A DNA stretch of 64,000 nucleotides. It comes from Jiangella asiatica (GTDB taxonomy: Bacteria; Actinomycetota; Actinomycetes; Jiangellales; Jiangellaceae). A model generated the notes under the pieces. The model did no database searches and was not told where the DNA came from. It saw only the letters and a program-made list of their open reading frames with translations. This document shows, one piece after another, positions 1 to 64,000 of this stretch (positions within the stretch are counted from its first letter, which is position 1; the number at the start of each line of letters is the position of its first letter). The position numbers and the translations under genes are program-made. The DNA is taken from the NCBI RefSeq assembly GCF_004349065.1, contig NZ_SMKZ01000026.1, positions 23,399-87,398 of the forward strand, read 5' to 3'.

Positions 1-1130
1 CACGGGCGCGGCTGCTGGCCTTCGCCTGCGTGACGGGGCTGGTGCTGACCGGATGCGGCGACGACGGCGGCCAGGCCGACGACCAGGTGAACGGCGCGGG
101 GTCGGGCGAGACGGAAGGCGCTGAGGACCAGAGCCCGCTGGCGGAGTTCCTCGGCGAGGGCGCCGGTTTCGCGGCCACCGGCCGGATGGTGACGATGGCC
201 TCTTCCGCGGGTGACCTGTCGGAGGAGGATCGGCAGAAGATGCGCCGGGTCGAGGAGCTCGTCGCGGAATGCATGCGGGAGCAGGGATTCGAGTACGTCC
301 CGATGGACCCGGCCGGTGGCGGTGACGCGGAGGATGACCCGTTCGCCGACGCGTTCTCGCTTCCGCCGGACGAGTTCGCCCGCGAGTACGGCTACGGCAT
401 CAGCACGCTGATGGGTGCCGAGGCGCCGGAGGGTGAGGCCGAGGACCCGAACCAGGAGATCCGCGAGGGCCTGTCCGAGTCGGCACGCGAGGCGTACGAC
501 CAGGCGCTGTGGGGCGACCTGGCCGAGGTCAGCGAGGGTGGTGGCGCGGTGTCGGTGCAGCCGTTGCCGTCCGAGGACGGTGCGGGCGCCGGCGAGCCGG
601 GCTGCCACCAACAGGCCAGCGACGAGGTCCACGGCGAGCAGGAGGGAGCCGTGACCGGCCCGGACATGAGCGAGTTCGAGGGCCTGTTCGACGACATGGA
701 GGCACTCCGGCAGCGGATCGAGAGCGACCCGCGGGTCACCGAGGCGACGGGGGCGTGGGCGGACTGCATGGCCGCGGCCGGGTACAGCGATGTCGAGACC
801 ATCCACGATCCCGAGGACCAAGTGATGTCCCGGATGAGCGAGCTGTACGGCTGGGACACCCAGGGCGAGGGCGAGGAGGGCCAGACCAACGTCATTGCCG
901 GCCCGGAGGAGCCCGACGTCGACGAGGCCGCCCTTCGGGAGCTGCAGGACTTCGAGATCGCCATCGCCACCGCGGACTACGAGTGTGAGCAGGAGCACTA
1001 CGCGGACGTCCAGCGTGAGGTCGCGGTGGCGATGGAGGAGCAGTTCGTCGAGGAGCACCGCGCCGAGCTGGAGCGCTACCGCGACGCCATGGCCGAAGGG
1101 CCGGCAGGGCACGCCGGTGGCCTCGGGTGA
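1..1130 (+). CDS. Lipoprotein of unknown function, 5'-truncated by the window edge
   Basis: The open frame runs in from the window edge. The residues before the first in-window GTG (30) continue a hydrophobic segment RARLLAFACVTGLVLTGC, so the true start lies upstream and LTGC is a lipobox with the acylated Cys followed by an acidic Gly/Asp-rich linker. The mature part is very acidic and has spaced cysteines (for example CMREQG, DCMAAAG, YECEQEH) but no domain I recognise. The stop overlaps the next start by 4 bases (GTGA), and the exporter genes follow with the same overlaps, so it is probably the first known member of that operon and may act on the outer face of the membrane. The function is unknown. 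Confidence 0.8.
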   Translation, partial: RARLLAFACVTGLVLTGCGDDGGQADDQVNGAGSGETEGAEDQSPLAEFLGEGAGFAATGRMVTMASSAGDLSEEDRQKMRRVEELVAECMREQGFEYVPMDPAGGGDAEDDPFADAFSLPPDEFAREYGYGISTLMGAEAPEGEAEDPNQEIREGLSESAREAYDQALWGDLAEVSEGGGAVSVQPLPSEDGAGAGEPGCHQQASDEVHGEQEGAVTGPDMSEFEGLFDDMEALRQRIESDPRVTEATGAWADCMAAAGYSDVETIHDPEDQVMSRMSELYGWDTQGEGEEGQTNVIAGPEEPDVDEAALRELQDFEIAIATADYECEQEHYADVQREVAVAMEEQFVEEHRAELERYRDAMAEGPAGHAGGLG

Positions 1131-2473
1131 GCCGGGCACGCAGCCGGACCCTGCTCGTCGTCGGCGGCGTTGCCGTCATCGCCCTCGGTGCCGGCATCTT
1201 CGCCGGAACACGCATCACCTCACCCGCCGATGCCGCCGCGCGCGCGGCACCGCCTGAGGCGTCCGAGGTCACCGTCCCGGTCGAGCTGCGGACCTTGAAC
1301 AGCGAGGTCGTCACCCGCGGCGACGTCTCGGCCGCGGGCGCGGTCGACGTCGTGCCCGAGGTCGGCGGGCTGGAGACGCCGCCGGTGGTGACCGGGCAGG
1401 TGCCCACGGTCGGCGCCGAGGTCACAGAAGGCACGGCACTGCTGGAGATCGTCGGGCGGCCGCTGGTCGTGCTTGCCGGCGAGCTGCCGATGTACCGGTC
1501 GCTGCGGCCGGGGATGAGCGGTCCGGACGTCGAGCAGCTCGAGGTGACGCTGCAGCGGCTCGGCCTGGACCCCGGCGACGTCGACGACGAGTACACGGCC
1601 ACGACGGGGGACGCGGTGGCCGAGCTGTTCGAGCGCATCGGCTACGAGCCGCCGGCGCCGGACCCGCAGGTCGAGGCCGAGCTCGAAGCCGCGAACGACC
1701 AGCTCGATCAGGCCGAGGACCTGGTCGAGGATGCCGAGGAGGCAATCGAGGACGCGGAGGACGCGGCACCGGATGCACCGGTCGACGAGGACGCGCTGGA
1801 GGATGCCCTCGACGACGCCCGCGAGCAGCTCGTGGACGCGCGGGCCACCCGCGACGAGGCCGCTGCCGCCGCCGGCACCCCGCTGCCGGCGTCGGAGGTG
1901 GTCTTCGTGCCCAGCCTGCCGCGGCGGGTCGACGAGGTGCAGGTGCGCCGCGGCGGCCAGGTGAGCGGCGCGGTCATGTCGGTCAGCGGCGCCACGCTGG
2001 TCGTCACAGCGAACGTCGACGACGCCGCCCGCGAGCTGCTGGCCGCGGAGATGCCGGTGACGATCGAGTTGCCCAGCGGCGACGAGGTCGCCGGCACAAT
2101 CACCGCCATCGCTGAGGCCGAGGGCGAGGGTGCCACCGGGCACGACGTCACCATCGCGCCGGGGGAGCTCACCGCCGAGCAGGTCGAGGAGCTGCGCGGC
2201 GCGAACGTCCGGGTCACCGTCCCGGTCGAGAGCACCGACGGCGACGTCCTCGCGGTCCCGCTGGCGGCGCTGACCGCCGGGCCGGGCGGCGAGAGCCGGG
2301 TCGAGGTCATGCGCGACGGAGCGACCGAGCTGGTCGAGGTGGAGGTCGGGTTGACCGCGGAGGGCTACGCCGAGGTGACGGCCGTCGAGGGCGAGCTGGG
2401 CGAGGGCGACCTCGTCGTCGTCGGGGAGTCGTCGGACGCGAGCGCCGACGACGACGCGGAGGGGGACACGTGA
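1127..2473 (+). CDS. Efflux periplasmic-adaptor-like (HlyD/MacA-type) protein with peptidoglycan-binding-like segment
   Basis: A 448-residue protein with one N-terminal membrane anchor (about residues 8-26) and an extracytoplasmic body. A segment around residues 125-165 (MSGPDVEQLEVTLQRLGLDP) resembles a PG_binding_1 repeat. An acidic, Ala-rich helical coiled stretch (about 185-245) and beta-rich lipoyl/barrel-like parts follow. This arrangement is typical of actinobacterial MacA/HlyD-like adaptors that partner a MacB-type ABC exporter, and the ATPase and permease genes follow with 4-base overlaps. It should link the transporter to the outer face of the membrane or cell wall. The substrate is not indicated. 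Confidence 0.75.
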   Translation: MSRARSRTLLVVGGVAVIALGAGIFAGTRITSPADAAARAAPPEASEVTVPVELRTLNSEVVTRGDVSAAGAVDVVPEVGGLETPPVVTGQVPTVGAEVTEGTALLEIVGRPLVVLAGELPMYRSLRPGMSGPDVEQLEVTLQRLGLDPGDVDDEYTATTGDAVAELFERIGYEPPAPDPQVEAELEAANDQLDQAEDLVEDAEEAIEDAEDAAPDAPVDEDALEDALDDAREQLVDARATRDEAAAAAGTPLPASEVVFVPSLPRRVDEVQVRRGGQVSGAVMSVSGATLVVTANVDDAARELLAAEMPVTIELPSGDEVAGTITAIAEAEGEGATGHDVTIAPGELTAEQVEELRGANVRVTVPVESTDGDVLAVPLAALTAGPGGESRVEVMRDGATELVEVEVGLTAEGYAEVTAVEGELGEGDLVVVGESSDASADDDAEGDT

Positions 2474-3168
2474 CGCCGCCGGTCGTGGAGATGACGGGAG
2501 TGGGCCGGGTCTTCCCTGGCCCACCGGCAGTAGAGGCGGTCCGCGACGTCGACCTGACGATCCAGGCCGGCGAGTACGTGTCGATCGTCGGGCCGTCGGG
2601 GTCGGGCAAGTCGACGCTGCTCCACTTGCTGGGTCTGCTGGACCGGCCGACGCACGGTGTCTACCGGCTGGACGGCGTGGATGTGAGCACCATGCGCGAG
2701 CGGCGGCGCACCCGCCTGCGCGGCGAGCGGATCGGCTTCGTCTTCCAGGCGTTCCACCTGCTGCCGCACCGCAGCGTGCTGGAGAACGTGGAGCTGTCGA
2801 TGATCTACCTGCGCGTTCCGCGCCGGGAGCGCACCGCGCGGGCGCGCGCCACGCTGGAGCGCGTCGGTCTCGGACATCGGGTCGACTTCGACCCGTTGCT
2901 GCTGTCCGGCGGCGAGCGGCAGCGGGTCGCGATCGCCCGGGCGCTGGTGGCGCGGCCGAGCCTGCTGTTGGCCGACGAGCCGACCGGGAACCTCGACACC
3001 GGCAATGCCGCGTCGGTCCTGGCACTCTTCGACGAGCTGCACGCCGACGGGCTCACGCTCGCCGTCATCACCCACGACGACGGGGTCAGCGCGCGGGCCG
3101 AGCGGCGGGTGCGGATCGTCGACGGAACGGTGCGCCACGCCGTTGATGCGCAGGAGGTCCGACGGTGA
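2470..3168 (+). CDS. ABC transporter ATP-binding protein, MacB/LolD type
   Basis: A 232-residue nucleotide-binding subunit. Walker A GPSGSGKST is at residues 41-49, the signature LSGGERQRV starts at 145, and Walker B LLLADEPTGNLD starts at about 165; the EPTGNLD form is typical of the MacB/LolD/FtsE branch. It should hydrolyse ATP to drive the FtsX-like permease encoded next. The start overlaps the adaptor stop by 4 bases and its own stop overlaps the permease start, so the subunits are translationally coupled. Confidence 0.9.
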   Translation: MTPPVVEMTGVGRVFPGPPAVEAVRDVDLTIQAGEYVSIVGPSGSGKSTLLHLLGLLDRPTHGVYRLDGVDVSTMRERRRTRLRGERIGFVFQAFHLLPHRSVLENVELSMIYLRVPRRERTARARATLERVGLGHRVDFDPLLLSGGERQRVAIARALVARPSLLLADEPTGNLDTGNAASVLALFDELHADGLTLAVITHDDGVSARAERRVRIVDGTVRHAVDAQEVRR

Positions 3169-4439
3169 GGCGACGGCGCACCGGTCGGCGTGGTCTTCGC
3201 TGGTCGCGTTGGGTGCGGGCGCCGCGAGAGCTGCCGCGCGGGCGTCGGATGACGGTGCCCGACCTGCTCGGGGAGGCGTTGGCCGGCGTGGCGGCGAGGC
3301 CGTCGCGGCTGGCGCTCACGACGCTGGGCACCGTGTTGGGCATCGCGGCGCTGGTCGCGACACTGGGCCTCGGGCAGACGGCCGCGGGGCAGATCAACGA
3401 CCAGTTCGACCGGATCGCCGCGGTTCGGGTCGTCATCGAGTCGGGCGAGACCGACGGGCCCGACGGGGAGGTAGCGCTGACCCAGCTGCCGTGGGACGCG
3501 CCGGAGCGGCTGGGTCGGCTGGCCGGGGTCGAGGCGGCCGGGACCTTCGCCAGCGTGGACGTCGCCGGCGCGCCGGTCCGCGGTGTCCCGTACGGCACGA
3601 TCGAGCAGACAGTTCCGGTGGCCGGCGCGTCGCCGGGTCTGTTCGACGCGCTCGGCGCGCGGCTCGCTGGCGGCCGCTTCTTCGACGGGGGGCACGAACA
3701 GCGAGCCGACCCCGTCGTCGTCCTCGGCCGCTACGCGGCGGAACGGCTGGGCATCAGCCGGGTGGACTCGCAGCCGTCCATCTTCATCGGCGACCGTTCG
3801 TTCACGGTCATCGGCATCCTCGACGCCGTCGACTACCGGTCGGAGGTGCAGGATTCGGTGATCATCCCGATGGGCACGGCACGCGCCCTCTACGGGCTGG
3901 AGGCACCCGAGGCAGTCGAGATCCGCACCGCACTCGGAGCGGCGCAGCTGATCGGCGAGCAGGCGCCCATTGCCGTCGACCCCAACGAGCCCGACCTGCT
4001 CGACGTGACGGCACCGCCCCCGCCGGGTTCGCTGCGCGACACGGTCTCCGCCGACGTCAATGGCCTGTTCCTGGCGCTGGGCGGGCTGTCGCTGCTGGTC
4101 GGCGGGCTCGGGATCGCCAACGTGACGCTGCTGTCGGTGCTGGAGCGCATCTCCGAGATCGGCCTGCGCCGGGCGGTCGGTGCTGGCGGGCTGCACGTGG
4201 CCGGACAGTTCCTGGTGGAGAGCGGGATCGTGGGCTTCCTGGGCGGGCTGATCGGCTCGACCATCGGGGTGCTGGCGACGGTCGGCGTCTCGGTGGTCCG
4301 CGACTGGACGCCGCTGCTGGACATCCGGCTGGCGCTTGCGGCGCCGCTGCTCGGCGGACTGATCGGCCTGGTGGCGGGGACCTACCCCGCCTGGCGGGCG
4401 TCGGCGGTCGAGCCGATCACGGCGCTGCGCACGGCGTGA
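3165..4439 (+). CDS. ABC transporter permease, MacB/FtsX type
   Basis: A 424-residue permease with the MacB plan: one N-terminal membrane helix (about residues 50-70), a large extracytoplasmic MacB_PCD-like domain, then three C-terminal helices in the FtsX domain (GLSLLVGGLGIANVTLLSVL, EIGLRRAVGA, then two more). With the preceding adaptor and ATPase it makes a mechanotransmission-type exporter. The first 28 residues are Arg-rich, and an internal ATG (MTVPDLLGEAL, 3249) is an alternative start; the GTG overlapping the ATPase stop fits operon spacing. Confidence 0.88.
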   Translation: MRRRRTGRRGLRWSRWVRAPRELPRGRRMTVPDLLGEALAGVAARPSRLALTTLGTVLGIAALVATLGLGQTAAGQINDQFDRIAAVRVVIESGETDGPDGEVALTQLPWDAPERLGRLAGVEAAGTFASVDVAGAPVRGVPYGTIEQTVPVAGASPGLFDALGARLAGGRFFDGGHEQRADPVVVLGRYAAERLGISRVDSQPSIFIGDRSFTVIGILDAVDYRSEVQDSVIIPMGTARALYGLEAPEAVEIRTALGAAQLIGEQAPIAVDPNEPDLLDVTAPPPPGSLRDTVSADVNGLFLALGGLSLLVGGLGIANVTLLSVLERISEIGLRRAVGAGGLHVAGQFLVESGIVGFLGGLIGSTIGVLATVGVSVVRDWTPLLDIRLALAAPLLGGLIGLVAGTYPAWRASAVEPITALRTA

Positions 4440-4448
4440 GCGGCAGAT

Positions 4449-4482
4449 AGTCCGCATGCTGGACTAGTCCTGTCTCAACAGG
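4449..4482 (+). terminator. Two small stem-loops after the exporter operon
   Basis: AGTCC/GGACT (4449-4453 with 4461-4465) and CCTGT/ACAGG (4469-4473 with 4478-4482) can form two short adjacent hairpins just after the permease stop. There is no U-tract, so intrinsic termination is only a possibility. Confidence 0.3.
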
Positions 4483-4760
4483 TAACCATCTGGCGTTGCA
4501 ATCATCACAATCGCGCAGCTCCCGAGGCTCTGGATTCGCACCGGCCCGATCGGGTCCGCTAGCGTCACGGACGACCGAACCCCAGACAGGTGCGGTTGGG
4601 CTGTGGCCGACGAGGCGGGCTTGGGTGCCCGCGTGCCACGTTCATCCCGCTCGCGCCGCTTCGTCGCGTGGCTCACCGGTTGCTCCCGTAGGGAGCTGCC
4701 TGGCGTAGCCCCCGCCCGGTTCACCGGTGCGTCGCGTGGCTGACGAACGAAAGGTGAGGC
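4483..4760 (+). promoter_or_regulatory. Leader of the betaine transporter operon with hairpin and direct repeat
   Basis: No gene is seen in this gap. The 3' part is organised: CGTCGCGTGGCT occurs twice (4662-4673 and 4730-4741), a perfect hairpin GCTCCC-GTA-GGGAGC spans 4682-4696, and CACCGGT or its reverse occurs on both sides of the hairpin. This could be a structured 5' leader. I could not match it to a known riboswitch. AAGGTGAGG at 4751-4759 is the ribosome binding site for the ATPase gene. Confidence 0.35.
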
Positions 4761-6011
4761 GTGACCGCCGTACGCGCGGAAGGACTGTTCAAGGTCTTCG
4801 GCAAGAAGACCGACGATGCCGTACGACGGCTCCGGGACGGCGCGAGCCGGGCCGAGGTCGTCGCGACCGGCGCCACCCCTGCGGTGATCGATGCCAGCTT
4901 CGACGTACGGCCCGGCGAGATCTTCGTCGTCATGGGACTGTCCGGTTCCGGGAAGTCGACTCTGATCAGGATGCTCAACGGGCTGCTCGAGCCCACGGCC
5001 GGCCGGGTGTTCGTCGACGGTGTAGACATCTTCGCCATCGACGAGGCCGAGCTGCGCCGGGTGCGACAACAACGGATCGGCATGGTGTTCCAGCACTTCG
5101 CCCTGCTGCCGCACCGGACTGTCGCCGAGAACGCCGCCTACGCCCTGGACATCCAGGGAGTGCCGAAGAAGGAGCGGCTGGACCGGGCGGCCGAAGCGCT
5201 GGAGCTCGTCGGCCTGGGTGGCTGGGAGGACCGATATCCCGCCCAGCTGTCCGGGGGCATGAAACAGCGGGTGGGTCTCGCCCGCGCCCTCGCCGCCGGC
5301 AGCGACATCATGCTCATGGACGAGGCGTTCTCCGCGCTGGACCCGCTGATCCGCCGCGAGATGCAGGACCAGCTGATCGACCTGCAGGCAAGGCTCGGCA
5401 AGACCGTCGTGTTCATCACCCACGACCTCAACGAGGCGATGCGCCTCGGCGACCGCATCGCGGTCATGCGCGACGGCCGGATCGTGCAGATCGGCACGGC
5501 CGAGGAGGTGTTGAAAGATCCGGCCAACGATTACGTCGCCCAGTTCGTGGCCGACGTCGACCGCACCCGCGTCCTCACCGCTGCCAGCGTCATGGAGCCG
5601 GCCCAGCTGGAGGTCAGCGCCACGGGCGGCCCTCGGGTCGCGCTGCACGGCATGCGGGAGAAGCAGATGAGCGCCGCGTTCGTCGTCGCCCGCGATCGCA
5701 CCTTGCGCGGCGTGGTCCGCGACCAGGACGTCGTCGCCGCCGTCAACCGGGGCGACTCGACGCTGGACGGCATCGTCGGCGACGACTTCACGTCGGTGCA
5801 CGCCGACGCGTACCTCGCCGAGCTGTTCGCGCCGTCGGCGGAGTCGCCACTGCCACTGGCCGTGCTCGACGACGCCGGCCGGTTGGTCGGCGTCGTCCCT
5901 CGGGTCACGCTGCTGGCCGCGATGGCCAGCATCGTCGAGGCCCTGCCCGACGCCGAGCAGGACGCCGAGCATGGCGCCGAGCCGGCTCGCGTCGAAGGAG
6001 GTGTGCGATGA
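4761..6011 (+). CDS. Glycine betaine/proline ABC transporter ATP-binding subunit (OpuAA/ProV family)
   Basis: A 416-residue subunit with Walker A GLSGSGKST at 59-67, signature LSGGMKQRVGLARAL, Walker B IMLMDEAFSALDP and a C-terminal CBS-like regulatory pair (about residues 280-395). The N-terminal leader with KTDDAVRRL before the ABC core is characteristic of the ProV/OpuAA group. It energises uptake of quaternary-amine osmoprotectants with the permease and binding protein that follow. It starts at GTG after AAGGTGAGG, and the stop overlaps the permease ATG by 4 bases. Confidence 0.92.
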   Translation: MTAVRAEGLFKVFGKKTDDAVRRLRDGASRAEVVATGATPAVIDASFDVRPGEIFVVMGLSGSGKSTLIRMLNGLLEPTAGRVFVDGVDIFAIDEAELRRVRQQRIGMVFQHFALLPHRTVAENAAYALDIQGVPKKERLDRAAEALELVGLGGWEDRYPAQLSGGMKQRVGLARALAAGSDIMLMDEAFSALDPLIRREMQDQLIDLQARLGKTVVFITHDLNEAMRLGDRIAVMRDGRIVQIGTAEEVLKDPANDYVAQFVADVDRTRVLTAASVMEPAQLEVSATGGPRVALHGMREKQMSAAFVVARDRTLRGVVRDQDVVAAVNRGDSTLDGIVGDDFTSVHADAYLAELFAPSAESPLPLAVLDDAGRLVGVVPRVTLLAAMASIVEALPDAEQDAEHGAEPARVEGGVR

Positions 6012-6886
6012 GCGACGAAGCGTTCGACCCGCTGGACCCGAGGCTGGACGTCGGCGAGTGGGTCTCCGACGCGTTCGACTGGTTCACCGAGACGTTCCAG
6101 CCGGTCCTGGACGTCGTCGAGACGGTGCTCCAGGGCCTGTACGACGGGCTCTACGAGGTGCTGAGCGCACCGCCGTTCCTGGTCATGATCGCGCTGTTCG
6201 CCGCGCTGGGCTGGGTGGTCCGGTCGTGGAAGTTCGCGGTGTTCACCGTCGCCGGGTTCTACCTCGTCGCCTCGATGGACCGGTGGGACGCGGCGATGGA
6301 GACGCTGTCACTCGTCGTGGTGGCGGCGGCGCTGGCGACGTTGATCTCGGTGCCGCTGGGCATCTGGGCGGCGAAGTCGCAGGCGGTGAGCAACGCGCTG
6401 CGCCCTGTCCTCGACTTCATGCAGACCATGCCGGCGATGGTCTACCTGATACCCACCCTTTTCGCCTTCGGCATCGGGGTGGTCCCCGGCATGATCTCGA
6501 CGATCGTCTTCGCGATGCCGCCCGGTGTGCGGTTCACCGAGCTCGCCATCCGCCAGGTCGATCCCGAGGTCGTGGAGGCCGGCCAGGCCTTCGGATCGTC
6601 GCCGACGCGCATCCTGCGGCAAATCCAGCTGCCACTAGCGCTGCCGACGATCATGGCCGGCATCAACCAGGTGATCATGCTGTCGCTGTCCATGGTCGTG
6701 CTCGCCGCCATGGTGGGCGCCGCCGGTCTCGGCCTGGACGTCGTCTCCGGCCTGCAGTCGCTGCGGGTCGCGACCGGCGTCGAGGCAGGTCTGGCGGTCG
6801 TCGTGCTCGCCATCTATCTGGACCGCATCGTCTCGGCACTGGCCGACCGCGCCCCCGTGGCGCGGGCAACGAAGCTCCGCACCTGA
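6008..6886 (+). CDS. Glycine betaine/proline ABC transporter permease (OpuAB/ProW family)
   Basis: A 292-residue membrane protein. A hydrophilic N-terminal region that may include an amphipathic helix is followed by several membrane helices and the BPD_transp_1 core with the EAA-like segment EAGQAFGSSPTRILRQIQLPLALP (about residues 190-215), which docks on the ATPase. Homologues form the channel of betaine importers. The ATG overlaps the ATPase stop (ATGA), and the binding protein follows after 62 bases. Confidence 0.92.
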   Translation: MSDEAFDPLDPRLDVGEWVSDAFDWFTETFQPVLDVVETVLQGLYDGLYEVLSAPPFLVMIALFAALGWVVRSWKFAVFTVAGFYLVASMDRWDAAMETLSLVVVAAALATLISVPLGIWAAKSQAVSNALRPVLDFMQTMPAMVYLIPTLFAFGIGVVPGMISTIVFAMPPGVRFTELAIRQVDPEVVEAGQAFGSSPTRILRQIQLPLALPTIMAGINQVIMLSLSMVVLAAMVGAAGLGLDVVSGLQSLRVATGVEAGLAVVVLAIYLDRIVSALADRAPVARATKLRT

Positions 6887-6948
6887 CACCCACAACCAGC
6901 TAAGTCCTCGAACCAAGAGTGCACGGTAGATCGACACGGAGGAGAAAC

Positions 6949-7959
6949 ATGCGCAAGTCCACGCTCACGCTCCTGGCCGGCCTGTGTGCCGGCGGCCTGG
7001 TCCTCGCCGGCTGCGGCGATGACGACGGCGGCGGTGAGACCACCAGCGACGGCGGCGGCGACACCACCGAGGTGCAGACCATCGGTGACGTCGAGACCGG
7101 GTCGTGCGATCCGGCCGAGGGCAACGCCGAGATGCCGGACCCGGAAGGCACCGGTGACGACGAGACCGAGATCACCATCGGCGTCTTCAGCGGCTGGGAC
7201 GAGAACTACGTCGTCGCCGAGCTGGCCAAGGTCGCGCTGGAGGAGCAGGGCTACACCGTCGAGTTCGAGGAGCTGGAGGCCGGTCCCGCGTACACGGGCG
7301 TGGCACAGGGCGACATCGACGTGCTGATGGACGCGTGGCTGCCCAACACCCATGCGCAGTACGTCGAGCAGTTCGGCGACGACCTCGAAGATGCCGGCTG
7401 CTGGTTCGACGAGGGCTACCTGACGATCGCGGTCAACGCCGACTCGCCGGCCCAGTCGCTGGACGAGCTGGCCGACAACGCCGACGCGTACGGCAGCCGG
7501 CTCGTCGGCATCGAGCCCGGCGCCGGGCTGACGGCAACCACCCAGGAGGAGGTCATCCCGACCTACGGCCTGGACGACTGGGACTTCCCGACGTCGTCCT
7601 CGCCGGCGATGCTGGCCGAGCTGGACAACGCCATGTCGGCCGGTGACGACATCGCCGTCACCCTGTGGCACCCGCACTGGGCGTACGCCGCCTACGACAT
7701 CCGCGACCTGGAGGACCCCGAGGGCGCCCTCGGCGAAGCCGAGCGCCTGTACAGCCTGGCCCGGCCGGGCTTCCACGAGGACTTCCCGAATGCCGCGCAG
7801 CTGATCCAGAACCTCTACCTCTCCAATGAGCAGCTGCTGGAGATCGAGGACATCATGGTGGTCGAGAACGGGCGCGAGGACAACGCCGGCTCGGTCGCGC
7901 AGTGGCTCGACGCCAACCCGGAGTTCGTCGCGGACTGGCGCGCCGGCACCCTGCTCTGA
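6949..7959 (+). CDS. Glycine betaine-binding lipoprotein (OpuAC/ProX family)
   Basis: A 336-residue extracytoplasmic receptor. The signal peptide MRKSTLTLLAGLCAGGLVLAGC ends in lipobox LAGC, so the protein is membrane-anchored, and a Gly/Asp/Thr-rich linker follows. The OpuAC core carries aromatic-rich stretches (VFSGWDENYVVAEL, VLMDAWLPNTH, VTLWHPHWAYAAYD) that in this family form the aromatic cage for the trimethylammonium group. The start is set by GGAGGA six bases before ATG. It completes the importer. Confidence 0.92.
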   Translation: MRKSTLTLLAGLCAGGLVLAGCGDDDGGGETTSDGGGDTTEVQTIGDVETGSCDPAEGNAEMPDPEGTGDDETEITIGVFSGWDENYVVAELAKVALEEQGYTVEFEELEAGPAYTGVAQGDIDVLMDAWLPNTHAQYVEQFGDDLEDAGCWFDEGYLTIAVNADSPAQSLDELADNADAYGSRLVGIEPGAGLTATTQEEVIPTYGLDDWDFPTSSSPAMLAELDNAMSAGDDIAVTLWHPHWAYAAYDIRDLEDPEGALGEAERLYSLARPGFHEDFPNAAQLIQNLYLSNEQLLEIEDIMVVENGREDNAGSVAQWLDANPEFVADWRAGTLL

Positions 7960-7989
7960 TGCCGGCCCTGGATCGCTGAGTCACGCCGG

Positions 7990-8388
7990 TCACGCCGCCG
8001 GGGTCGCGAACGAGCATCGCGGCCCCGGCGTGGCGGCCAGCCGGTTGTCGAGCGTGGCCAGGGCACAGCCGAGATGCTCCGCGAGCGCGACGTACCAGGC
8101 GTCGTAGCTCGTGACGTTGTCGCGGAGCTCCCAGGCCCGCTCCGCGAACGGGGCATAAGAGAACAGATCGAGGGGCAACGCGACGAGGTCCGCATGGGCC
8201 ATGGCCGCCGTATCGCCCGAGATGAGGCCGGCCGTTGCCGAACGGCGCAGGATGTTAGCCGCTTCCACCGGCATCAGGTGGGGTGCGGCGAGCGGTTGGG
8301 TGGCGAGCAGGCTGTCGGCCCAGGCGCCGTCGGCGCCACTGTCGACGAGCGCGGACACCACCAGAGACGCGTCGACGACGAGTGTCAC
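7990..8388 (-). CDS. VapC-like PIN-domain ribonuclease toxin
   Basis: A 132-residue PIN protein. The conserved acidic quartet is visible: D6 (VVDAS), E42 (PVEAAN), D96 (SYDAWYVALAEHL) and D114 (ATLDNRL), the Mg-binding site of VapC-type RNases. It sits directly after and overlaps by 4 bases a small RHH antitoxin gene, the usual antitoxin-then-toxin order. Expression is probably repressed by the antitoxin-toxin complex. Confidence 0.9.
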   Translation of the reverse strand: MTLVVDASLVVSALVDSGADGAWADSLLATQPLAAPHLMPVEAANILRRSATAGLISGDTAAMAHADLVALPLDLFSYAPFAERAWELRDNVTSYDAWYVALAEHLGCALATLDNRLAATPGPRCSFATPAA

Positions 8389-8618
8389 CGGCGGTCGGCG
8401 TCCCGGTGTGCCAGGATATCGGCCTTGGACAGCCGGCTACCCGTGCGCGCCTTACGGTCGCGGATGTGTCCGACCAGCTCCTCCGGATCGGGTCGGTTGG
8501 CGATCTCCACGAGCTTGATCCGAACGTACTCCTGCAGCGACCGGCCGCTGCGCGATGCGCGGGCCGCGAGCTCGTCTCGGGTCGCGTCGGGAACGTCTCG
8601 CACCGTAATCGCAGCCAT
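8385..8618 (-). CDS. VapB-like ribbon-helix-helix antitoxin
   Basis: A 77-residue protein beginning MAAITVRDVPDATRDELAARAS, the N-terminal beta strand and helix of the CopG/FitA-type RHH fold, followed by a toxin-binding tail. It should dimerise, bind its own promoter and neutralise the PIN toxin encoded next. The upstream sequence contains CAGCATAATGCTG-like dyad symmetry around 8625-8637, a plausible operator close to its start. Confidence 0.85.
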   Translation of the reverse strand: MAAITVRDVPDATRDELAARASRSGRSLQEYVRIKLVEIANRPDPEELVGHIRDRKARTGSRLSKADILAHRDADRR

Positions 8619-8624
8619 AGCAGC

Positions 8625-8637
8625 ATTATGCTGCTAG
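8625..8637. promoter_or_regulatory. Dyad in front of vapB
   Basis: CAGCA-TTA-TGCTG forms a perfect short inverted repeat a few bases upstream of the antitoxin start. RHH antitoxins commonly bind such dyads over their own promoter. Assigned from position and symmetry only. Confidence 0.45.
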
Positions 8638-8714
8638 GGCTGCTGATCTTCAACGTAGCGGCGGCGGGGACGGCCGCGTGGTCGGTGATCTCGCGGGGTC
8701 GGTAGTGTCCCCAC

Positions 8715-9305
8715 ATGCTGCTCTCCGACCGCGACATCCGGGCCGCCGTCGAGTCCAAGCGGGTCCAGCTGGACCCGTACGACCCCGAGATGGTGCAACC
8801 GTCGAGCATCGACGTGCGGCTCGACCGGTACTTCCGGGTGTTCGAGAACCACCGCTATCCGCACATCGACCCGGCGGAGGAGCAGCCCGACCTCACCCGC
8901 ATGGTCGAGCCGCATGGTGGCGAGCCGTTCGTGCTGCACCCGGGCGAGTTCGTGCTGGCCTCCACGTATGAGACGGTGACGCTGGGCGACGACGTCGCCG
9001 CACGGCTGGAGGGCAAGTCGAGCCTGGGTCGGCTGGGCCTGCTCACGCACTCGACGGCGGGCTTCATCGACCCGGGCTTCACCGGCCACGTCACGCTGGA
9101 GCTGTCCAACGTCGCGACGCTGCCCATCAAGCTGTGGCCGGGCATGAAGATCGGCCAGCTGTGCTTCTTCGCGCTCACGTCGCCGGCCGAGGAGCCCTAC
9201 GGTGCGCAGCGTCACGGCTCGCGCTATCAAGGCCAGCGCGGTCCCACGCCGAGCCGGTCCTACCTGAACTTCCACCGCACCCACGTGGAGAGTGGGCAGC
9301 CATAG
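8715..9305 (+). CDS. dcd: dCTP deaminase
   Basis: A 196-residue protein with the Dcd signature throughout: [70 protein letters not shown]. It deaminates dCTP for dTTP synthesis; mycobacterial homologues also cleave to dUMP, and whether this one does is not visible to me. Its stop (TAG at 9303-9305) abuts the palindrome in front of the Fe-S oxidoreductase gene. Confidence 0.95.
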
Positions 9306-9319
9306 TTACCCATGGGTAA
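9306..9319. promoter_or_regulatory. 14-bp perfect palindrome over a -10-like box
   Basis: TTACCCATGGGTAA is perfectly symmetric and overlaps a -10-like TAATAT (9317-9322) about 60 bases before the Fe-S oxidoreductase start. Position and symmetry suggest a repressor operator, perhaps for a TetR-type regulator. No regulator gene is adjacent. Confidence 0.5.
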
Positions 9320-9378
9320 TATGTAGGGGTGCCCGCGCGAGCGGGTAAGCCCGACTCGGCGGTAAGGAGCCGGACGCC

Positions 9379-11532
9379 ATGCAGTACGTCGCCATCGTTG
9401 TCGCGCTGGGTGTCACCGTGTTGACCCTGGTGGTGCTGACGGATGCCGCGGTGCGGATGGTCCGGGTGATCCGGCTCGGACAGCCGGCACCGGGTCGCAA
9501 GAACGACCCGGGTTCGCGCACCCGGACGTTGGTGCGTGAGTTCCTCGGACACACGAGGATGGCCAAACGCCCGGTCGTCGCCGCGGCGCACTGGTTCGTC
9601 ATGATCGGCTTCTTCGCGCTGTTCTTCACGTTGGTGACGGCGTACGGGCAGCTGTTCGACGCGTACTGGGCGCTGCCGCTGATCGGGCACTGGGCGCCGT
9701 TCGAGTGGTTCACCGAGGCGATCGCGTGGTTGACGCTGGCGGGCATCGCGACGCTGACGGTGATCCGGCAGCTGTCGCACCCGCGCCGGAGCGGGCGAAG
9801 GTCACGCTTCTTCGGGTCGGCGTTCTGGCAGGCGTATTACGTGGAGTTCACCATCGCGACGATCGCGGTGAGCATCCTGGTGTTGCGCGGGCTGGAGTAC
9901 CGGCTGTTCGGGGACATGCTGCACTTCCCGCTGACGGCCTTCATAGGGTCCTGGTTCGACGGCGTTGCCACCGACGACGTCGAACTGGCCGTGCACGTGG
10001 TGGCCGGCGTGAAGATCACCGTGTCGTGGGTGTTCTTCACCGTGCTGGCCTGGAACCTGACCATGGGGGTCGGCTGGCACCGTGCGCTGGCGTTCTTCAA
10101 CATCTACTACAAGCGCGAGGCCGACGGCGGGCCGGCGCTGGGTGCGGCCAAGCCGCTCACCGTCGGCGGCGAGCCGGTCGACTTCGAGAAGCTCGACGAC
10201 CTGGACGAGGACGCCTCGCTCGGCGTGGGCAAGGTCGAGGACTTCTCGTGGAAGGCGCTGCTGGACTTCTCCACCTGCACCGAGTGCGGGCGGTGTCAGT
10301 CGCAGTGCCCGGCGTGGCACACCGACAAGCCGCTGTCGCCGAAGCTGTTCGTCCTGAACCTGCGCGACCACGCCTACGCCAAGGCGCCGTACCTGCTGGC
10401 CGGTGACGGCGACGGCGCGGACGTGCCGGTCGAGGCGCGCGCGGAGGCCGACCGTGCCATCGTCGGCGACGCCGAGCACGGCGGTGTGATCGACCCGGAC
10501 GTGCTGTGGTCCTGCACCACCTGCGGCGCCTGTGTGGAGCAGTGCCCGGTCGACATCGAGCACGTCGACCACATCCTGGATTTGCGCCGCTACCAGACGC
10601 TGATCGAGACCGAGTTCCCGAGCGAGCTGGGCGGGTTGTTCCGCAACCTGGAGAAGGCCGGCAACCCGTGGGGCGTCAACGCCTCCAAGCGGATGGACTG
10701 GGCCAAGGACCTCCCATTCCCGGTCCAGCAGGTCGGGGTCGACGTGGAGTCCCTCGACGAGGTCGACTGGCTGTTCTGGATCGGCTGCGCCGGCGCGTTC
10801 GAGGACCGGGCGAAGAAGACGACCCAGGCGGTCGCGGAGCTGCTGCACGCCGCCGGGGTCTCCTTCGCGGTGCTCGGTGACGGTGAGACGTGCACGGGCG
10901 ACCCGGCCCGCCGGTCGGGCAACGAGTTCCTCTACCAGCAGCTGGCCGCGCAGAACATCGACGTGCTGCGCGAGACCAAGGCGGTACGGGTGGTCTCCAC
11001 CTGCGCGCACTGCTTCAACACCATCAAGAACGAGTACGCCCAGCTCGGCCTCGAGCTGGAGGTCGTGCACCACACGCAGCTGCTCAACCGGCTGGTGCGC
11101 GAGGGTCGGCTCACCCCGGTCGCCCCGGCCGACGACGCCGTGGCCGGGCGCCCGGTCACCTACCACGACCCCTGCTACCTGGGCCGGCACAACCAGGTCT
11201 ACGAGCCGCCCCGCGAGCTGGTCGGCTCGCTGCCGGGCGTGGAACTGCGCGAGATGCCGCGCAGCCGGTCCACCTCGTTCTGCTGCGGCGCCGGTGGCGC
11301 ACGCATGTGGATGGAGGAACGCATCGGCACCCGCATCAACGCCGACCGCACCGCCGAGGCCCTCGCCACCGGCGCCGACGCCATCGCCGTCGGCTGCCCG
11401 TTCTGCCGCGTCATGCTCTCCGACGGCCTCACCCAGGCCCAGTCCGAGGGCGCGGGCGAGGGCGTCGAGGTCGTCGACGTCGCCCAGCTGCTGCTCTCCG
11501 CCGTCAGACGCGGCGCCCCCGCCACCCGGTGA
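9379..11532 (+). CDS. Membrane-anchored Fe-S oxidoreductase, heterodisulfide-reductase-like
   Basis: A 717-residue fusion. The N-terminal half (about residues 1-240) is a membrane domain of the NarI/HdrE-like cytochrome b type with several histidines. A two-cluster ferredoxin domain follows, with CTECGRCQSQCP from C300 and CTTCGACVEQCP from C379. The C-terminal half has two cysteine-rich CCG domains (CTGDPARRSGN, CAHCFN and CYLGRHN, CCGAGGARM) as in HdrB/HdrD and GlpC-like proteins. Actinobacterial proteins of this build are thought to pass electrons between a flavoprotein donor such as ETF and the quinone pool; that role is inferred from family knowledge. Confidence 0.82.
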   Translation: MQYVAIVVALGVTVLTLVVLTDAAVRMVRVIRLGQPAPGRKNDPGSRTRTLVREFLGHTRMAKRPVVAAAHWFVMIGFFALFFTLVTAYGQLFDAYWALPLIGHWAPFEWFTEAIAWLTLAGIATLTVIRQLSHPRRSGRRSRFFGSAFWQAYYVEFTIATIAVSILVLRGLEYRLFGDMLHFPLTAFIGSWFDGVATDDVELAVHVVAGVKITVSWVFFTVLAWNLTMGVGWHRALAFFNIYYKREADGGPALGAAKPLTVGGEPVDFEKLDDLDEDASLGVGKVEDFSWKALLDFSTCTECGRCQSQCPAWHTDKPLSPKLFVLNLRDHAYAKAPYLLAGDGDGADVPVEARAEADRAIVGDAEHGGVIDPDVLWSCTTCGACVEQCPVDIEHVDHILDLRRYQTLIETEFPSELGGLFRNLEKAGNPWGVNASKRMDWAKDLPFPVQQVGVDVESLDEVDWLFWIGCAGAFEDRAKKTTQAVAELLHAAGVSFAVLGDGETCTGDPARRSGNEFLYQQLAAQNIDVLRETKAVRVVSTCAHCFNTIKNEYAQLGLELEVVHHTQLLNRLVREGRLTPVAPADDAVAGRPVTYHDPCYLGRHNQVYEPPRELVGSLPGVELREMPRSRSTSFCCGAGGARMWMEERIGTRINADRTAEALATGADAIAVGCPFCRVMLSDGLTQAQSEGAGEGVEVVDVAQLLLSAVRRGAPATR

Positions 11533-11551
11533 TCATCCGTCGCGGGTCGGC

Positions 11552-11629
11552 GCCTTGGCACGCCTGGTTGGCGCTGCGGCCGGGGGATCTGTCCGAATCC
11601 CGGAGCGACTCGGCGTGCCAAGGCACGCC
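11552..11629. repeat. Inverted repeat and nested palindrome after the Fe-S gene
   Basis: GCCTTGGCACGCC (11552-11564) is the exact reverse complement of GGCGTGCCAAGGC (11612-11624). The second arm is also part of a perfect palindrome GGCGTGCC-AA-GGCACGCC (11612-11629). It could be a termination structure for the upstream gene or a protein-binding dyad; no U-tract follows. Confidence 0.5.
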
Positions 11630-11665
11630 GGGCTGGCGGGGCGTGTTGCGGCGAGGGTGATGGCG

Positions 11666-11705
11666 TGGCGCCACGGAGGCGTCACGTGGCGTCATCATGG
11701 CGCCC
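11666..11705. promoter_or_regulatory. Operator array 1: four TGGCG(T/C)CA-type boxes in helical phase
   Basis: Boxes begin at 11666 (TGGCGCCA), 11677 (AGGCGTCA), 11687 (TGGCGTCA) and 11698 (TGGCGCCC). The start-to-start distances of 11, 10 and 11 bp place them on one face of the helix. Tandem phased short boxes are typical operators of ribbon-helix-helix repressors, and the RHH gene lies 150 bp downstream. Confidence 0.7.
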
Positions 11706-11798
11706 GCCCACCATTGGTGCGTACGAGCAGGTCATCTGCCTGTTTTCGCTGCTGGCCGTCAGCCCTGGAAGGGACACCGTCGCCTGTTGATCACACGA

Positions 11799-11850
11799 TG
11801 GCGTCGTGTGACGCTTGACTTGACGCCATAATGGCGCCACCATGGCGTCA
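11799..11850. promoter_or_regulatory. Operator array 2: five boxes running into the RHH gene start codon
   Basis: Boxes begin at 11799 (TGGCGTCG), 11809 (TGACGCTT, reverse orientation), 11821 (TGACGCCA, reverse), 11832 (TGGCGCCA) and 11843 (TGGCGTCA). Spacings are 10, 12, 11 and 11 bp. The last box supplies the A of the ATG at 11850. A -10-like CATAAT (11827-11832) lies inside the array, and no Shine-Dalgarno site precedes the ATG, so a leaderless or nearly leaderless transcript covered by its own repressor is likely. Confidence 0.75.
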
Positions 11851-12341
11851 TGGAACTCACGCCCTATGTCGAGGCACTGCGCCGTTCGCTCGCCGCGGCC
11901 GGCCAGGCCGCCGCCGACGACGTGCGTGCCGCGGCGGAACGGCTCTCCTACGCCGTCGAGCCGTCGCTGCGGCTGACGCTGCTCGAGGCGCTCGGCGATG
12001 CCGCGGCCGAGGTCACCAGCCAGCTCGACGGTGTCGCCGTCGAGGTCCGGCTGCGCGGCGGCGACCCTGAGCTCGTCGCGGCGGAGCTCGCCCCGCCGCA
12101 GCCACCTACCCCGCCGCAGCCGCCGACGCCGCCCACGCATCCGGAGCCCGACGAGGGCACGTCCCGCGTGTCGCTGCGCCTTCCCGAGACGCTCAAGGTC
12201 CGGGTCGAGGAGGCCGCGGCGGCGGACGGCATGTCCGTCAACGCCTGGCTGATCCGGGCGGTCCTCCAGACCCTCGAACCCAACCGGTCGTCGTCGGTGC
12301 GCATCAACATCGGCCGCAACATCTCCGGCTGGGTCCGCTGA
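11850..12341 (+). CDS. Ribbon-helix-helix regulator with N-terminal helical domain
   Basis: A 163-residue protein. The N-terminal 80 residues form an Ala-rich helical domain I do not recognise. A Pro-rich hinge (residues 82-99, repeated PPQPPTPP) and a C-terminal Arc/HicB-like RHH motif follow (about 106-143, VSLRLPETLKVRVEEAAAADGMSVNAW cut here only for naming). RHH dimers read the major groove through the N-terminal strand, here S-L-R-L. Two box arrays precede and overlap its start, so autoregulation is likely. A DUF4097 gene follows after 23 bases and is probably co-transcribed. Confidence 0.75.
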   Translation: MELTPYVEALRRSLAAAGQAAADDVRAAAERLSYAVEPSLRLTLLEALGDAAAEVTSQLDGVAVEVRLRGGDPELVAAELAPPQPPTPPQPPTPPTHPEPDEGTSRVSLRLPETLKVRVEEAAAADGMSVNAWLIRAVLQTLEPNRSSSVRINIGRNISGWVR

Positions 12342-12364
12342 CTCTTCGCGAACGGGAGAACCTC

Positions 12365-13210
12365 ATGTCCGACATCATCACCAAGACATTCCCGGCCGAC
12401 GGGCCGATCAGGCTCTCGATCGAGCAGCGCTCCGGCGACGTCGAGGTCACCGCCGCCGACACCGCGGAGGTGACGGTGCGGCTGCACCCGTCCGGGCCGG
12501 GTGGCGACGAGCTGGCCGACCGCACCACGGTGGAGTACCGTCCCGGCGCCCTGCGCGTCGAGGTGCCGCGCTCCACGTCGCTGATCGGCAGGTCGCCGTC
12601 GGTCGACATCGTCGTCACCGTGCCCGCCGGCAGCGCCGCCTCGGTACAGTCCGGCTCCGGTGACATCCGGCTGCTGGGCCCGCTCGCCGACGTCTCCGGC
12701 AAGGCCGGCTCCGGCGCCGTGTCGGTCCAGTCCGCCGCCGACGTCCGGCTCACCACCGGCAGCGGCGACGTCACCGTCGATGACTGCGCCGGCGCAGCGG
12801 TCCGCACCGGCTCCGGCGACATCCGGATCCGCCGGCTCAGCGGCTCGGTCGACCTGGAGTCCGGCTCCGGCGCCATCGACGTCGACGGCACGGTCGGCGA
12901 CGGCCGGATGTCGGCCGCCTCGGGTGACGTCACCATCGGCAGTGTCGCCGGCCGGGTCGGCGTGACCACCGCCTCCGGCGACATCACCGTCCGCGAGGCG
13001 GTCGAGGGCGACATCACGGCGGGCACCGCCAGCGGCGGCGTGACCGTCGGCCTGGCCGCCGGCACGGCCGCGAAGCTCGACGTCTCCAGCATCACCGGCT
13101 CCGTCCGCTCCGACCTCGACCCTGCCGACGCGCCGGCCGAAACCGACCGCACGCTGCTGCTGGCCGTCACTACCGTCAGCGGATCCATCCGATTGCACCG
13201 GGCCGGTTGA
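12365..13210 (+). CDS. DUF4097 family beta-repeat protein
   Basis: A 281-residue protein of repeated short strands in which GSGDI, GSGDV, ASGDV and ASGDI recur about every 20 residues, giving the beta-helix-like pattern of DUF4097. No signal peptide or membrane helix is visible, so it is probably cytoplasmic. The biochemical role of the family is unknown. In many genomes DUF4097 genes accompany a small DNA-binding protein gene, as here, which suggests a shared stress or envelope response. Confidence 0.8.
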   Translation: MSDIITKTFPADGPIRLSIEQRSGDVEVTAADTAEVTVRLHPSGPGGDELADRTTVEYRPGALRVEVPRSTSLIGRSPSVDIVVTVPAGSAASVQSGSGDIRLLGPLADVSGKAGSGAVSVQSAADVRLTTGSGDVTVDDCAGAAVRTGSGDIRIRRLSGSVDLESGSGAIDVDGTVGDGRMSAASGDVTIGSVAGRVGVTTASGDITVREAVEGDITAGTASGGVTVGLAAGTAAKLDVSSITGSVRSDLDPADAPAETDRTLLLAVTTVSGSIRLHRAG

Positions 13211-13238
13211 GGCCGGTCCGATCCCGGGAGACGTGATC

Positions 13239-13427
13239 ATGAGCATCGACTACTACGAAGCGCTCCATCGTCACCGAGCCGAACAGTTCGAGCACGAGGC
13301 CAGGGTCGTCGACACCACCCGGCGGCTGCGCCGGGCGCGGCGGTTGGAGGACGCCGCGTCCCGCCTGCAAGGGCTCGCCCGCCGGCTGGAGGCCCGGGCC
13401 CGGCTCAGCCGGGCCCGGCTGCTCTGA
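13239..13427 (+). CDS. Small basic helical protein of unknown function
   Basis: A 62-residue protein (MSIDYYEALHRHRAEQFEHE...) that is rich in Arg, Ala and Leu and predicted to be one long amphipathic helix or coiled coil. The ATG at 13239 has GGGAG at 13226-13230 with normal spacing; a GTG six bases earlier would have spacing of only 2. It follows the DUF4097 gene by 28 bases and likely belongs to the same operon. I do not recognise a family. Confidence 0.6.
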   Translation: MSIDYYEALHRHRAEQFEHEARVVDTTRRLRRARRLEDAASRLQGLARRLEARARLSRARLL

Positions 13428-13456
13428 GCCAGGCCCGGCCGGCTGCGACTCGGGGC

Positions 13457-14557
13457 CTACTCGTGCCCGCCGCGGCGGTACCGCAGCCGCTGGCCCATCC
13501 GGACCAACGTGGCCTGCTTGTCCGCGGCCTTGTCCAGCTGCCGGGTGTCGCGCGGCGGTAGCTGGATTTCCTCTTCGGCAGGCATCCCGGCCTGCAGCTG
13601 CCGGGCCCGTTCGGTCTCGGCGTCGAACTCGGCGCCGAACAGCAGGGCCAGGTTGGTGAGCCACAGCCACAGCAGGAAGACGATCACACCGGCCAACGAC
13701 CCGTACGTCCGGTTGTAGCTGCCGAAGTTCGCGACGTAGAACGCGAAGCCGGCCGAACCCAGGGCCCACGCCACGATGGCGATGAACGCTCCCATGCTGA
13801 TCCACCGGAACTTCGGCTGGCGGACGTTGGGCGTCGACCAGTAGAGGATCGCGATGATCATCGCGACGACGAACACCATGACCGGCCACTTGGCGATGTC
13901 CCAGACCGTCACCGCGGTGCCGCCGACACCGATGGCGTCACCGATGGCGCGCGCCACCGGCCCGCTGACCACCAGCATCACCGCTACGGCCAGCACCAGC
14001 ACCATCACCAGCAGCGTGATGCCGAGCACGAGCGGACGCAGCTTCCAGAACGGCCGCCCCTCGCCGATGTCGTAGACGCGGTTCATCGCGCGGCCGAAGG
14101 CGCTGACGTAGGCCGACGCCGACCACACCGCCGCGACCAGGCCGATCACCAGCGTCAGGCCGGCGCCGGGCGCGTTGGTGAGCTGGTTGATCGGGCCTTC
14201 GAGGTCGGAGGCCGCCGCCGACGGCGCGATGTCCTGGACGATCGACACCAGCTGGTCCGTCGTCTGCTGCCCCTGGCCGATCAGCGCCGGCAGCGACACC
14301 AGGGCGACCAGGGCGGGGAACAGCGAGAGCACCGAATAGTAGGTCAGTGCCGCCGCCAGGTCGGTGCACTCGTCGTCCATGAACTCCCGGACGGTGCGCC
14401 GCCCCACGTAGGCCCAGGACGGGCGGCTCAGCTGCGTCGGGCCGTCCGGCTTGCGTTCGTCGTCCGGATCGGGCCGGGCGCCCGCCGGTCCAGCCGGGGC
14501 AGCTTCCGGCTGGACGTCGTCGGAATCGGTGCGGTGGCCGTGCCGGTGCGTTGCCAT
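13457..14557 (-). CDS. YihY/BrkB family inner-membrane protein
   Basis: A 366-residue protein. A hydrophilic N-terminal tail is followed by the YihY core with TDLAAALTYYSVLSLFPALVAL, six membrane helices, then an acidic/basic cytoplasmic tail. The family was once called RNase BN but is now regarded as a membrane protein of unclear function. The ATG at 14557 is preceded by AGGTGA with good spacing; a longer frame upstream lacks this. It is the last gene of a four-gene reverse-strand envelope group. Confidence 0.85.
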   Translation of the reverse strand: MATHRHGHRTDSDDVQPEAAPAGPAGARPDPDDERKPDGPTQLSRPSWAYVGRRTVREFMDDECTDLAAALTYYSVLSLFPALVALVSLPALIGQGQQTTDQLVSIVQDIAPSAAASDLEGPINQLTNAPGAGLTLVIGLVAAVWSASAYVSAFGRAMNRVYDIGEGRPFWKLRPLVLGITLLVMVLVLAVAVMLVVSGPVARAIGDAIGVGGTAVTVWDIAKWPVMVFVVAMIIAILYWSTPNVRQPKFRWISMGAFIAIVAWALGSAGFAFYVANFGSYNRTYGSLAGVIVFLLWLWLTNLALLFGAEFDAETERARQLQAGMPAEEEIQLPPRDTRQLDKAADKQATLVRMGQRLRYRRGGHE

Positions 14558-14576
14558 GCGATCACCTGGCGACCGG

Positions 14577-14876
14577 TCAGTGCCGGCGCTTCCACGCCAC
14601 GGCACCGGCCACGGCGGCCACCACCGCCGTCCCGCCGGCCACCATCATGGTCATCGGGCGCATCGCCAGCATCTTGAGCCGTCGGCCCACGGAGCCGGCG
14701 CGGTCGCGGGCCATCCCGAGCTTCTCCTGTGCCTGGCTCTTGACGTCGAGCTTGTGCGACAGGGCCTCGATGGTGCTGCCGAGGTCACGACGGGTCTGCT
14801 CGATGTGCTGCTCGATCTCTTCCGGTTTGGCGCCCTTCGGCGGTTCCTTCGTCGTGCTCTTCGCCGTGCTGCTCAT
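14577..14876 (-). CDS. DUF3618 family protein
   Basis: A 99-residue protein. The N-terminal part has the DUF3618 signature EEIEQHIEQTRRDLGSTIEAL (residues about 19-40), a short coiled coil follows, and one C-terminal membrane helix (about 74-93) ends in WKRRH. The family is common in actinobacteria beside Holin-X and YtxH-like proteins, as here, and is thought to be envelope-associated. The start overlaps the stop of the preceding gene by 4 bases. Confidence 0.85.
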   Translation of the reverse strand: MSSTAKSTTKEPPKGAKPEEIEQHIEQTRRDLGSTIEALSHKLDVKSQAQEKLGMARDRAGSVGRRLKMLAMRPMTMMVAGGTAVVAAVAGAVAWKRRH

Positions 14877-15280
14877 CGGTGCCTCTCCTTCAGCTCCCCG
14901 ACGTCACGCTTGACGTTCTCGACCGTCCGCTCCGGCTTGGGCGAGGCCTGCTTCGTCTGGCCGCGACCCAGCATGGCTACGACACCGGCCAGCAGGAAGA
15001 GGGCGCCGGCGACGATCAGCGCGGCTGCCCACACCTCAAGCTCCAGCGACAGTGCCGCGATGGCGCAAGTCACGAGCGCGCCCACGCCGAAGAACGCCAA
15101 CAGCCCGGCGCCACCGAACAGGCCCATCCCAGCACCGGCGTGCTTGGCCTTTCGCGACATCTCGGCCTGAGCCAGCCGCATCTCGTCCCGGATCAGGTGG
15201 GAGGTCTGCTCGGAGAACTGGCGGACCAGCTCGGCTACGGACCGGTCATCCTGGCTGGGGGTAATGCCCGTTGTGGCCAT
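14873..15280 (-). CDS. Holin-X family (DUF1469-like) membrane protein
   Basis: A 135-residue protein. An amphipathic N-terminal helix (SVAELVRQFSEQTSHLIRDEMRLAQAEM) is followed by two adjacent membrane helices (about residues 50-72 and 80-103), as in putative actinobacterial Holin-X superfamily proteins. The name comes from topology; no lysis function is implied, and nothing phage-like surrounds it. The ATG at 15280 is chosen because GGAGGT lies 8 bases upstream; it overlaps the YtxH-like gene end by 35 bases. Confidence 0.8.
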   Translation of the reverse strand: MATTGITPSQDDRSVAELVRQFSEQTSHLIRDEMRLAQAEMSRKAKHAGAGMGLFGGAGLLAFFGVGALVTCAIAALSLELEVWAAALIVAGALFLLAGVVAMLGRGQTKQASPKPERTVENVKRDVGELKERHR

Positions 15281-15554
15281 GGGCACCCACCTCCGTGGGG
15301 TCTGGGTCGTGGCGCTGCATCGTCGACTTGACCTTGTCGGTCGCCTTGGACGCTGCCTCCGTCAGCTTCTCCTGGATCTCCGGAGCCTTGGCCATGACGG
15401 CATGCTGGGCCTCGGAAACCTTCTCCTGGACCTTCGGGTCGTGCCACATGGTGCCGGCGCGGCCCTTGATCTGTTCGTACCGCTGGCGCCCGGCCCGCGT
15501 ACCGAGGACGTACCCGACCGCAGCTCCCGCCAGGAGTAGCAGCTTGCCTCTCAT
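15246..15554 (-). CDS. YtxH-like small membrane protein
   Basis: A 102-residue protein with an N-terminal membrane helix containing GAAVGYVLGTRAGRQRYEQIKG, the glycine-rich helix and basic flank of YtxH-like proteins, followed by a helical charged tail. The first gene of the YtxH / Holin-X / DUF3618 / YihY set, which is conserved together in many actinobacteria and probably serves envelope homeostasis. The ATG at 15554 follows AGGGA with normal spacing. Confidence 0.78.
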   Translation of the reverse strand: MRGKLLLLAGAAVGYVLGTRAGRQRYEQIKGRAGTMWHDPKVQEKVSEAQHAVMAKAPEIQEKLTEAASKATDKVKSTMQRHDPDPTEVGAHGHNGHYPQPG

Positions 15555-15682
15555 GATCACTCCCTTGGGCTCGCAGATGTTCGGCAGTTACCCGAATGTA
15601 CGCCGGGCATGCAGGCACACGCGGGCGTGAACCAGCAGGTCACGAACGCGAAGAAGGCGAGGTATGCGAGGCGTGCGGTGCG

Positions 15683-17776
15683 TCAGGCAGTGGTGGCGTC
15701 GATGATGAAGGCGAGCGTGAAGGCCTCGTCGCGCCAGGCGTCGTACCGGCCGGATGGCCCGCCGTGGCCGGCGCCCATCTCCGTCTTGAGCACCAGTGGC
15801 CGCGCGCCCGTCGCCGTCGCCCGCAGGCGGGCGACCCACTTGGCCGGCTCGTGGTAGCTGACCCGCGGGTCGTTGAGACCGGCGGTGGCGAGGATGGCCG
15901 GGTAGTCGCGGGCCTGGACGTTCTCGTACGGCGTGTACGACTTCATGTACGCATAGACCTCGGCCGACTCCAGCGGGTTGCCCCACTCCTCCCACTCGAC
16001 CACGGTCAGCGGCATCGACGGGTCGAGGATGGTCTCGAGCGCGTCGACGAACGGCACCTCGCCCACCAGCGCGGCGAACGTGGTGGGCGCGAGGTTGGCG
16101 ACGGCGCCGATGAGCAGCCCGCCGGCGCTGCCGCCGCGACCGGCCAGGCGGTCGCGCGAGGTCCAGCCGCCGGCCGCCAGGTGCTCGCCGCAGGCGACGA
16201 AGTCGGTGAAGGTGTTTCTCTTGGACAGTAGCTTGCCGTCCTCGTACCAGCGCCGGCCGAGCTCGCCGCCGCCACGCACGTGTGCGATGGCGAAGACGAA
16301 GCCGCGGTCCAGCAGCGACAGTCGCGGGATCGAGAACCACGGGTCCCGCGAGTTCTCGTACGCGCCGTACCCGTACAGGACGCAGGGCGCGGTGCCGTCA
16401 CGCGGAGTGTCGCGCCGTTTGACCAGCGAGATGGGGACCCGGGTGCCGTCCGGAGCGGTGGCCCACTCGCGCGCCGACTCGTAGGCGCTCAGGTCGACGT
16501 CGCCGAGCACGGGCTGCCGTTTGCGCAGGCGCAGCTCGCCGGTGACGACGTCGTAGTCGTAGACCGACGTCGGTGTGGTCAGTGAGCCGTAGCCGAGGCG
16601 GAACACCGACGTGTCGAACTCGGCGTTCGCGGCGGGCTGGACGGTGCGGACCGGTTCGACGAACTCGATGTCGCGGCCCTGCCCCGACGCACCGTCGACC
16701 AGTGGCACGACGTGCAGTTCCGTGCGTCCGTCGCGGCGCAGGGAGACGACCAGGTGGCCGGCGAACGCGTCGACACCGGTGACCCGGACGCCTGGGGTGT
16801 GCGGCAGCACCGGCCGCCAGTTGGCCCGTCCGGGTGCGGCGGCGGGCGCGACCACCAGCTCGAAGTCGAGAGCGTCGTGGTTGTGCACGATGTAGAACGC
16901 GTCGCCGGTGTGGTCGACGGAGTACTCCACGCCCTGCTCGCGCGGCTCCACGACGCTGAACTCGCCCAACGGATCGGCAGCCGGGAGCATCCGGACCTCG
17001 CTGGTGATCATGCTGCCGAGTTCGATGAGGACGTACTGCTCGCTGCGGGTCAGCCCGACTGTGGCGAAGAACCGCTCGTCGGTCTCCTCGTGCACGACGG
17101 TGTCCGCGGCGGCCTCGGTGCCCAGAACGTGGCGCCAGACACGGTATGGGCGCATGGCCTCGTCGACCGTGCTGTAGAAGAGCACCGAACCGTCGGCGGA
17201 CCAGGCCGAGCCGTAGTAGGTGCCGGGCACCTCGTCCGGCAGGGTCGCGCCGGTGTCGAGGTCTTTGAAGCGCAGGGTGTACTTCTCGCTGCCGTCGTAG
17301 TCGGTGGAGTACGCCAGCAGCCGGCCGTCCGGGCTGACGTCGAGTGTGCCGACGGCGAAGTACGGGGAGTCGCCGGCCAGCTCGTTCTGGTCGAGCATGA
17401 CCTGCTCGTCCGCGGGGGCGGCGATCGGCTCGGCGGGGTCGGCCGGCAGCGTCGGTTCGGTGCGCGAGCGGCAGTTGATGAGGTACTGGCTGCCCTCGAC
17501 CGTGCGCGTGTAGTACCACCAGCCGTGGTGGAGGGTCGGCACCGAGAGATCGGTCTCGAGTGTTCGGCTCTTGATCTCGTCGAAGATCTCGTCCTGCAGC
17601 GCCTTCGTGTGCGCGGTGGCGGTTGCCGCGTAGGCGTTCTCGGCCTCCAGGTACGCGATGGTGTCTGGGTCGTCGCGGTCCTTCAACCAGGCGTAAGGGT
17701 CGACGACGGTGTCGCCGTGCACCGTCCGCTCGTGAGGAATCTGCTTCGCGACCGGAGGGCGGGAGATCTCGGACAT
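15683..17776 (-). CDS. Oligopeptidase B-like serine peptidase (prolyl oligopeptidase family, S9)
   Basis: A 697-residue cytoplasmic peptidase with an N-terminal beta-propeller (about residues 75-420) and C-terminal alpha/beta-hydrolase domain. The catalytic triad is visible: S550 in GRGGSAGG, D636 in GLNDPRV and H671 in GAGHGG. The sequence layout (PYAWLKDRDD near the start, YGYGAY and FAIAHVRGGGELGRRWYEDGK) matches oligopeptidase B, which cleaves short peptides after basic residues. The gene is divergent from the GntR regulator with 69 bases between starts. Confidence 0.92.
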   Translation of the reverse strand: MSEISRPPVAKQIPHERTVHGDTVVDPYAWLKDRDDPDTIAYLEAENAYAATATAHTKALQDEIFDEIKSRTLETDLSVPTLHHGWWYYTRTVEGSQYLINCRSRTEPTLPADPAEPIAAPADEQVMLDQNELAGDSPYFAVGTLDVSPDGRLLAYSTDYDGSEKYTLRFKDLDTGATLPDEVPGTYYGSAWSADGSVLFYSTVDEAMRPYRVWRHVLGTEAAADTVVHEETDERFFATVGLTRSEQYVLIELGSMITSEVRMLPAADPLGEFSVVEPREQGVEYSVDHTGDAFYIVHNHDALDFELVVAPAAAPGRANWRPVLPHTPGVRVTGVDAFAGHLVVSLRRDGRTELHVVPLVDGASGQGRDIEFVEPVRTVQPAANAEFDTSVFRLGYGSLTTPTSVYDYDVVTGELRLRKRQPVLGDVDLSAYESAREWATAPDGTRVPISLVKRRDTPRDGTAPCVLYGYGAYENSRDPWFSIPRLSLLDRGFVFAIAHVRGGGELGRRWYEDGKLLSKRNTFTDFVACGEHLAAGGWTSRDRLAGRGGSAGGLLIGAVANLAPTTFAALVGEVPFVDALETILDPSMPLTVVEWEEWGNPLESAEVYAYMKSYTPYENVQARDYPAILATAGLNDPRVSYHEPAKWVARLRATATGARPLVLKTEMGAGHGGPSGRYDAWRDEAFTLAFIIDATTA

Positions 17777-17810
17777 GGGGTGACGCTATCTCAGCGCCGC
17801 GAAGGCCAAT

Positions 17811-17833
17811 TTGTTCCATTAGAACTAGAACAA
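17811..17833. promoter_or_regulatory. Operator between the oligopeptidase and GntR genes
   Basis: TTGTTC-N11-GAACAA forms a 23-bp dyad. Nested inside are GTTC-N5-GAAC (17813-17825) and a direct repeat TAGAAC (17820-17825, 17826-17831). It lies 12 bases before the GntR start and 35 bases before the oligopeptidase start, so it may control both. Confidence 0.55.
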
Positions 17834-17845
17834 CAGACTGGCACT

Positions 17846-18199
17846 GTGCTCATCAGGTTGAACCCGGGTTCGCCCGAGCCGTTGTTCGCCCAGCTGGCCG
17901 CCGCCGTCCGTGGCGCGCTGGCCCGGGGTGAGCTGCGGGCGGGCGAACGGCTGCCGGCCGCGCGGGAGCTCGCTGACTCCCTGGGCCTGAACGTGCACAC
18001 CGTCCTGCACGGCTTCCAGCTGCTGCGCGACGAGGGCCTGCTCGAGCTGCGGCGCGGCCGCGGCGCCGTCATCACCGCCGAGGCTGTGGGCGGGCTCGCG
18101 GCTTTGCGGCAAGCGGTCGCCGAGGTCAGCGCGGTCGCGCACCGGCTGGGCCTGAGCGCCGACGAGCTCGTCGAGCTGATACGAGAGGAGTACCGATGA
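17846..18199 (+). CDS. GntR-family regulator, YtrA subfamily
   Basis: A 117-residue protein. The winged helix is recognisable (PLFAQLAAAVRGALARGELRAGERLPAARELADSLGLN cut for naming; then HTVLHGFQLLRDEGLLELRRGRGAVIT), followed by only about 45 residues of helical tail, the hallmark of YtrA-type GntR proteins that lack an effector domain. It starts at GTG 17846. A dyad directly upstream suggests autoregulation. Such genes usually drive an ABC transporter or DUF1648 membrane gene placed next; here the next frame breaks after 30 codons. Confidence 0.8.
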   Translation: MLIRLNPGSPEPLFAQLAAAVRGALARGELRAGERLPAARELADSLGLNVHTVLHGFQLLRDEGLLELRRGRGAVITAEAVGGLAALRQAVAEVSAVAHRLGLSADELVELIREEYR

Positions 18200-18288
18200 C
18201 CGACCGGACTGTCCGACCCGGTCCACGAGTCGTCGCCGGACGGTGCTGGCCGTCGCCCCCTGCGCTGAGCCCCACCCCTTCCCCTTGA
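18196..18288 (+). pseudogene. Possible remnant of a gene coupled to the GntR regulator
   Basis: An ATG overlaps the GntR stop (ATGA) exactly as in a coupled operon, but the frame ends after 30 codons (MTDRTVRPGPRVVAGRCWPS...) right in the 25-bp hairpin. Shifting by one base gives RRTVLAVAP, which looks like the start of a membrane helix, so this may be the decayed 5' end of the membrane-protein gene that normally follows YtrA-type regulators. Interpretation is tentative. Confidence 0.35.
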
Positions 18289-18340
18289 TCATCAACGATC
18301 TCGGGTCCTATGACCCCCGAGATCGTTGATGATCAAGGGG
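18281..18340. repeat. 25-bp perfect inverted repeat (REP-like hairpin)
   Basis: Positions 18281-18305 are the exact reverse complement of 18316-18340 around a 10-base loop. The arms are bounded by CCCC/GGGG and contain GATCATCAACGATC, noticeably less GC-rich than the flanks. It lies between convergent genes and includes the last codons of the nitroreductase gene. It would act as a bidirectional terminator; the form also resembles dispersed REP-type repeats. Confidence 0.75.
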
Positions 18341-18949
18341 GCCGCCCCAGTGACCTCGGTGCACGACGTCGTCGAGGCCGCGCCGGCCGCGCTTCAGTGA
18401 CGGCGAGCGGCGGTCGGGTGCGCGATGGCCGACCGTGATGGCCCCGATGGGGTCGAACGTGGCGGGCACGCCGAAGGCCTCGCGGAAAGCCGGTACCCGC
18501 TCCGGCGGGATGCCGAAGAAGCAGGCACCGAGGTCCTCGTCGACCACGGTCAGCAGTATCAGCAGGCTGGCCATGCCCGTGTCGATGTCCCAGTAGGGCG
18601 CCGGCCAGCGTTTCTCGTCGCGGTCGGTCCAGCCCTTGTCCGGCTCGGCGTAACGGTCCAGGTAGGCCTGCTTGGACGACATCGGGACGATCACGACGGG
18701 CGCTCGCCGCAGTCCTTCGGACCAGGCATCGACGCCCTGGCCCGGCGGTGTCGACGCGGCCCAAAACCTGGCGACGTCGTCGGCGGTGTCCAACCGCAAG
18801 AACGCCCAGCCCTGGCTGAAGCCGGCGCTGGGCGCGTGCAGCGCGTTCTCGAGCATGCGGTCGACGGCGGCCGGGTCGACCGGGCGCTCGTCGTAGTTTC
18901 GGATCATGCGGCGGCGGCGGACCAGGTCGGCGAACTCCATGCGCTGCAT
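18308..18949 (-). CDS. Nitroreductase family protein
   Basis: A 213-residue FMN-dependent nitroreductase-fold protein with the N-terminal RRRRMIRNYDERPVDPAAVDRMLENALHAPSAG signature in part, a central DTGMASLLILLTVVDEDLG and the C-terminal IGAITVGHRAPDRRSPSLKRGRR. It should reduce a nitro or related substrate with NAD(P)H. The start MQRMEF at 18949 has a G-rich stretch 10 bases upstream. Family members usually end near VVHRG(H/R)W; here the frame runs about 11 residues further into the perfect hairpin before stopping, as if the repeat had replaced the original stop. Confidence 0.85.
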   Translation of the reverse strand: MQRMEFADLVRRRRMIRNYDERPVDPAAVDRMLENALHAPSAGFSQGWAFLRLDTADDVARFWAASTPPGQGVDAWSEGLRRAPVVIVPMSSKQAYLDRYAEPDKGWTDRDEKRWPAPYWDIDTGMASLLILLTVVDEDLGACFFGIPPERVPAFREAFGVPATFDPIGAITVGHRAPDRRSPSLKRGRRGLDDVVHRGHWGGPLDHQRSRGS

Positions 18950-19017
18950 GATGACGCATCCCCCCGCCGGGCGGTGCCGTGCGGGACCGGTACCGGCACC
19001 GCCCGGTCCACTCGTTT

Positions 19018-19446
19018 CTAGACGCGGCTGCGGCGCATGCCGCTGGACATCATCGCCAGGGCGCACAGAATCGCGACCGCTCCGGTGATGATGTTGCTGA
19101 CGACGGCCGATGTGTCGGGTGTGTCGCCGGCGACCACCCATGGTGCGACGATGGCCCAGGCGCCGAGGATCGGCGCGACCCAGGCCAGGCCGTGCAGGTG
19201 GCCGTAGGAGGCCACGAAGCCCGCCGCCAACAGAGCGATGGCGAGGCCGGTGACCAGGTTGGTGACGGTGAGTGCGGAGTGCTCGGTGAACCCGACCACC
19301 CATGGTGACGTCGCCAGATAGAGACCGGCCAGGAAGGCGAGACCGTCGGCGGACTGGGCCACGGGGGTCTCGGCGATCTGGTCGTACCTGTTCCTCATGA
19401 CGGCAACGTCGGGATGCTGCTCGATGTCGGGACTGGGCATGGACAT
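19018..19446 (-). CDS. SPW-repeat membrane protein
   Basis: A 142-residue protein with four predicted membrane helices in two repeats. The first carries YLATSPWVVGF (SPW at 47-49) and the second WAIVAPWVVAG (APW at 101-103), the motif that names the SPW family. The function of the family is unknown. The start is set by AGGAGGT six bases before ATG 19446. It is divergent from the DUF695 gene. Confidence 0.85.
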   Translation of the reverse strand: MSMPSPDIEQHPDVAVMRNRYDQIAETPVAQSADGLAFLAGLYLATSPWVVGFTEHSALTVTNLVTGLAIALLAAGFVASYGHLHGLAWVAPILGAWAIVAPWVVAGDTPDTSAVVSNIITGAVAILCALAMMSSGMRRSRV

Positions 19447-19548
19447 GACCCCACCTCCTCGGAGGACTCGGGTCGATCCCGCACTCTCTATGATGCTCCT
19501 GTCGACGCCCGATCGTCGAAGCCGCCGCCGCTGAAGAGACGAGCTGAC

Positions 19549-20625
19549 ATGGCGTTCTTCCGCCGCAAGTCCCGTGTGCCCGACGACCCCCGTCCGGCCA
19601 TCGCCCAGTTCTGGGCGTGGTGGGCCGAGCACCGCGGCGACGTCCTGGCCGCGACCGAGGTGCGTTTCTCGGCCGACGACGCCGACGTGGCGGCGGACGA
19701 CAGGCGCTCGGACGACCTCATCGCCCTGTTGCGCCCGGCGATCGCGGCGATCGACCCGTCGCTCAACTGGGAGCTGGCGCGCAGTACGACCAAGCGGTTC
19801 ACGCTCGTGGTGTCCAGCGGCGGCAAGGCGGAGCTGCGCGCGCTGGCCGAGCGGTGGGCGCTCGCGGCGCCGGACGACCCCGACGTCGAGTTCGCGCCGG
19901 TGCGACGGGCCGACCCGTCGCTGTTCGAGTCGGCCGTCATGAAGGTCGACGACTACGACGTCGAGCTGCGCGAGCTGGTCGCCGGCACCCGGGTCGACGT
20001 CCAGCACGGCGTGCTCGACGTCGTCATCCACCATCCCCTGTTCCCGCTGCTCGACCGGGAGCATCGGCTGTCGGTCGCGTTCCTGGGCCTGGACGCCGCA
20101 CTGGGCGAGGACGACGCCGAGCGGTGGATCGGCGAGGTCGAGGTCTCCGCCGACGCCCCCATCGACGCCATCCCGGTCGCGGTGCTGGGCACCGTCGTCG
20201 ACCAGCTGCGCCCGGCCGGGGGGCAGTGGGCGGTGCTGCGCGGCACCAGCCGGTCCGGCCCGATCGTCGCCCTGGTCCGCCGTCCCCTGGACCGGGTGGA
20301 GCGGCCGCTCGCCGACACCCATGTGGCCGTCGTACTCGACTACGAGGCCATGCCCGACGGCCAGCCGCGCGAGCCCGCGATCGTCGACGAGGCCGAGAAG
20401 CTCGGCGAGCAGGTGCTGGCCGAGCTCGGCGGCGACGGTCCGCGGGTCATTCACGTCGGCCGGGTCACCGGTGGCGGGCAGATCGTCGTGCACTACTACG
20501 TCGACGGCCTCGAGGTCGACGCGTCGCGGGTCGGACCCGTCCTGGAGGGGTGGACGCACGGGACGGCCGCCGTGCAGGCGAGGCCCGACCCGGGCTGGAA
20601 GGCGGTCGCGCCCCTGCTGCGCTGA
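19549..20625 (+). CDS. DUF695-like protein
   Basis: A 358-residue soluble protein. The N-terminal half (MAFFRRKSRVPDDPRPAIAQFWAWW) is found in a group of actinobacterial proteins of unknown role, and the C-terminal third has VIHVGRVTGGGQIVVHYYVDG, similar to DUF695/regulator-of-RNase-E-like folds. No signal peptide or membrane segment. The ATG at 19549 has only a weak purine-rich site. No function can be proposed. Confidence 0.65.
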   Translation: MAFFRRKSRVPDDPRPAIAQFWAWWAEHRGDVLAATEVRFSADDADVAADDRRSDDLIALLRPAIAAIDPSLNWELARSTTKRFTLVVSSGGKAELRALAERWALAAPDDPDVEFAPVRRADPSLFESAVMKVDDYDVELRELVAGTRVDVQHGVLDVVIHHPLFPLLDREHRLSVAFLGLDAALGEDDAERWIGEVEVSADAPIDAIPVAVLGTVVDQLRPAGGQWAVLRGTSRSGPIVALVRRPLDRVERPLADTHVAVVLDYEAMPDGQPREPAIVDEAEKLGEQVLAELGGDGPRVIHVGRVTGGGQIVVHYYVDGLEVDASRVGPVLEGWTHGTAAVQARPDPGWKAVAPLLR

Positions 20626-20653
20626 CCGCACCGCGGGCCGCCCGGAGTGACGG

Positions 20654-20685
20654 TTCACACGTCTCCGCGTGCTGCACGCGGTGAA
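20654..20685 (+). terminator. Hairpin between the DUF695 and MFS genes
   Basis: CCGCGTG-CTG-CACGCGG (20665-20681) is a perfect stem-loop, enclosed by TTCAC (20654-20658) and GTGAA (20681-20685). It is followed by TTTCGG. Probably a terminator for the DUF695 gene; a regulator-binding dyad is the alternative. Confidence 0.5.
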
Positions 20686-20809
20686 TTTCGGCTGTGGAAT
20701 GTCAGCCGCGTCTGGCACAGTTGTTGATGGCGACATCCGCGCCGTCGACGCCGCGGTCCTGGTCCGTCTGACACCCCCGCACTCACCTCTGGAACGAGGT
20801 CCTGCCTCC

Positions 20810-22354
20810 ATGCCTGCGCGCGCTCGCTCCGCGACCGAAGCCGCCCTCGACCCGGCCCCCGACACCGCCACCGAATCAGCCACCGAATCTGCTACCGAAT
20901 CAGCTACCGCGTCGTCCCGCCAGCAGATGATCCGCCGGGTGCTCGTGCTCGGTGCCCTGACCGCGCTCGGCCCGCTGACCATCGACCTCTACCTGCCCGC
21001 GTTCCCGGCCATCTCCGGCGACCTCGGCGCGTCGGAGTCACAGGTGCAGCTGACCCTGACCGGCACGCTGCTCGGCTTCGCCGTCGGCCAGCTGATCCTC
21101 GGACCGCTGTCCGACGCCGTCGGCCGTCGCCGTCCGCTCATGGCGGCCGCCGCCGTGCACGTCCTCGCCTCGCTGCTGTGCGCACTGGCACCGAACATCG
21201 CGACGCTGGGCGCCTTCCGCGTGCTGCAGGGCATGGCGGCCGCCGCGGGCGCCGTTGTGTCGATGGCCGTGGTCCGCGACCTGTACACCGGCCTGCCGGC
21301 GGTGCAGCTGCTGTCGCGGCTCATGTTGGTAACCGGTGTTGCGCCGGTGCTGGCGCCGACCCTGGGCGGCCAGGTGCTGCGGTTCACCGACTGGCGAGGC
21401 GTGTTCTGGGTGCTCGGTGCTCTGGGCGTCGGTCTGCTGGCCGTGGTCGTGTTCGGCCTGAAGGAGACGCTGCCGGTGGAGCGGCGCCGGTCCGGAGGCG
21501 TCGCCGGCACCGTGCGCACCTACGGGTCGATCCTGCGCGAGCGGACCTTCGTCGGGCTCATGCTGACCGGCGGGCTGATGATGGCGGCGCTGTTCGGCTA
21601 CATCGCCGGCTCGTCGTTCGTCTTCCAGGACGTGTACGGGCTGTCCGAGCAGTCCTACGGCATCGTGTTCGGCGTCAACTCCGCCGGCCTCATCCTCGCC
21701 ACGCAGCTCAACGCACGGCTCGTCCGGCGGGTCAGGTCGCAGTGGGTGCTGTCCGGTGCCCTGGTGGTCGCGTCGTCGTCCGCGGCGTTGATGCTCGTGT
21801 TCGCGGTGACCGGCCTGTTCGGCATCTACGGCGTGGCGGTGCCGCTGTTCGCGATCCTGACCACGGTCGGTTTCACCATGCCCAACATCCCGGCGCTCGC
21901 CCTGGCCAGCCACGGTCGCTCGGCCGGCACCGCGGCGGCTCTGCTCGGCGCGATGAACTTCCTGGTCGGCGCGGTCAGTGCACCGTTGGTGGGCGCGTTC
22001 GGCACCGGCTCGTCGGTGCCGATGGCCGGGGTCATGCTGGCCATGTCGGCGCTGGCGGTGGCCGCGATGTTCCTCGTCGCCCGGCCGGCCCGGATCGGCG
22101 GGCTGGAGCCGGACCCGCCCATCACGGTCGCGGTCGAGCCGGAGGCGCCGGTGCCGGCCGCCGACCCGCACCTGGCCGGCGAAGGGCCCCGGCGGGGTCG
22201 CCGTCGCGCGGCGCGGCTGACCACTCGCCGGCACGGCCGCCACGCCGTCGCGCACGATGCCGCCCCGGCCGGTCGGCGCCGGGTCACCGCCGCTACAGGC
22301 ACCCGCCGAACCCGTCGACAGGGAGCCCTGCGCAAGCCCAACCACCAGGGCTGA
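20810..22354 (+). CDS. Bcr/CflA-type drug-efflux MFS transporter
   Basis: A 514-residue, 12-helix transporter. Helix 1 carries TALGPLTIDLYLPAFPAI with the acidic residue typical of Bcr/CflA proteins, and the loop 2-3 motif GPLSDAVGRRRPLM is the MFS motif A. It should export drugs or metabolites by proton antiport. Unusual features are an N-terminal hydrophilic tail with a short tandem repeat (ATES three times, residues about 22-33) and a long Arg/Pro-rich C-terminal tail of about 80 residues. The ATG at 20810 was chosen; longer frames upstream lack homology. Confidence 0.88.
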   Translation: MPARARSATEAALDPAPDTATESATESATESATASSRQQMIRRVLVLGALTALGPLTIDLYLPAFPAISGDLGASESQVQLTLTGTLLGFAVGQLILGPLSDAVGRRRPLMAAAAVHVLASLLCALAPNIATLGAFRVLQGMAAAAGAVVSMAVVRDLYTGLPAVQLLSRLMLVTGVAPVLAPTLGGQVLRFTDWRGVFWVLGALGVGLLAVVVFGLKETLPVERRRSGGVAGTVRTYGSILRERTFVGLMLTGGLMMAALFGYIAGSSFVFQDVYGLSEQSYGIVFGVNSAGLILATQLNARLVRRVRSQWVLSGALVVASSSAALMLVFAVTGLFGIYGVAVPLFAILTTVGFTMPNIPALALASHGRSAGTAAALLGAMNFLVGAVSAPLVGAFGTGSSVPMAGVMLAMSALAVAAMFLVARPARIGGLEPDPPITVAVEPEAPVPAADPHLAGEGPRRGRRRAARLTTRRHGRHAVAHDAAPAGRRRVTAATGTRRTRRQGALRKPNHQG

Positions 22355-22393
22355 GGCCTGCACGGGTGGGGCCAGCGGTGGTATCACCCGTCC

Positions 22394-22569
22394 GTGGAGA
22401 AGACGACCAGCTACCTGCCGGACGACCTGAGGGCAGCGGTCAAATGGGTGGCGCCTGGGAGCTCCCCGCGATTGGTCCGGACGAGCTCGGCCAGGTCGCG
22501 ACCCTCGATCGCCGTCACTTCGAGGTGCTGCGGCCGTTGGGCGGCGGGCGCTTCCGGCTCGTGCCGTGA
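22394..22569 (+). pseudogene. VapBC scar: antitoxin head joined to toxin tail
   Basis: The GTG at 22394 opens MEKTTSYLPDDLRAAVK, a classic RHH antitoxin N-terminus, after which the frame loses similarity. In another frame the stretch ending at 22569 reads ELGQVATLDRRHFEVLRPLGGGRFRLVP, the normal C-terminal end of a PIN-domain VapC toxin. The middle of both genes is missing, so an internal deletion of a second VapBC locus is the simplest explanation. Confidence 0.65.
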
Positions 22570-22601
22570 AGCAGCTGCATCGTCACCAGTGATCCGTGGT
22601 G

Positions 22602-23621
22602 TCAGGCGAAGAGGATGCTCGCCGGGCTGGGGGTCTCGAGGACGGGGTCGCGGCGCTCCGGCACGCCGGTCTCGGGGTCCAGCCGGAACGTCACGAGCGC
22701 GTCTGAGAACTGGTTTGCCACGTAGAGGTAGCGCCCGGAGGGGTCGACCTCCAGGTCGCGCGGGTGCGTGCCGCCGCACGGGACCGTGGCCACCAGAGAG
22801 ACGTCGGGCCCGTCGACGGTGAGTGCGGCTACCTCGTCGGGACCGCGGTTGGCGACGTAGAGGAACCGGCCGGTGGGGTCGAGGCGGATGGCCGACGGCT
22901 GGCTCCCGCCACGGTCGGTGCCAGGGTGAGTCGGCACGTCGGCCACCACCGCCGGGGCCGTGAGGTCGATGACCGAGATGGTGGAGCTCAGCTCGTTGAC
23001 GACGTACGCATGGTCGCCGGCGAGGACGAGGTGCCGAGGGCCGGAGCCGGCGGCGACCCGGATCTCGTCGGCGAGAGCGAGCCGGCCGGTCGACTCGTCG
23101 AAGTCGTAGCGGTACACGGTGTCGGTGCCGAGGTCCGTGGCCAGGACGTGGCCGCGGACCGGGTCGGTCACGATCATGTGCGCGTGCGGGCCGTCCTGAC
23201 GAGTGCCGTTGGGGCCGCTGCCGGAGTGCTGCACTACGTGCGTCGCGTCGTCGAGGGCTCCGTCGGCGAGGATCCGGTGCACGCTGATGGAGCCGGAGCC
23301 GTAGTCGGCGGTGAGCACGAACCGGCCGCTGGGATGCACCGACAGGTGGCAGGGGCCGGAGCCGCCGGTCGGGCGCGGCACGCCGAGAGGGGTGAGGGTG
23401 TCGCCGTCGACAGCCCAGGCGCTGACCCGTCCCTCGGCCACCTCGTGCACGGTGAACAGCACCCGTCCGTCAGCGGACCGTGCCACGTACATGGGGTTGT
23501 CGACGCCCTGGGCGCCAACACCGATCGGCTTCACCCAGCCGTCGTCGACGTCGGCGACGGTGATCCCAGCCGCGCTACTGCCTCCGCCGCCCGTCGTGGC
23601 GGCCCCGATGTATGCACGCAT
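22602..23621 (-). CDS. Lactonase family protein (YbhE/Pgl-type seven-bladed propeller)
   Basis: A 339-residue protein of repeated YVAN/YV-N-blade motifs (VDNPMYVARSADGR, PCHLSVHPSGRFVLTADYGSG, PRHLVLAGDHAYVVNE, FLYVANRGPDEV, YLYVANQFSDALV), matching the lactonase/6-phosphogluconolactonase YbhE family. It may hydrolyse 6-phosphogluconolactone, but several family members have other roles. A GTG six bases upstream (23627) is an alternative start. Confidence 0.82.
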   Translation of the reverse strand: MRAYIGAATTGGGGSSAAGITVADVDDGWVKPIGVGAQGVDNPMYVARSADGRVLFTVHEVAEGRVSAWAVDGDTLTPLGVPRPTGGSGPCHLSVHPSGRFVLTADYGSGSISVHRILADGALDDATHVVQHSGSGPNGTRQDGPHAHMIVTDPVRGHVLATDLGTDTVYRYDFDESTGRLALADEIRVAAGSGPRHLVLAGDHAYVVNELSSTISVIDLTAPAVVADVPTHPGTDRGGSQPSAIRLDPTGRFLYVANRGPDEVAALTVDGPDVSLVATVPCGGTHPRDLEVDPSGRYLYVANQFSDALVTFRLDPETGVPERRDPVLETPSPASILFA

Positions 23622-23651
23622 GCGCACATCATTCCGTACCCGGCGACGGCG

Positions 23652-25019
23652 TCACAGGGTGGTCGACGGTGGCTCCAGCTGGCTAGGCAGCTCGGCGGGA
23701 CGTGACTGCACGTCAGCGTCGGAGCCACCCAGCCGGACGGTGTTGCGGCCGGAGTTCTTGGCCGCGTAGAGGGCGGTGTCGGCCGCCAGCAGCAGCTCGT
23801 CGATGGTGCCGATGCCCTCGGACGGGTAGATGGCGCCGCCCACCGACGCGGTGATCGAGGTGTGGGCTCCGACAGGGGCACCGTCGGGCGGATCGACGAC
23901 GATGGTCTGGACGCGGCGGCGGATGCGCTCGGCGACGTTGCGGAGGTTCTGGCGGGTGCCGACCTCCGGCAGCACCACGACGAACTCCTCTCCGCCCCAG
24001 CGGCCGCAGGCGTCCTGGTCGCGGATCTCGGCGATGAGCTCCTGAGCGACCGCCTTGAGCACCAGGTCGCCGTGTGGGTGGCCGAAGGTGTCGTTCAGCC
24101 TCTTGAAGTGGTCGAGGTCGACGATCAGCAAGCCGAGGGTTTCGCCGTGGTCCTGTGCCCGGGCCAGGGAGCGCTCGGCGAAGTCGTGCCACCAGCCCGC
24201 TGTGGCCAGGCCGGTCTTGGCGTCGATGCGCGACGCCTGTTGGTACTGGTTGAGCAGGATGCCGCGGTGCAGCGCCACCATGGCGACGACGATGCCGGGC
24301 AGCACGAACGGGTTGCTGACGACGACAGCCGCGGCCACGAGGCCGAGGCCGATGGCGCCGGCCTCGAGGAGCTGCTCACCGAAGTTGGCGAACATGTCGC
24401 GAGCGGTGGTGGTGGGCTTGGACAGTGCGATGGCCGCCATGACCAGACCCACGTTGATGGCCCACCGAGCCACGGCCGCACAGGCCACGACGCCGAGCTC
24501 CAGCAGGCCGTTCAGCGAGGCACCGCCCGGTGCGCCGGGATAGCCCGGCATGCCGAGCGCGAGGACTGCCACCGCTGCCTGGGTGCCGACCAGGACGGTC
24601 GCGCACGAGAACACCCAGCGGTATGGCAGCTTCTGCGCGTGCGGCTTCACCCGCGACCACGCCAGTGCGTAGGTGAAGATGACCATGGCCGAGGCGAAGA
24701 CCGGCGGCAGCACGATGACCGCCGCGAAGCTCCAGACCGACTTGGTATCGATGTACGGTGCGGCACTGGTGCGCGCGTACTCTCGGCGGCGTTCGAAGTG
24801 GCGGGTCAGCTCGATGGCGACCGTGGCGCACACTGCGAGAACCCCGAACCGCAGGGCGTCCGTCGTGGTGACGGGCATGAGGAACGTGGTGGCCGTGGTC
24901 ACGAAGGCGCCGACGGCGACGACGATCAGGACCAGCGCGATGACAGCTCTGGGCGCTGCCCAGAGCGCCCAGCCGGCGACCCAGGAACGGGATCTTCGAT
25001 ACAAGCCGTGCACTCGCAT
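23652..25019 (-). CDS. Membrane diguanylate cyclase (GGDEF)
   Basis: A 455-residue protein. About 270 N-terminal residues form six or more membrane helices without a recognised sensor family, and the C-terminal GGDEF domain (about residues 280-435) carries the intact active-site motif GGEEF at 342-346, so it should make cyclic-di-GMP. No RXXD inhibitory site is obvious just before the motif. A GTG at 25013 is spaced better from AGGTGA than the first ATG and may be the true start. It is divergent from the mini-gene array, with 185 bases between starts. Confidence 0.9.
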   Translation of the reverse strand: MRVHGLYRRSRSWVAGWALWAAPRAVIALVLIVVAVGAFVTTATTFLMPVTTTDALRFGVLAVCATVAIELTRHFERRREYARTSAAPYIDTKSVWSFAAVIVLPPVFASAMVIFTYALAWSRVKPHAQKLPYRWVFSCATVLVGTQAAVAVLALGMPGYPGAPGGASLNGLLELGVVACAAVARWAINVGLVMAAIALSKPTTTARDMFANFGEQLLEAGAIGLGLVAAAVVVSNPFVLPGIVVAMVALHRGILLNQYQQASRIDAKTGLATAGWWHDFAERSLARAQDHGETLGLLIVDLDHFKRLNDTFGHPHGDLVLKAVAQELIAEIRDQDACGRWGGEEFVVVLPEVGTRQNLRNVAERIRRRVQTIVVDPPDGAPVGAHTSITASVGGAIYPSEGIGTIDELLLAADTALYAAKNSGRNTVRLGGSDADVQSRPAELPSQLEPPSTTL

Positions 25020-25204
25020 TCACCTGCGCAAATAGCCGTACCCCGTGAGTCGTGACGCACATACTAACCGAAAACGGGCGATCCTTGCGTGGCAGGGTGC
25101 TTCCTGATGATGGGGAGAATGAAAGCGCAATCGGACCTAACTGGTGCATACGGACATCGGTTGGCCGCCGGCCGGAAGGGGAAGCGGCAGGGAGGTGTGT
25201 CGTC

Positions 25205-25228
25205 ATGCGTGACAGCAACTGGACGTGA
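25205..25228 (+). CDS. Mini-gene 1, peptide MRDSNWT
   Basis: An ATG with GGAGG at 25191-25195 (9-base gap) opens seven codons and TGA. No signal sequence is possible at this length, so the product would be a free cytosolic heptapeptide or a substrate for modification and export. Identical in peptide to unit 2. Confidence 0.65.
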   Translation: MRDSNWT

Positions 25229-25277
25229 GCGAGGAGTGGGCACGGTAAGGCTCGAGCGGTGACGGGAGGTGTGCTCG

Positions 25278-25301
25278 ATGCGCGACAGCAACTGGACGTG
25301 A
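25278..25301 (+). CDS. Mini-gene 2, peptide MRDSNWT
   Basis: Preceded by GGGAGG at 25264-25269 with an 8-base gap. The peptide matches unit 1, but codon 2 is CGC instead of CGT, a silent change. Confidence 0.65.
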   Translation: MRDSNWT

Positions 25302-25349
25302 CGGTGAGACCTGGTGGCGACGGTTCGAGCGGCGAAGGAGGTGCCGGCG

Positions 25350-25376
25350 ATGCGTGACACGAACTGGAACGGCTGA
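25350..25376 (+). CDS. Mini-gene 3, peptide MRDTNWNG
   Basis: Preceded by a near-ideal AAGGAGG (25335-25341) with an 8-base gap. Eight codons and TGA. Thr replaces Ser at position 4 and the tail is Asn-Gly. Confidence 0.68.
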   Translation: MRDTNWNG

Positions 25377-25427
25377 GACGTCAGGAGATCGTCGATGGGC
25401 ACGAGGTGAAGAGAGGGGGCGCCGGCG

Positions 25428-25454
25428 ATGCGTGACACGAACTGGAACGGCTGA
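25428..25454 (+). CDS. Mini-gene 4, peptide MRDTNWNG
   Basis: The peptide is identical to unit 3. The ribosome binding site is GAGAGGGGG (25411-25419), somewhat weaker than in units 3 and 5; GCCGGCG between it and ATG is shared with unit 3. Confidence 0.65.
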   Translation: MRDTNWNG

Positions 25455-25505
25455 GCGTGACCGGGGGCGTCCGTGACCGCGAGGAAGCAGAAGGAGGTGC
25501 CCGCG

Positions 25506-25532
25506 ATGCGCGACACCAACTGGAGCGAGTGA
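25506..25532 (+). CDS. Mini-gene 5, peptide MRDTNWSE
   Basis: Preceded by AAGGAGG (25491-25497) with an 8-base gap. Codons 2 and 4 differ silently from units 3-4 (CGC, ACC) and the tail is Ser-Glu. The stop lies 22 bases from the convergent MFS gene end, with no terminator between. Confidence 0.68.
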   Translation: MRDTNWSE

Positions 25533-25554
25533 CATTCGATCGAGGCCCGGCAAA

Positions 25555-26832
25555 TCACGGCTGGGCGCGTAGGTCATCGGCCTCGTCCGGCGGGATGGAC
25601 AGAGTGGGGGACGAGGCCGCGCGTCGCCACCTGACGGTGGCGACCGCTGCCGCCACGGTGCCGAGAGCAGCCGCGGCGGCGATGATCGCCGACGGTGCCA
25701 GGAACTGGGCCGCGATACCGGCGAGCACGATGGCCAGACCCTGCGCTGCCCGCAGCGCGGCGATGGCGACACCGACCGCCTGACCGCGCCGGTGTGCGGG
25801 TACCGACGCGACGTAGGCGGACTGGGTGATCATGTCGTGCGCCGAGAACACGCCGCTGAGCGTCCACAGGACGACCGAGACGGCCAGCCCGGGTGCCCAC
25901 CCGGACGGCAGCAGGACCGCGCTCGTCGCGATGGCGAGCGGTCCCATGAGCGCCAGCCGGCGGTCGGGCCGGAAGCGTCGCAGCAGCAGCATGCCGATGA
26001 CCGTTCCGACGGGGTTGGCGGCCAGCAGCCAGCCGACGGCGACGGTGCCGGCGTCGATCTGCCCGGCGTACGGCACGGCGAGCCCTTCGGGCACGACGTA
26101 GAAGCCCGAGCAGCAGGCGATGGCCAGCAGGGTCCGTAGCCGCGCGTCGTGGGCCACCACGCGCCAGCCGGCCCGGATGGTCTGCCACTGCCCGCCGGGC
26201 GGCACGCCATCGAGGTCGTCGGCGTCCCCAGGCAGGGACTCCCGGGGGCGGTGCGCGTTCAGCCCGTAGGCGATCAGGGCGGCCGACACCACGAACGTCA
26301 TGGCGTTGATCACCAGTGCGGTGGACGTGCCGAGCTCGGCCACCAGCGCCGCACCTGCGCCGAACCCGGCCACGAGCCCGGCCTGGTAGGTGATGGAGAT
26401 GACGCCCAGCCCGAGCGTGAGCCGGTCGCCGACCAGCATGTCGGCCAGCGCGGCCTGCCGGGCGGCCGAGAATGGAGCCGCGAGCAACTGGACCAGCGCG
26501 AGCAGAGCCACCTGTCCGGCGAGCGGGACGACCGGGACGGCCATCACCACCACTAGTGCGGCCCGCGCGAGGTCGGTGACGACCATCACATCTCGGCGCG
26601 GGTAGCGATCGGCCAGTCCGGCCAGGGTGGCACCGCCGACCAGATCGGGCAGGTAGGTCAGGGCGTACGTGAGCGCCGCGAGCCCGGCGGACTCCGTGCG
26701 ATCGAACACCAGCAGCGTGAGCGCCACCCTGGCCAGCTGGTCGCCGATCACCGAGAGCGCGTGCGCGAGCCACAGCCAGCGGAACTCCGTGGCTGCGAAG
26801 ACGTCACGATAGGTGGCCGGGGAACCAGACAT
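25555..26832 (-). CDS. MFS transporter (MFS_3/Mef-like exporter)
   Basis: A 425-residue, 12-helix major facilitator. The first helix region FRWLWLAHALSVIGDQLARVALTLLVFDRT and the loop GLADRYPRRDVMVV are typical of the MFS_3 efflux group that includes macrolide exporters. The substrate is unknown. It converges on the mini-gene array, its stop being 22 bases from the last mini-gene, so export of the peptides or a derivative is a reasonable but untested idea. The start region lies about 200 bases from the BldD-type boxes. Confidence 0.85.
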   Translation of the reverse strand: MSGSPATYRDVFAATEFRWLWLAHALSVIGDQLARVALTLLVFDRTESAGLAALTYALTYLPDLVGGATLAGLADRYPRRDVMVVTDLARAALVVVMAVPVVPLAGQVALLALVQLLAAPFSAARQAALADMLVGDRLTLGLGVISITYQAGLVAGFGAGAALVAELGTSTALVINAMTFVVSAALIAYGLNAHRPRESLPGDADDLDGVPPGGQWQTIRAGWRVVAHDARLRTLLAIACCSGFYVVPEGLAVPYAGQIDAGTVAVGWLLAANPVGTVIGMLLLRRFRPDRRLALMGPLAIATSAVLLPSGWAPGLAVSVVLWTLSGVFSAHDMITQSAYVASVPAHRRGQAVGVAIAALRAAQGLAIVLAGIAAQFLAPSAIIAAAAALGTVAAAVATVRWRRAASSPTLSIPPDEADDLRAQP

Positions 26833-27030
26833 ACAGGGAGAGTCTTACCGCTTCGTTGACGCGCGGCAAGGACGGGGTCTCCGATGCGTCACGCCGCCCA
26901 CGGCCGACAGAACTCGCAGGCTGTGCCGCTCGTGCAATTCCAAAAGCGCCGTTGAAAGGCGCCCGCTCGGGGTTGTCGGCATTACTTCTCGGGCCGCTGT
27001 TATTCGACTCGGCGGACTAGGCGCCGTTCC
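26833..27030. other. Gap without a gene upstream of the MFS start
   Basis: No convincing coding frame, RNA gene or repeat was seen between the MFS start and the first BldD-type box. The promoter of the MFS gene must be here, but I could not pick a clear one. Confidence 0.5.
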
Positions 27031-27140
27031 GTCACGCTGAGCGACGGTGTTGGTAAAACGTGACGTAGAGTGAGGTGTTGATCACTGTGTGTCACCCGCT
27101 TGACCGCTACTCTGAGTTACTTTTTGTGACGCAAAGTAGT
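27031..27140. promoter_or_regulatory. Five tandem BldD-box-like operators
   Basis: The published BldD box is nTnACnC(A/T)GnGTnAn. Matches start at 27031 (one mismatch, position 12), 27060 (one, position 7), 27081 (one, position 7), 27106 (one, position 2) and 27126 (two, positions 9 and 14). Start-to-start spacings are 29, 21, 25 and 20 bp. The fourth and fifth also face each other as an imperfect dyad around TTTTT (27107-27139). They lie immediately upstream of a promoter that leads to the ThiF/GGDEF-EAL operon. Confidence 0.7.
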
Positions 27141-27142
27141 TG

Positions 27143-27171
27143 TTGCGCGATCCCTTTCCGCTGTCTATTCT
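27143..27171 (+). promoter_or_regulatory. Sigma-70-type promoter of the ThiF/GGDEF-EAL operon
   Basis: TTGCGC (27143-27148) and TATTCT (27166-27171) are separated by 17 bases, fitting an HrdB-type promoter. The fifth BldD-type box ends 3 bases before the -35. Transcription would start near 27178, leaving a leader of about 440 bases. Confidence 0.5.
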
Positions 27172-27212
27172 CTAACCATTCGCACCGGCAATTACGTGTC
27201 TCGGCCCCAATT

Positions 27213-27405
27213 CGAAAGGATTGGATAGCCACGAGGGACGGGGACGTCGTGAGTAGTCGCGGCAACCTCGGGGTTCACCGAGGCACGTGGTGCGTATCAC
27301 GGCTTCGGCCGTGACCCTGGACCGGTACGGCCCTCCGCCCTGCACAGGCCGTGCCGTGAAAAGGGAACGTGGTGCGCGCGTCCGGGGACGTGCGCACCAC
27401 GTTCC
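27213..27405 (+). ncRNA. Hairpin-rich leader, candidate structured RNA
   Basis: Successive stems: CCAAT/ATTGG near 27215-27233; CCTCGG/CCGAGG (27266-27271 with 27278-27283); CACGGC-TTCG-GCCGTG (27298-27313), a UUCG tetraloop hairpin; GGTACGGCC against GGCCGTGCC just after; and a near-perfect 20-bp-arm palindrome from 27364 to 27405 with one mismatch. No known riboswitch was matched; the c-di-GMP (GEMM) core signatures are absent. It precedes the c-di-GMP-related operon. The remainder to 27618 shows nothing further. Confidence 0.4.
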
Positions 27406-27618
27406 AAACGGGGCGGCGACGGGTTTCCGCGGGCTGGTCTCGTCGCCGCATTGGTGGAGGCGCGGCGGGTCTGTTGGGGGGCAGGCACCCGTCGCGTTCT
27501 CCATTTCGGCGTCTTCTTCGCGCCGCGGTCGGGCATTATGGAACATCTAGAGCATGAACGGCGCATACGGTACAGAGATCACAGACCGGACGGAGCCGTG
27601 AAGCTAGGTGTTGATCTG

Positions 27619-28350
27619 ATGACGAGTATCGGCCCCCGCAGTACCGCCGCTCACCCGCGCGCAGAGACCTCCGCGCTGTACCAGTTCCGTGACGAGCCGT
27701 CCCAGACCTGGCTGCGCTTCTACACCCCCGCGCGCCGGTTCGACCTCTGGGACGAGTACGTCGCGGGCGCCAGGCGGACCTATCAGCGCTACCGGGTCGA
27801 GAGCGCACTCAAGATCCCGCCGGCCACGGCGGACTCGCCCGGCCCCTTCTACGCCGTCGCCTCGGACGACGATGGCGTGGTGCGGGGCGGCTGGTACACC
27901 AACGGCCGCCTCGACTCCGTCACGAGCGCGCATGCGCCGTCGGAGTTCGCCAGTCAGCCGTACTCGGCGGCGATGGTGGCCGACTGGATCGACGGCGTGC
28001 TCGACACCGGTGTCATGGAGATGAAGGGCGCCTGGGTCGACCCCGCCTCTGAACACAAGTCCGCGCTGGCCGACCTGCTGGCCCGCTCGTACCTGCACGC
28101 CCTGCACGTCGTCGGGGTGGCCTACGCGTTCGGGACGGCGGCCGAGCACGCCGCGCCGCGCTGGGGACAGTCCGGTGCGCGGTCGCTCGACGGCCTCGTC
28201 CTCGCGACCTACCCGGACGAGCGGTACCGCACCACGTTCCTCTGGTGGCACGTCGATGGGTCGCCGGAGCTGTGCGCGCCGGAGCAGCGGGAGCTGTACG
28301 AGGCCGAGCGCCGGCAAGCCCTCGGGCGGGACCCCGAGGCGCGCCCATGA
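27619..28350 (+). CDS. Unrecognised protein, possibly an acyltransferase (GNAT/FeeM-like)
   Basis: A 243-residue soluble protein. Short stretches (FYAVASDDDGVVRGGWYTNGR, then SALADLLARSYLHALHVVGVAYAFGTA) loosely resemble N-acyltransferase folds, but I cannot assign a family with confidence. The frame is open upstream to 27451, and ATGs or GTGs at 27538 and 27598 are alternative starts; ATG 27619 has AGGTG at 27605-27609. The stop overlaps the ThiF-fusion start (ATGA), so the two are coupled. Confidence 0.6.
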   Translation: MTSIGPRSTAAHPRAETSALYQFRDEPSQTWLRFYTPARRFDLWDEYVAGARRTYQRYRVESALKIPPATADSPGPFYAVASDDDGVVRGGWYTNGRLDSVTSAHAPSEFASQPYSAAMVADWIDGVLDTGVMEMKGAWVDPASEHKSALADLLARSYLHALHVVGVAYAFGTAAEHAAPRWGQSGARSLDGLVLATYPDERYRTTFLWWHVDGSPELCAPEQRELYEAERRQALGRDPEARP

Positions 28351-30500
28351 CGGAGGACCCTGCCCCAGAAGCAGCGTGGCGACCGGTCCACGTCGACGAT
28401 CCCGAGAAGCTGGCCGACCTGCGCCGCAATCCGGGGGTCGCTGTCATCGACACGATCGACCAGCAGCGGCGCGACCTGGCCCGGATGCTGCCGTCGCCGG
28501 TTCCTGCCCACCTCGACGAGCCCAGCCGCTGGTACCACTACCCGTGGCGGCGAGCCGTCGTGCACGTTCTCGGTCCGGGCGGCTTCCAGGCGCTGCGGTC
28601 CGACCGCAACCGCAACAAGATCACCGCCGAGGAGCAGCGACGCCTGCGCGAGCTCACGATCGGAGTGGTCGGGCTGAGCGTCGGCCACGCCATCGCACAC
28701 ACGCTGGCGCTCGAGGGCGTCTGCGGACGCATCCGGCTGGCCGACTTCGACCACATCGAGCTGTCGAACCTCAACCGCATCCCGGGCACGGTCTTCGACC
28801 TCGGCCTCAACAAGGCGGTCGTGCTCGCCCGCCGCATCGCCGAGCTCGACCCATACATCGACGTCGAGATCGAGCCGCGTGGCCTGGACCTGGACACCGC
28901 CGACGCGTTCATGACCGGCCTGGACATCGTGGTCGAGGAGTGTGACGCGTTCGACCTCAAGGTCGCCGTGCGCGACGCCGCGCGCCGGCACGGGGTGCCG
29001 CTGGTCATGGAGACCAACGAGCGCGGCCTGCTGGACATCGAACGGTACGACCTGGAGCCGGACCGGCCGATGTTCCACGGCCTGCTCGGCGATGTCGAGC
29101 CGAAGCGGTTGATCGGCCTGTCGACGCACGACAAGGTCCCCTACGTCCTGCGGGTCCTGGAACCCGACGAGCTCACCGCGGTCATGGCCGCCTCGATGAC
29201 CGAGGTCGACGAGACGCTGAGCACCTGGCCGCAGCTGGGCGGAGACGTCAGCCTCGGCGCGGCGACGGTGGCCGCCGCGGTCCGGGCGCTCGGTCTCGGC
29301 CGGGCGCTGCCGTCGGGCCGGGTGCGGGTGGATGTCGAGGCGCTGCTCGGCAAGGTCGCCGAGCCGCCCCGGCCGCCGGACCTGGTCTCCGCCGCCGCGC
29401 GCGAGGTCGCGCCGGAGCAGCCACCGGCGGGGGCCTGGGACGCCGTGGCGCACGCCGCACGGATGGCACCGTCGGGCGGCAACACCCAACCGTGGCGCTT
29501 CGCAGTCGACGAGACCGGTCTGGACATCCTGCTCGACCCGGCGCAGACCTCGACCCTCGACGTCGCGTTCCGCGGCAGCTACGTGGCCATCGGCGCGGCG
29601 CTGTTCAACGCCAGGGTCGCCGCGGCCCGGCACGGCCTCCTGGGCGTGGTCGAGATCTTTCCGGGCGGCGGGGCTCGCGCGGGCCGGCCGGACGGCGCCG
29701 ACGACGACGCACCGGCGGCGCGGCTGCGCTTCGGCGGCGATGCCCCGCAGGAGCTGGCCGGACTCTACGAGTCGATGCTCGACCGGGTGTCCAACCGACA
29801 CCTCAACCGGCCCGGAGCACTACCCGGCGACGTGGCGCCGGCGCTGGTGCGGGTGGCCCGGGCGGAGGGCGGCGACGCGGTCGTGGTCACCGACCGCGAC
29901 ACGCTCACCGAGCTGGGCGAGCTGATGGGCGAGTCGGACCGGCTGCGCTACCTCACCCCGCACCTGCACCGCGAGATGATGCGCGAGCTGCGCTGGCCCG
30001 GCACCGACGACCTGGCGTGGGGCCTGGACGTGCGGACGCTCGAGCTCGACGACTCCGACCTGGCGAAGCTGGCGGTGGCGCGGCGCGCGGACGTGATGGG
30101 CGTGCTGGCCGAGCAGGATCTGGGCCGGGCGCTAGGGGAGCCGACCCGCGACCGCGTCGGCGGGGCCGCCGGGCTGGTGGTGGTGACCGCCGACGGCACC
30201 CGGCCAGCCGACTACGTCCGTGCCGGGCAGGCCGTCGAGCGCGTCTGGATCGAGGCCGAACGGCACGGCTTGGCGGTGCAGGCGATGTCGCCGGTGTTCA
30301 TCTTCGCCGTGGACGACTCCGACTACGAGGAGCTGTCACCGCGATACGCGCCGCGTTTACGGCAGCTTCGCCGGGTATTCGCCGATCTGAGCGGAACGAC
30401 CGACCGGGCCATCGCCCTCGTGATGCGTATCGGATACGCTCCGTCGATCAGCGTCCGAAGCCGCCGCCTGCCTGCAGACCGAACCGTACGGACGCGTTGA
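28347..30500 (+). CDS. ThiF/E1-like adenylyltransferase fused to a nitroreductase-like domain (Rv1355c/MoeY family)
   Basis: A 717-residue two-domain protein. Residues about 95-330 form an E1/ThiF Rossmann domain: a glycine loop GVVGLSVGHAIAHTLA from about 107, RLADFDHIELSNLNR with the conserved Asp and Arg/Asn-binding segment, and VVEECDAFDLKVAVRDAAR. ThiF proteins activate C-terminal carboxylates as acyl-adenylates. Residues about 365-700 form a nitroreductase-like FMN domain (MAPSGGNTQPWRFAV). The order matches mycobacterial Rv1355c, annotated MoeY, whose gene also neighbours a GGDEF-EAL gene. No CxxC zinc pairs were noticed in the ThiF part. The substrate is unknown. Confidence 0.8.
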   Translation: MTEDPAPEAAWRPVHVDDPEKLADLRRNPGVAVIDTIDQQRRDLARMLPSPVPAHLDEPSRWYHYPWRRAVVHVLGPGGFQALRSDRNRNKITAEEQRRLRELTIGVVGLSVGHAIAHTLALEGVCGRIRLADFDHIELSNLNRIPGTVFDLGLNKAVVLARRIAELDPYIDVEIEPRGLDLDTADAFMTGLDIVVEECDAFDLKVAVRDAARRHGVPLVMETNERGLLDIERYDLEPDRPMFHGLLGDVEPKRLIGLSTHDKVPYVLRVLEPDELTAVMAASMTEVDETLSTWPQLGGDVSLGAATVAAAVRALGLGRALPSGRVRVDVEALLGKVAEPPRPPDLVSAAAREVAPEQPPAGAWDAVAHAARMAPSGGNTQPWRFAVDETGLDILLDPAQTSTLDVAFRGSYVAIGAALFNARVAAARHGLLGVVEIFPGGGARAGRPDGADDDAPAARLRFGGDAPQELAGLYESMLDRVSNRHLNRPGALPGDVAPALVRVARAEGGDAVVVTDRDTLTELGELMGESDRLRYLTPHLHREMMRELRWPGTDDLAWGLDVRTLELDDSDLAKLAVARRADVMGVLAEQDLGRALGEPTRDRVGGAAGLVVVTADGTRPADYVRAGQAVERVWIEAERHGLAVQAMSPVFIFAVDDSDYEELSPRYAPRLRQLRRVFADLSGTTDRAIALVMRIGYAPSISVRSRRLPADRTVRTR

Positions 30501-30519
30501 GGGCCACGGAGACCGACCT

Positions 30520-32754
30520 ATGAAGATGGACCCCGAGACCATCCAGCCCCTGCTGAAAGCGTTGGCAGAGGCCACGGACAGCATCTCCGCCGACGTGCTG
30601 GCCGTCGGGGGCGGCATGCCGCTGGTGTCCTGGGGGAGCGCGACGACGGCCGGGGTGTCGGGCAGTGCGTTGACCGAGATGCGCGAGGCGATCCGCGGCA
30701 TCACCGCCCGGGTCGTCCAGCACGGCGACGACGGCGTGGTCGAGACCGATCAGACCGTCGGCCACCAGCTGCTCGCCACCGGGCTGAGCTATCACGACTT
30801 CCACGGAGCGGTGTGCCTGGTCCGCGGCCTCGACCGTCCGTGGCGCGCCAACGACCGCACGCTGCTGGCGATGGCGGGCGCGTTGTGCGCCGCCGTCATG
30901 GAGGCCGGTGAGGTGCCCGGCCAGTACGGCCGCCTCGACGCGCTCGTCACTTATGTCGCCTCCGAGCTGATGGGCGTCTCCACCACCGACCGGGCCGAGA
31001 CCACCCACCGGGTGCTGGGCGAGCTCGGCCGCTACTTCGGCGCCGACACGTGCGTCCTGCGGCACAACGACCCGGAGAAGCGGGCCAGCATCCTCATCGA
31101 CGAGTGGCCGCGCCGGGAGCACATCCCCGACCCCGACCCGCTGGGCGAGGTGCCGTGGGACACCGACGATCCCATCTTCGCCATGATCAAGGACTTGCGC
31201 GAGCCGTTCATCCTCCGCCCCGGCGACGGCCAGCACGACTACCAGGAACGGGTCGAAGCGGGCTCGGGCGTCCCCGAGGTGTCAATGGCCACCGTCCCCC
31301 TGATCGAGGGTGACGTCACCCGTGGCGTGCTCGGTCTCATCCATTTCGGCGACCGCATCTGGACCCGTGCCGAGGTTCGTGCGCTGCGCGCCATCGCCTC
31401 GCTGTTCGTGCAGCTCGACGGGCGGGTCACGGCCGAGGAGAGCCTCCACCACCAGGCGTACCACGACGAGCTGACCGGCCTGTGGAACCGCCGGGCCTTC
31501 GTCGAGCACCTGAGCACCGTGCTGACCAATGACCCGCAGGCTCCGCTGGCGGTGCTGTTCGCGGACATGGATCGGCTCAAGACCGTCAACGACGTCCTCG
31601 GCCACGCCATCGGCGACAGCTTCATCCGGCAGGTGGCGCAGCGGCTGCGCGAGTCGGTGCGGCCGCACGACGTGGTCGCCCGGCTGGCCGGCGACGAATT
31701 CGTCATCGTGCTCCACGGCATAGGCTCGGTCGCAGCCGCCGAGCGGGCCGCCCGGCGCATCCTCGACCGGGTGGCCGAGCCGCTCGAGGTGGGCGGGCAC
31801 TCGATCAGCCGTAGCGCCAGCATCGGCCTGGTGGTCAGCGGCGACATCGCCAGCACCGCCGATGAGCTGCTGAGCAATGCCGATGTCGCTCTCCTGGAGG
31901 CGAAGGATCGGGGTGGTGACTCCGTGGTCACGTTCAACGACGAGCTGCGGTCCAAGCTGCTCAACCGAGCTGATCTCGAACTACGGCTGCGCACCGCCAT
32001 CAGCGACAACCAGATGCGGTTGTACTTCCAGCCCGAGTTCGACCTGCGCGACGGGCGGCTGACGGCGGTCGAGGCGCTGGTGCGCTGGCAGCACCCCGAG
32101 CGCGGACTGCTCGCCGCGGAGTCGTTCGTCTCCGTCGTGGAGGAGATCAACCTCGCGGCGGAGCTGGGCCGCTGGGTTCTGGAGGAGGCCTGCCGGCAGC
32201 TGTCGGTCTGGAAGAGCACATCGTCGGTGCCGCCGCCGGTCGTGCGGGTCAACATCTCCGCCGGAGAGCTGATCAGCGCGGACTTCGTCGGGTTCGTCGC
32301 CACGTTGCTGAGCAGGTACGGCCTGGCGCCGGCCGAGCTGGGCATCGAGATCACCGAGGGCACGGTGATGCGTGAGCTCGACGACGTGCAGGCCACGCTC
32401 AACGGGCTTCGCGGCCTCGGCGTCACGCTGGCCATCGACGACTTCGGCACCGGTTACAGCTCGCTGGCCCAGCTCAAGCAGCTGCCGGTCGACATCCTGA
32501 AGATCGACCGCAGTTTCGTCTCGGCGCTGGCCGAGAGCAGCGGGGATCGCGCCATCGTCGCCGCGATCGTCCGGCTGGCCGAGGCGTTCAACCTGACGAC
32601 AGTCGCGGAGGGGGTGGAGGATCCGGCCGCGGTGACGACCCTGCTGGACCTGGGTTGCTACCGGGCGCAGGGCTTCTTCATGTCGAAACCGCTGCCGGCA
32701 CAGGTGGTTCTGGAGCAGGCGCGGAATCCCGGCGTTCCGCTGCGGATGGCGTGA
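30520..32754 (+). CDS. GAF-GGDEF-EAL cyclic-di-GMP turnover protein
   Basis: A 744-residue cytoplasmic protein. A GAF-like sensor occupies about residues 145-300. The GGDEF domain follows with active-site variant AGDEF at 390-394, and the EAL domain has EALVRW at 518 and DDFGTGYSSL from 640. Both catalytic cores look intact, so it may make and degrade c-di-GMP, as does the related mycobacterial protein Rv1354c. It follows the ThiF fusion by 19 bases, the same neighbourhood as in mycobacteria. Likely part of the operon preceded by BldD-type boxes. Confidence 0.9.
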   Translation: MKMDPETIQPLLKALAEATDSISADVLAVGGGMPLVSWGSATTAGVSGSALTEMREAIRGITARVVQHGDDGVVETDQTVGHQLLATGLSYHDFHGAVCLVRGLDRPWRANDRTLLAMAGALCAAVMEAGEVPGQYGRLDALVTYVASELMGVSTTDRAETTHRVLGELGRYFGADTCVLRHNDPEKRASILIDEWPRREHIPDPDPLGEVPWDTDDPIFAMIKDLREPFILRPGDGQHDYQERVEAGSGVPEVSMATVPLIEGDVTRGVLGLIHFGDRIWTRAEVRALRAIASLFVQLDGRVTAEESLHHQAYHDELTGLWNRRAFVEHLSTVLTNDPQAPLAVLFADMDRLKTVNDVLGHAIGDSFIRQVAQRLRESVRPHDVVARLAGDEFVIVLHGIGSVAAAERAARRILDRVAEPLEVGGHSISRSASIGLVVSGDIASTADELLSNADVALLEAKDRGGDSVVTFNDELRSKLLNRADLELRLRTAISDNQMRLYFQPEFDLRDGRLTAVEALVRWQHPERGLLAAESFVSVVEEINLAAELGRWVLEEACRQLSVWKSTSSVPPPVVRVNISAGELISADFVGFVATLLSRYGLAPAELGIEITEGTVMRELDDVQATLNGLRGLGVTLAIDDFGTGYSSLAQLKQLPVDILKIDRSFVSALAESSGDRAIVAAIVRLAEAFNLTTVAEGVEDPAAVTTLLDLGCYRAQGFFMSKPLPAQVVLEQARNPGVPLRMA

Positions 32755-32867
32755 CGAGTGAGACAAACGTTGGCCTTTGCCTTGCGAAACACCTAGCATG
32801 CGGGCTGAACAGGTAGCGGACAGTCGGTGATCAATAGGCGACGATTGCCCGGTATTCTCTGGATTGT

Positions 32868-32885
32868 CCCGGGTACGTATCCGGG
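32868..32885. promoter_or_regulatory. Short dyad upstream of the BldD-like gene
   Basis: CCCGG (32868-32872) and CCGGG (32881-32885) form a small dyad about 80 bases before the regulator start. Could be operator or terminator of the preceding gene. Evidence is weak. Confidence 0.25.
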
Positions 32886-32966
32886 GCCTGCCAAGGGGGG
32901 CGCGGCGCAGGCGTGCTGGTGAGGGCGAATCAGTACGGAGGACGAGGCACCTTGGGGAGCTCGACG

Positions 32967-33464
32967 ATGAACGACGGCAGTCCGGACTCGACCGAGGAGG
33001 ACTTCGCTAAGGTCGTGGGCGCGCGGCTGCGGGCGCTGCGCAAGCGCCGGCGGCTGTCGCTGCAGGCTGTGGAGGAGAAGTCCGGTGGCCGGTTGCGCGC
33101 GGTCGTGGTCGGCTCGTACGAGCGCGGCGACCGGGTCGCATCGATCCGCCGCATCGCCGAGCTCGCGGAGTTCTACGGTGTACCGGTCGACACGCTCGTC
33201 TCCGACGGCGCACGGTCCAGGATCCCGGCGCAAGAGGGGAAGCTGGTCATCGACCTCGACGCGCTACGCAACGCGCCGCCCGAGGCCGAGCGGCTGGCCA
33301 CCTTCGTGGCCTCGATCCAGCGCCAGCGCAACGACTTCGGCAGCCCGGTTCTGACCATCCGGGCCGAGGACATCTCGCTCGCGGCACTGCTCTACGAGAT
33401 CCCGCCGGCGGAGCTGCGCGAGAAGCTCGTGACGTGGGGCGTGCTGGCCCCGCGCGGCACCTGA
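32967..33464 (+). CDS. BldD-family c-di-GMP-responsive transcription regulator
   Basis: A 165-residue protein, the size of Streptomyces BldD. The N-terminal HTH_XRE domain (about 14-75) includes [11 protein letters not shown] as in BldD. The C-terminal domain retains the c-di-GMP signature RXD-X8-RXXD as R121-N-D123 and R132-A-E-D135. In Streptomyces a c-di-GMP tetramer glues two such domains to make BldD a DNA-binding dimer. The gene follows a GGDEF-EAL gene and lies 5.8 kb from five BldD-type boxes, so it may be their reader. The context differs from the Streptomyces bldD locus, so this may be a paralogue. ATG 32967 follows GGGGAG. Confidence 0.85.
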
Positions 33465-33507
33465 CCCGCGGCGCTCGCGCCCATCCCGCGCTGCGGTCCA
33501 CCTGCCC

Positions 33508-34686
33508 GTGGTCACCACACTGCTCGACCGGATCGGTCTGCTGGTCACCAATGACCCCACCCTCGGCGACGGCTCCGCGCTGGGGCAGCTCGCCGACGCC
33601 GCGCTGGTCGTCGATGCCCGCGGCACGGTGAGCTGGGCCGGCCCGTCGGCGCAGGCGCCCGCCGCCGACGTCCGCCTCGACGCCGGCGGTCGCTGCGTGG
33701 TCCCCGGCTTCGTCGACAGCCACGCCCACCTGGTCTTCGCCGGTGACCGCGCGGCCGAGTTCACCGCCCGGATGAGCGGCCAGCCCTACGCCGCCGGCGG
33801 TATCCGCACCACCGTCGCCGCGACCCGGGACGCACCCGACGAGGTGCTGGCGGCCAACCTCGCCCGCCTGGTCGCCGAGCTGCGCCGGCAGGGCACCACC
33901 ACGGTCGAGATCAAGAGCGGTTACGGGCTGACCGTGCACGACGAGTCCCGGGCACTCGCGCTGGCGCGCGCGCACACCGACGAGACGACGTTCCTCGGCG
34001 CGCACGTCGTGCCGCCGGAGTACGCCGACGACCCTTCCGCCTACGTCGACCTGGTCACCGGGCCGATGCTCGACGCCTGTGGCCCGTACGCCCGCTGGAT
34101 CGACGTCTTCTGCGAGGACGGCGCGTTCGACTCCGACGCCGCCAGGGCCGTGCTCACCGCCGGGCTGGCCCGGGGTTTGGGGGCCCGGGTCCATGCCAAC
34201 CAGCTCGGCCCTGGTCCCGGCGTCCAGCTGGCCTGCGAGCTGGGTGCGGCCAGCGCCGACCACTGCACCCACCTGGACGACGTCGACGTCGCGGCGCTGG
34301 CCGACTCCGCGACAGTGGCCACGCTGCTGCCGGGGGTGGAGTTCTCGACCCGTTCGCCCTACCCCGACGCCCGCCGCCTCCTCGCCGCCGGCGTCACCGT
34401 CGCCCTCGCCACCGATTGCAACCCGGGGTCCTGTTACACCTCCTCAATGCCGTTCTGCATCGCGCTGGCCGTTCGCGAGATGCGGATGACCCCGGCGGAG
34501 GCGCTGTGGGCGGCCACCGCCGGCGGCGCGGCGGCACTGCGGCGCACCGATGTGGGCCGGCTGGCTCCGGGCTCCCGAGCCGACCTGGTGCTGCTCGACG
34601 CGCCGTCGTACGTGCACCTGGCCTACCGACCCGGCGTGCCGCTGGTCACGGACGTCTGGGCGGGTCGACCGCCCGCTACTCGCTGA
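33508..34686 (+). CDS. hutI: Imidazolonepropionase (histidine degradation)
   Basis: A 392-residue amidohydrolase-superfamily enzyme. Metal-binding segments [12 protein letters not shown] (about 71-82), RVHANQLG and ADHCTH are present, followed by [17 protein letters not shown], all characteristic of HutI, which opens the imidazolone ring to N-formimino-glutamate. No other hut gene is adjacent in the window. It starts at GTG 33508 without a strong ribosome binding site. Its 3' end overlaps the convergent E1-beta gene by 11 bases. Confidence 0.92.
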
Positions 34687-35698
34687 CGAGCTGCCGCAGG
34701 CTCGCCGTGATGTCGGCCACCTGCGGGATCACGGCCTGCTGCAGGTGCGGGGCCGCCGGGATGCGCAGGTCCGGGGTTGCGACCCGCCTCGGTGCCGCGT
34801 CGAGGTCGCCCAGGCACCGCTCGGCCACCCTGGCCACCAGCTCGCCGCCGAACCCTCCGGTGAGGTTCGCCTCGTGCACGACGGCGAAGCGTGAGGTCTT
34901 GCGCACGCTGGCGAACACGGTGGCCTCGTCCAGGGGGTTGAGCCAACGCAGATCGATGACCTCGATCTCGATACCCTCGCCGGAGAGCTCGTCGGCAGCG
35001 GCCAGAACCTCGGCGAGAACGGCGGACCAGGCGACCACGGTCGCGTCGCTGCCGGCGCGCCGGACCGCCGCGGCGCCGATGGGCTGCACCGGGCCGTTCA
35101 CGGCGACCGGTACGCGCTCCCGGAAGTACAGGCTGCGGTTCTCGATGATGAGCACAGGGTCGTCGCAGTGCACGGCGGACAGCAGCATGTCGTAGGCGTC
35201 CTGCGTGGTGTACGGCAGCCCGACGCGCAGCCCTGGTGTGTGGGCGAACATGGCTTCGAGGTTCTGCGCGTGCTGAGCGCATGCCCCGGGCAGGTGGCCC
35301 TGCTGGGTCCTGATCACGAGAGGGGCCCGCCATCGGCCCCGGGACACGTACGCGGTGTTCGCGATCTGGTTGACGATCTGGTCGAGCGCGACGAGCGCGA
35401 AGTCGATCCACATGATCTCGACGACCGGGCGGCGCCCCAGCATGGCCGCTCCCAGTGCGCTACCGAGAATGGCGCTCTCGCTGATCGGCGTGTCGAAGAC
35501 CCGATCACCGAAGGCGCTGGCAAGTCCTCGGGTGGCGCCGAAGATACCGCCACCCTTCGCGACGTCCTCACCGTAGAGAATCACCTCGGGAACCTCGTCC
35601 AGGGCACGGCGCAGGGCGGCGTTGACGGCCAGGACGTAGCTCAGGTCGGCGGTCTCCGCGGTGACCGGACGATGCTCGTTGTGCTCAGTGATCGACAT
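34676..35698 (-). CDS. 2-oxoacid dehydrogenase E1 component, beta subunit
   Basis: A 340-residue transketolase-like subunit with the typical start [41 protein letters not shown] and [15 protein letters not shown] active-site region ([17 protein letters not shown]). With the alpha subunit it decarboxylates a 2-oxo acid using thiamine diphosphate. No E2 or E3 gene is adjacent, so it may borrow them or serve a special acetoin-like or sugar-acid-derived substrate. The ATG overlaps the alpha gene end by 14 bases. Confidence 0.9.
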
Positions 35699-36662
35699 AC
35701 ATGTGCTCCCTGACGGTGGACGACTGGCTCAGCTCGGCGTCTCGCGCGGTCGCCGTGGCCGCGTCGACCTCGTCGCGCGCGCCCCGCTCGACGTCGTCGA
35801 CGTCGGCGTCGGACACCCCGAGCTCCCGTAGCCGCTGACGCGACCGGACGAGCGGCTCCCTGGTCAGGGCGGCTTCCACCTCGCCAGGACGTCGGTACAG
35901 CTCGTGGTCACCGATGTAGTGGCCGGCTATCCGTTCGGTCATCGCCTCGACCAGAGAGGGGCCGCCGCCGGCGCGGGCTCGCTCCACCGCCTCCCGGACG
36001 GCGGTCCGGACCGCCACGGGATCGTTGCCGTCGATGCGCACGCCGGGCAAACCGAAACCGCCGGCGCGTCGCCACAGCTGGTCGTCGGCAACCATCTCGT
36101 CGATCCGGGTGAGCTCGGAGAGCCCGTTGTTCTCGCACACGAACACGACAGGAAGGGCGAAGGCAGCGGCGAAGTTGAACGCCTCGCTCACCGAGCCCTG
36201 GTTGATGGCGCCGTCGCCGAACACTGTCAGCGATACCCGGCCCGAGCCGTCGTAGCGACTGGCCAGCGCCGGGCCCAGCGCGATGGGCGCGCCCGCACCC
36301 ACGATGCTGTTCTCCCCGAGGAACAGGTGGTCCGCTGACGACAGGTACGCCGAGCCACCGCGGCCGCCGTTGGTCCCGATCTCCTTACCCAGCAACTCGG
36401 CCAGGATGGCGACCACCGGCACGCCCTTGGCCGCGGCCCAGCCGTGCCCGCGGTAGGTGGCCGTCAGGGTGTCGATCGGTGCGAGCGCCGCGCAGGCGCC
36501 CACTGCGACCGCTTCCTGCCCGAGCGCCAAGTGCACCGAGCCCCGGACCTCCTCGGCCAGCCGCAGTTCCTTGACGCGTTCTTCGAGGAACCGCAGGACC
36601 GCCATCATCCGGTGCAGCTCACGAAGGTCGTCGGCATCGAACGTTTCCCTGGGTTCGCTCAC
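35685..36662 (-). CDS. 2-oxoacid dehydrogenase E1 component, alpha subunit
   Basis: A 325-residue ThDP-binding subunit. The Mg-diphosphate motif GDGAINQGSVSEAFNFAAAFALPVVFVCENN (GDG near residue 155) is clear, and the start region LRFLEERVKELRLAEEVRGSVHLALGQEAVAVG is typical of AcoA/PdhA. GTG 36662 is favoured because AGGAG lies four bases upstream; an ATG at 36674 is the alternative. It is probably in one transcript with the solute-binding protein gene 106 bases upstream. Confidence 0.9.
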   Translation of the reverse strand: MSEPRETFDADDLRELHRMMAVLRFLEERVKELRLAEEVRGSVHLALGQEAVAVGACAALAPIDTLTATYRGHGWAAAKGVPVVAILAELLGKEIGTNGGRGGSAYLSSADHLFLGENSIVGAGAPIALGPALASRYDGSGRVSLTVFGDGAINQGSVSEAFNFAAAFALPVVFVCENNGLSELTRIDEMVADDQLWRRAGGFGLPGVRIDGNDPVAVRTAVREAVERARAGGGPSLVEAMTERIAGHYIGDHELYRRPGEVEAALTREPLVRSRQRLRELGVSDADVDDVERGARDEVDAATATARDAELSQSSTVREHMYVDH

Positions 36663-36768
36663 GGTGCTCCTCATGTCGTTCTCGTCGGGGACAGCTCGTG
36701 GGGATATACGACGGAGCGATCGCCGGTCTTGGCTGTCCCGAACGTCTCGCCGCTCCCGTGGCTCTGCT

Positions 36769-38073
36769 TCAGCCGATGGCCGCTTCGGCGTCGGCGTAGG
36801 CTGTCTCCGCGGCCTCGGTCGGGGTCATGGCGCCCGACGCGACGTTCTCGTTGGCGCTGGCGATGATCGTCTCGACCTCCTGGCCACCCCGCGGCCGGGG
36901 CGAGCCGAGCTCGGCGATCTTCTCGGCCTCGTGCCCGTACTCCAGGAGGGCCGTGAGCGCCTCGTCGGCGCCTTCGGAGATCTGGTCGGACACCAGCTGC
37001 GACGCCGGTGAACCGAATTCGGCGCCGAACAGGTCGATGGCCTCGGAATCGTTGACCCAGTGGTTCAACAGGCCGACGGCGGCCTCCGGGTTGCTGGTGT
37101 CCGCGGAGACCGACATGAAGGTGCCGATGATCATCAGAACGTTCTTGGTGCCTCCCTGCGGCGCGGGCGCGAGACCCAAGGGTGCGTCCATGAAGCCCTG
37201 GAAGTTCGGCAGCTGGTTGTGGCTGGTGTAGAACATCGCCACCTTGTCGGTCCCGAACAGAGAGCTCTCGAAGGTGAGTGAGCTGGTCTCGACCGTGACG
37301 TCGCCGGGGGGAGTGGCGCCGGCCTGCCGCAGGTCCTCCCAGAGCTGGAGCCAGTCTTCGAGGTCCTGGACGTCGAAGTTCAGTTCGCTGCCCTCGAAGA
37401 GGGACTTCTCGCGCTGGAGCAGGAAGTTCTCGAACAGGGTGCCGATGCCGCCGCTGTCCTGAGCGCCCCACCGTCCGTCACCGAGCTTCTGCGTGAGCTG
37501 GACCGCCGTGTCCTTGAAGTCCTCCCACGTCCAGTCACCCTCCGGTACCGGAATCCCGGCCTCCTCGAAGAGCACCTGGTTGTACTGGACCGTCGGGTAG
37601 GTCGCGCCGACGGGCATCATCTTGAGCTCGTCGTCGTACTTTCCGCTCTCGATATAGGTGTCGCTGAAGCTGCTCAGGTCCAGTTCACCGCTGTCGACGT
37701 AGGACTGCAGGTCGAGCAGGGCGGGCGCAAAGTCGGCGATCTGCCGCTCGGTGATGAACATGACGTCGGGGAGGTTCTTGCCGGCCGCCTGGGTGGACAT
37801 CCTCGGCCAGTACTGGTCGAAGCCGGCGAACTCGGTCTTGAACGTGACTTCTCCGTCGAGCTGTGCCTCGTAGCCGTCGACGATCTGATCGAACCGCTCG
37901 GCTCGTGCCTCGCCGCCCCACCAGGCCGCGCGCAGCTGGGAACCACCGCCCTCGCCGGAGGTGCCGGTGCCGCCGCCGCAGGCGGTGGCGAGCGCCAGAG
38001 CCCCGGCAAGGAAGGCCGGACCCGCCGCGCGCCGTGCCCTCGTCCTGATTCTCGTCCTGGTCGCGGACGTCAT
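36769..38073 (-). CDS. ABC transporter solute-binding lipoprotein (family 1, carbohydrate type)
   Basis: A 434-residue receptor. The signal peptide contains an Arg-rich head and the lipobox LATAC, after which GGGTGTSGEGG forms a linker. The body resembles SBP_bac_1 sugar-binding proteins (QLRAAWWGGEARAERFDQIVDGYE, then a Trp-rich ligand region). The permease genes lie 5-7 kb away in the same cluster, so the importer is split. No ATPase gene is present; actinobacteria often share MsiK. AAAGGTGG precedes ATG 38073. The promoter faces a shared 36-bp site. Confidence 0.88.
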   Translation of the reverse strand: MTSATRTRIRTRARRAAGPAFLAGALALATACGGGTGTSGEGGGSQLRAAWWGGEARAERFDQIVDGYEAQLDGEVTFKTEFAGFDQYWPRMSTQAAGKNLPDVMFITERQIADFAPALLDLQSYVDSGELDLSSFSDTYIESGKYDDELKMMPVGATYPTVQYNQVLFEEAGIPVPEGDWTWEDFKDTAVQLTQKLGDGRWGAQDSGGIGTLFENFLLQREKSLFEGSELNFDVQDLEDWLQLWEDLRQAGATPPGDVTVETSSLTFESSLFGTDKVAMFYTSHNQLPNFQGFMDAPLGLAPAPQGGTKNVLMIIGTFMSVSADTSNPEAAVGLLNHWVNDSEAIDLFGAEFGSPASQLVSDQISEGADEALTALLEYGHEAEKIAELGSPRPRGGQEVETIIASANENVASGAMTPTEAAETAYADAEAAIG

Positions 38074-38295
38074 TGTCGTACCACCTTTCGGAAACGGACC
38101 GAATGCCAGGGCGTCGCGTGGCGCGGTGTTGCCCCGAGGGCCGTCCACGCCGGATCTTCGGCGGTCGTCCGGGCTTCATCTGTGCGGCGCTGTGCCGGTG
38201 TATCGCACAGCCCGCGATGGTGTCGCGGTCCCGGAGACGACCCGACGCGACCGGCGTCGGCAGCGTAGGGAGAGTCTGGGGAACGGATGCACGAT

Positions 38296-38331
38296 TGTCA
38301 ACTATCTGAATAAGATCCAGGATTATTGACA
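38296..38331. promoter_or_regulatory. Site 1 of a shared 36-bp operator (SBP/DehI divergent promoter)
   Basis: The site opens with TGTCAA and ends with TTGACA, and contains CTATCTGAATAAGAT near its centre. Aligned without gaps to 48711-48746 it is identical at 23 of 36 positions, and its first 22 positions match 46143-46164 at 17. It lies between the divergent SBP and DehI genes. Probable binding site of the cluster's IclR regulator. The rest of the 38074-38390 gap shows nothing else clear. Confidence 0.65.
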
Positions 38332-38390
38332 GAGCGTTACGTGGGCGAGAGACTTCATCCCGACACCGAAGAGAAAGTGACAGCGACGTC

Positions 38391-39278
38391 ATGGCACTTC
38401 AACGGCATACAGGTGACGGTCCGGACACGGGCGCCACGTTCGACCCGGATGAAGCCGCGCGCGCAGAGCGCGGAGCGCACGCACTGGTGGCGCTGCCCGC
38501 CGAGCCCTCGGACGACCCGCAGGTCCGTGCAGTTCTCGGTGAGATCCCCGGCCGCCTCGGCGTCTCCTTCGTCAGCCCGATCTTCACCGCGCTCGCTCAT
38601 TGGGGCGAGTTCCTGATCGGCGCGTGGCGTGCCTACGCACCACTCATGGAAACCGACGGGTACCGGGCGGCACTGGACCAGATAACCGTCCCACAGTCCC
38701 TGCTTCCCGCTGCCGATGCCGGTCTGGCCGGCCAGACCGATGACCTCGACGCCCTGCGCGAGCATTTATGGGGGCAGCAACGCCTGTTGCCGCAGCTCCT
38801 CCTGCTGGCCTCGGCGTGGTACCAGTCGGCCGATGGCGTCGACCAGTCGCGTCCCGGTCCGCCGGTGCCGGCCTCGCGCGGGTCCGTTGCGCCGGCGCCG
38901 GCAGCAGCCGGCGCCGGCGACGCTGCCCTGGAATCCGTCTACCGCCGGGTGACGGAGCTGCACGGCCATCCGCGCGTCCTGAGCGTGTACCGAGGCCTGG
39001 GCCGGTGGCCCGAGTTCCTCCTCGGTGCCGCCCCGGTGCTCTATGACCGCATCCTCAGCCCGGCTTACCGTCCGGCGAAGACCGCGCTCGCCGGCCGCGC
39101 GATGGCGGCTGCCGAGACGTTGGGCATGCCTGCGTCGACGGCCGTCCAGACCGAGGGCCCAGCGCAGATCCTCGCGCTGTTCCGGACCAGGCTCATCCCC
39201 ACCCTCGTCCTCGACACGGCTGTGCTGCTCGCGCTCGTCGACCCCACCTTCCCCGACACCCAAGGGGGCAACGGCTGA
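38391..39278 (+). CDS. DehI family protein (2-haloacid dehalogenase group I-like)
   Basis: A 295-residue all-helical protein of two related halves. SVYRRVTELHGHPRVLSVYRGLGRWPEFL and the first-half GRLGVSFVSPIFTALAHWGEFLIGAW correspond to the pseudo-repeat of DehI/halocarboxylic acid dehydrogenase proteins. True DehI removes halogen from 2-haloacids through an activated water; whether the key Asp is kept here I cannot decide. It starts the forward operon with the SDR gene, whose ATG overlaps its stop (TGATG). Confidence 0.7.
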   Translation: MALQRHTGDGPDTGATFDPDEAARAERGAHALVALPAEPSDDPQVRAVLGEIPGRLGVSFVSPIFTALAHWGEFLIGAWRAYAPLMETDGYRAALDQITVPQSLLPAADAGLAGQTDDLDALREHLWGQQRLLPQLLLLASAWYQSADGVDQSRPGPPVPASRGSVAPAPAAAGAGDAALESVYRRVTELHGHPRVLSVYRGLGRWPEFLLGAAPVLYDRILSPAYRPAKTALAGRAMAAAETLGMPASTAVQTEGPAQILALFRTRLIPTLVLDTAVLLALVDPTFPDTQGGNG

Positions 39279-40075
39279 TGGCGTCGCGTTACCGCGACCT
39301 GTTCGACCTCACCGGGCGGATCGCCGTCGTGATGGGAGCCGCGTCCGGCCTCGGCGAGGCATCGGCCCGCTTCCTCGCCGGCATGGGCGCGAGGGTGGTC
39401 TGTGCGGACATCGACGGCGAGGGCGTCACCGCGACCGCCCGGCGCATCGCGGACGAGGGCGGCACGGCGCTGTCCGTCCGCGCCGACCTCACCCGCACCG
39501 ACGAGGTGCGCGCAGCGGTCGCGACCGCGGTCGACACCTACGGACGCCTCGACATCGGCGTCACCACGCCGGGCATCAACATCCGCAAGCGGGTCGCCAC
39601 GTACACCGAGGAGGAGTTCGACCGGATCGTCCGGCTGAACCTCAAGGGCACGTTCGACTTCCTCAAGCAAGCCAGCGAGGTGATGGTGGCCCAGGGCTCG
39701 GGCAGCCTCGTCGCCTGCTCCTCGATGCGCGCCAACCTGGTCGAGCCGGGTCTGGCCGTGTACGCCTCCACGAAGGCGGCGATCCAGCAGCTGGTGCGCG
39801 GGCTCGCCAGCGAGGTCGGGCTGTCCGGCGTGCGGGTGAACACGATCGCTCCGGGTGTCATCGACACGCCACTGACGCGGCCACTGCGCGACCGGCCGGA
39901 CGTGCTGAAGGCCTACGACGAACACACCATCCTCGGACGCTGGGGCAGCGCCGACGAGGTGGCCGCCGCCGTGGCCTTCCTGGCCTCGGACGCCGCCTCG
40001 TACATCACCGGCACCAATCTCCCGGTCGATGCCGGCTGGACCGTCATCGACGGCCGCTTCGACGCCCAGCACTGA
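39278..40075 (+). CDS. Short-chain dehydrogenase/reductase
   Basis: A 265-residue classical SDR. The cofactor loop GAASGLG is at 20-26, and the catalytic Y162-ASTK166 follows an S in SLVACSSM. The C-terminal DAASYITGTNLPVDAGWTVIDG is typical. It oxidises or reduces an alcohol/carbonyl on the pathway substrate with NAD(P). Translationally coupled to the DehI gene and followed after 22 bases by a Dabb gene. Confidence 0.92.
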   Translation: MASRYRDLFDLTGRIAVVMGAASGLGEASARFLAGMGARVVCADIDGEGVTATARRIADEGGTALSVRADLTRTDEVRAAVATAVDTYGRLDIGVTTPGINIRKRVATYTEEEFDRIVRLNLKGTFDFLKQASEVMVAQGSGSLVACSSMRANLVEPGLAVYASTKAAIQQLVRGLASEVGLSGVRVNTIAPGVIDTPLTRPLRDRPDVLKAYDEHTILGRWGSADEVAAAVAFLASDAASYITGTNLPVDAGWTVIDGRFDAQH

Positions 40076-40097
40076 CCGCCACGACAGAGGAGATCCG

Positions 40098-40391
40098 ATG
40101 ATCCGGCACATTGCGCTGTTCCGCTGGAAGGACGGCGTCACCGCCGACCAGGTCGACCACCTGTGCACGGTGCTGGACGGATTCCCGGCGACCGTGCCGG
40201 ACATCAAGGCGTACAGCTTCGGTGCGGACGCGCTCGGCGAACCGGGTAACCACGACTTCGCCATCGTGGCCGAGTTCGACGACGCCGACGGGTACCGCCG
40301 CTACCGAGACGACGCCGGGCACAAGGAGATCCAGACCACGGTCCTGCGTCCGCTGATTGCCGAGCGAGTGGCCGTCCAAGTCGCGTTCTGA
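40098..40391 (+). CDS. Dabb (stress-responsive A/B barrel) protein
   Basis: A 97-residue protein beginning MIRHIALFRWKDGVTADQVD, the Dabb signature, with YSFGADAL and HDFAIVAEFDD. Dabb proteins form dimeric ferredoxin-like barrels, and some are small enzymes acting on hydrophobic or cyclic substrates. Its place at the end of the DehI-SDR operon suggests a catabolic role. GAGGAGAT precedes the ATG. Confidence 0.85.
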   Translation: MIRHIALFRWKDGVTADQVDHLCTVLDGFPATVPDIKAYSFGADALGEPGNHDFAIVAEFDDADGYRRYRDDAGHKEIQTTVLRPLIAERVAVQVAF

Positions 40392-40414
40392 CTCCGGCCA
40401 GTGCCCGACCCAGC

Positions 40415-41245
40415 TCAGCCGAGTCCGAGCAGCCGAGCCAACGTGTTCCCAGCGATGAGCTCGCGGCCGGGGCAGGCGGTCGCGCCGGACGGCTCCAATA
40501 CGTCACGAGCCTGAGTGTAGGTCGCGCGCTGCCGGTAGGCGGGGAAGTCCGAGCCCCAGACGAGCCTGCCCGGGCCGAGCCGGGCGAGCAACGGCTCCAC
40601 GACACCGGCCCATACACCTGGGTAGGGGAAGCGCTCGGTCGCATCGGCATAGTGCAGGCCGGACAGCTTCAGGTAGACGTTGTCGAGGTCTGCATAGGCA
40701 TCGGCGAGTGCGTGCGCGCCGCCGTCCCGGCCTCGGCTCGGCAGGCCGAGGTGGTGGAGCAGGAACGTGACGCCGGGGTGCCGCCGTGCGACGTTCCGGA
40801 GCTCGCCGCGACGTTGGGGCGTCACGGCCGCCGAGACCGGCAGGCCGAGCTCGCCCGCTCGGTGCACGAGGTCCGCTCCAGGTCCGTGGTCGAGCCACCC
40901 GTCGGCTCCCGGCGCCGGGTACAGCGCCACCGCCGCCACCGGATGGTCGGCGGCAACGCGGTCCAGCCGGTCCGCGGCGCCGGCCGAGCCGTATTCGGCC
41001 GACCAATGTCCGTCGACCTCGACCGCGAGCGACAACCGGTCGGGCCACCGTGCCACGGCGGCGCCCACATATGCGTTGTTGTCGTCGTTGTGGGCGCCTG
41101 GCCGGCCGATACGCGCCGCCACCACGAGAGCATGGTCGACCCCGTGCTCGTCCAGAGCACGGAGAAGCGCCTCGGCCGTGCAGTCCAGCGGAGCGGTCTC
41201 GTACGGCCAGCGCCGCCAGGCGTGGCAGTGTGCGTCGACGATCAC
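40415..41245 (-). CDS. Amidohydrolase 2 family metal-dependent hydrolase
   Basis: A 276-residue TIM-barrel hydrolase. The HxH metal pair is at the start (MIVDAHCHAWRRW), followed by FLLHHLGLPSRG and WGSDFPAYRQRATY with the conserved Asp, matching amidohydrolase family 2 (lactonases, decarboxylases). A sugar-lactone or dicarboxylate role would suit the cluster. Its GTG overlaps the DUF4862 stop by 4 bases; it is the last gene of the long reverse-strand operon. Confidence 0.85.
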   Translation of the reverse strand: MIVDAHCHAWRRWPYETAPLDCTAEALLRALDEHGVDHALVVAARIGRPGAHNDDNNAYVGAAVARWPDRLSLAVEVDGHWSAEYGSAGAADRLDRVAADHPVAAVALYPAPGADGWLDHGPGADLVHRAGELGLPVSAAVTPQRRGELRNVARRHPGVTFLLHHLGLPSRGRDGGAHALADAYADLDNVYLKLSGLHYADATERFPYPGVWAGVVEPLLARLGPGRLVWGSDFPAYRQRATYTQARDVLEPSGATACPGRELIAGNTLARLLGLG

Positions 41246-42195
41246 GCGTCGCGGGCCTGGGCGACCGCCCCGGCGACGATGGCCAGGTTGGCCGCCAGCA
41301 GCTCCACCCGCTGTGGGACCGTGGCGAACGACGGCGGTGCCACCTTTACGCCGACGAAGGCCAGCTCGGGGGCCGCGGTGGCCCGAGCGACGCAGTCGGC
41401 CACCTCAGCCGGGGTGAGCAGGCTCGTCGCGGCCTCTGCGGCCACCGGCCCGGTGCCCCAGGCGCGAATCGGCAGGTGCCAGTCGCCCCAGCCCGGACCG
41501 TAGGCGCTCGGCTCCGGTGACGCGCCCGAGAACACCACCCCGGTCAGCACGCCGGCGGCCACCGCGGTATCGACGTGCCGTGCCGCACCGGCCGCGTCGC
41601 GTGCCTCGATGGCCGAGCGTCCCCAGTTCAGCACCATGCCGAGACCGCGCTCGCGAGCCACCGCGATCTCGTCGTCGAGCGGCAGGAAACCCTTGGCCGG
41701 CTCGTGCGCTCCAGTGTCGGCGTCACAGTGTTCGATGGTGAGGCTGACCGGTCCCCAGTCCCAGGTCGCGATCTCGTCGAGTGAGCGGCGCAGGGCGTCG
41801 GCCGAGGCGTCCTGCCGGCGCGGCGAGGAGTGCAGCTCCACGTGGGTGAACGCTCCCCCGCCCTTGGCGTTGACGTCCTGGACGAACCGGTGAGCGCCGC
41901 GCACCAGCTCCAGGGCGGCGCGTCGGCCATCGTCGTCGACCGAGGCCAGGCCGAGCCGAGGCGAGCTGGCCAGGGCCGACACCAGCGCCGGGATCAACGT
42001 CAGCACATGCGTGCTCGATGTGCTGGTGCTGGTCAGGTAGCCGATGTCGTTCCACGGCGACTCCGGGTTCTGGTAGGGAACCTCGAGCCCGGCGACCCCC
42101 GGCAGCGACAGAACGTCGGCGACGTACCGGTCGAACTGCGCTGTGGACTCGATGGGTCGCGGGGCGGTGGCATAGGCGCCGACGATGACCGACAT
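41242..42195 (-). CDS. DUF4862 family TIM-barrel-like protein
   Basis: A 317-residue protein resembling sugar-phosphate isomerase-type barrels (MSVIVGAYATAPRP, VSLTIEHCDAD, THVELHSSP), which I assign to DUF4862. The chemistry of the family is unknown. AGGAGG lies ahead of ATG 42195, and the gene follows the hydroxyacid dehydrogenase by 4 bases. Confidence 0.7.
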   Translation of the reverse strand: MSVIVGAYATAPRPIESTAQFDRYVADVLSLPGVAGLEVPYQNPESPWNDIGYLTSTSTSSTHVLTLIPALVSALASSPRLGLASVDDDGRRAALELVRGAHRFVQDVNAKGGGAFTHVELHSSPRRQDASADALRRSLDEIATWDWGPVSLTIEHCDADTGAHEPAKGFLPLDDEIAVARERGLGMVLNWGRSAIEARDAAGAARHVDTAVAAGVLTGVVFSGASPEPSAYGPGWGDWHLPIRAWGTGPVAAEAATSLLTPAEVADCVARATAAPELAFVGVKVAPPSFATVPQRVELLAANLAIVAGAVAQARDA

Positions 42196-42199
42196 GCGG

Positions 42200-43309
42200 T
42201 TACTCCTCCTGGGTCGTGCTGGACGATGGAACAGCGGCGGAGGTGCGCACTCCTCGCCCGGCCAGCACGTCCGCGGTGAGCTGGGCGTGTGGCTCCAGGC
42301 CGGAGAAGTGCCGGACGAGCTCATCGACCATGAACTGGAAGAACCGCCGCCTGGACTGGCCAGTAGCACCGGCCAGATGAGGTGTGAGGAAGACGTTCGG
42401 CAGCGCACGGAGCGGGTGACCGACGGGTATCGGCTCGGGCTCCAGCACGTCGAGGCAGAAGACGTGGCGGTCCTCGGTGGCAACGGCCACCATCTCGTCG
42501 GTGTCAACGACGCCGCCGCGCGACACGTTCACGAACACCGCCCCGGGCCGCATCCGGCGCAGGAGGTCGCCCCGGATCAGGCGGGTGGTCGCCGGTGTCA
42601 GCGGCACCAGGCTGACGACGACGTCGCACGCCGAGAACACCGTCTCCAAGGACCGGGCGAACGACACCCCCATGGCCGGGGCGAGCTGCCGCGGAGCGAA
42701 CGGGTCGTATGCCAGCACGGGACAGCCGAACGGGCGCAACAGCTCGACCAGTCGCCAGCCGATGTTGCCGAACCCGACCAACCCCACCGTGCACGCGTTC
42801 AGTTCGTTGTTGACCAGCCGGTCCGGTTCGGTCCTGGCCGTGGGCTGGACCGCGTTGCCGGCCTGGAGCCGCCGGGCGTAGCGCCAGGTGTCGCGCAGCC
42901 CGAGGATGGCCAGTGCCAGCGCGAACTCTGCGACCGGTCCGGAGGAGCCGTGTGTCGTGTCGACCACCGAGATGCCGCGCCGGCTGGCCGCCTCGACGTC
43001 GATCCGGCCGCCGAAGCGGTCGCCCTCCAGTTCGCCGACGAAGCCCAGCAGGTCCGCCGAGGCCAGGACCGCCTCGGTGACGCACGGTGACCCGTGCGCG
43101 ACCACCAGGGCCGAGGACGACCGGGCGGCGTCGGCCAGTCGTTCCTCCTCGGCCGGGTCCAGCGCCGGAGCAGCCTCGATGGTCGACGGAGCACCGAACT
43201 CCACGAGCCGCACGTCGGCGAGCTGTCGAAGCCGGTCCAGGTCCGCCGGCGCCAACATCTCGTCCCAGCGCCGGGGATCCATCGCGATCGTGACGATCGG
43301 CAATGCCAT
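42200..43309 (-). CDS. D-2-hydroxyacid dehydrogenase, NAD-binding
   Basis: A 369-residue enzyme of the 2-hydroxyacid dehydrogenase superfamily. The Rossmann motif VGLVGFGNIGWRL (near residue 175), VFVNVSRGGVVDTDEM with the substrate Arg, LDVLEPEPIP with Glu and LTPHLAGAT with the catalytic His are all visible. It reduces or oxidises a 2-keto/2-hydroxy acid, fitting catabolism of a sugar acid. It lies just after the ABC permease genes. Confidence 0.88.
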   Translation of the reverse strand: MALPIVTIAMDPRRWDEMLAPADLDRLRQLADVRLVEFGAPSTIEAAPALDPAEEERLADAARSSSALVVAHGSPCVTEAVLASADLLGFVGELEGDRFGGRIDVEAASRRGISVVDTTHGSSGPVAEFALALAILGLRDTWRYARRLQAGNAVQPTARTEPDRLVNNELNACTVGLVGFGNIGWRLVELLRPFGCPVLAYDPFAPRQLAPAMGVSFARSLETVFSACDVVVSLVPLTPATTRLIRGDLLRRMRPGAVFVNVSRGGVVDTDEMVAVATEDRHVFCLDVLEPEPIPVGHPLRALPNVFLTPHLAGATGQSRRRFFQFMVDELVRHFSGLEPHAQLTADVLAGRGVRTSAAVPSSSTTQEE

Positions 43310-43322
43310 GACCGACTCGCCC

Positions 43323-44201
43323 TCACTTCAACCCGGTGGTCGCGATGCCTCGGACGAGATACTTCTGGGCGACGATGAAAAAGCCCAGCACTGGCCCGAG
43401 CGAGAGCACGGCCATCGCGAACAGTGAGCCCCACGCCGATTCTCCGGTGGAGTCGAGGAACGCGTTCAGTCCGAGCGGGACGGTGTACATCGCCGGGTCG
43501 GTCAGGTAGATCAGCGGCGTGAAGAAGTCGTTCCAGGTCCAGATGAACGTGAAGATCGCCGTCGTGGCCAGGGCCGGGCGGATCAACGGCAGGATGATCC
43601 GCAGGAAGATCTGCAGCCGGTTGCAGCCGTCGATGCGCGCGGCCTCGTCCAGGCTCCGCGGCAGACCCCGGATGAACTGCACCATGAGGAAGACGAAGAA
43701 CGCGTCGGTGGCCAGGAACTTCGGGACGACCAGCGGGAAGAACGTGTTCAGCCAGCCGAACTCCTGGAACATGATGTACTGCGGAAGTACCACCACGTGA
43801 TAGGGCAGCATGATGGTCATCAGCATCACCGCGAGCCAGAACTTCTTGAACTTGAAGTCGATCCTGGCGAAGGCATAGGCGGCCAGCGAGCACGAGAGCA
43901 GGTTCCCGACGATGGCGCCGGCGGCCACGATGAACGAGTTGACGAAATAGCGGCCGAAGGTGAACCCGAACGAGTTCCAGCCGTCGGCGTAATGGTCGAT
44001 GATCCACTGCTGCGGCCAGAAGGACGCGGTGCCGAAGATCTGGTCGGCCGGCTTGAACGAGCTGGCCAGCATCCACAGCAATGGGTACAGCATGGCCACG
44101 CTGGCCAGGCACAGGAGCACGGTGACGAGCCACGTGCGGCGCGAACGTCGACGGCCGGTGACAGGTGGCGCCTCGATGGAGGCGCGAAGGCTAGCGGTCA
44201 T
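43323..44201 (-). CDS. Carbohydrate ABC transporter permease (MalG-like)
   Basis: A 292-residue, six-helix permease. The EAA loop (RSLDEAARIDGCNRLQIFLRIILPLIRP) is characteristic of the second permease of carbohydrate importers. It overlaps the first permease gene by 11 bases. It pairs with the solute-binding lipoprotein encoded 5 kb away. Confidence 0.92.
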   Translation of the reverse strand: MTASLRASIEAPPVTGRRRSRRTWLVTVLLCLASVAMLYPLLWMLASSFKPADQIFGTASFWPQQWIIDHYADGWNSFGFTFGRYFVNSFIVAAGAIVGNLLSCSLAAYAFARIDFKFKKFWLAVMLMTIMLPYHVVVLPQYIMFQEFGWLNTFFPLVVPKFLATDAFFVFLMVQFIRGLPRSLDEAARIDGCNRLQIFLRIILPLIRPALATTAIFTFIWTWNDFFTPLIYLTDPAMYTVPLGLNAFLDSTGESAWGSLFAMAVLSLGPVLGFFIVAQKYLVRGIATTGLK

Positions 44202-45138
44202 TGTAGAAGACCCAATACCGGGAGGCGATGAAGTTCACAGCGGTGACCGCCCCGATGACGACCAACAGGATCCAGGCCATAGCCGAGGCCGAGCCCATCC
44301 GGAGGAACTGGAATCCCTCCTGGTAGAGGTACAGCGTGTAGAAGAGCGTCGAGTCGTTCGGTCCCCCGGTCCCGCCGCTGACGACGTAGGCCGAAGTGAA
44401 CGCCTGGAACGCGCCGATCATCTGCAGCACGATGTTGAAGAAGATGATCGGCGACAGCAAGGGCAAGGTGATCGACACGAACTTGCGGACCCGGCCGGCG
44501 CCGTCCACCTCGGCCGCTTCGTACAGTTCGGTCGGGATCTGCCGGAGGCCGGCGAGGAAGATGACCATCGGGGAACCGAACTGCCAGACGAGCAGCAGGA
44601 TCAGCGTCCACAGCGCGGTGTCAGGTGAGCCGATCCAGCTCTGGCCTTCGATGCCGAAGATCCCGAGGACGGCGTTGAACAGGCCGTCACGGCCGAAGAC
44701 CTGCCGCCACAGCAGTGCCACCGCGACGCTGCCGCCGAGCAATGACGGCAGGTAGAAGATGGCCCGGAACACCGAGAGGCCGCGGACTCCGCGGTCGAGC
44801 ACGAGCGCGAGAGCCAGGGCGAACATGAGCTGCAGCGGCACGCCGACCGCGACGTAGATCGCGGTCACCCTGATCGTGTTGAGGAACCGCCGGTTCTCGG
44901 TGAACAGCTCGATGTAGTTCTGCAGGCCCACCCACACCGGCTCGCGGATCAGGCTGTACTCGGTGAACGACAGGTACAGTGAGGCGATCATCGGCCCCAG
45001 CGTGATGACCACGAGGCCGATCAGCCATGGAGCCAGGAACAGGTAGCCGGCTCTGTTCTCGCTGCGGCGTCGCCGCTTGGCACTGGCCTCGCCGGTCACG
45101 GTCTCCGGCGGCCTGATCGCGTACTCCGTTGTACTCAT
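44191..45138 (-). CDS. Carbohydrate ABC transporter permease (MalF/UgpA-like)
   Basis: A 315-residue, six-helix permease. The EAA loop TELYEAAEVDGAGRVRKFVSITLPLLSP and the start region AGYLFLAPWLIGLVVITLGPMIASLYLSF are typical of the first permease of sugar importers. It follows the epimerase gene by 12 bases in one operon. Confidence 0.92.
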   Translation of the reverse strand: MSTTEYAIRPPETVTGEASAKRRRRSENRAGYLFLAPWLIGLVVITLGPMIASLYLSFTEYSLIREPVWVGLQNYIELFTENRRFLNTIRVTAIYVAVGVPLQLMFALALALVLDRGVRGLSVFRAIFYLPSLLGGSVAVALLWRQVFGRDGLFNAVLGIFGIEGQSWIGSPDTALWTLILLLVWQFGSPMVIFLAGLRQIPTELYEAAEVDGAGRVRKFVSITLPLLSPIIFFNIVLQMIGAFQAFTSAYVVSGGTGGPNDSTLFYTLYLYQEGFQFLRMGSASAMAWILLVVIGAVTAVNFIASRYWVFYNDR

Positions 45139-45150
45139 GGCGCCGGGCGC

Positions 45151-45912
45151 TCAGCCGCGGGTGACGTATTGCTGCGACTGCGGCTCCCAGCCGAGCAGCT
45201 GGCGCGCCTTGGTCTGGTTGTGGTGCTGTTCCAGCTCGTCGCCGGAGAGGAAGACGGCGTCGAACCGGCCGTGACCGACCTGCACGACGCGCAGTGCAGC
45301 GATGTAGGCCGCGGCCAGGTCCTCCTCGTCCAGGACGAACTTGGGACCGTCGAAGTCGGCCGGCCGGGCCCGGCGCTCGGCCAGGTAGTCCTCGCGGGTG
45401 CGAGGCACGGTGATGCGCAGCGCGATGATGTTCATGTCGAACCAGCGGGCGAAGTATTCGCAGATCTGCTCGCCGAGCGCCTTGGTCACGCCATAGACGC
45501 TGGGAGTGTCGCGCGGCACGAACTCCTCCTGCCAGTACCACCTCCGGTCCCGGTAGTGGACCGTCATGGTGCTGGTGTGCAGGCCGTGCTTGATGCCCAT
45601 CTCCTGGGCGATGTAGAGCACGAGGTGTAGGCCGAGGGTGTTGACCTCGTAGTTCGACTGGATCAGCTCGATCGTCTGGTAGCTGTCGTCACCGCCCTGC
45701 CGGCCTTGCATCACCAGGTTGATGAACGTGTCACAGCCGGTCAACGCCTTGCGCACCGCGTCGGGGTCACTGATCGAGCCTTGGTGGTACTCAACGCCCT
45801 CCGCGGTCGGCTGGTTGACGTCCAGGACGCGGAGCTCGTGACCCTCCTTGATCAGGTACGGCGCGAGGAACGTCCCCACCATTCCGGAACCACCGACGAG
45901 CAAGATCTTCAT
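45151..45912 (-). CDS. NAD-dependent epimerase/dehydratase family protein
   Basis: A 253-residue extended SDR. The cofactor loop GGSGMVGTFLAPYL is at residues 8-21, and the catalytic YGVTKALGEQ supplies Tyr and Lys. It likely oxidises or epimerises a sugar or sugar acid, as with uronate dehydrogenases of similar size. It is the first gene of the reverse-strand operon that continues through the permeases, downstream of the second 36-bp site. Confidence 0.85.
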   Translation of the reverse strand: MKILLVGGSGMVGTFLAPYLIKEGHELRVLDVNQPTAEGVEYHQGSISDPDAVRKALTGCDTFINLVMQGRQGGDDSYQTIELIQSNYEVNTLGLHLVLYIAQEMGIKHGLHTSTMTVHYRDRRWYWQEEFVPRDTPSVYGVTKALGEQICEYFARWFDMNIIALRITVPRTREDYLAERRARPADFDGPKFVLDEEDLAAAYIAALRVVQVGHGRFDAVFLSGDELEQHHNQTKARQLLGWEPQSQQYVTRG

Positions 45913-46142
45913 TGATGTCGTCCTTTCGTTCGGGTGTACCGCGACGCCGTCCAGCGGCGGTCATCGATGACGAAGGTCGCCGTCCTCAACGCCGCTCAGC
46001 GATCGCGTCGGGGGGCGAGCGCGCAGCCGTCTGGTCACGGCGCCCTGACGAACACGCCTGAGGGCACGGCATGAGCGGGACTCACCGTGGCATCTGGCGG
46101 CGCCCACGGCCGTGACGCGATTCTTTGCCTAGAACGCGAGGA
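45913..46142. other. Gap upstream of the epimerase operon
   Basis: No coding frame or RNA gene was seen here. It should hold the promoter of the epimerase-permease operon; CAT at 45912 is preceded on the reverse strand by AAGGAC-type purines. The regulatory site follows at 46143. Confidence 0.4.
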
Positions 46143-46178
46143 TGTCAAGCATATGAATCAAAATCAACTATATGGAGC
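46143..46178. promoter_or_regulatory. Site 2 of the shared 36-bp operator (epimerase operon)
   Basis: Begins TGTCAAGCATATGAATCA and continues AT-rich, matching site 1 best over its first 22 positions (TGTCAA, AT, TGAAT, ATC). It lies upstream of the epimerase operon and just past the end of the ornithine-cyclodeaminase-like gene. The second half matches poorly or with a 2-base shift. Confidence 0.55.
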
Positions 46179-46219
46179 AAAGTGGCGCGGGTGACACACC
46201 CGCGCCACGTCCGCCGTGC

Positions 46220-47179
46220 TCACTCCAGAGGCGTGCCGCGGCCCTTGTCCTTGGCGGCCTTGTACAGGTGGTGGGCGACGGCCAGGTCGGCCAGAGCGAT
46301 GCCCTGCCACTCGAAGACAGTGATGTCGTCGGCGGCCGTTCTCCCGGGCACCACGCCGGAGACGACGTCGGCGAGCGTCCGGACGCGATCCCACGAGATA
46401 AGGCCACGGTCAGCGGCGCGCATGAGCTCGCCGCACTCCAGGCGTGCCTGATCCACGTCGTCGACGACGACCGTCGCGGCCCGGCCGAGGAGCTCTGGGG
46501 GAACCTCGGTGTTCATCCAGGTGTTGTTGCCGGCCGCGACGAGGTGGCTCCCCGGGGGTACGTCGGCCGCGTCGAGCACCGGTGTCGGGGAGTTCGTGAT
46601 GGTGACGATCACCCTCGCTCCCGAACAGGCTTCGGCCGGTGACCCGACCGGGACGACGTCGATTCCCAGCTCGTCGGACATCTGCCGGGCGAACGCCTCG
46701 CGACGCTCCGAGCTCGGTGAGAAGACGTTGACACGGTCGGCGCCGGTGGCCGCGACGATCCCACGAACCTGCGCCGCAGCCTGGAAGCCCGCACCGATCA
46801 CCCCGATCGGGCCGTTACCGTCGTTCGCCAGGTAGCGCGCGGACAGTCCGGACACGCCGCCGGTCCGTAGCCCGCTGATCCGGCCGGCCGCCAGCACCGC
46901 GAGCAGGCCGCTCCCATCGGCGGCGTGCAGGAACATGTGCATCGGTGCGCCCTGCGCCGACACCGTGTAGACCTTGGCGCCGACGACACCCTCACTGGCC
47001 CACCCGGCCGACATGAGGTTGTACGTGGACTGGCCGAGCGGGATTCGGGTGCGCGGACGGTTGACGGTCTCTCCGGCGGCCGTCGCTCGGAAAGCCCTGT
47101 CGAGGACGTCGATCGCCCCCCGGGCGTCGAGGAGGTCGGCGACATCGGCCTCGCTGAGATAGATCGGCAAGATGCTCAC
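46220..47179 (-). CDS. Ornithine cyclodeaminase/mu-crystallin family protein
   Basis: A 319-residue protein. The NAD-binding loop GVIGAGFQAAAQVRGI (about 127-142) and an N-terminal barrel with Arg/Lys residues (SGLRTGGVSGLSARY) fit the OCD/mu-crystallin family, whose members include ornithine cyclodeaminase, alanine dehydrogenase and ketimine reductases. Which reaction applies is not clear. GTG 47179 overlaps the next upstream gene's stop by 4 bases. Confidence 0.85.
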   Translation of the reverse strand: MSILPIYLSEADVADLLDARGAIDVLDRAFRATAAGETVNRPRTRIPLGQSTYNLMSAGWASEGVVGAKVYTVSAQGAPMHMFLHAADGSGLLAVLAAGRISGLRTGGVSGLSARYLANDGNGPIGVIGAGFQAAAQVRGIVAATGADRVNVFSPSSERREAFARQMSDELGIDVVPVGSPAEACSGARVIVTITNSPTPVLDAADVPPGSHLVAAGNNTWMNTEVPPELLGRAATVVVDDVDQARLECGELMRAADRGLISWDRVRTLADVVSGVVPGRTAADDITVFEWQGIALADLAVAHHLYKAAKDKGRGTPLE

Positions 47180-47493
47180 GGCTCGCTGATCTCCTCGTAC
47201 ATCGTCGTGTGGTAGGCGCTGGCGTTGGTGGGATAGATGAGGTCGAACACGACCGAGCGGCAGTCCGGGATCTTGGGCACCGTGTGGCGTGTCTCGTCCC
47301 ATTCGGTGAAGCTGTTCCAGCGCTGCACCGTGACCATCGCGTTGTGCGGGCCGTCGAACGGCTTCCAGAGTTCGAAGCCGGGCAGCCCTCGTTCGCGCCA
47401 TACCTCGTCCTGCTTTTTGAGTGCGGCCTTCAGGTCGGCGCCGGCGCCGACCTTGGGGACATAGAGGTTGTGCAGGATCAGGCGGTTCGCCAT
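47176..47493 (-). CDS. Small ferredoxin-fold (Dabb/NIPSNAP-like) protein
   Basis: A 105-residue protein (MANRLILHNLYVPKVGAGADLKAALKKQDEVW...) with the pattern of a dimeric alpha/beta-barrel protein such as NIPSNAP or ABM, with VTVQRWNSFTEWDE. The precise family is uncertain. The second ATG (47493) is preferred because GAGGT precedes it; the first is at 47505. Lies between the enolase-superfamily and OCD genes in one operon. Confidence 0.6.
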   Translation of the reverse strand: MANRLILHNLYVPKVGAGADLKAALKKQDEVWRERGLPGFELWKPFDGPHNAMVTVQRWNSFTEWDETRHTVPKIPDCRSVVFDLIYPTNASAYHTTMYEEISEP

Positions 47494-47546
47494 GGTGTAC
47501 CTCATCTCTCGGCGGAAAGGCGCCCCGGCGACAGGACGCCTGCGGG

Positions 47547-48695
47547 CTAGACGGACGTGGCGACGGAGCCGTCGTCACGCAGCAGTCCTGCCCAGGTCAG
47601 GGGTCGTTCCTCGGCCGGCATCACCTCGGCATGGCCGGCTGTGATCTCGATGCCCAGGCCTGGCGACTCAGGTGGCAGGAGATGCCCGCCATCGCGCCGA
47701 GCCGCCGAGGAGACCACAGCGATCTCTGCCGGGTCTTCGTCGGACGTCACGTATTCCATGGTCAGGAGGTTGGACGTGCTCACGGCGACATGCAGGGTGG
47801 CCGCGGTGATGCCCGGCCCGAGGAAGTTGTGCGGTGAGAGCAGGCAATGATGGGCCTCGGCGAGCGCGGCGATCTTCCTGGTGTGACTGATCCCGCCGGC
47901 CAGGCCGACATCCGGCCGCAGAACCAGCGCGACATCGCGGTCGAGCAGCTGGCGGAACTCCCAGATGGAGGTGAGCCGCTCGCCCACCGCCAGCGGGACG
48001 CCGACCCGGCGGCCCAGGTCTGCCTGCACGTCGATGGAGTCGATCTGAAGCGGATCCTCCACGTAGAGCGGACGGAAACCGGAGAGTGCATGAACGGCGT
48101 CGACGGCGGCGGCGGGGTCGAGCTTGCGATGAAGATCGAAGATGATGTCGACGTCAGGGCCGGCAGCCGAGCGACCCGCCTCGGCCATGGTCTGGAGGCC
48201 CTCGATCATGCGTGGCCGGGACATCCGGGTGTATTCGTCGGGAAGCGGGTCGTACTTGACGGCGGTGAAGCCGTCGTCCACGAGTTGCTTGACTCGTGCG
48301 GCGATCTCGTCGGGTCCGTCGCCGCGCGCGATGGCGTGCAAGCGCACCCGGTCGCGGGCTCGACCGCCCAGCAGCCGCCACACCGGAACCGAGAGGCTCT
48401 TGCCCGCGATGTCCCAGAGCGCGCAGTCGACGGCGGCCATCGCCGCGCTGAGCAGATTGCCGCGGAACGGCAGCGCCCGGTTCATCGCCGCCCACAGGTG
48501 CTCGATCCGCGACGGATCCTGGCCACGCAGCAGCGGGCTGAGACGGTGCAGGATCTGCGCAACGGCCGCGGGATGGCCCCAGCCTCCGGACTGGCCGATG
48601 CCGACGAGTCCGGTGTCGGTGCCGATCTCGACCCAGCAGTTCGTGCCGACGCGCGGGGAGCCGATCATCACGACACGAACAGAGTCGATCTTCAC
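47547..48695 (-). CDS. Enolase-superfamily acid-sugar dehydratase/mandelate racemase-like protein
   Basis: A 382-residue protein with N-terminal capping domain and barrel. Metal ligands appear as D187 (IIFDLHRKL), E213 (YVEDPLQ) and E239 (AVGERLT); H189 in a DxH motif and H289 (SPHNFLG) are candidate acid/base residues. The DxH arrangement resembles mannonate/galactonate-type acid-sugar dehydratases more than mandelate racemase. It probably dehydrates a sugar acid to a 2-keto-3-deoxy acid, the type of product later enzymes in the cluster could use. GTG 48695 follows AAGGGG; 48701 is an alternative. Confidence 0.85.
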   Translation of the reverse strand: MKIDSVRVVMIGSPRVGTNCWVEIGTDTGLVGIGQSGGWGHPAAVAQILHRLSPLLRGQDPSRIEHLWAAMNRALPFRGNLLSAAMAAVDCALWDIAGKSLSVPVWRLLGGRARDRVRLHAIARGDGPDEIAARVKQLVDDGFTAVKYDPLPDEYTRMSRPRMIEGLQTMAEAGRSAAGPDVDIIFDLHRKLDPAAAVDAVHALSGFRPLYVEDPLQIDSIDVQADLGRRVGVPLAVGERLTSIWEFRQLLDRDVALVLRPDVGLAGGISHTRKIAALAEAHHCLLSPHNFLGPGITAATLHVAVSTSNLLTMEYVTSDEDPAEIAVVSSAARRDGGHLLPPESPGLGIEITAGHAEVMPAEERPLTWAGLLRDDGSVATSV

Positions 48696-48710
48696 GGGCA
48701 CCCCTTCGTA

Positions 48711-48746
48711 AGTCCGCTATTTGAATAGCATTACATACTATTGATC
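48711..48746. promoter_or_regulatory. Site 3 of the shared 36-bp operator (enolase-like/IclR intergenic region)
   Basis: Contains GCTATTTGAATAGCATT then CTATTGATC. Aligned ungapped to site 1 it shares 23 of 36 bases, including both half-sites. CATATGAAAAGATATT at 48785-48800 is a looser second copy. Lying between the divergent enolase-like and IclR genes, it would allow the regulator to control both. Confidence 0.65.
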
Positions 48747-48787
48747 TGGCGAGCAAGGGTTCTCGAGGTAGGAGGGTTCGACATCAT

Positions 48788-48832
48788 ATGAAAAGATATT
48801 GGCTATCTGGGATGATGTGGCCGTCGCGATGA
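48788..48832 (+). CDS. 14-residue upstream ORF coupled to the IclR gene
   Basis: TAGGAGGG (48769-48776) precedes ATG 48788, which opens MKRYWLSGMMWPSR and stops at TGA 48830-48832. The stop overlaps the IclR ATG (48829-48831) as ATGA. The IclR start has no Shine-Dalgarno site of its own, so ribosomes probably reach it through this ORF. The gap from the site to the ATG is slightly long (11 bases). Confidence 0.5.
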   Translation: MKRYWLSGMMWPSR

Positions 48833-49611
48833 CGCCGATCACCCGTTCCGAGAAGGGAAGGACCTTGCCTCCGACGACCTTGCAGTCAGTGCGCCGGGCA
48901 CTGGCCGTGCTCGAAGTCATCGCCTACTCGTCCCCACCGACAGCCAAGGACGTCGCCGTCGCCTGTGACCTGGAGCTCGCGACCACGTATCACCTGCTGA
49001 ACACGTTGATCGAGGCGGGCTATGTGGAGAAGGACGATCGGAGGCTGTTCCCCACCGGCCGCCTGGTCGAACTGGGCGCCGCCGTCGAGCGGCGCCTGCG
49101 GCCCGACCCAGCGCTGATCGCGGCCATGGAGCGCCTCACCTCGGTGACCGGTGAGACCACCTATCTCAGCGAATGGCTGCGCGGCGACGTCGTCGCCGTC
49201 GGCTCGATGGAGGGTACCAATCCGGTCCGAGTCGGGATCGTGCCAACCGGAGAGCGCGGCTTCGCCCACGCCCGCGCCTCGGGCAAGGTGCTGCTCGCTT
49301 TCGGGCCGCCGGAACGACTCGAGGTCGTGCTCAAGCGCGGCTCGCTGCGGGCCAGGACGGCCAACACCATCACCCGGGTGGCCCGGCTCGAGGCCGAGAT
49401 CGAGCAGGTGCATCGGCAGGGGTACGCCGTCGACCGAGCCGAGTACATCGAGGGAGTCTGCTGCATCGCGGCTCCGATCTCCGAGAGCACTGGGTTCTCC
49501 CGCTACTGCCTCGCCGTCCTCGTGCCGGCCACGAGGTTCGCCGATGAAGAGACGATGTTGATCGAGGCGGTCACCACCGCGGCCGCTCACGTCCGAGTCC
49601 GGCCGAGCTGA
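48829..49611 (+). CDS. IclR-family transcription regulator
   Basis: A 260-residue regulator. The N-terminal winged helix (LQSVRRALAVLEVIAYSSPPTAKDVAVACDLELATTYHLLNTL cut for naming) and the C-terminal effector domain (FAHARASGKVLLAF, GVCCIAAPI) follow the IclR plan. It most likely senses the pathway substrate or an intermediate and binds the related 36-bp sites at three promoters of the cluster. ATG 48829 overlaps the stop of the 14-codon ORF. Confidence 0.88.
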   Translation: MTPITRSEKGRTLPPTTLQSVRRALAVLEVIAYSSPPTAKDVAVACDLELATTYHLLNTLIEAGYVEKDDRRLFPTGRLVELGAAVERRLRPDPALIAAMERLTSVTGETTYLSEWLRGDVVAVGSMEGTNPVRVGIVPTGERGFAHARASGKVLLAFGPPERLEVVLKRGSLRARTANTITRVARLEAEIEQVHRQGYAVDRAEYIEGVCCIAAPISESTGFSRYCLAVLVPATRFADEETMLIEAVTTAAAHVRVRPS

Positions 49612-49635
49612 CCGGCTCGAAGGCGGATGCCAGAG

Positions 49636-49671
49636 CCTGCCGCGCCGCCGTGGCGACGTCGGCGCGGCAGG
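49636..49671 (+). terminator. Hairpin after the IclR gene
   Basis: CCTGCCGCGCC (49636-49646) pairs perfectly with GGCGCGGCAGG (49661-49671) over a 14-base loop. It is placed 24 bases after the IclR stop and followed by GTTCTG, so a terminator without a strong U-tract is likely. Confidence 0.55.
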
Positions 49672-49685
49672 TTCTGCGAACCTTT
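49667..49685. promoter_or_regulatory. IdeR/DmdR-type iron box upstream of ferritin
   Basis: AGGTTC-TGC-GAACCT is a perfect 15-bp dyad inside a 19-bp window that matches the IdeR consensus (TTAGGTTAGSCTAACCTAA) at the key AGGTT and AACCT halves and the central GC. It lies 57 bases before the ferritin start. In mycobacteria iron-loaded IdeR activates bfrB from such boxes, so iron-dependent ferritin induction is expected. Confidence 0.65.
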
Positions 49686-49742
49686 GCAAGGATAGGCACG
49701 ACTTCGTGGAAATGTACTCTGAGCTGCGTTAACGTCGGGCAC

Positions 49743-50246
49743 ATGAAGCTCAACGACACCCTTGCCAAGGCCTTCTCCGAACAGATCACCCTGGAGATCG
49801 AGTCGTCGGTCGCCTATCTCCAGCTGGCCATCGCGCTCGAGGACGCCAACCTTCCCGGCATGGCGTCGTGGATGCGCATCCAGTCCGGCGAGGAGCGGGA
49901 TCACGCCGCCAAGTTCATCCAGCACGTCACCGACCGTGGCAACCGCCCGCAGATCGGCGACATCCCCGCGCCGGCTGATCCCGGCCCCACCGTGGTCGCC
50001 GCGTTCGAGGCGTCCCTGGCGCACGAGCGGAACGTGTCCGACTCCATCCGCGCGCTCTACCGGCTGGCGCTGGCCGAGGGCGACATCGACAGCCTCCCGC
50101 TGCTCAGCTGGTTCATCGAGGAGCAGATCGAGGAGGAGTCCACGGTGTCGGAGATCCTCGGCCGGCTGCACCTCATCGGCGAGGACGGCCCCGGCCTGCT
50201 GCGGCTGGACGGCGAGCTCGGCGCACGCGTCCCGGGCACGGAGTAG
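49743..50246 (+). CDS. Ferritin (BfrB-like)
   Basis: A 167-residue four-helix protein. Ferroxidase ligands are visible: E18 in TLEIESSVAYLQL and E51 with H54 in GEERDHAAKF, with later Glu in LAHERNVSD and Gln in FIEEQIEEE. It stores iron in a 24-mer shell. The heme-binding Met of bacterioferritins is not evident, consistent with a non-heme ferritin like mycobacterial BfrB. An IdeR-like box is upstream. Confidence 0.92.
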   Translation: MKLNDTLAKAFSEQITLEIESSVAYLQLAIALEDANLPGMASWMRIQSGEERDHAAKFIQHVTDRGNRPQIGDIPAPADPGPTVVAAFEASLAHERNVSDSIRALYRLALAEGDIDSLPLLSWFIEEQIEEESTVSEILGRLHLIGEDGPGLLRLDGELGARVPGTE

Positions 50247-50309
50247 TTCAGCCGGACACGACACCGCCCCGGTCGCCGAGCATGCGGCCGGGGCGGCGTC
50301 GCGTCGGAC

Positions 50310-52925
50310 CTACTGAGCCAGCCGGGCCGCGGCCTCAACCGTCGTGGCCGGGCCGTTGTACAACGCGTTGGACACGATGGTCCATGCCGCTCTCGGCCAG
50401 CTGCGGAACGTGATGTCCGCGCCCGCCACGGTTGCCTGGCCCTCGCCCACGTCGAGCGTGACGACGTTGGCCAGGCCCTGCAGCGCCGCCTGCCCGTGGG
50501 CGTAGCCGCTGGCCAGCAGTTCCCCGCTGCCCGGGTAGGTCGACGCCACCGCGGCGGCGGGGTCGTCGACCCGGTACGCCGGGCTGTTGTAGAACCAGAC
50601 CGGCCACTGCGCCGGCATGCCCCAGGTGGCCGGGGCGGCCGGGTCGAACTGCGCGTTGATCAGCGTGCCCGGTGCGTTGAACGTGTCGCGGTCGCCGGGA
50701 GTGGCGTTGGTGATGGGCAGCCCGAGCAGCTCACGCGCCGTCTCCGCAGCCGTGCCGACGGCCACCAGGTTGCCGCCGTCGCCCACCCAGCTGGCCAGCG
50801 CCTGCCAGCCCACCTCGCCGACGCCGCGGGCCCAGTGGAACTCCTCGGGATACAGCGCCGGGTTCAAACCGGTGACGATGCGGTCCTTGGTGACCCCCGG
50901 CGCGACGAGGATGGTGTCGAACCGCGAGAGGTCGGCGTAGTCGTCGGCCTCCACCACCTCGTAGTTCAGCCCGTAGGTGTCGGCCAGCCACATCAGCCAG
51001 CCGCCGGGCATGTTGTTCGCGCCGCGGATCAGCCCGATCGTGGTGTCCGCCTTCAGCTCCAGCGCGGCCACCGCGGGCACCGTCGGGGTCGCCGCCACCG
51101 GCAGAGCCGTCAGCTCTGAGACCTCGACCAAGGTGTCGTGCGCGGCGGTGGTCGCAGGGACGATGACCGTGCCCGGGTCGTACGTCGTGCCGCCGGCCTG
51201 GAACGCCTCCGTCGCCCGCAGCACCGGGACGTCGTTCTCCTGGAGCCGGGCGATCACGTGGGTGAGGCCGTACGATGTCGGCTCGACCAGGTAGGCGCCG
51301 CCGTCCGGTGCGGTGCCGACCGCCGGCGCTGTGATGTCCTCCGCGGAGACCCGCTCGGTCCTGGCCACACGGGCGTCGTCGGCCGGCTGCACCGTCAGGC
51401 CGAGCAGCATCGGCAGATTGTCGGTGGTTTCGCTGTACGGCATGATCAGCGGGCAGTCGGCGCACTTGCGGGCGGCGTCGGGGTACTGGTCCACCTCTAG
51501 CACCTGCTCGACCCAGCTGCCCATCGGCTGCTGGGTGTGGATCAGCAGCGAACCGGCCGGATAGGTCTGCCGTCCGGCGCGCACCGTCGACAGCGCGCGC
51601 TCGACCTCGACGCCGGCGATGTCGAAGATCTCCACCAGCTGCTTGACGGCGAACGGATCACGCTGCCCGGCCGGGACGATGTACGTCTCAGGACCGCCGT
51701 CTGGCTCCATGGACTTCTGGTTGACCTGGTAGAGGTTGTTGTAAAGCCAGTCGTCGGCGTCCTTGGCCACGCTGTCCAGCGCTGTGTACATCGAGAGCTT
51801 GGCGTACTCGACGATCTGCTCCAGGGTCCAGGTCGCCTCGGTATACGGGTCGAACGTGCGCATGCTGCGGTCCCGCGCTCCGGGCGGGGTGCCGTCGGGG
51901 TTCGAGAACGGCAGTGCCAGGTCCCGCACCGAGGCGATCTCGTGCAGGAACAGCGAGGCGCCGCGGTGGGGCCCGGTGCCGAACACGTCGGCGTTCCAGA
52001 AGATGCCGTAGGCGTCGTCGGTACTGACCCCCGGCAGGCCGGCCTCGGCGGCGGCGTTCGCGACCTCGGCGCCGAGCGCGTTGGACGCGGAGATCGCGAT
52101 GGAGTCCACGTTCGGGCCGAGCGGCTCGTCGAACGGCGGCACCCACATCCGCGGGCTGTTCGTGCCGGCCTGGTGCATGAAGTGCAGGACCACCGGGCGG
52201 TACTGCTGCTCCAGACGGGTGCGGATGCGCGACTCCTCCTGGGTGAAGAAGATCCAGTCGCGGTTGTTGTCGTGCCCGACGTAGTTGTGGTACAGGTCTG
52301 GATACGTTCGTGCGTAGTCCGTCCCCGCGGTCTCGTTGAAGTAGTCGATCATGAGGTGCTGGCCGTCCGGGTTCGCGGACGGCACCACCAGGATGACCAG
52401 GTTGTCGAGGATGTTCTGCACGTACTCCGACCGCTCGGTCGAGAGCCGGTGGATGACGTCGACCAGCGCCGGCAGGTTCCCCACCTCGCTGGAGTGCAGC
52501 GTCGCCTCGAGGTAGTACACCGGCACGCTCTGCTCCGCCAGTGCCCGTGCCTGGCTCTCACTCAGGCCGGAGCGGGGGTCAGCGAGTTTCTCGTTCGTCT
52601 CCAGGATCTCGTCGAGCCGGGCCAGGTTCTCCGCGGAGCTGACGCGCAGGATCGGGTATTCGTGGCCCAGCGTCGTGGTGCCCGCCACCTCGTACTCGAC
52701 GCTGTCCGACTCCTCGGCCACGAGCTCGAAGTAGTCCTTGATCTCCTCGAAAGGCGCGAGCTTTCCGGTGGTGCCCATCGGGAATCCGAAGAATTCCTCC
52801 GGAGCCGGAATATCCTCGGCGGCCGCGTCAGCAGTGCTGGCCTGATTGTCGCCGGGCGTGATGACCAGGGCCGTTGCCGCGAGCGCGGTGACGGCGAAAC
52901 CGGTGAGGGCGCGTTTGACTGACAT
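50310..52925 (-). CDS. Secreted M14-family zinc carboxypeptidase
   Basis: An 871-residue exported protein. The signal peptide MSVKRALTGFAVTALAATAL is followed by an M14 peptidase domain with the zinc motif H144-S-S-E147 (EATLHSSEVGN) and SANPDGQHLMIDY. A long C-terminal region (about 430-871) of alternating domains, with ATLVxxGxxxxR-like glutamine-amidotransferase-type folds, is shared with similar large actinobacterial M14 proteins. It probably trims peptides or peptidoglycan outside the cell. GGAGG precedes the ATG. Confidence 0.88.
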   Translation of the reverse strand: MSVKRALTGFAVTALAATALVITPGDNQASTADAAAEDIPAPEEFFGFPMGTTGKLAPFEEIKDYFELVAEESDSVEYEVAGTTTLGHEYPILRVSSAENLARLDEILETNEKLADPRSGLSESQARALAEQSVPVYYLEATLHSSEVGNLPALVDVIHRLSTERSEYVQNILDNLVILVVPSANPDGQHLMIDYFNETAGTDYARTYPDLYHNYVGHDNNRDWIFFTQEESRIRTRLEQQYRPVVLHFMHQAGTNSPRMWVPPFDEPLGPNVDSIAISASNALGAEVANAAAEAGLPGVSTDDAYGIFWNADVFGTGPHRGASLFLHEIASVRDLALPFSNPDGTPPGARDRSMRTFDPYTEATWTLEQIVEYAKLSMYTALDSVAKDADDWLYNNLYQVNQKSMEPDGGPETYIVPAGQRDPFAVKQLVEIFDIAGVEVERALSTVRAGRQTYPAGSLLIHTQQPMGSWVEQVLEVDQYPDAARKCADCPLIMPYSETTDNLPMLLGLTVQPADDARVARTERVSAEDITAPAVGTAPDGGAYLVEPTSYGLTHVIARLQENDVPVLRATEAFQAGGTTYDPGTVIVPATTAAHDTLVEVSELTALPVAATPTVPAVAALELKADTTIGLIRGANNMPGGWLMWLADTYGLNYEVVEADDYADLSRFDTILVAPGVTKDRIVTGLNPALYPEEFHWARGVGEVGWQALASWVGDGGNLVAVGTAAETARELLGLPITNATPGDRDTFNAPGTLINAQFDPAAPATWGMPAQWPVWFYNSPAYRVDDPAAAVASTYPGSGELLASGYAHGQAALQGLANVVTLDVGEGQATVAGADITFRSWPRAAWTIVSNALYNGPATTVEAAARLAQ

Positions 52926-53308
52926 GTGGCCTCCGTGTTCTCAATCCCGGTGTCACGCCCTGGCGATGACGTCCACCGGACATTCCGGACCATGGGGAGG
53001 CACGTACGGTATCGACAGCACCAGGGCCGGTCAATGCTCATGACACGGAATAAGATGTCATTGACAAGTCAATAACGAACCAGTAAATTACCTGTGCTTC
53101 GTATGGTTTCAGGCGCGTCCTCCCCGCGCCGTCCCGCGCCTTCCCTGATCACGGGGCGTACGGCATGGAAACCGCTTGCCGTTCGGCGCACGACGGCGTC
53201 CGTTCACCGCACGACGCCTGGCGTGCCGCGCGCGGGCCCGCCTGGCGTCACGAGTGCCGAGCGCCCGGCAGCCCGCGCCGGGTGCCGCGGACTCGACGAG
53301 GAGCCGCC
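52926..53308. other. Divergent promoter region between the M14 and SGNH genes
   Basis: No gene is supported. A low-GC stretch at about 53040-53095 contains ATGACA...TGTCATTGACA partial symmetry (53039-53066) and TTGACA, the likely promoter zone. From 53100 on the sequence returns to high GC without a recognisable signal until GAGGAG in front of the SGNH ATG. Confidence 0.4.
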
Positions 53309-54625
53309 ATGCCCCTGACCCGATCGGTGCCGAGGACCTTTCGCCCCTGGATCGCCCCCGTGACAGCCGTGCTGGCCGCCGTGGCGCTCGTGGCCGGGCC
53401 GGCCGGAGCCCTGCCCGAAGCCGCTGCGCCACCGGACGCACCCGCGAGGGACCTCACCGCCACGACGACGGCAGTGTCGTCGGCCACCGGGTGGGTGGGC
53501 ACCTGGGCGACCGGAGTCGCGGAGGGTGAGTCCGGCCGGGCGCTGGCCGGCTTCACCGACACCACGATCCGGCAGCGAATGCACGTCTCCGTCGGCGGAT
53601 CGGAGGTACGGCTGCGGCTCACCAACGTGCACGGTGAGACGCCCCTGGTGGTGGAGTCGACGACGCTGGCGCTGCCGGGTGCGGCGCGCGGCGACGTCGA
53701 CCCGGACACGCTGCACACCGTGACGTTCTCGGGCGAGCCGCGCGTCACCGTCCCGGCCGGCGCCGAGCTGGTCTCCGACCCCGTCGGCCTGCGCATCGCC
53801 GACGACAGTGACGTCCTGGTCAGCATCTACCTCCCCGGCCCGACCGGTCCCGCCACGTATCACGCAGGGGCCCACTCGACCGGCTGGATCGCTACCGGCG
53901 ACCAGACGACGGCGCTGGGTGCCGAGGCCTACTCGGGCACGACGACGTCGTTCTGGTTCCTCGACGGGCTCGACGTGCGCGGCCCGGCGTCCGGCTCCGT
54001 CGTGTTCCTCGGCGACTCCATCACCGACGGCAGCGGCTCAACCCGCGACGCCAACCGCCGCTGGCCGGACTACGTGGCCGACCTCATGCTCCAGGAACCG
54101 CGGCCGCATCGCTTCGGCATCCTCAACGCCGGCATGGGCGGCAACCGGCTCCTGCTCGATGCCAACAGCCCAGGCCAGGGCGACAACGCGCTGGCCCGCC
54201 TCGACCGCGACGTTCTCACGCAGACCGGAGTCGGCACCGTGTTCGTCTTCGAGGGCATCAACGACATCCAGCAGCCGAACTCGCAGTACGACCCGGAGGC
54301 GCTGATCGCCGCGTACGAGCAGATCATCCAGCGGGCCCACGACCGTGGCCTGCGCGTGGTCGGCGCCACGCTCGGGCCGTTCCAGGGATGGGGGTCGTGG
54401 ACTCCGGAGCGCGAGGCGGTGCGCTCGGCGGTCAACACCTGGATCCGCGAGTCCGGCGCGTTCGACGCCGTCGTCGACTTCGACGCGGTCCTGCGCGACC
54501 CGGACAACCCGCTGCGGATGCTGCCTGCGTACGACTCCGGCGACAACCTGCACCCGGGCGACGCCGGCTACCAGGCCATGGCCGAGGCCGTCGACCCGAG
54601 CGTCCTATGGCCGCGGGGTCGCTGA
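53309..54625 (+). CDS. Secreted SGNH/GDSL-family hydrolase
   Basis: A 438-residue exported esterase. The signal peptide spans about residues 1-38 (ending near AGALPEA). An N-terminal beta domain (about 50-225) precedes the SGNH domain, in which GDS at 235-237 supplies the nucleophile, GMGGNR the Gly, GINDI the Asn, and D412-x-x-H415 the acid/base pair. The layout resembles actinobacterial acetylesterases acting on plant polysaccharides. GAGGAG precedes ATG 53309. Confidence 0.88.
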   Translation: MPLTRSVPRTFRPWIAPVTAVLAAVALVAGPAGALPEAAAPPDAPARDLTATTTAVSSATGWVGTWATGVAEGESGRALAGFTDTTIRQRMHVSVGGSEVRLRLTNVHGETPLVVESTTLALPGAARGDVDPDTLHTVTFSGEPRVTVPAGAELVSDPVGLRIADDSDVLVSIYLPGPTGPATYHAGAHSTGWIATGDQTTALGAEAYSGTTTSFWFLDGLDVRGPASGSVVFLGDSITDGSGSTRDANRRWPDYVADLMLQEPRPHRFGILNAGMGGNRLLLDANSPGQGDNALARLDRDVLTQTGVGTVFVFEGINDIQQPNSQYDPEALIAAYEQIIQRAHDRGLRVVGATLGPFQGWGSWTPEREAVRSAVNTWIRESGAFDAVVDFDAVLRDPDNPLRMLPAYDSGDNLHPGDAGYQAMAEAVDPSVLWPRGR

Positions 54626-55831
54626 GGAGCCGGTCGGTCCGGACGCGCTGGGTGAGCCGCCGGGCGACACCAGCTCGCGTCCCAGCCGCGCCATCGAGGC
54701 GGCCAGCGCCTCCAGCGGCCCGCGGCCGATGAACGCCCGCCACGGGATGGCGACGGCGAACATGATCGCGACGTGCACGAGGTAGGTATCGAGGTCGTCG
54801 CCGGAAACCGGGCCGGACAGCAGCACGACGTGCAGGCTGTACAGCGTGAATGTCATGCCGCCGATCGCCGCCAGCGGCCAGACCAGCACCCTGGCCCTGG
54901 CGGCGATCAGCAGCATCAGGCCGAGCACGGCGGCGCTGGTGCCGATGGTGTGCAGCAGGTCGAACGGCGTGGCGGTGTGCGGTGACGCGACCACCAGCCA
55001 CCACGAGCTGGTGGTCGGGGTGGTGCCGTAGAACGACGTGTTGAGCACGTGGTCGGTGAAGTCCACCGGGCTGGCCGGATGGCCACCCAGGCCGGCGGTC
55101 TCCAGGTGCTCCAGGCCGCCGCGGTCCAGGATGACCGTCGACGTGATCCAGGCGGCCGCGGCCAGCGCGGCGCCGCCGGCCAGCAACGCCGTCGCCACCC
55201 GGGTGGACGAGAGCGCCAGCCGGCCGATGCCCAGCCCGGCCAGCAGGTAGGCCATCCACGGGAAGACCGGGTAATAGCCGGTCATCAGCAGCTCGCGCAG
55301 CAGGTCGCCGGGGTGGCTCAGCGAGTCCAGCGTCGGGACGTCGTGCGAAGACGGCGGGGCGCCCTCGCGGTAGGCGTAGTTGAGCACCGGTGCCGCCACC
55401 GCCCAGACCGCGGCGAGCGGCAGCAGGATGCGCGGCCCGAGCCCGAGGAACGGGATGGCGAGCAGGAACAGCAGTCCGTAGTAGGCCAGGATGACCGCGA
55501 CCCCGGACTCCAGCGCCCCGAGGCACAGGCCGACCAGGAAGATCACCAGCGCCCGCAGGACCACCCCGGCGCTCGCGCCCAGCAGCGGCCGGCCGCGCAG
55601 AGGCGTCCGTCCGCCGGTTGCCAGGGCCAGCCCGACCCCGGCCAGCAGCGCGAACAGGGCGGCGGAGCGGCCGCTGGCGATCAGCCGGGACGCGGACAGC
55701 TCGCCGGTGTCGGTGACGGCCGGGATGATGTGCACCGACATCATGCCGAGCAGCGCCAGCCCGCGGGCGGCGTCCACGCCGAGCAGCCGGCTGCGCACGG
55801 ACGCCGGCCGGGTCTCCTGCTCCACGGCCAT
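54605..55831 (-). CDS. DUF418/DUF1624-like multi-span membrane protein
   Basis: A 408-residue protein with about ten membrane helices. The N-terminal RLLGVDAARGLALLGMMSVHIIP contains the RxxGxDxxRGxAxxGM signature shared by DUF1624/DUF418 acyltransferase-related membrane proteins. A role in modifying a cell-surface glycan is possible but not shown. Its 3' end overlaps the convergent SGNH gene by 21 bases. Confidence 0.8.
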   Translation of the reverse strand: MAVEQETRPASVRSRLLGVDAARGLALLGMMSVHIIPAVTDTGELSASRLIASGRSAALFALLAGVGLALATGGRTPLRGRPLLGASAGVVLRALVIFLVGLCLGALESGVAVILAYYGLLFLLAIPFLGLGPRILLPLAAVWAVAAPVLNYAYREGAPPSSHDVPTLDSLSHPGDLLRELLMTGYYPVFPWMAYLLAGLGIGRLALSSTRVATALLAGGAALAAAAWITSTVILDRGGLEHLETAGLGGHPASPVDFTDHVLNTSFYGTTPTTSSWWLVVASPHTATPFDLLHTIGTSAAVLGLMLLIAARARVLVWPLAAIGGMTFTLYSLHVVLLSGPVSGDDLDTYLVHVAIMFAVAIPWRAFIGRGPLEALAASMARLGRELVSPGGSPSASGPTGSSATPRP

Positions 55832-55835
55832 GCCG

Positions 55836-55964
55836 CTAGAACACCAGGCTCATCAGGAACGGCGCGACGCCGGCGACGAGGCAGAGGATGAGAACCGCGG
55901 CCACGAGCTTGGTGCGCAGATCGGTCCGCCGGGGTGCGTCATCGTCGTGGGACTCCGGGTACAT
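55836..55964 (-). CDS. Small single-span membrane protein
   Basis: A 42-residue protein (MYPESHDDDAPRRTDLRTK then a hydrophobic helix to the C-terminus). No ribosome binding site precedes the ATG, but TACCCT lies about 13 bases upstream on the same strand, compatible with a leaderless message. It directly precedes the DUF418-like gene (4-base gap). A longer frame upstream exists but has non-coding character. Confidence 0.5.
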   Translation of the reverse strand: MYPESHDDDAPRRTDLRTKLVAAVLILCLVAGVAPFLMSLVF

Positions 55965-56058
55965 GGGGGTCAGGGTACGTCCAGATTCTGAGGGAATCCT
56001 CGGAGCGGACGCGGGCGAGGGAATCCTCTCGCCCGGTCGCTCGTTGACACCCACAGAA

Positions 56059-56133
56059 GTTGAGCCGCCGGGACTCAAGGTGAATTTTGACTCAGGTCAC
56101 CCGGCGGCCATACTTGAGCCATACTGACTCAAC
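56059..56133 (+). promoter_or_regulatory. HAIR boxes and promoter of the dnaK operon
   Basis: The HspR box is CTTGAGT-N7-ACTCAAG. One copy is at 56059-56079 (GTTGAGC ... ACTCAAG) and another at 56113-56133 (CTTGAGC ... ACTCAAC), each with the exact TTGAG-N9-CTCAA frame; a half-site TTGACTCAG lies between. A promoter TTGACT (56087-56092) and CATACT (56109-56114), spacer 16, sits between and overlaps the second box. HspR with DnaK should repress here and release on heat stress. Confidence 0.85.
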
Positions 56134-56163
56134 ACCGCAAGGCGAACACTGGAGGTATCCGCC

Positions 56164-58049
<1,886 letters not shown>

Positions 58050-58053
<4 letters not shown>

Positions 58054-58754
58054 CCGATGCGCAGCGACCTGACAGTCCCGAGGAGGGCGCGGAGGAGCTG
58101 AAGCCGGTCATCCGGGACCGCCGGCGCATCGACCCCGAGACCGGCGAGCGGCGCCAGGCCGACGCCGATCCCGGGTCCGGTCGGGCCGGTGCGGACCCGG
58201 AATCGGCGGGCGCGCCCGCCGCCACCGCCGACGCGGTGGCGGAGGAGCTCGCCCAGGCCCGCGCCGAGGCGGCCGAGCGGCTGGACGACCTGCGCCGGCT
58301 GCAGGCGGAGTACGTCAACTACCGCCGGCGGGTCGAGCGCGACCGGGAGCTGGTCCGCGAGACCGCCACGGCGGAGGTGCTGAACGAGCTGTTGTCGGTG
58401 CTCGACGACATCGGCCGTGCGCGTGAGCACGGCGACCTCAACGGCGCGTTCCGGTCCGTCGGCGAGGCGCTGGAGGCGGTCACCGCCAAGGCCGGCCTGG
58501 TGCGCTTCGGCGAGCCGGGCGACGCGTTCGACCCGACCATCCACGAGGCGCTGATGCACGGGTACGCCGATGACGTCGACGTGCCCACCGCCACGCAGAT
58601 CCTGCAGCCGGGCTACCGCATCGGCGAGCGCGTGATCCGGCCGGCTCGGGTCGCCGTCGCCGAGCCCACCGAGGCGTTGCCGGACTCGCCGGGCGAGATC
58701 GAGGACACGCCGCAGACAACCGAGGGCGGCTCGGCGGACAATGAGGGCACCTGA
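58050..58754 (+). CDS. grpE: Nucleotide-exchange factor GrpE
   Basis: A 234-residue protein. An acidic disordered N-terminus is followed by the coiled coil ([23 protein letters not shown], about residues 75-100) and the beta domain ([26 protein letters not shown]). It releases ADP from DnaK. Overlaps dnaK by 4 bases. Confidence 0.96.
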
Positions 58755-58804
58755 GTGCGGAGGGTCGAGGCCCACCGCCAGAACCTGAGAGGAGGGAGGA
58801 GCGA

Positions 58805-59959
58805 GTGAGTACGAAGGACTGGATCGAGAAGGACTATTACAAGATCCTCGGTGTCGCGAAAGACGCCGACGCGGCGACCGTGAAGAAGGCATACCGCACC
58901 CTGGCTCGCGAGCTCCACCCCGACCGCAACACCAACGACAAGGCCGCTGAGGAGAGGTTCAAGGACGTCTCCGAGGCGTACTCGGTCTTGTCGGACCCGG
59001 AGAAGCGCAAGCAGTACGACGAGGCACGGACGCTGTTCGGCGGTGGCATCCGCACGCCGGGCGGCGGCGGGGGCGGCGGGTCGTTCGGCTTCGACCTCGG
59101 CGACCTGTTCTCCGGCTCCGGCACTGGCGGTGGCCTGGGCGACGTGTTCGGCGGCATCTTCGGCCAGCGCACCCGCTCCCGCGGCACGGGAGCCCGCCGC
59201 GGCGCCGACGTCGAACGCGAGGTCACGGTCACCTTCGCCGAGGCGGTCGAGGGCAAGACAATCTCGCTCAAGCTGACCAGCTCCTCGGCGTGCCCCTCGT
59301 GTGCCGGCACCGGCGCGCGCGCCGGCACCGTCCCCAGGGTCTGCCCGACGTGCACCGGCACCGGCTTCACCAGCACCGACTCCGGCGGGTTCGGCATGGC
59401 CGAGCCGTGCAAGGACTGCAAGGGTCGCGGCCTGGTGGTCGACGACCCCTGCCCGGTGTGCAACGGCTCCGGCCGGGGCACCACCAGCAAGGTCATGCAC
59501 GTGCGCATCCCTGCCGGCGTGGTCGACGGGCAGCGCATCCGGCTGCGCGGCAAGGGCGTGCCGGGCGAGCGCGGCGGCCCGGCGGGCGACCTCTACGTGG
59601 TCATCCACGTCGGCAGCCACCCGGTGTTCGGCCGTCGCGGTGAGCACCTGACGGTCACCGTTCCGGTCACCTTCCCGGAGGCGGCCCTGGGTGCTGAGAT
59701 CAAGGTGCCCACGCTCGGCGGCAGCCCGGTGACCCTGCGCCTGCCACCGGGCTCGCCCAACGGGCGCACGTTCCGGGTCCGCGGCCGGGGCGCTCCGCGC
59801 AAGGACGGCACCCGCGGCGACCTGCTGGTCACCGTCGAGGTGTCGGTGCCGCCGAGCCTGCAGGGAGCTGCCAAGGAAGCCCTCGAGACGTTCCAGACCG
59901 CGACCTCCGGCGAGGACGTCCGGGCCGAGCTGATGAACCTGGCGGCGAAGGAGGCATGA
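58805..59959 (+). CDS. dnaJ: Chaperone DnaJ
   Basis: A 384-residue type I DnaJ. The J domain is at 10-75 with H38-P-D40, then a Gly/Phe-rich linker. Four CxxCxGxG zinc motifs occupy about 160-225 (CPSCAGTGA, CPTCTGTGF, CKDCKGRG, CPVCNGSG), followed by the two substrate-binding C-terminal domains. Starts at GTG 58805 after GGAGGGAGGAG. The stop overlaps hspR by 4 bases. Confidence 0.97.
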   Translation: MSTKDWIEKDYYKILGVAKDADAATVKKAYRTLARELHPDRNTNDKAAEERFKDVSEAYSVLSDPEKRKQYDEARTLFGGGIRTPGGGGGGGSFGFDLGDLFSGSGTGGGLGDVFGGIFGQRTRSRGTGARRGADVEREVTVTFAEAVEGKTISLKLTSSSACPSCAGTGARAGTVPRVCPTCTGTGFTSTDSGGFGMAEPCKDCKGRGLVVDDPCPVCNGSGRGTTSKVMHVRIPAGVVDGQRIRLRGKGVPGERGGPAGDLYVVIHVGSHPVFGRRGEHLTVTVPVTFPEAALGAEIKVPTLGGSPVTLRLPPGSPNGRTFRVRGRGAPRKDGTRGDLLVTVEVSVPPSLQGAAKEALETFQTATSGEDVRAELMNLAAKEA

Positions 59960-60372
59960 CCTTGGAGGCCGGGGCACGTTTCATCGTGGCGATGTCGGGC
60001 GCGGCACGGCGGGTCAGCGACGACGAGCCGTTGTACGTCATCTCCGTCGCCGCCGAGATGGCCGGCATGCATCCCCAGACGCTGCGCCAGTACGACCGGC
60101 TCGGCCTGGTGTCGCCGAGGCGTACCGGCGGTGGCGGCCGGCGCTACTCGCTGCGTGAGGTCGAGATGCTGCGCGAGGTGCAGCGGCTGTCCCAGGAGGA
60201 CGGCGTCAACCTCGTCGGCATCAAGCGGATCATGGAGCTGGAGGCCGAGGTTCACGCGCTGCGTGACCAGCTGGAGCTGCTTGCCGGCGCCACGCCGGAT
60301 CCCGGTGACTACCTGCCGGTGCCGGCCTTCCCCTCCGCCCTCGCCGTTTACCGCTCCCAGCCACCGAAATGA
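59956..60372 (+). CDS. hspR: Heat-shock repressor HspR (MerR family)
   Basis: A 138-residue regulator. The MerR helix-turn-helix (YVISVAAEMAGMHPQTLRQYDRLGLVSPRRT) with R-R-Y-S and the coiled coil VEMLREVQRLSQEDGVNLVGIKRIMELE is diagnostic of HspR. It binds the two HAIR boxes ahead of dnaK, closing the feedback loop. An internal ATG (59992, MSGAARR) is a possible alternative start. Confidence 0.95.
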   Translation: MTLEAGARFIVAMSGAARRVSDDEPLYVISVAAEMAGMHPQTLRQYDRLGLVSPRRTGGGGRRYSLREVEMLREVQRLSQEDGVNLVGIKRIMELEAEVHALRDQLELLAGATPDPGDYLPVPAFPSALAVYRSQPPK

Positions 60373-60406
60373 GCTTCTCCGTCCCGTCCCCGTGAGCGCG
60401 CGGCAC

Positions 60407-60489
60407 CGAAATGATCACGTTCAGCACGAAATCACATGTCGCACCATGCTTGTAAGCCTGGTGATGCACAAGAAGTCCTCGTGAGGGCC
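60407..60489 (+). repeat. 83-bp dispersed repeat, copy A
   Basis: Matches the reverse complement of 63791-63873 at 77 of 83 positions. It contains ATCACG near one end and CGTGA near the other, i.e. short terminal inverted repeats, and GATGCACAAGAAGTCCTCGT in its conserved part. No coding function is visible. It lies just after hspR and in opposite orientation to copy B. Confidence 0.85.
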
Positions 60490-60532
60490 TGAAAAGATCA
60501 CGAGAGCACGCCACGGGGCGTCCGACGTCCGG

Positions 60533-60943
60533 CTATGCGGCCAGCAGTCCGACTCCGAGCGTCGCGAGTCCGGCGGCGAGGATCGCCGCGCCGATCCAGA
60601 CCAGCCAGATGAGCTTGTTCGGTGACGTGCGCCCCGGGCCCATCGAGCAGAAGAAGAACCCGGCCGGCATGACGATCGCGGCTACCGGCACGCCGCTGCG
60701 GGCGACCCAAGCCGCGAACCCGTCCAGCGTCGTCGCGTCGGTGAGGATCGCGGTGATCAGGCCAAGCGTCACGAACATGCCGGCGTGGCCGTGTCCGGCC
60801 CGTGCGAACGCCCGCTGGAAGTCCGTCGCCGGGACATGACCGCGGGCGATCCGGGTCAGGTACCAGCCGCCGGACTCGATGGTGATCGCGGCGAGCAGGA
60901 GGATCCCAGCCAGCCGGGTCGCCTCTGTACTCAACTCGAGCAT
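60533..60943 (-). CDS. Four-span membrane protein of unknown function
   Basis: A 136-residue protein with four predicted membrane helices (MLELSTEATRLAGILLLAAITIESGGWYL..., GHAGMFVTLGLITAIL, VPVAAIVMPAGFFF, LIWLVWIGAAILAAG). It includes the conserved-looking HGHAGMF. I do not know the family name. It is divergent from a TetR regulator with two AAACACCGTTA repeats between, so it is probably that regulator's target. Confidence 0.7.
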   Translation of the reverse strand: MLELSTEATRLAGILLLAAITIESGGWYLTRIARGHVPATDFQRAFARAGHGHAGMFVTLGLITAILTDATTLDGFAAWVARSGVPVAAIVMPAGFFFCSMGPGRTSPNKLIWLVWIGAAILAAGLATLGVGLLAA

Positions 60944-60970
60944 GGGTGTGTCCTCCTGAGGTCAATAACC

Positions 60971-60994
60971 AAACACCGTTATGAAACACCGTTA
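60971..60994. promoter_or_regulatory. Direct-repeat operator between the membrane protein and TetR genes
   Basis: AAACACCGTTA occurs at 60971-60981 and again at 60984-60994. A -10-like TAGGAT (60993-60998) follows for the TetR gene, whose GTG at 61010 would then be leaderless or nearly so. The repeat is a candidate TetR-protein binding site for both directions. Confidence 0.55.
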
Positions 60995-61009
60995 GGATAC
61001 ACTCGTCAA

Positions 61010-61645
61010 GTGGGTAGACCGAGACTTCACGACGACGCACTCCGCGACCGCCTGCTGAGCAGGGCGGCCGCGACCGTCTCCTCGACGGGGGTCAGGTCAC
61101 TGAGCCTGCGCTCACTCGCGGCCCAGGCCGGAACGTCGACGGCGGCGGTCTATTCGCTCTTCGGCAGCAAGTCGGGCCTGGTCACGGCGGTCTACCAACG
61201 GGCCTTCGCGCGGTTCGCCGACCAGCTGGCGCGGGCGGGCGTCAGCGACGACCCGGTCGAGGACATCGTCCGGCTGGGGCTTGCCTACCGCGACGGCGCG
61301 GTGGCAGACCCCAACGGCTACCGGATCATGTTCGGTGACGAGGTGCGCCCATCCGAGGTGGGCCCCAAGGCGGCGCGGGCCGGCGCTCGTACGTTCGAGC
61401 CGCTGCTCGACGCCGTACGCCGGGCGGTCATCTCCGGCGCGTTCCCGGACTCCCCGGCGCCGGAGTCGATCGCGACCGCACTGTGGGCGAACGTGCACGG
61501 CCTGGTGTCATTGCAGCTGGGCGAGATGCTTCCGCCCGCGGCCGGTGACCCGGCCGCCGTCTTCCGGACTGCCGTGCGCGCCAACGTCACGGGCTGGGCG
61601 GCGCTGGCGGCCCGGCAGCGGCCGACAGGTGGCGCAGCTGGATGA
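61010..61645 (+). CDS. TetR-family regulator (with WHG-like C-terminal domain)
   Basis: A 211-residue regulator. The HTH (SLRSLAAQAGTSTAAVYSLFGSKSGLVTAVY) is followed by an effector domain with GYRIMFGDE and ATALWANVHGLVSLQLGEM, the WHG-type pattern (TetR_C_13/33-like). It starts at GTG 61010. Likely represses itself and the divergent four-span membrane protein gene. Confidence 0.88.
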   Translation: MGRPRLHDDALRDRLLSRAAATVSSTGVRSLSLRSLAAQAGTSTAAVYSLFGSKSGLVTAVYQRAFARFADQLARAGVSDDPVEDIVRLGLAYRDGAVADPNGYRIMFGDEVRPSEVGPKAARAGARTFEPLLDAVRRAVISGAFPDSPAPESIATALWANVHGLVSLQLGEMLPPAAGDPAAVFRTAVRANVTGWAALAARQRPTGGAAG

Positions 61646-63066
61646 CGCCGAGGGTCAAGCGGGCCGCGGCCAGCGCCGACGCCGCGACGATGACCGCGGT
61701 CAGCATCCAGCCGACGTCCGGCGCATAGAGCGGCACCAAACGGAGGCTCCCGCCCGCCGCGCGCGGCCCGGTCACCCCCGCGAGGTACGCCAGCGCCACT
61801 GACTCGCACCGCCCGGGAACGCAGCAGCAGGTGGATCGCCCAGCCGAGCGCCGTGGCCACGGCTAGCAGGACGGCACCGAGCGCGCCGAGCGCCACGCCG
61901 TACGACGGGTCGCTGCCGACCGGCTCCGGAGTGCCACCGGCCAGGACCCGGGCGGCCTCCAGTCCGGTGCCGGCCAGCTCACCGTCCTGGAAGATCCCGT
62001 AGATGTTCTGCAGGACCACGAGGCCGAGGTCGAGCTCCGGCAGCAGGACCGTCATCGCCTGGTATCCCTGTGCGCCACCGCCGTGCCAGATGGTCGTCGT
62101 GCCGAGGTCGGAGTTACGGTCGTCGACGCGCCAGCCGAGAGCGTAGTCATGACCGTCGGAGACGGCGGCGGTGCCGGCGTGCAGATCGGCGATCGAGTCG
62201 GGACCGACGACTCTCGAACCACCGTGGTGCCCGGCCAATTGGTCCATCGTGAAACGCGCCAAATCCTCGACCGTGCCGCCGAGGTAGCCGTAACTCGGAC
62301 CGGCGACGTCGTAGTGCGACGTGACCGTGATCGGCCGGCCGAAGGCGTACGCGTGGCCGTCGGGCACTCGCGCGGCCGCGTCCTCCGGCGTGGTGACAAC
62401 GCCCGTCATGCCCAGTGGGTCCAGCACGTGCGCGTGCAGATAGTCGGTGAAGTCCTGGCCGGTCACCGCCTCGACGACGGCGCCGAGCACCAAGTAGTTC
62501 GCGCTGGAGTACTCGTGTCGCTCGCCGGGTGGGAACAATGGCTCGACATCGGCGAGCTCGGCCACCGCCTCCTCGTACGGCTCCTCCCGCTCGTCGAAGC
62601 GGTCGGTCGCGTCGGTGCCGTCCGGGATGCCGGAGGTCTGGGCGAGCAAGTCGCCGACGGTGATCCGCTCGCTGGAGTCGGCGTCGGCGAGGGTGAACTC
62701 CGGCAGATAGGTGCGCACGGGCGCGTCCAGGTCCACCGTCCCCGCCTCGACCAGCGTCATGACAGTTGTGGCGGTGACGGGTTTGGCGACCGACCCCCAG
62801 AGGAACGGGGTCGACGGCGTGATCGCGCTGCCAGCGCCGTCGTGCCCCACGGTGCCCACCTGCTCGATGGATTCGGAGCTGACGATCGCGTAGGCGAGGC
62901 CTGGGGTGTCGGTGGCCGCCATCCGCTCGCGCAGGTAGGCCTCGACCTCGGCGGCCTTGCTCGGCGAGCTGGCCACGGCCGTGGGCGCAGCGGTGGTGAT
63001 GGTGCCGAGCCCGAGGGCGCCGGCAGTGAGGGTGCCGAGCGCCGTGGCGCCGAGGCGGGGGAGCAT
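61587..63066 (-). pseudogene. Serine hydrolase (beta-lactamase/class C-like) with C-terminal membrane helices, apparent frameshift
   Basis: From ATG 63066 (GGAGG upstream) the frame encodes a signal peptide and a penicillin-binding-type domain: S92-VAK95 as nucleophile motif, HEYSSANY at the usual YSN position (Asn replaced by Ser at 188), and WHGGGAQG as the third motif. Membrane helices follow. Near 61800 the frame leaves the expected sequence, while another frame continues ALAYLAGVTGPRA...DVGWMLTAVIVAASALAAARL to a stop at 61587. The original frame instead runs antisense through the TetR gene. A one-base indel or sequencing error is the likely cause. Confidence 0.7.
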
Positions 63067-63090
63067 GAAGCCTCCATAGCCATATAGTCG

Positions 63091-63129
63091 TACGGTTTTG
63101 GGCGTAACCATACACTGATACGGTTATGG
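63091..63129. promoter_or_regulatory. Operator between the serine hydrolase and second TetR gene
   Basis: TAACCATA (63105-63112), a 6-base gap and TACGGTTA (63119-63126) form an inverted repeat with one mismatch. TACGGTT(T/A)TGG also appears as a direct repeat at 63091-63101 and 63119-63129. It covers the start regions of both divergent genes, as expected for a local TetR repressor. Confidence 0.6.
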
Positions 63130-63130
63130 C

Positions 63131-63772
63131 GTGCCCCGGACCGCCGACCACGACGCACGCCGTCGCCAGATCGCTGCCGCGGTGGTCGGTGTGGTCGCGG
63201 CCGACGGCTTCGACGCCGCCACGGTGGCGCGGGTGGCTGCCGAGGCGGGCGTGTCCGTCGGGCTGGTCCAGCACTACTTCGCCAGCAAGGACGAGCTGCT
63301 GCTGTTCGCCTACCAGCAGGTGACCGGTGACATCGGAGACCGAGTGGCACAGCTCATCGCCGACGGCGACGCTCGCCGGCAGCCCATCTCGGTCGTCGTC
63401 GCGGCCAGCCTGGCCGAGCTGCTGCCGCTGGACGAGCGCCGTCGTGGGGAGTACCGCGTTGCCCGGGCTTTCCTGGGGAGGGCGCTGGACAACCCCTCAC
63501 TCGCCTCGGTGGCCCGGGCCACCGCCGCCGACCTGCGCGGCCGGCTGAGCGCGGCGGTCACCAACGGCAAGGAATGCGGTGAGGTCGCGCCGGGCGTCGA
63601 CGCGGAGCTGGCCGCCACCCGGCTCGCCGCGCTCGTCGACGGGCTGGGCGACCAGCTCTACCTGGAGCCGCAGCGGCGGGTCGGATCACGCGACCTGCCC
63701 GCCGTCGCCCGCCGGACCCTCGGTGAAGCCCTGGCCGAGACGTTCACCGGCGAGTGCCGCCACTACCGCTGA
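63131..63772 (+). CDS. TetR-family regulator
   Basis: A 213-residue regulator with HTH ATVARVAAEAGVSVGLVQHYFASKDELLLFAYQ and a BetI-like effector domain (RAFLGRALDNPSLASVARA, AALVDGLGDQLYLEP). It starts at GTG 63131, 64 bases from the divergent serine hydrolase start, and probably represses that gene through the dyad between them. Confidence 0.88.
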   Translation: MPRTADHDARRRQIAAAVVGVVAADGFDAATVARVAAEAGVSVGLVQHYFASKDELLLFAYQQVTGDIGDRVAQLIADGDARRQPISVVVAASLAELLPLDERRRGEYRVARAFLGRALDNPSLASVARATAADLRGRLSAAVTNGKECGEVAPGVDAELAATRLAALVDGLGDQLYLEPQRRVGSRDLPAVARRTLGEALAETFTGECRHYR

Positions 63773-63790
63773 CCCACCGAGGCTCTCCCC

Positions 63791-63873
63791 GGCCATCACG
63801 AGGACTTCTTGTGCATCACCAGGCCTACAGGCATGGTGCGACACGTGATCTCGTGCTGAACGTGATCATTCCG
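63791..63873 (-). repeat. 83-bp dispersed repeat, copy B
   Basis: The reverse complement aligns to 60407-60489 with six mismatches and no gaps. It lies 18 bases after the TetR stop, so the two copies bracket a 3.3-kb segment holding two regulator/target pairs. It could also provide transcription stop or RNA structure. Confidence 0.85.
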
Positions 63874-63922
63874 AGGTCCACTCGCGGGCGGAGTGGCGCG
63901 TGCGAAAACAGGTGGGGACAGC

Positions 63923-64000
63923 TCAGCCGTCGGTCGCCGGAGTCTCGGTGGGGGGCGGTGTACCGGTGGACGTCGGCGTGGGCGTCGGGGTGGCGGGCGG
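63923..64000 (-). CDS. C-terminal end of a protein with Pro/Thr-rich tail, cut by the window edge
   Basis: On the reverse strand the last 25 codons before TGA (63923-63925) read PPATPTPTPTSTGTPPPTETPATDG, a Pro/Thr-rich low-complexity tail typical of linkers and tails in cell-surface or secreted actinobacterial proteins. The body of the gene lies beyond the window. Confidence 0.6.
   Translation of the reverse strand, partial: PPATPTPTPTSTGTPPPTETPATDG

Follow-up and report, generated by a model that had tools for sequence, protein, structure and literature searches.

The stretch of DNA analysed here, referred to throughout as the window, comprises 64,000 nucleotides of the Jiangella asiatica genome and carries, on its forward strand, a tandem array of five mini-genes that each begin with ATG and end with TGA. 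Mini-genes 1 (25205..25228) and 2 (25278..25301) both encode MRDSNWT and are preceded by the Shine-Dalgarno sequences gggaggtgt and gggaggtg, respectively; mini-genes 3 (25350..25376) and 4 (25428..25454) both encode MRDTNWNG, behind aaggaggtg and the weaker gaggggg (GAGGGGGC), respectively; and mini-gene 5 (25506..25532), behind aaggaggtg, encodes MRDTNWSE. Successive mini-genes follow one another with periods of 73, 72, 78 and 78 bp. An earlier reading of these letters alone (the sequence-only reading) had described five mini-genes of 7–8 codons with a period of 72–78 bp, and their positions and peptides are borne out, as is its statement that no peptide in the array ends in Asn (0 of 5 mini-genes). 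The strong Shine-Dalgarno site that it assigned to every unit is present before four of the five (GGAGGTG at normal spacing) but is weaker before mini-gene 4, and the differences that it considered mostly silent are so at codon 2 (CGT/CGC) but include a Ser/Thr change at codon 4. When the 535-bp intergenic region was shuffled in dinucleotide blocks, one MRxxxW mini-ORF arose in 11 of 2000 shuffles and two in none, compared with the five observed. The MRD[S/T]NW DNA pattern has five matches in the 7.03-Mb genome (G000), all of them in the window array, and its reversed control has none.

Divergent from the array, on the reverse strand, lies a gene encoding a 455-residue membrane GGDEF protein (23652..25019), assigned from Pfam, sequence motifs and AF2 models. 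Its GGDEF domain (PF00990, residues 265–426) scores 128.5 bits against a cut-off of 23.8 and is preceded by an N-terminal multi-transmembrane sensor domain of ∼260 residues, for which a Pfam scan returned no match. On the other side, a reverse-strand gene (25555..26832) that converges on the array encodes an MFS transporter of the MFS_1/MFS_3, drug/siderophore-exporter type by Pfam and NCBIfam, a candidate exporter which the NCBIfam 2A0121 and EntS models match below their cut-offs. The divergent intergenic region (25020..25204, no strand assigned), viewed in an alignment of 12 Jiangella main loci, likely holds both promoters. It contains an element that reads GAGAAT in the window and, among the 11 other Jiangella main loci, GACAAT in 10 and AACAAT in one (G010); at several Jiangella loci the element belongs to a GTCCC-N-GGGAC-type inverted repeat, and it is a possible promoter or operator. 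A scan for sigma-70 promoters and terminators over 24900–25800 returned none, no Rfam family was detected at gathering level within the window, and a permissive Rfam scan of 23000–29000 gave four weak matches far under gathering scores.

The window array is one member of a conserved actinobacterial family of mini-genes of six to nine codons, the longest having 15. With a looser pattern, 5 of 22 Jiangellaceae genomes gave related mini-genes; besides those of the window, they are MRDNNWN eight times in G003, MRDVNWT and MRDSNWT twice each in G005 (of the same genus, Jiangella, as the window's genome), MRDTNWVLRDTNWSW four times in G016 and MRDNNWT once in G021. In G003, G005, G016 and G021 the mini-genes are divergent from a homologue of the membrane GGDEF gene of the window. 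Searching with the GGDEF protein itself, 18 of the 22 genomes were positive, with 30 open loci and one broken copy (G020:C3:297813) that is excluded from the 30. MRxxxW mini-genes are observed in the divergent upstream region of 29 of these 30 loci, that of G017 lying ∼230 bp from the GGDEF gene, and the sole locus without one is a second GGDEF copy in G016, situated just behind the MFS gene of the G016 array. Relatives are thus abundant and retain an ATG or GTG start, the reading frame and the stop, the opposite of the outcomes that the sequence-only reading had set against its own claim (no relatives, or loss of ATG, stop or frame). The peptides differ by cyclase, MRDNTWT, MRDNTWS, MRDTTWS, MRDNHWTP, MRDNKWSR, MRDAHWES and MRENCW being encoded in Jiangellaceae, and a second paralogue clade of cyclases is accompanied by MRGNSWD in Jiangella and MRANSWD in other genera. 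The longest array, in G002, has 13 units. A 10-N assembly gap lies inside the G016 (Phytoactinopolyspora) array (L027, 10038–10047), where copy number is that of the assembled units. Loci L178 and L027 contain two GGDEF copies apiece, and at L169 (8817–9893) a broken second copy with internal stops lies immediately behind an intact one.

Selection was analysed in 147 units from 38 loci, two stray MRxxxW matches having been removed from an initial 149. Codon number is 7 in 130 units, 8 in 11, 6 in 2 and 15 in 4, such that 141 of 147 have 7–8 codons; starts are ATG in 139 and GTG in 8, and stops are TGA in 140, TAA in 6 and TAG in 1. Between neighbouring units, codons 3, 4, 5 and 7 differ silently in 46 cases and by replacement in only 9, against a chance expectation of ∼80% replacements (P about 1e-23), codons 2 and 6 being excluded because they are fixed by the search pattern. 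Ten of the synonymous changes require two base changes (serine AGC/TCC), and seven of the nine replacements affect the residue after Trp, a position that in the family as a whole is occupied by T, S, N, D, A, I, V, G, NG or SE, or by no residue at all. Ungapped identity falls from 95% in the coding part to 71% in the preceding 20 bases and 48% between -40 and -20. These values strongly support the claim of the sequence-only reading that the peptide is what is kept.

The family extends beyond the Jiangellaceae. A GGDEF homologue was found at 1e-45 in 59 of 393 genomes of the class, 18 of these being Jiangellaceae. G027 encodes a tandem pair of MRHTSWS, with a second cyclase adjoined by MSSTQWG, and G030, from another family, possesses five cyclase homologues that each have their own peptide (MRSVQWA, MRGADWA/C, MRGNNWT, MRGVKWA and MRGVNWV), with tandem pairs at all five loci. 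Single mini-genes in other families encode MRDVHWG, MRDTTWI, MRGVSWI, MLRGVTW[I/T], MSKGVSWA, MSSG[V/I]QW[V/I], MARGVVWT and MASVVQWG. Under a fixed rule (W near the end, within 600 bases), a mini-gene is present at 28 of 46 loci outside Jiangellaceae, or 27 of 45 without G030-137, which was located through its own array; the control gave 4 matches in 330,494 bases, equivalent to 0.007 per 600 bases. As this rule was set after inspection of the same 46 loci, fresh loci provide the cleaner test. The sensor-domain profile alone detects 93 of the 393 genomes at 1e-12, and 20 of the 37 new matches were sampled, the 17 left out being mostly weak matches of family f18. A mini-gene was observed at 10 of these 20 loci, for example MYNGTVWV, MRGWKWS (twice), MRNIIWG and MRDTQWTKR, under a slightly looser rule, the background figure being from the stricter rule only; a longer candidate of 15 residues in G314 fails the W-near-end rule and was counted as a miss. 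One genus of family f18 seems to be losing the mini-gene through decay, judging from three loci (L114, L110 and L205) at which the Trp codon is replaced by a stop in one and the frame is lost in the others; the stop at this codon is seen in G038 of this family. Upstream regions read in five g22 genomes contained a mini-gene at no GGDEF locus, and in a further 356-genome sample of the phylum, which included genomes of the same class, the sensor was detected at 1e-25 only in the window's own genome. A tandem mini-gene pattern applied to the 393 genomes gave 94 pair matches, 89 of which lie beside these GGDEF genes, compared with 6 in the reversed control. The five matches away from GGDEF (G343, G167, G331, G180 and G020:C1) contain no in-frame Shine-Dalgarno mini-gene pair and look like chance.

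Gene content was compared at 34 loci. Only two clusters of called genes are found at more than 6 of these loci, namely GGDEF at 28 and MFS at 14. The calls derive from a home-made caller that missed some lower-G+C genes, and GGDEF, MFS and ThiF genes were therefore also placed by tblastn. By this means the MFS gene is convergent with the array at 16 of 34 loci, including both paralogue clades and G030, and the convergent MFS gene noted by the sequence-only reading truly belongs to the unit; other MFS copies, diverged, partial or differently placed, are found at L174, L178 and L180. The ThiF-nitroreductase gene, by tblastn, is restricted to 6 of the 34 loci, all of them the Jiangella main locus, and was detected at no paralogous or distant locus. 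It is thus placed outside the mini-gene unit: the constant partner is the divergent membrane GGDEF gene, which the sequence-only reading had overlooked. In the window the ThiF-nitroreductase fusion gene occupies 28347–30500 on the forward strand, preceded by a gene for a 243-residue protein with no Pfam match. The next gene past the mini-genes is convergent at 25 of 26 loci and same-strand, 694 bp on, at one, with three contig ends (four MFS positions were hand-entered for this count). At those 25 loci there is consequently nothing downstream to attenuate, and a leader peptide or translation-dependent attenuator, one of the alternatives listed by the sequence-only reading, is very unlikely and was rejected on orientation.

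The partner gene product is predicted to be a diguanylate cyclase that synthesizes c-di-GMP, as the GGEEF motif is present in 44 of 44 partner proteins and the RxxD I-site in 43 of 44. A structure search with the whole protein returned, among the 50 matches listed, only GGDEF-domain proteins. The model of the sensor domain bears a possible resemblance to vitamin-binding ECF S-components. The conserved residues E70, R73, D91, W96, R123 and R134 are located in or beside loops assigned as cytosolic by positive-inside counting, and this predicted placement of several polar residues is compatible with sensing of the peptide either prior to export or following re-uptake. The peptide encoded changes from one cyclase paralogue to another (MRDNTWT, MRDTTWS, MR[G/A]NSWD), and peptide classes mostly track the GGDEF tree, the exceptions being MRDNTWT, shared by Jiangella and the distant G018, and MRDTTW, shared by Jiangella and G060; one peptide per locus was used in the tree and distance comparisons where peptides are mixed. 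In a comparison of 43 pairs, the distance between peptide cores remains correlated with that between sensor domains after GGDEF distance is controlled for (partial r 0.31, 0 of 2000 permutations), whereas peptide-core and GGDEF distances show no such correlation once sensor distance is controlled for (partial r 0.015, 806 of 2000 permutations). As the permutations ignore relatedness, this is supporting evidence that peptide divergence may track the sensor domain and not the catalytic domain.

Microcin C peptides are exported by an MFS exporter, and precursors of this type end in a C-terminal Asn. In sensor diguanylate cyclases of the MASE/LytS type the input domain is embedded in the membrane, and the partner resembles these in combining a multi-transmembrane input domain with a GGDEF domain bearing GGEEF and RxxD, but differs in having an input domain with no Pfam match and a gene that is linked to one for a ribosomally made candidate ligand. 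The closest working parallel is the SIP/RopB system of leaderless communication peptides in Firmicutes, in which, according to excerpts of PMC10518010, an ORF of ∼8 codons with no secretion or processing sequence adjoins its receptor gene and the codes are species-specific. The mini-genes are likewise ultrasmall leaderless ORFs, here divergent from the partner gene at 29 of 30 Jiangellaceae loci, and the partner would be the receptor. However, SIP is received by a cytosolic transcription factor of the RRNPPA family, while the partner here is a membrane GGDEF protein, and tandem arrays of up to 13, a frequent MFS gene and actinobacterial hosts further set the present system apart. The mini-gene system is thus not a member of SIP/RopB, as receptor class, gene layout and phylum differ. 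Biarylitides similarly illustrate that minimal peptide genes, of 18 bp for a pentapeptide and accompanied by a P450 gene, are overlooked by annotation; beside the mini-genes, only GGDEF and MFS were seen to recur widely among called genes, and no P450 was found among the nine window neighbours scanned by Pfam. No description of a mini-gene/GGDEF system was found among the matches listed in searches of open-licence papers, and the peptide strings matched no paper.

Among the alternatives named by the sequence-only reading, signalling peptides are the best supported, and we consider it probable, on balance, that the mini-genes encode a leaderless peptide signal which is sensed by the membrane domain of the cyclase and turned into c-di-GMP. 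A promoter within the spacer would drive transcription of the array, and each mini-gene is very probably translated from its own ribosome site, tandem copies with separate sites serving to raise peptide dose. The MFS protein would plausibly export, or clear, the peptide, the sensor domain likely binds it, and binding would in turn alter GGDEF activity and hence c-di-GMP. It is a more tentative proposal, somewhat less likely than not, that this constitutes a new class of peptide communication: leaderless 6-9-mers whose Trp is last or nearly last, supplied in doses set by tandem mini-genes, with dedicated MFS export and a vitamin-carrier-like membrane domain fused to a diguanylate cyclase, c-di-GMP being set without a kinase or transcription factor, in at least five private channels per cell. 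A short mini-gene length may favour efficient translation, by analogy with the argument made for heptapeptide ORFs in the microcin C work (excerpts of PMC6495379).

Several rival explanations bear on the same observations. Least credible of all is that the array functions as RNA or DNA, for example as an attenuator, sponge RNA or operator array, with incidental ORFs; tandem Shine-Dalgarno repeats could serve as binding sites, but the silent/replacement ratio, serine AGC/TCC swaps, ATG/GTG exchange and drifting spacers argue against this, as do single-copy mini-genes at other loci, the convergent downstream genes and the lack of any gathering-level Rfam match in the window. Very short ORFs cause peptidyl-tRNA drop-off, and translation of many mini-ORFs could matter where the peptide does not, ribosome or peptidyl-tRNA sequestration tuning growth; the amino-acid core is nevertheless conserved and paralogue-specific, and many relatives have a single copy, making this explanation highly improbable. 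An antibiotic or other natural-product precursor, microcin C-like or a minimal RiPP, with the MFS protein providing export and immunity and GGDEF regulating production only, is easier to entertain but still improbable. The seven-codon ORF and MFS transporter are reminiscent of microcin C (mccA heptapeptide, MccB), McC-like clusters mostly have 7-residue precursors (as far as excerpts of PMC6495379 describe them), and MRDNNWN of one species ends in Asn. Against this, only GGDEF and MFS recur in more than 6 of 34 loci among called genes, with no modifying enzyme of the MccB type in the conserved unit, and cyclase paralogues are paired with distinct peptides in a signal-like manner. The residue or residues after Trp vary freely, with no conserved C-terminal Asn, the only Asn-terminal peptides among the 147 units being MRDNNWN (8 units), MRDSTWN (1) and MRDTTWN (1), and tandem copies and a GGDEF partner also distinguish the mini-genes. 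The microcin C analogy raised by the sequence-only reading is consequently not supported, and an identity with microcin C/ThiF was rejected on the 6 of 34 loci and the absence of a terminal Asn in the window.

The alternative that we weigh most seriously, although still unlikely, is a purely intracellular role for the peptide, as a reporter of translation or tryptophan status or as a tiny cyclase subunit, the MFS protein being a passenger or clearing excess. The peptide has no leader, the conserved sensor residues are at predicted cytosolic loops and the MFS gene is missing at some loci, all of which would suit an internal role. Retention of the MFS gene next to paralogous cassettes, as well as in a distant family, is less easily accommodated, and a plain translation reporter needs no diversity of cognate peptides.

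To our knowledge the input signals of actinobacterial diguanylate cyclases are largely unknown. If the signal interpretation is true, a complete signalling unit of peptide, pump and sensor-cyclase is added for actinobacterial c-di-GMP, with peptide genes below ordinary annotation length and in up to 13 tandem copies, and the natural peptide/sensor pairs are a ready set for investigating the recognition of a 7-mer by a membrane domain. Should that interpretation be wrong, it would still be unusual for tightly conserved genes, most of them six to nine codons in length, to have a constant enzyme partner in several families. Elsewhere in the window, a GAF-GGDEF-EAL gene and, directly after it, one whose product has a BldD-like C-terminal domain, both of c-di-GMP type, lie on the forward strand at 30520–33464, less than 8 kb from the array, and a short tandem repeat, AAACACCGTTAGG, is present in 2.5 copies at 60971–61002.
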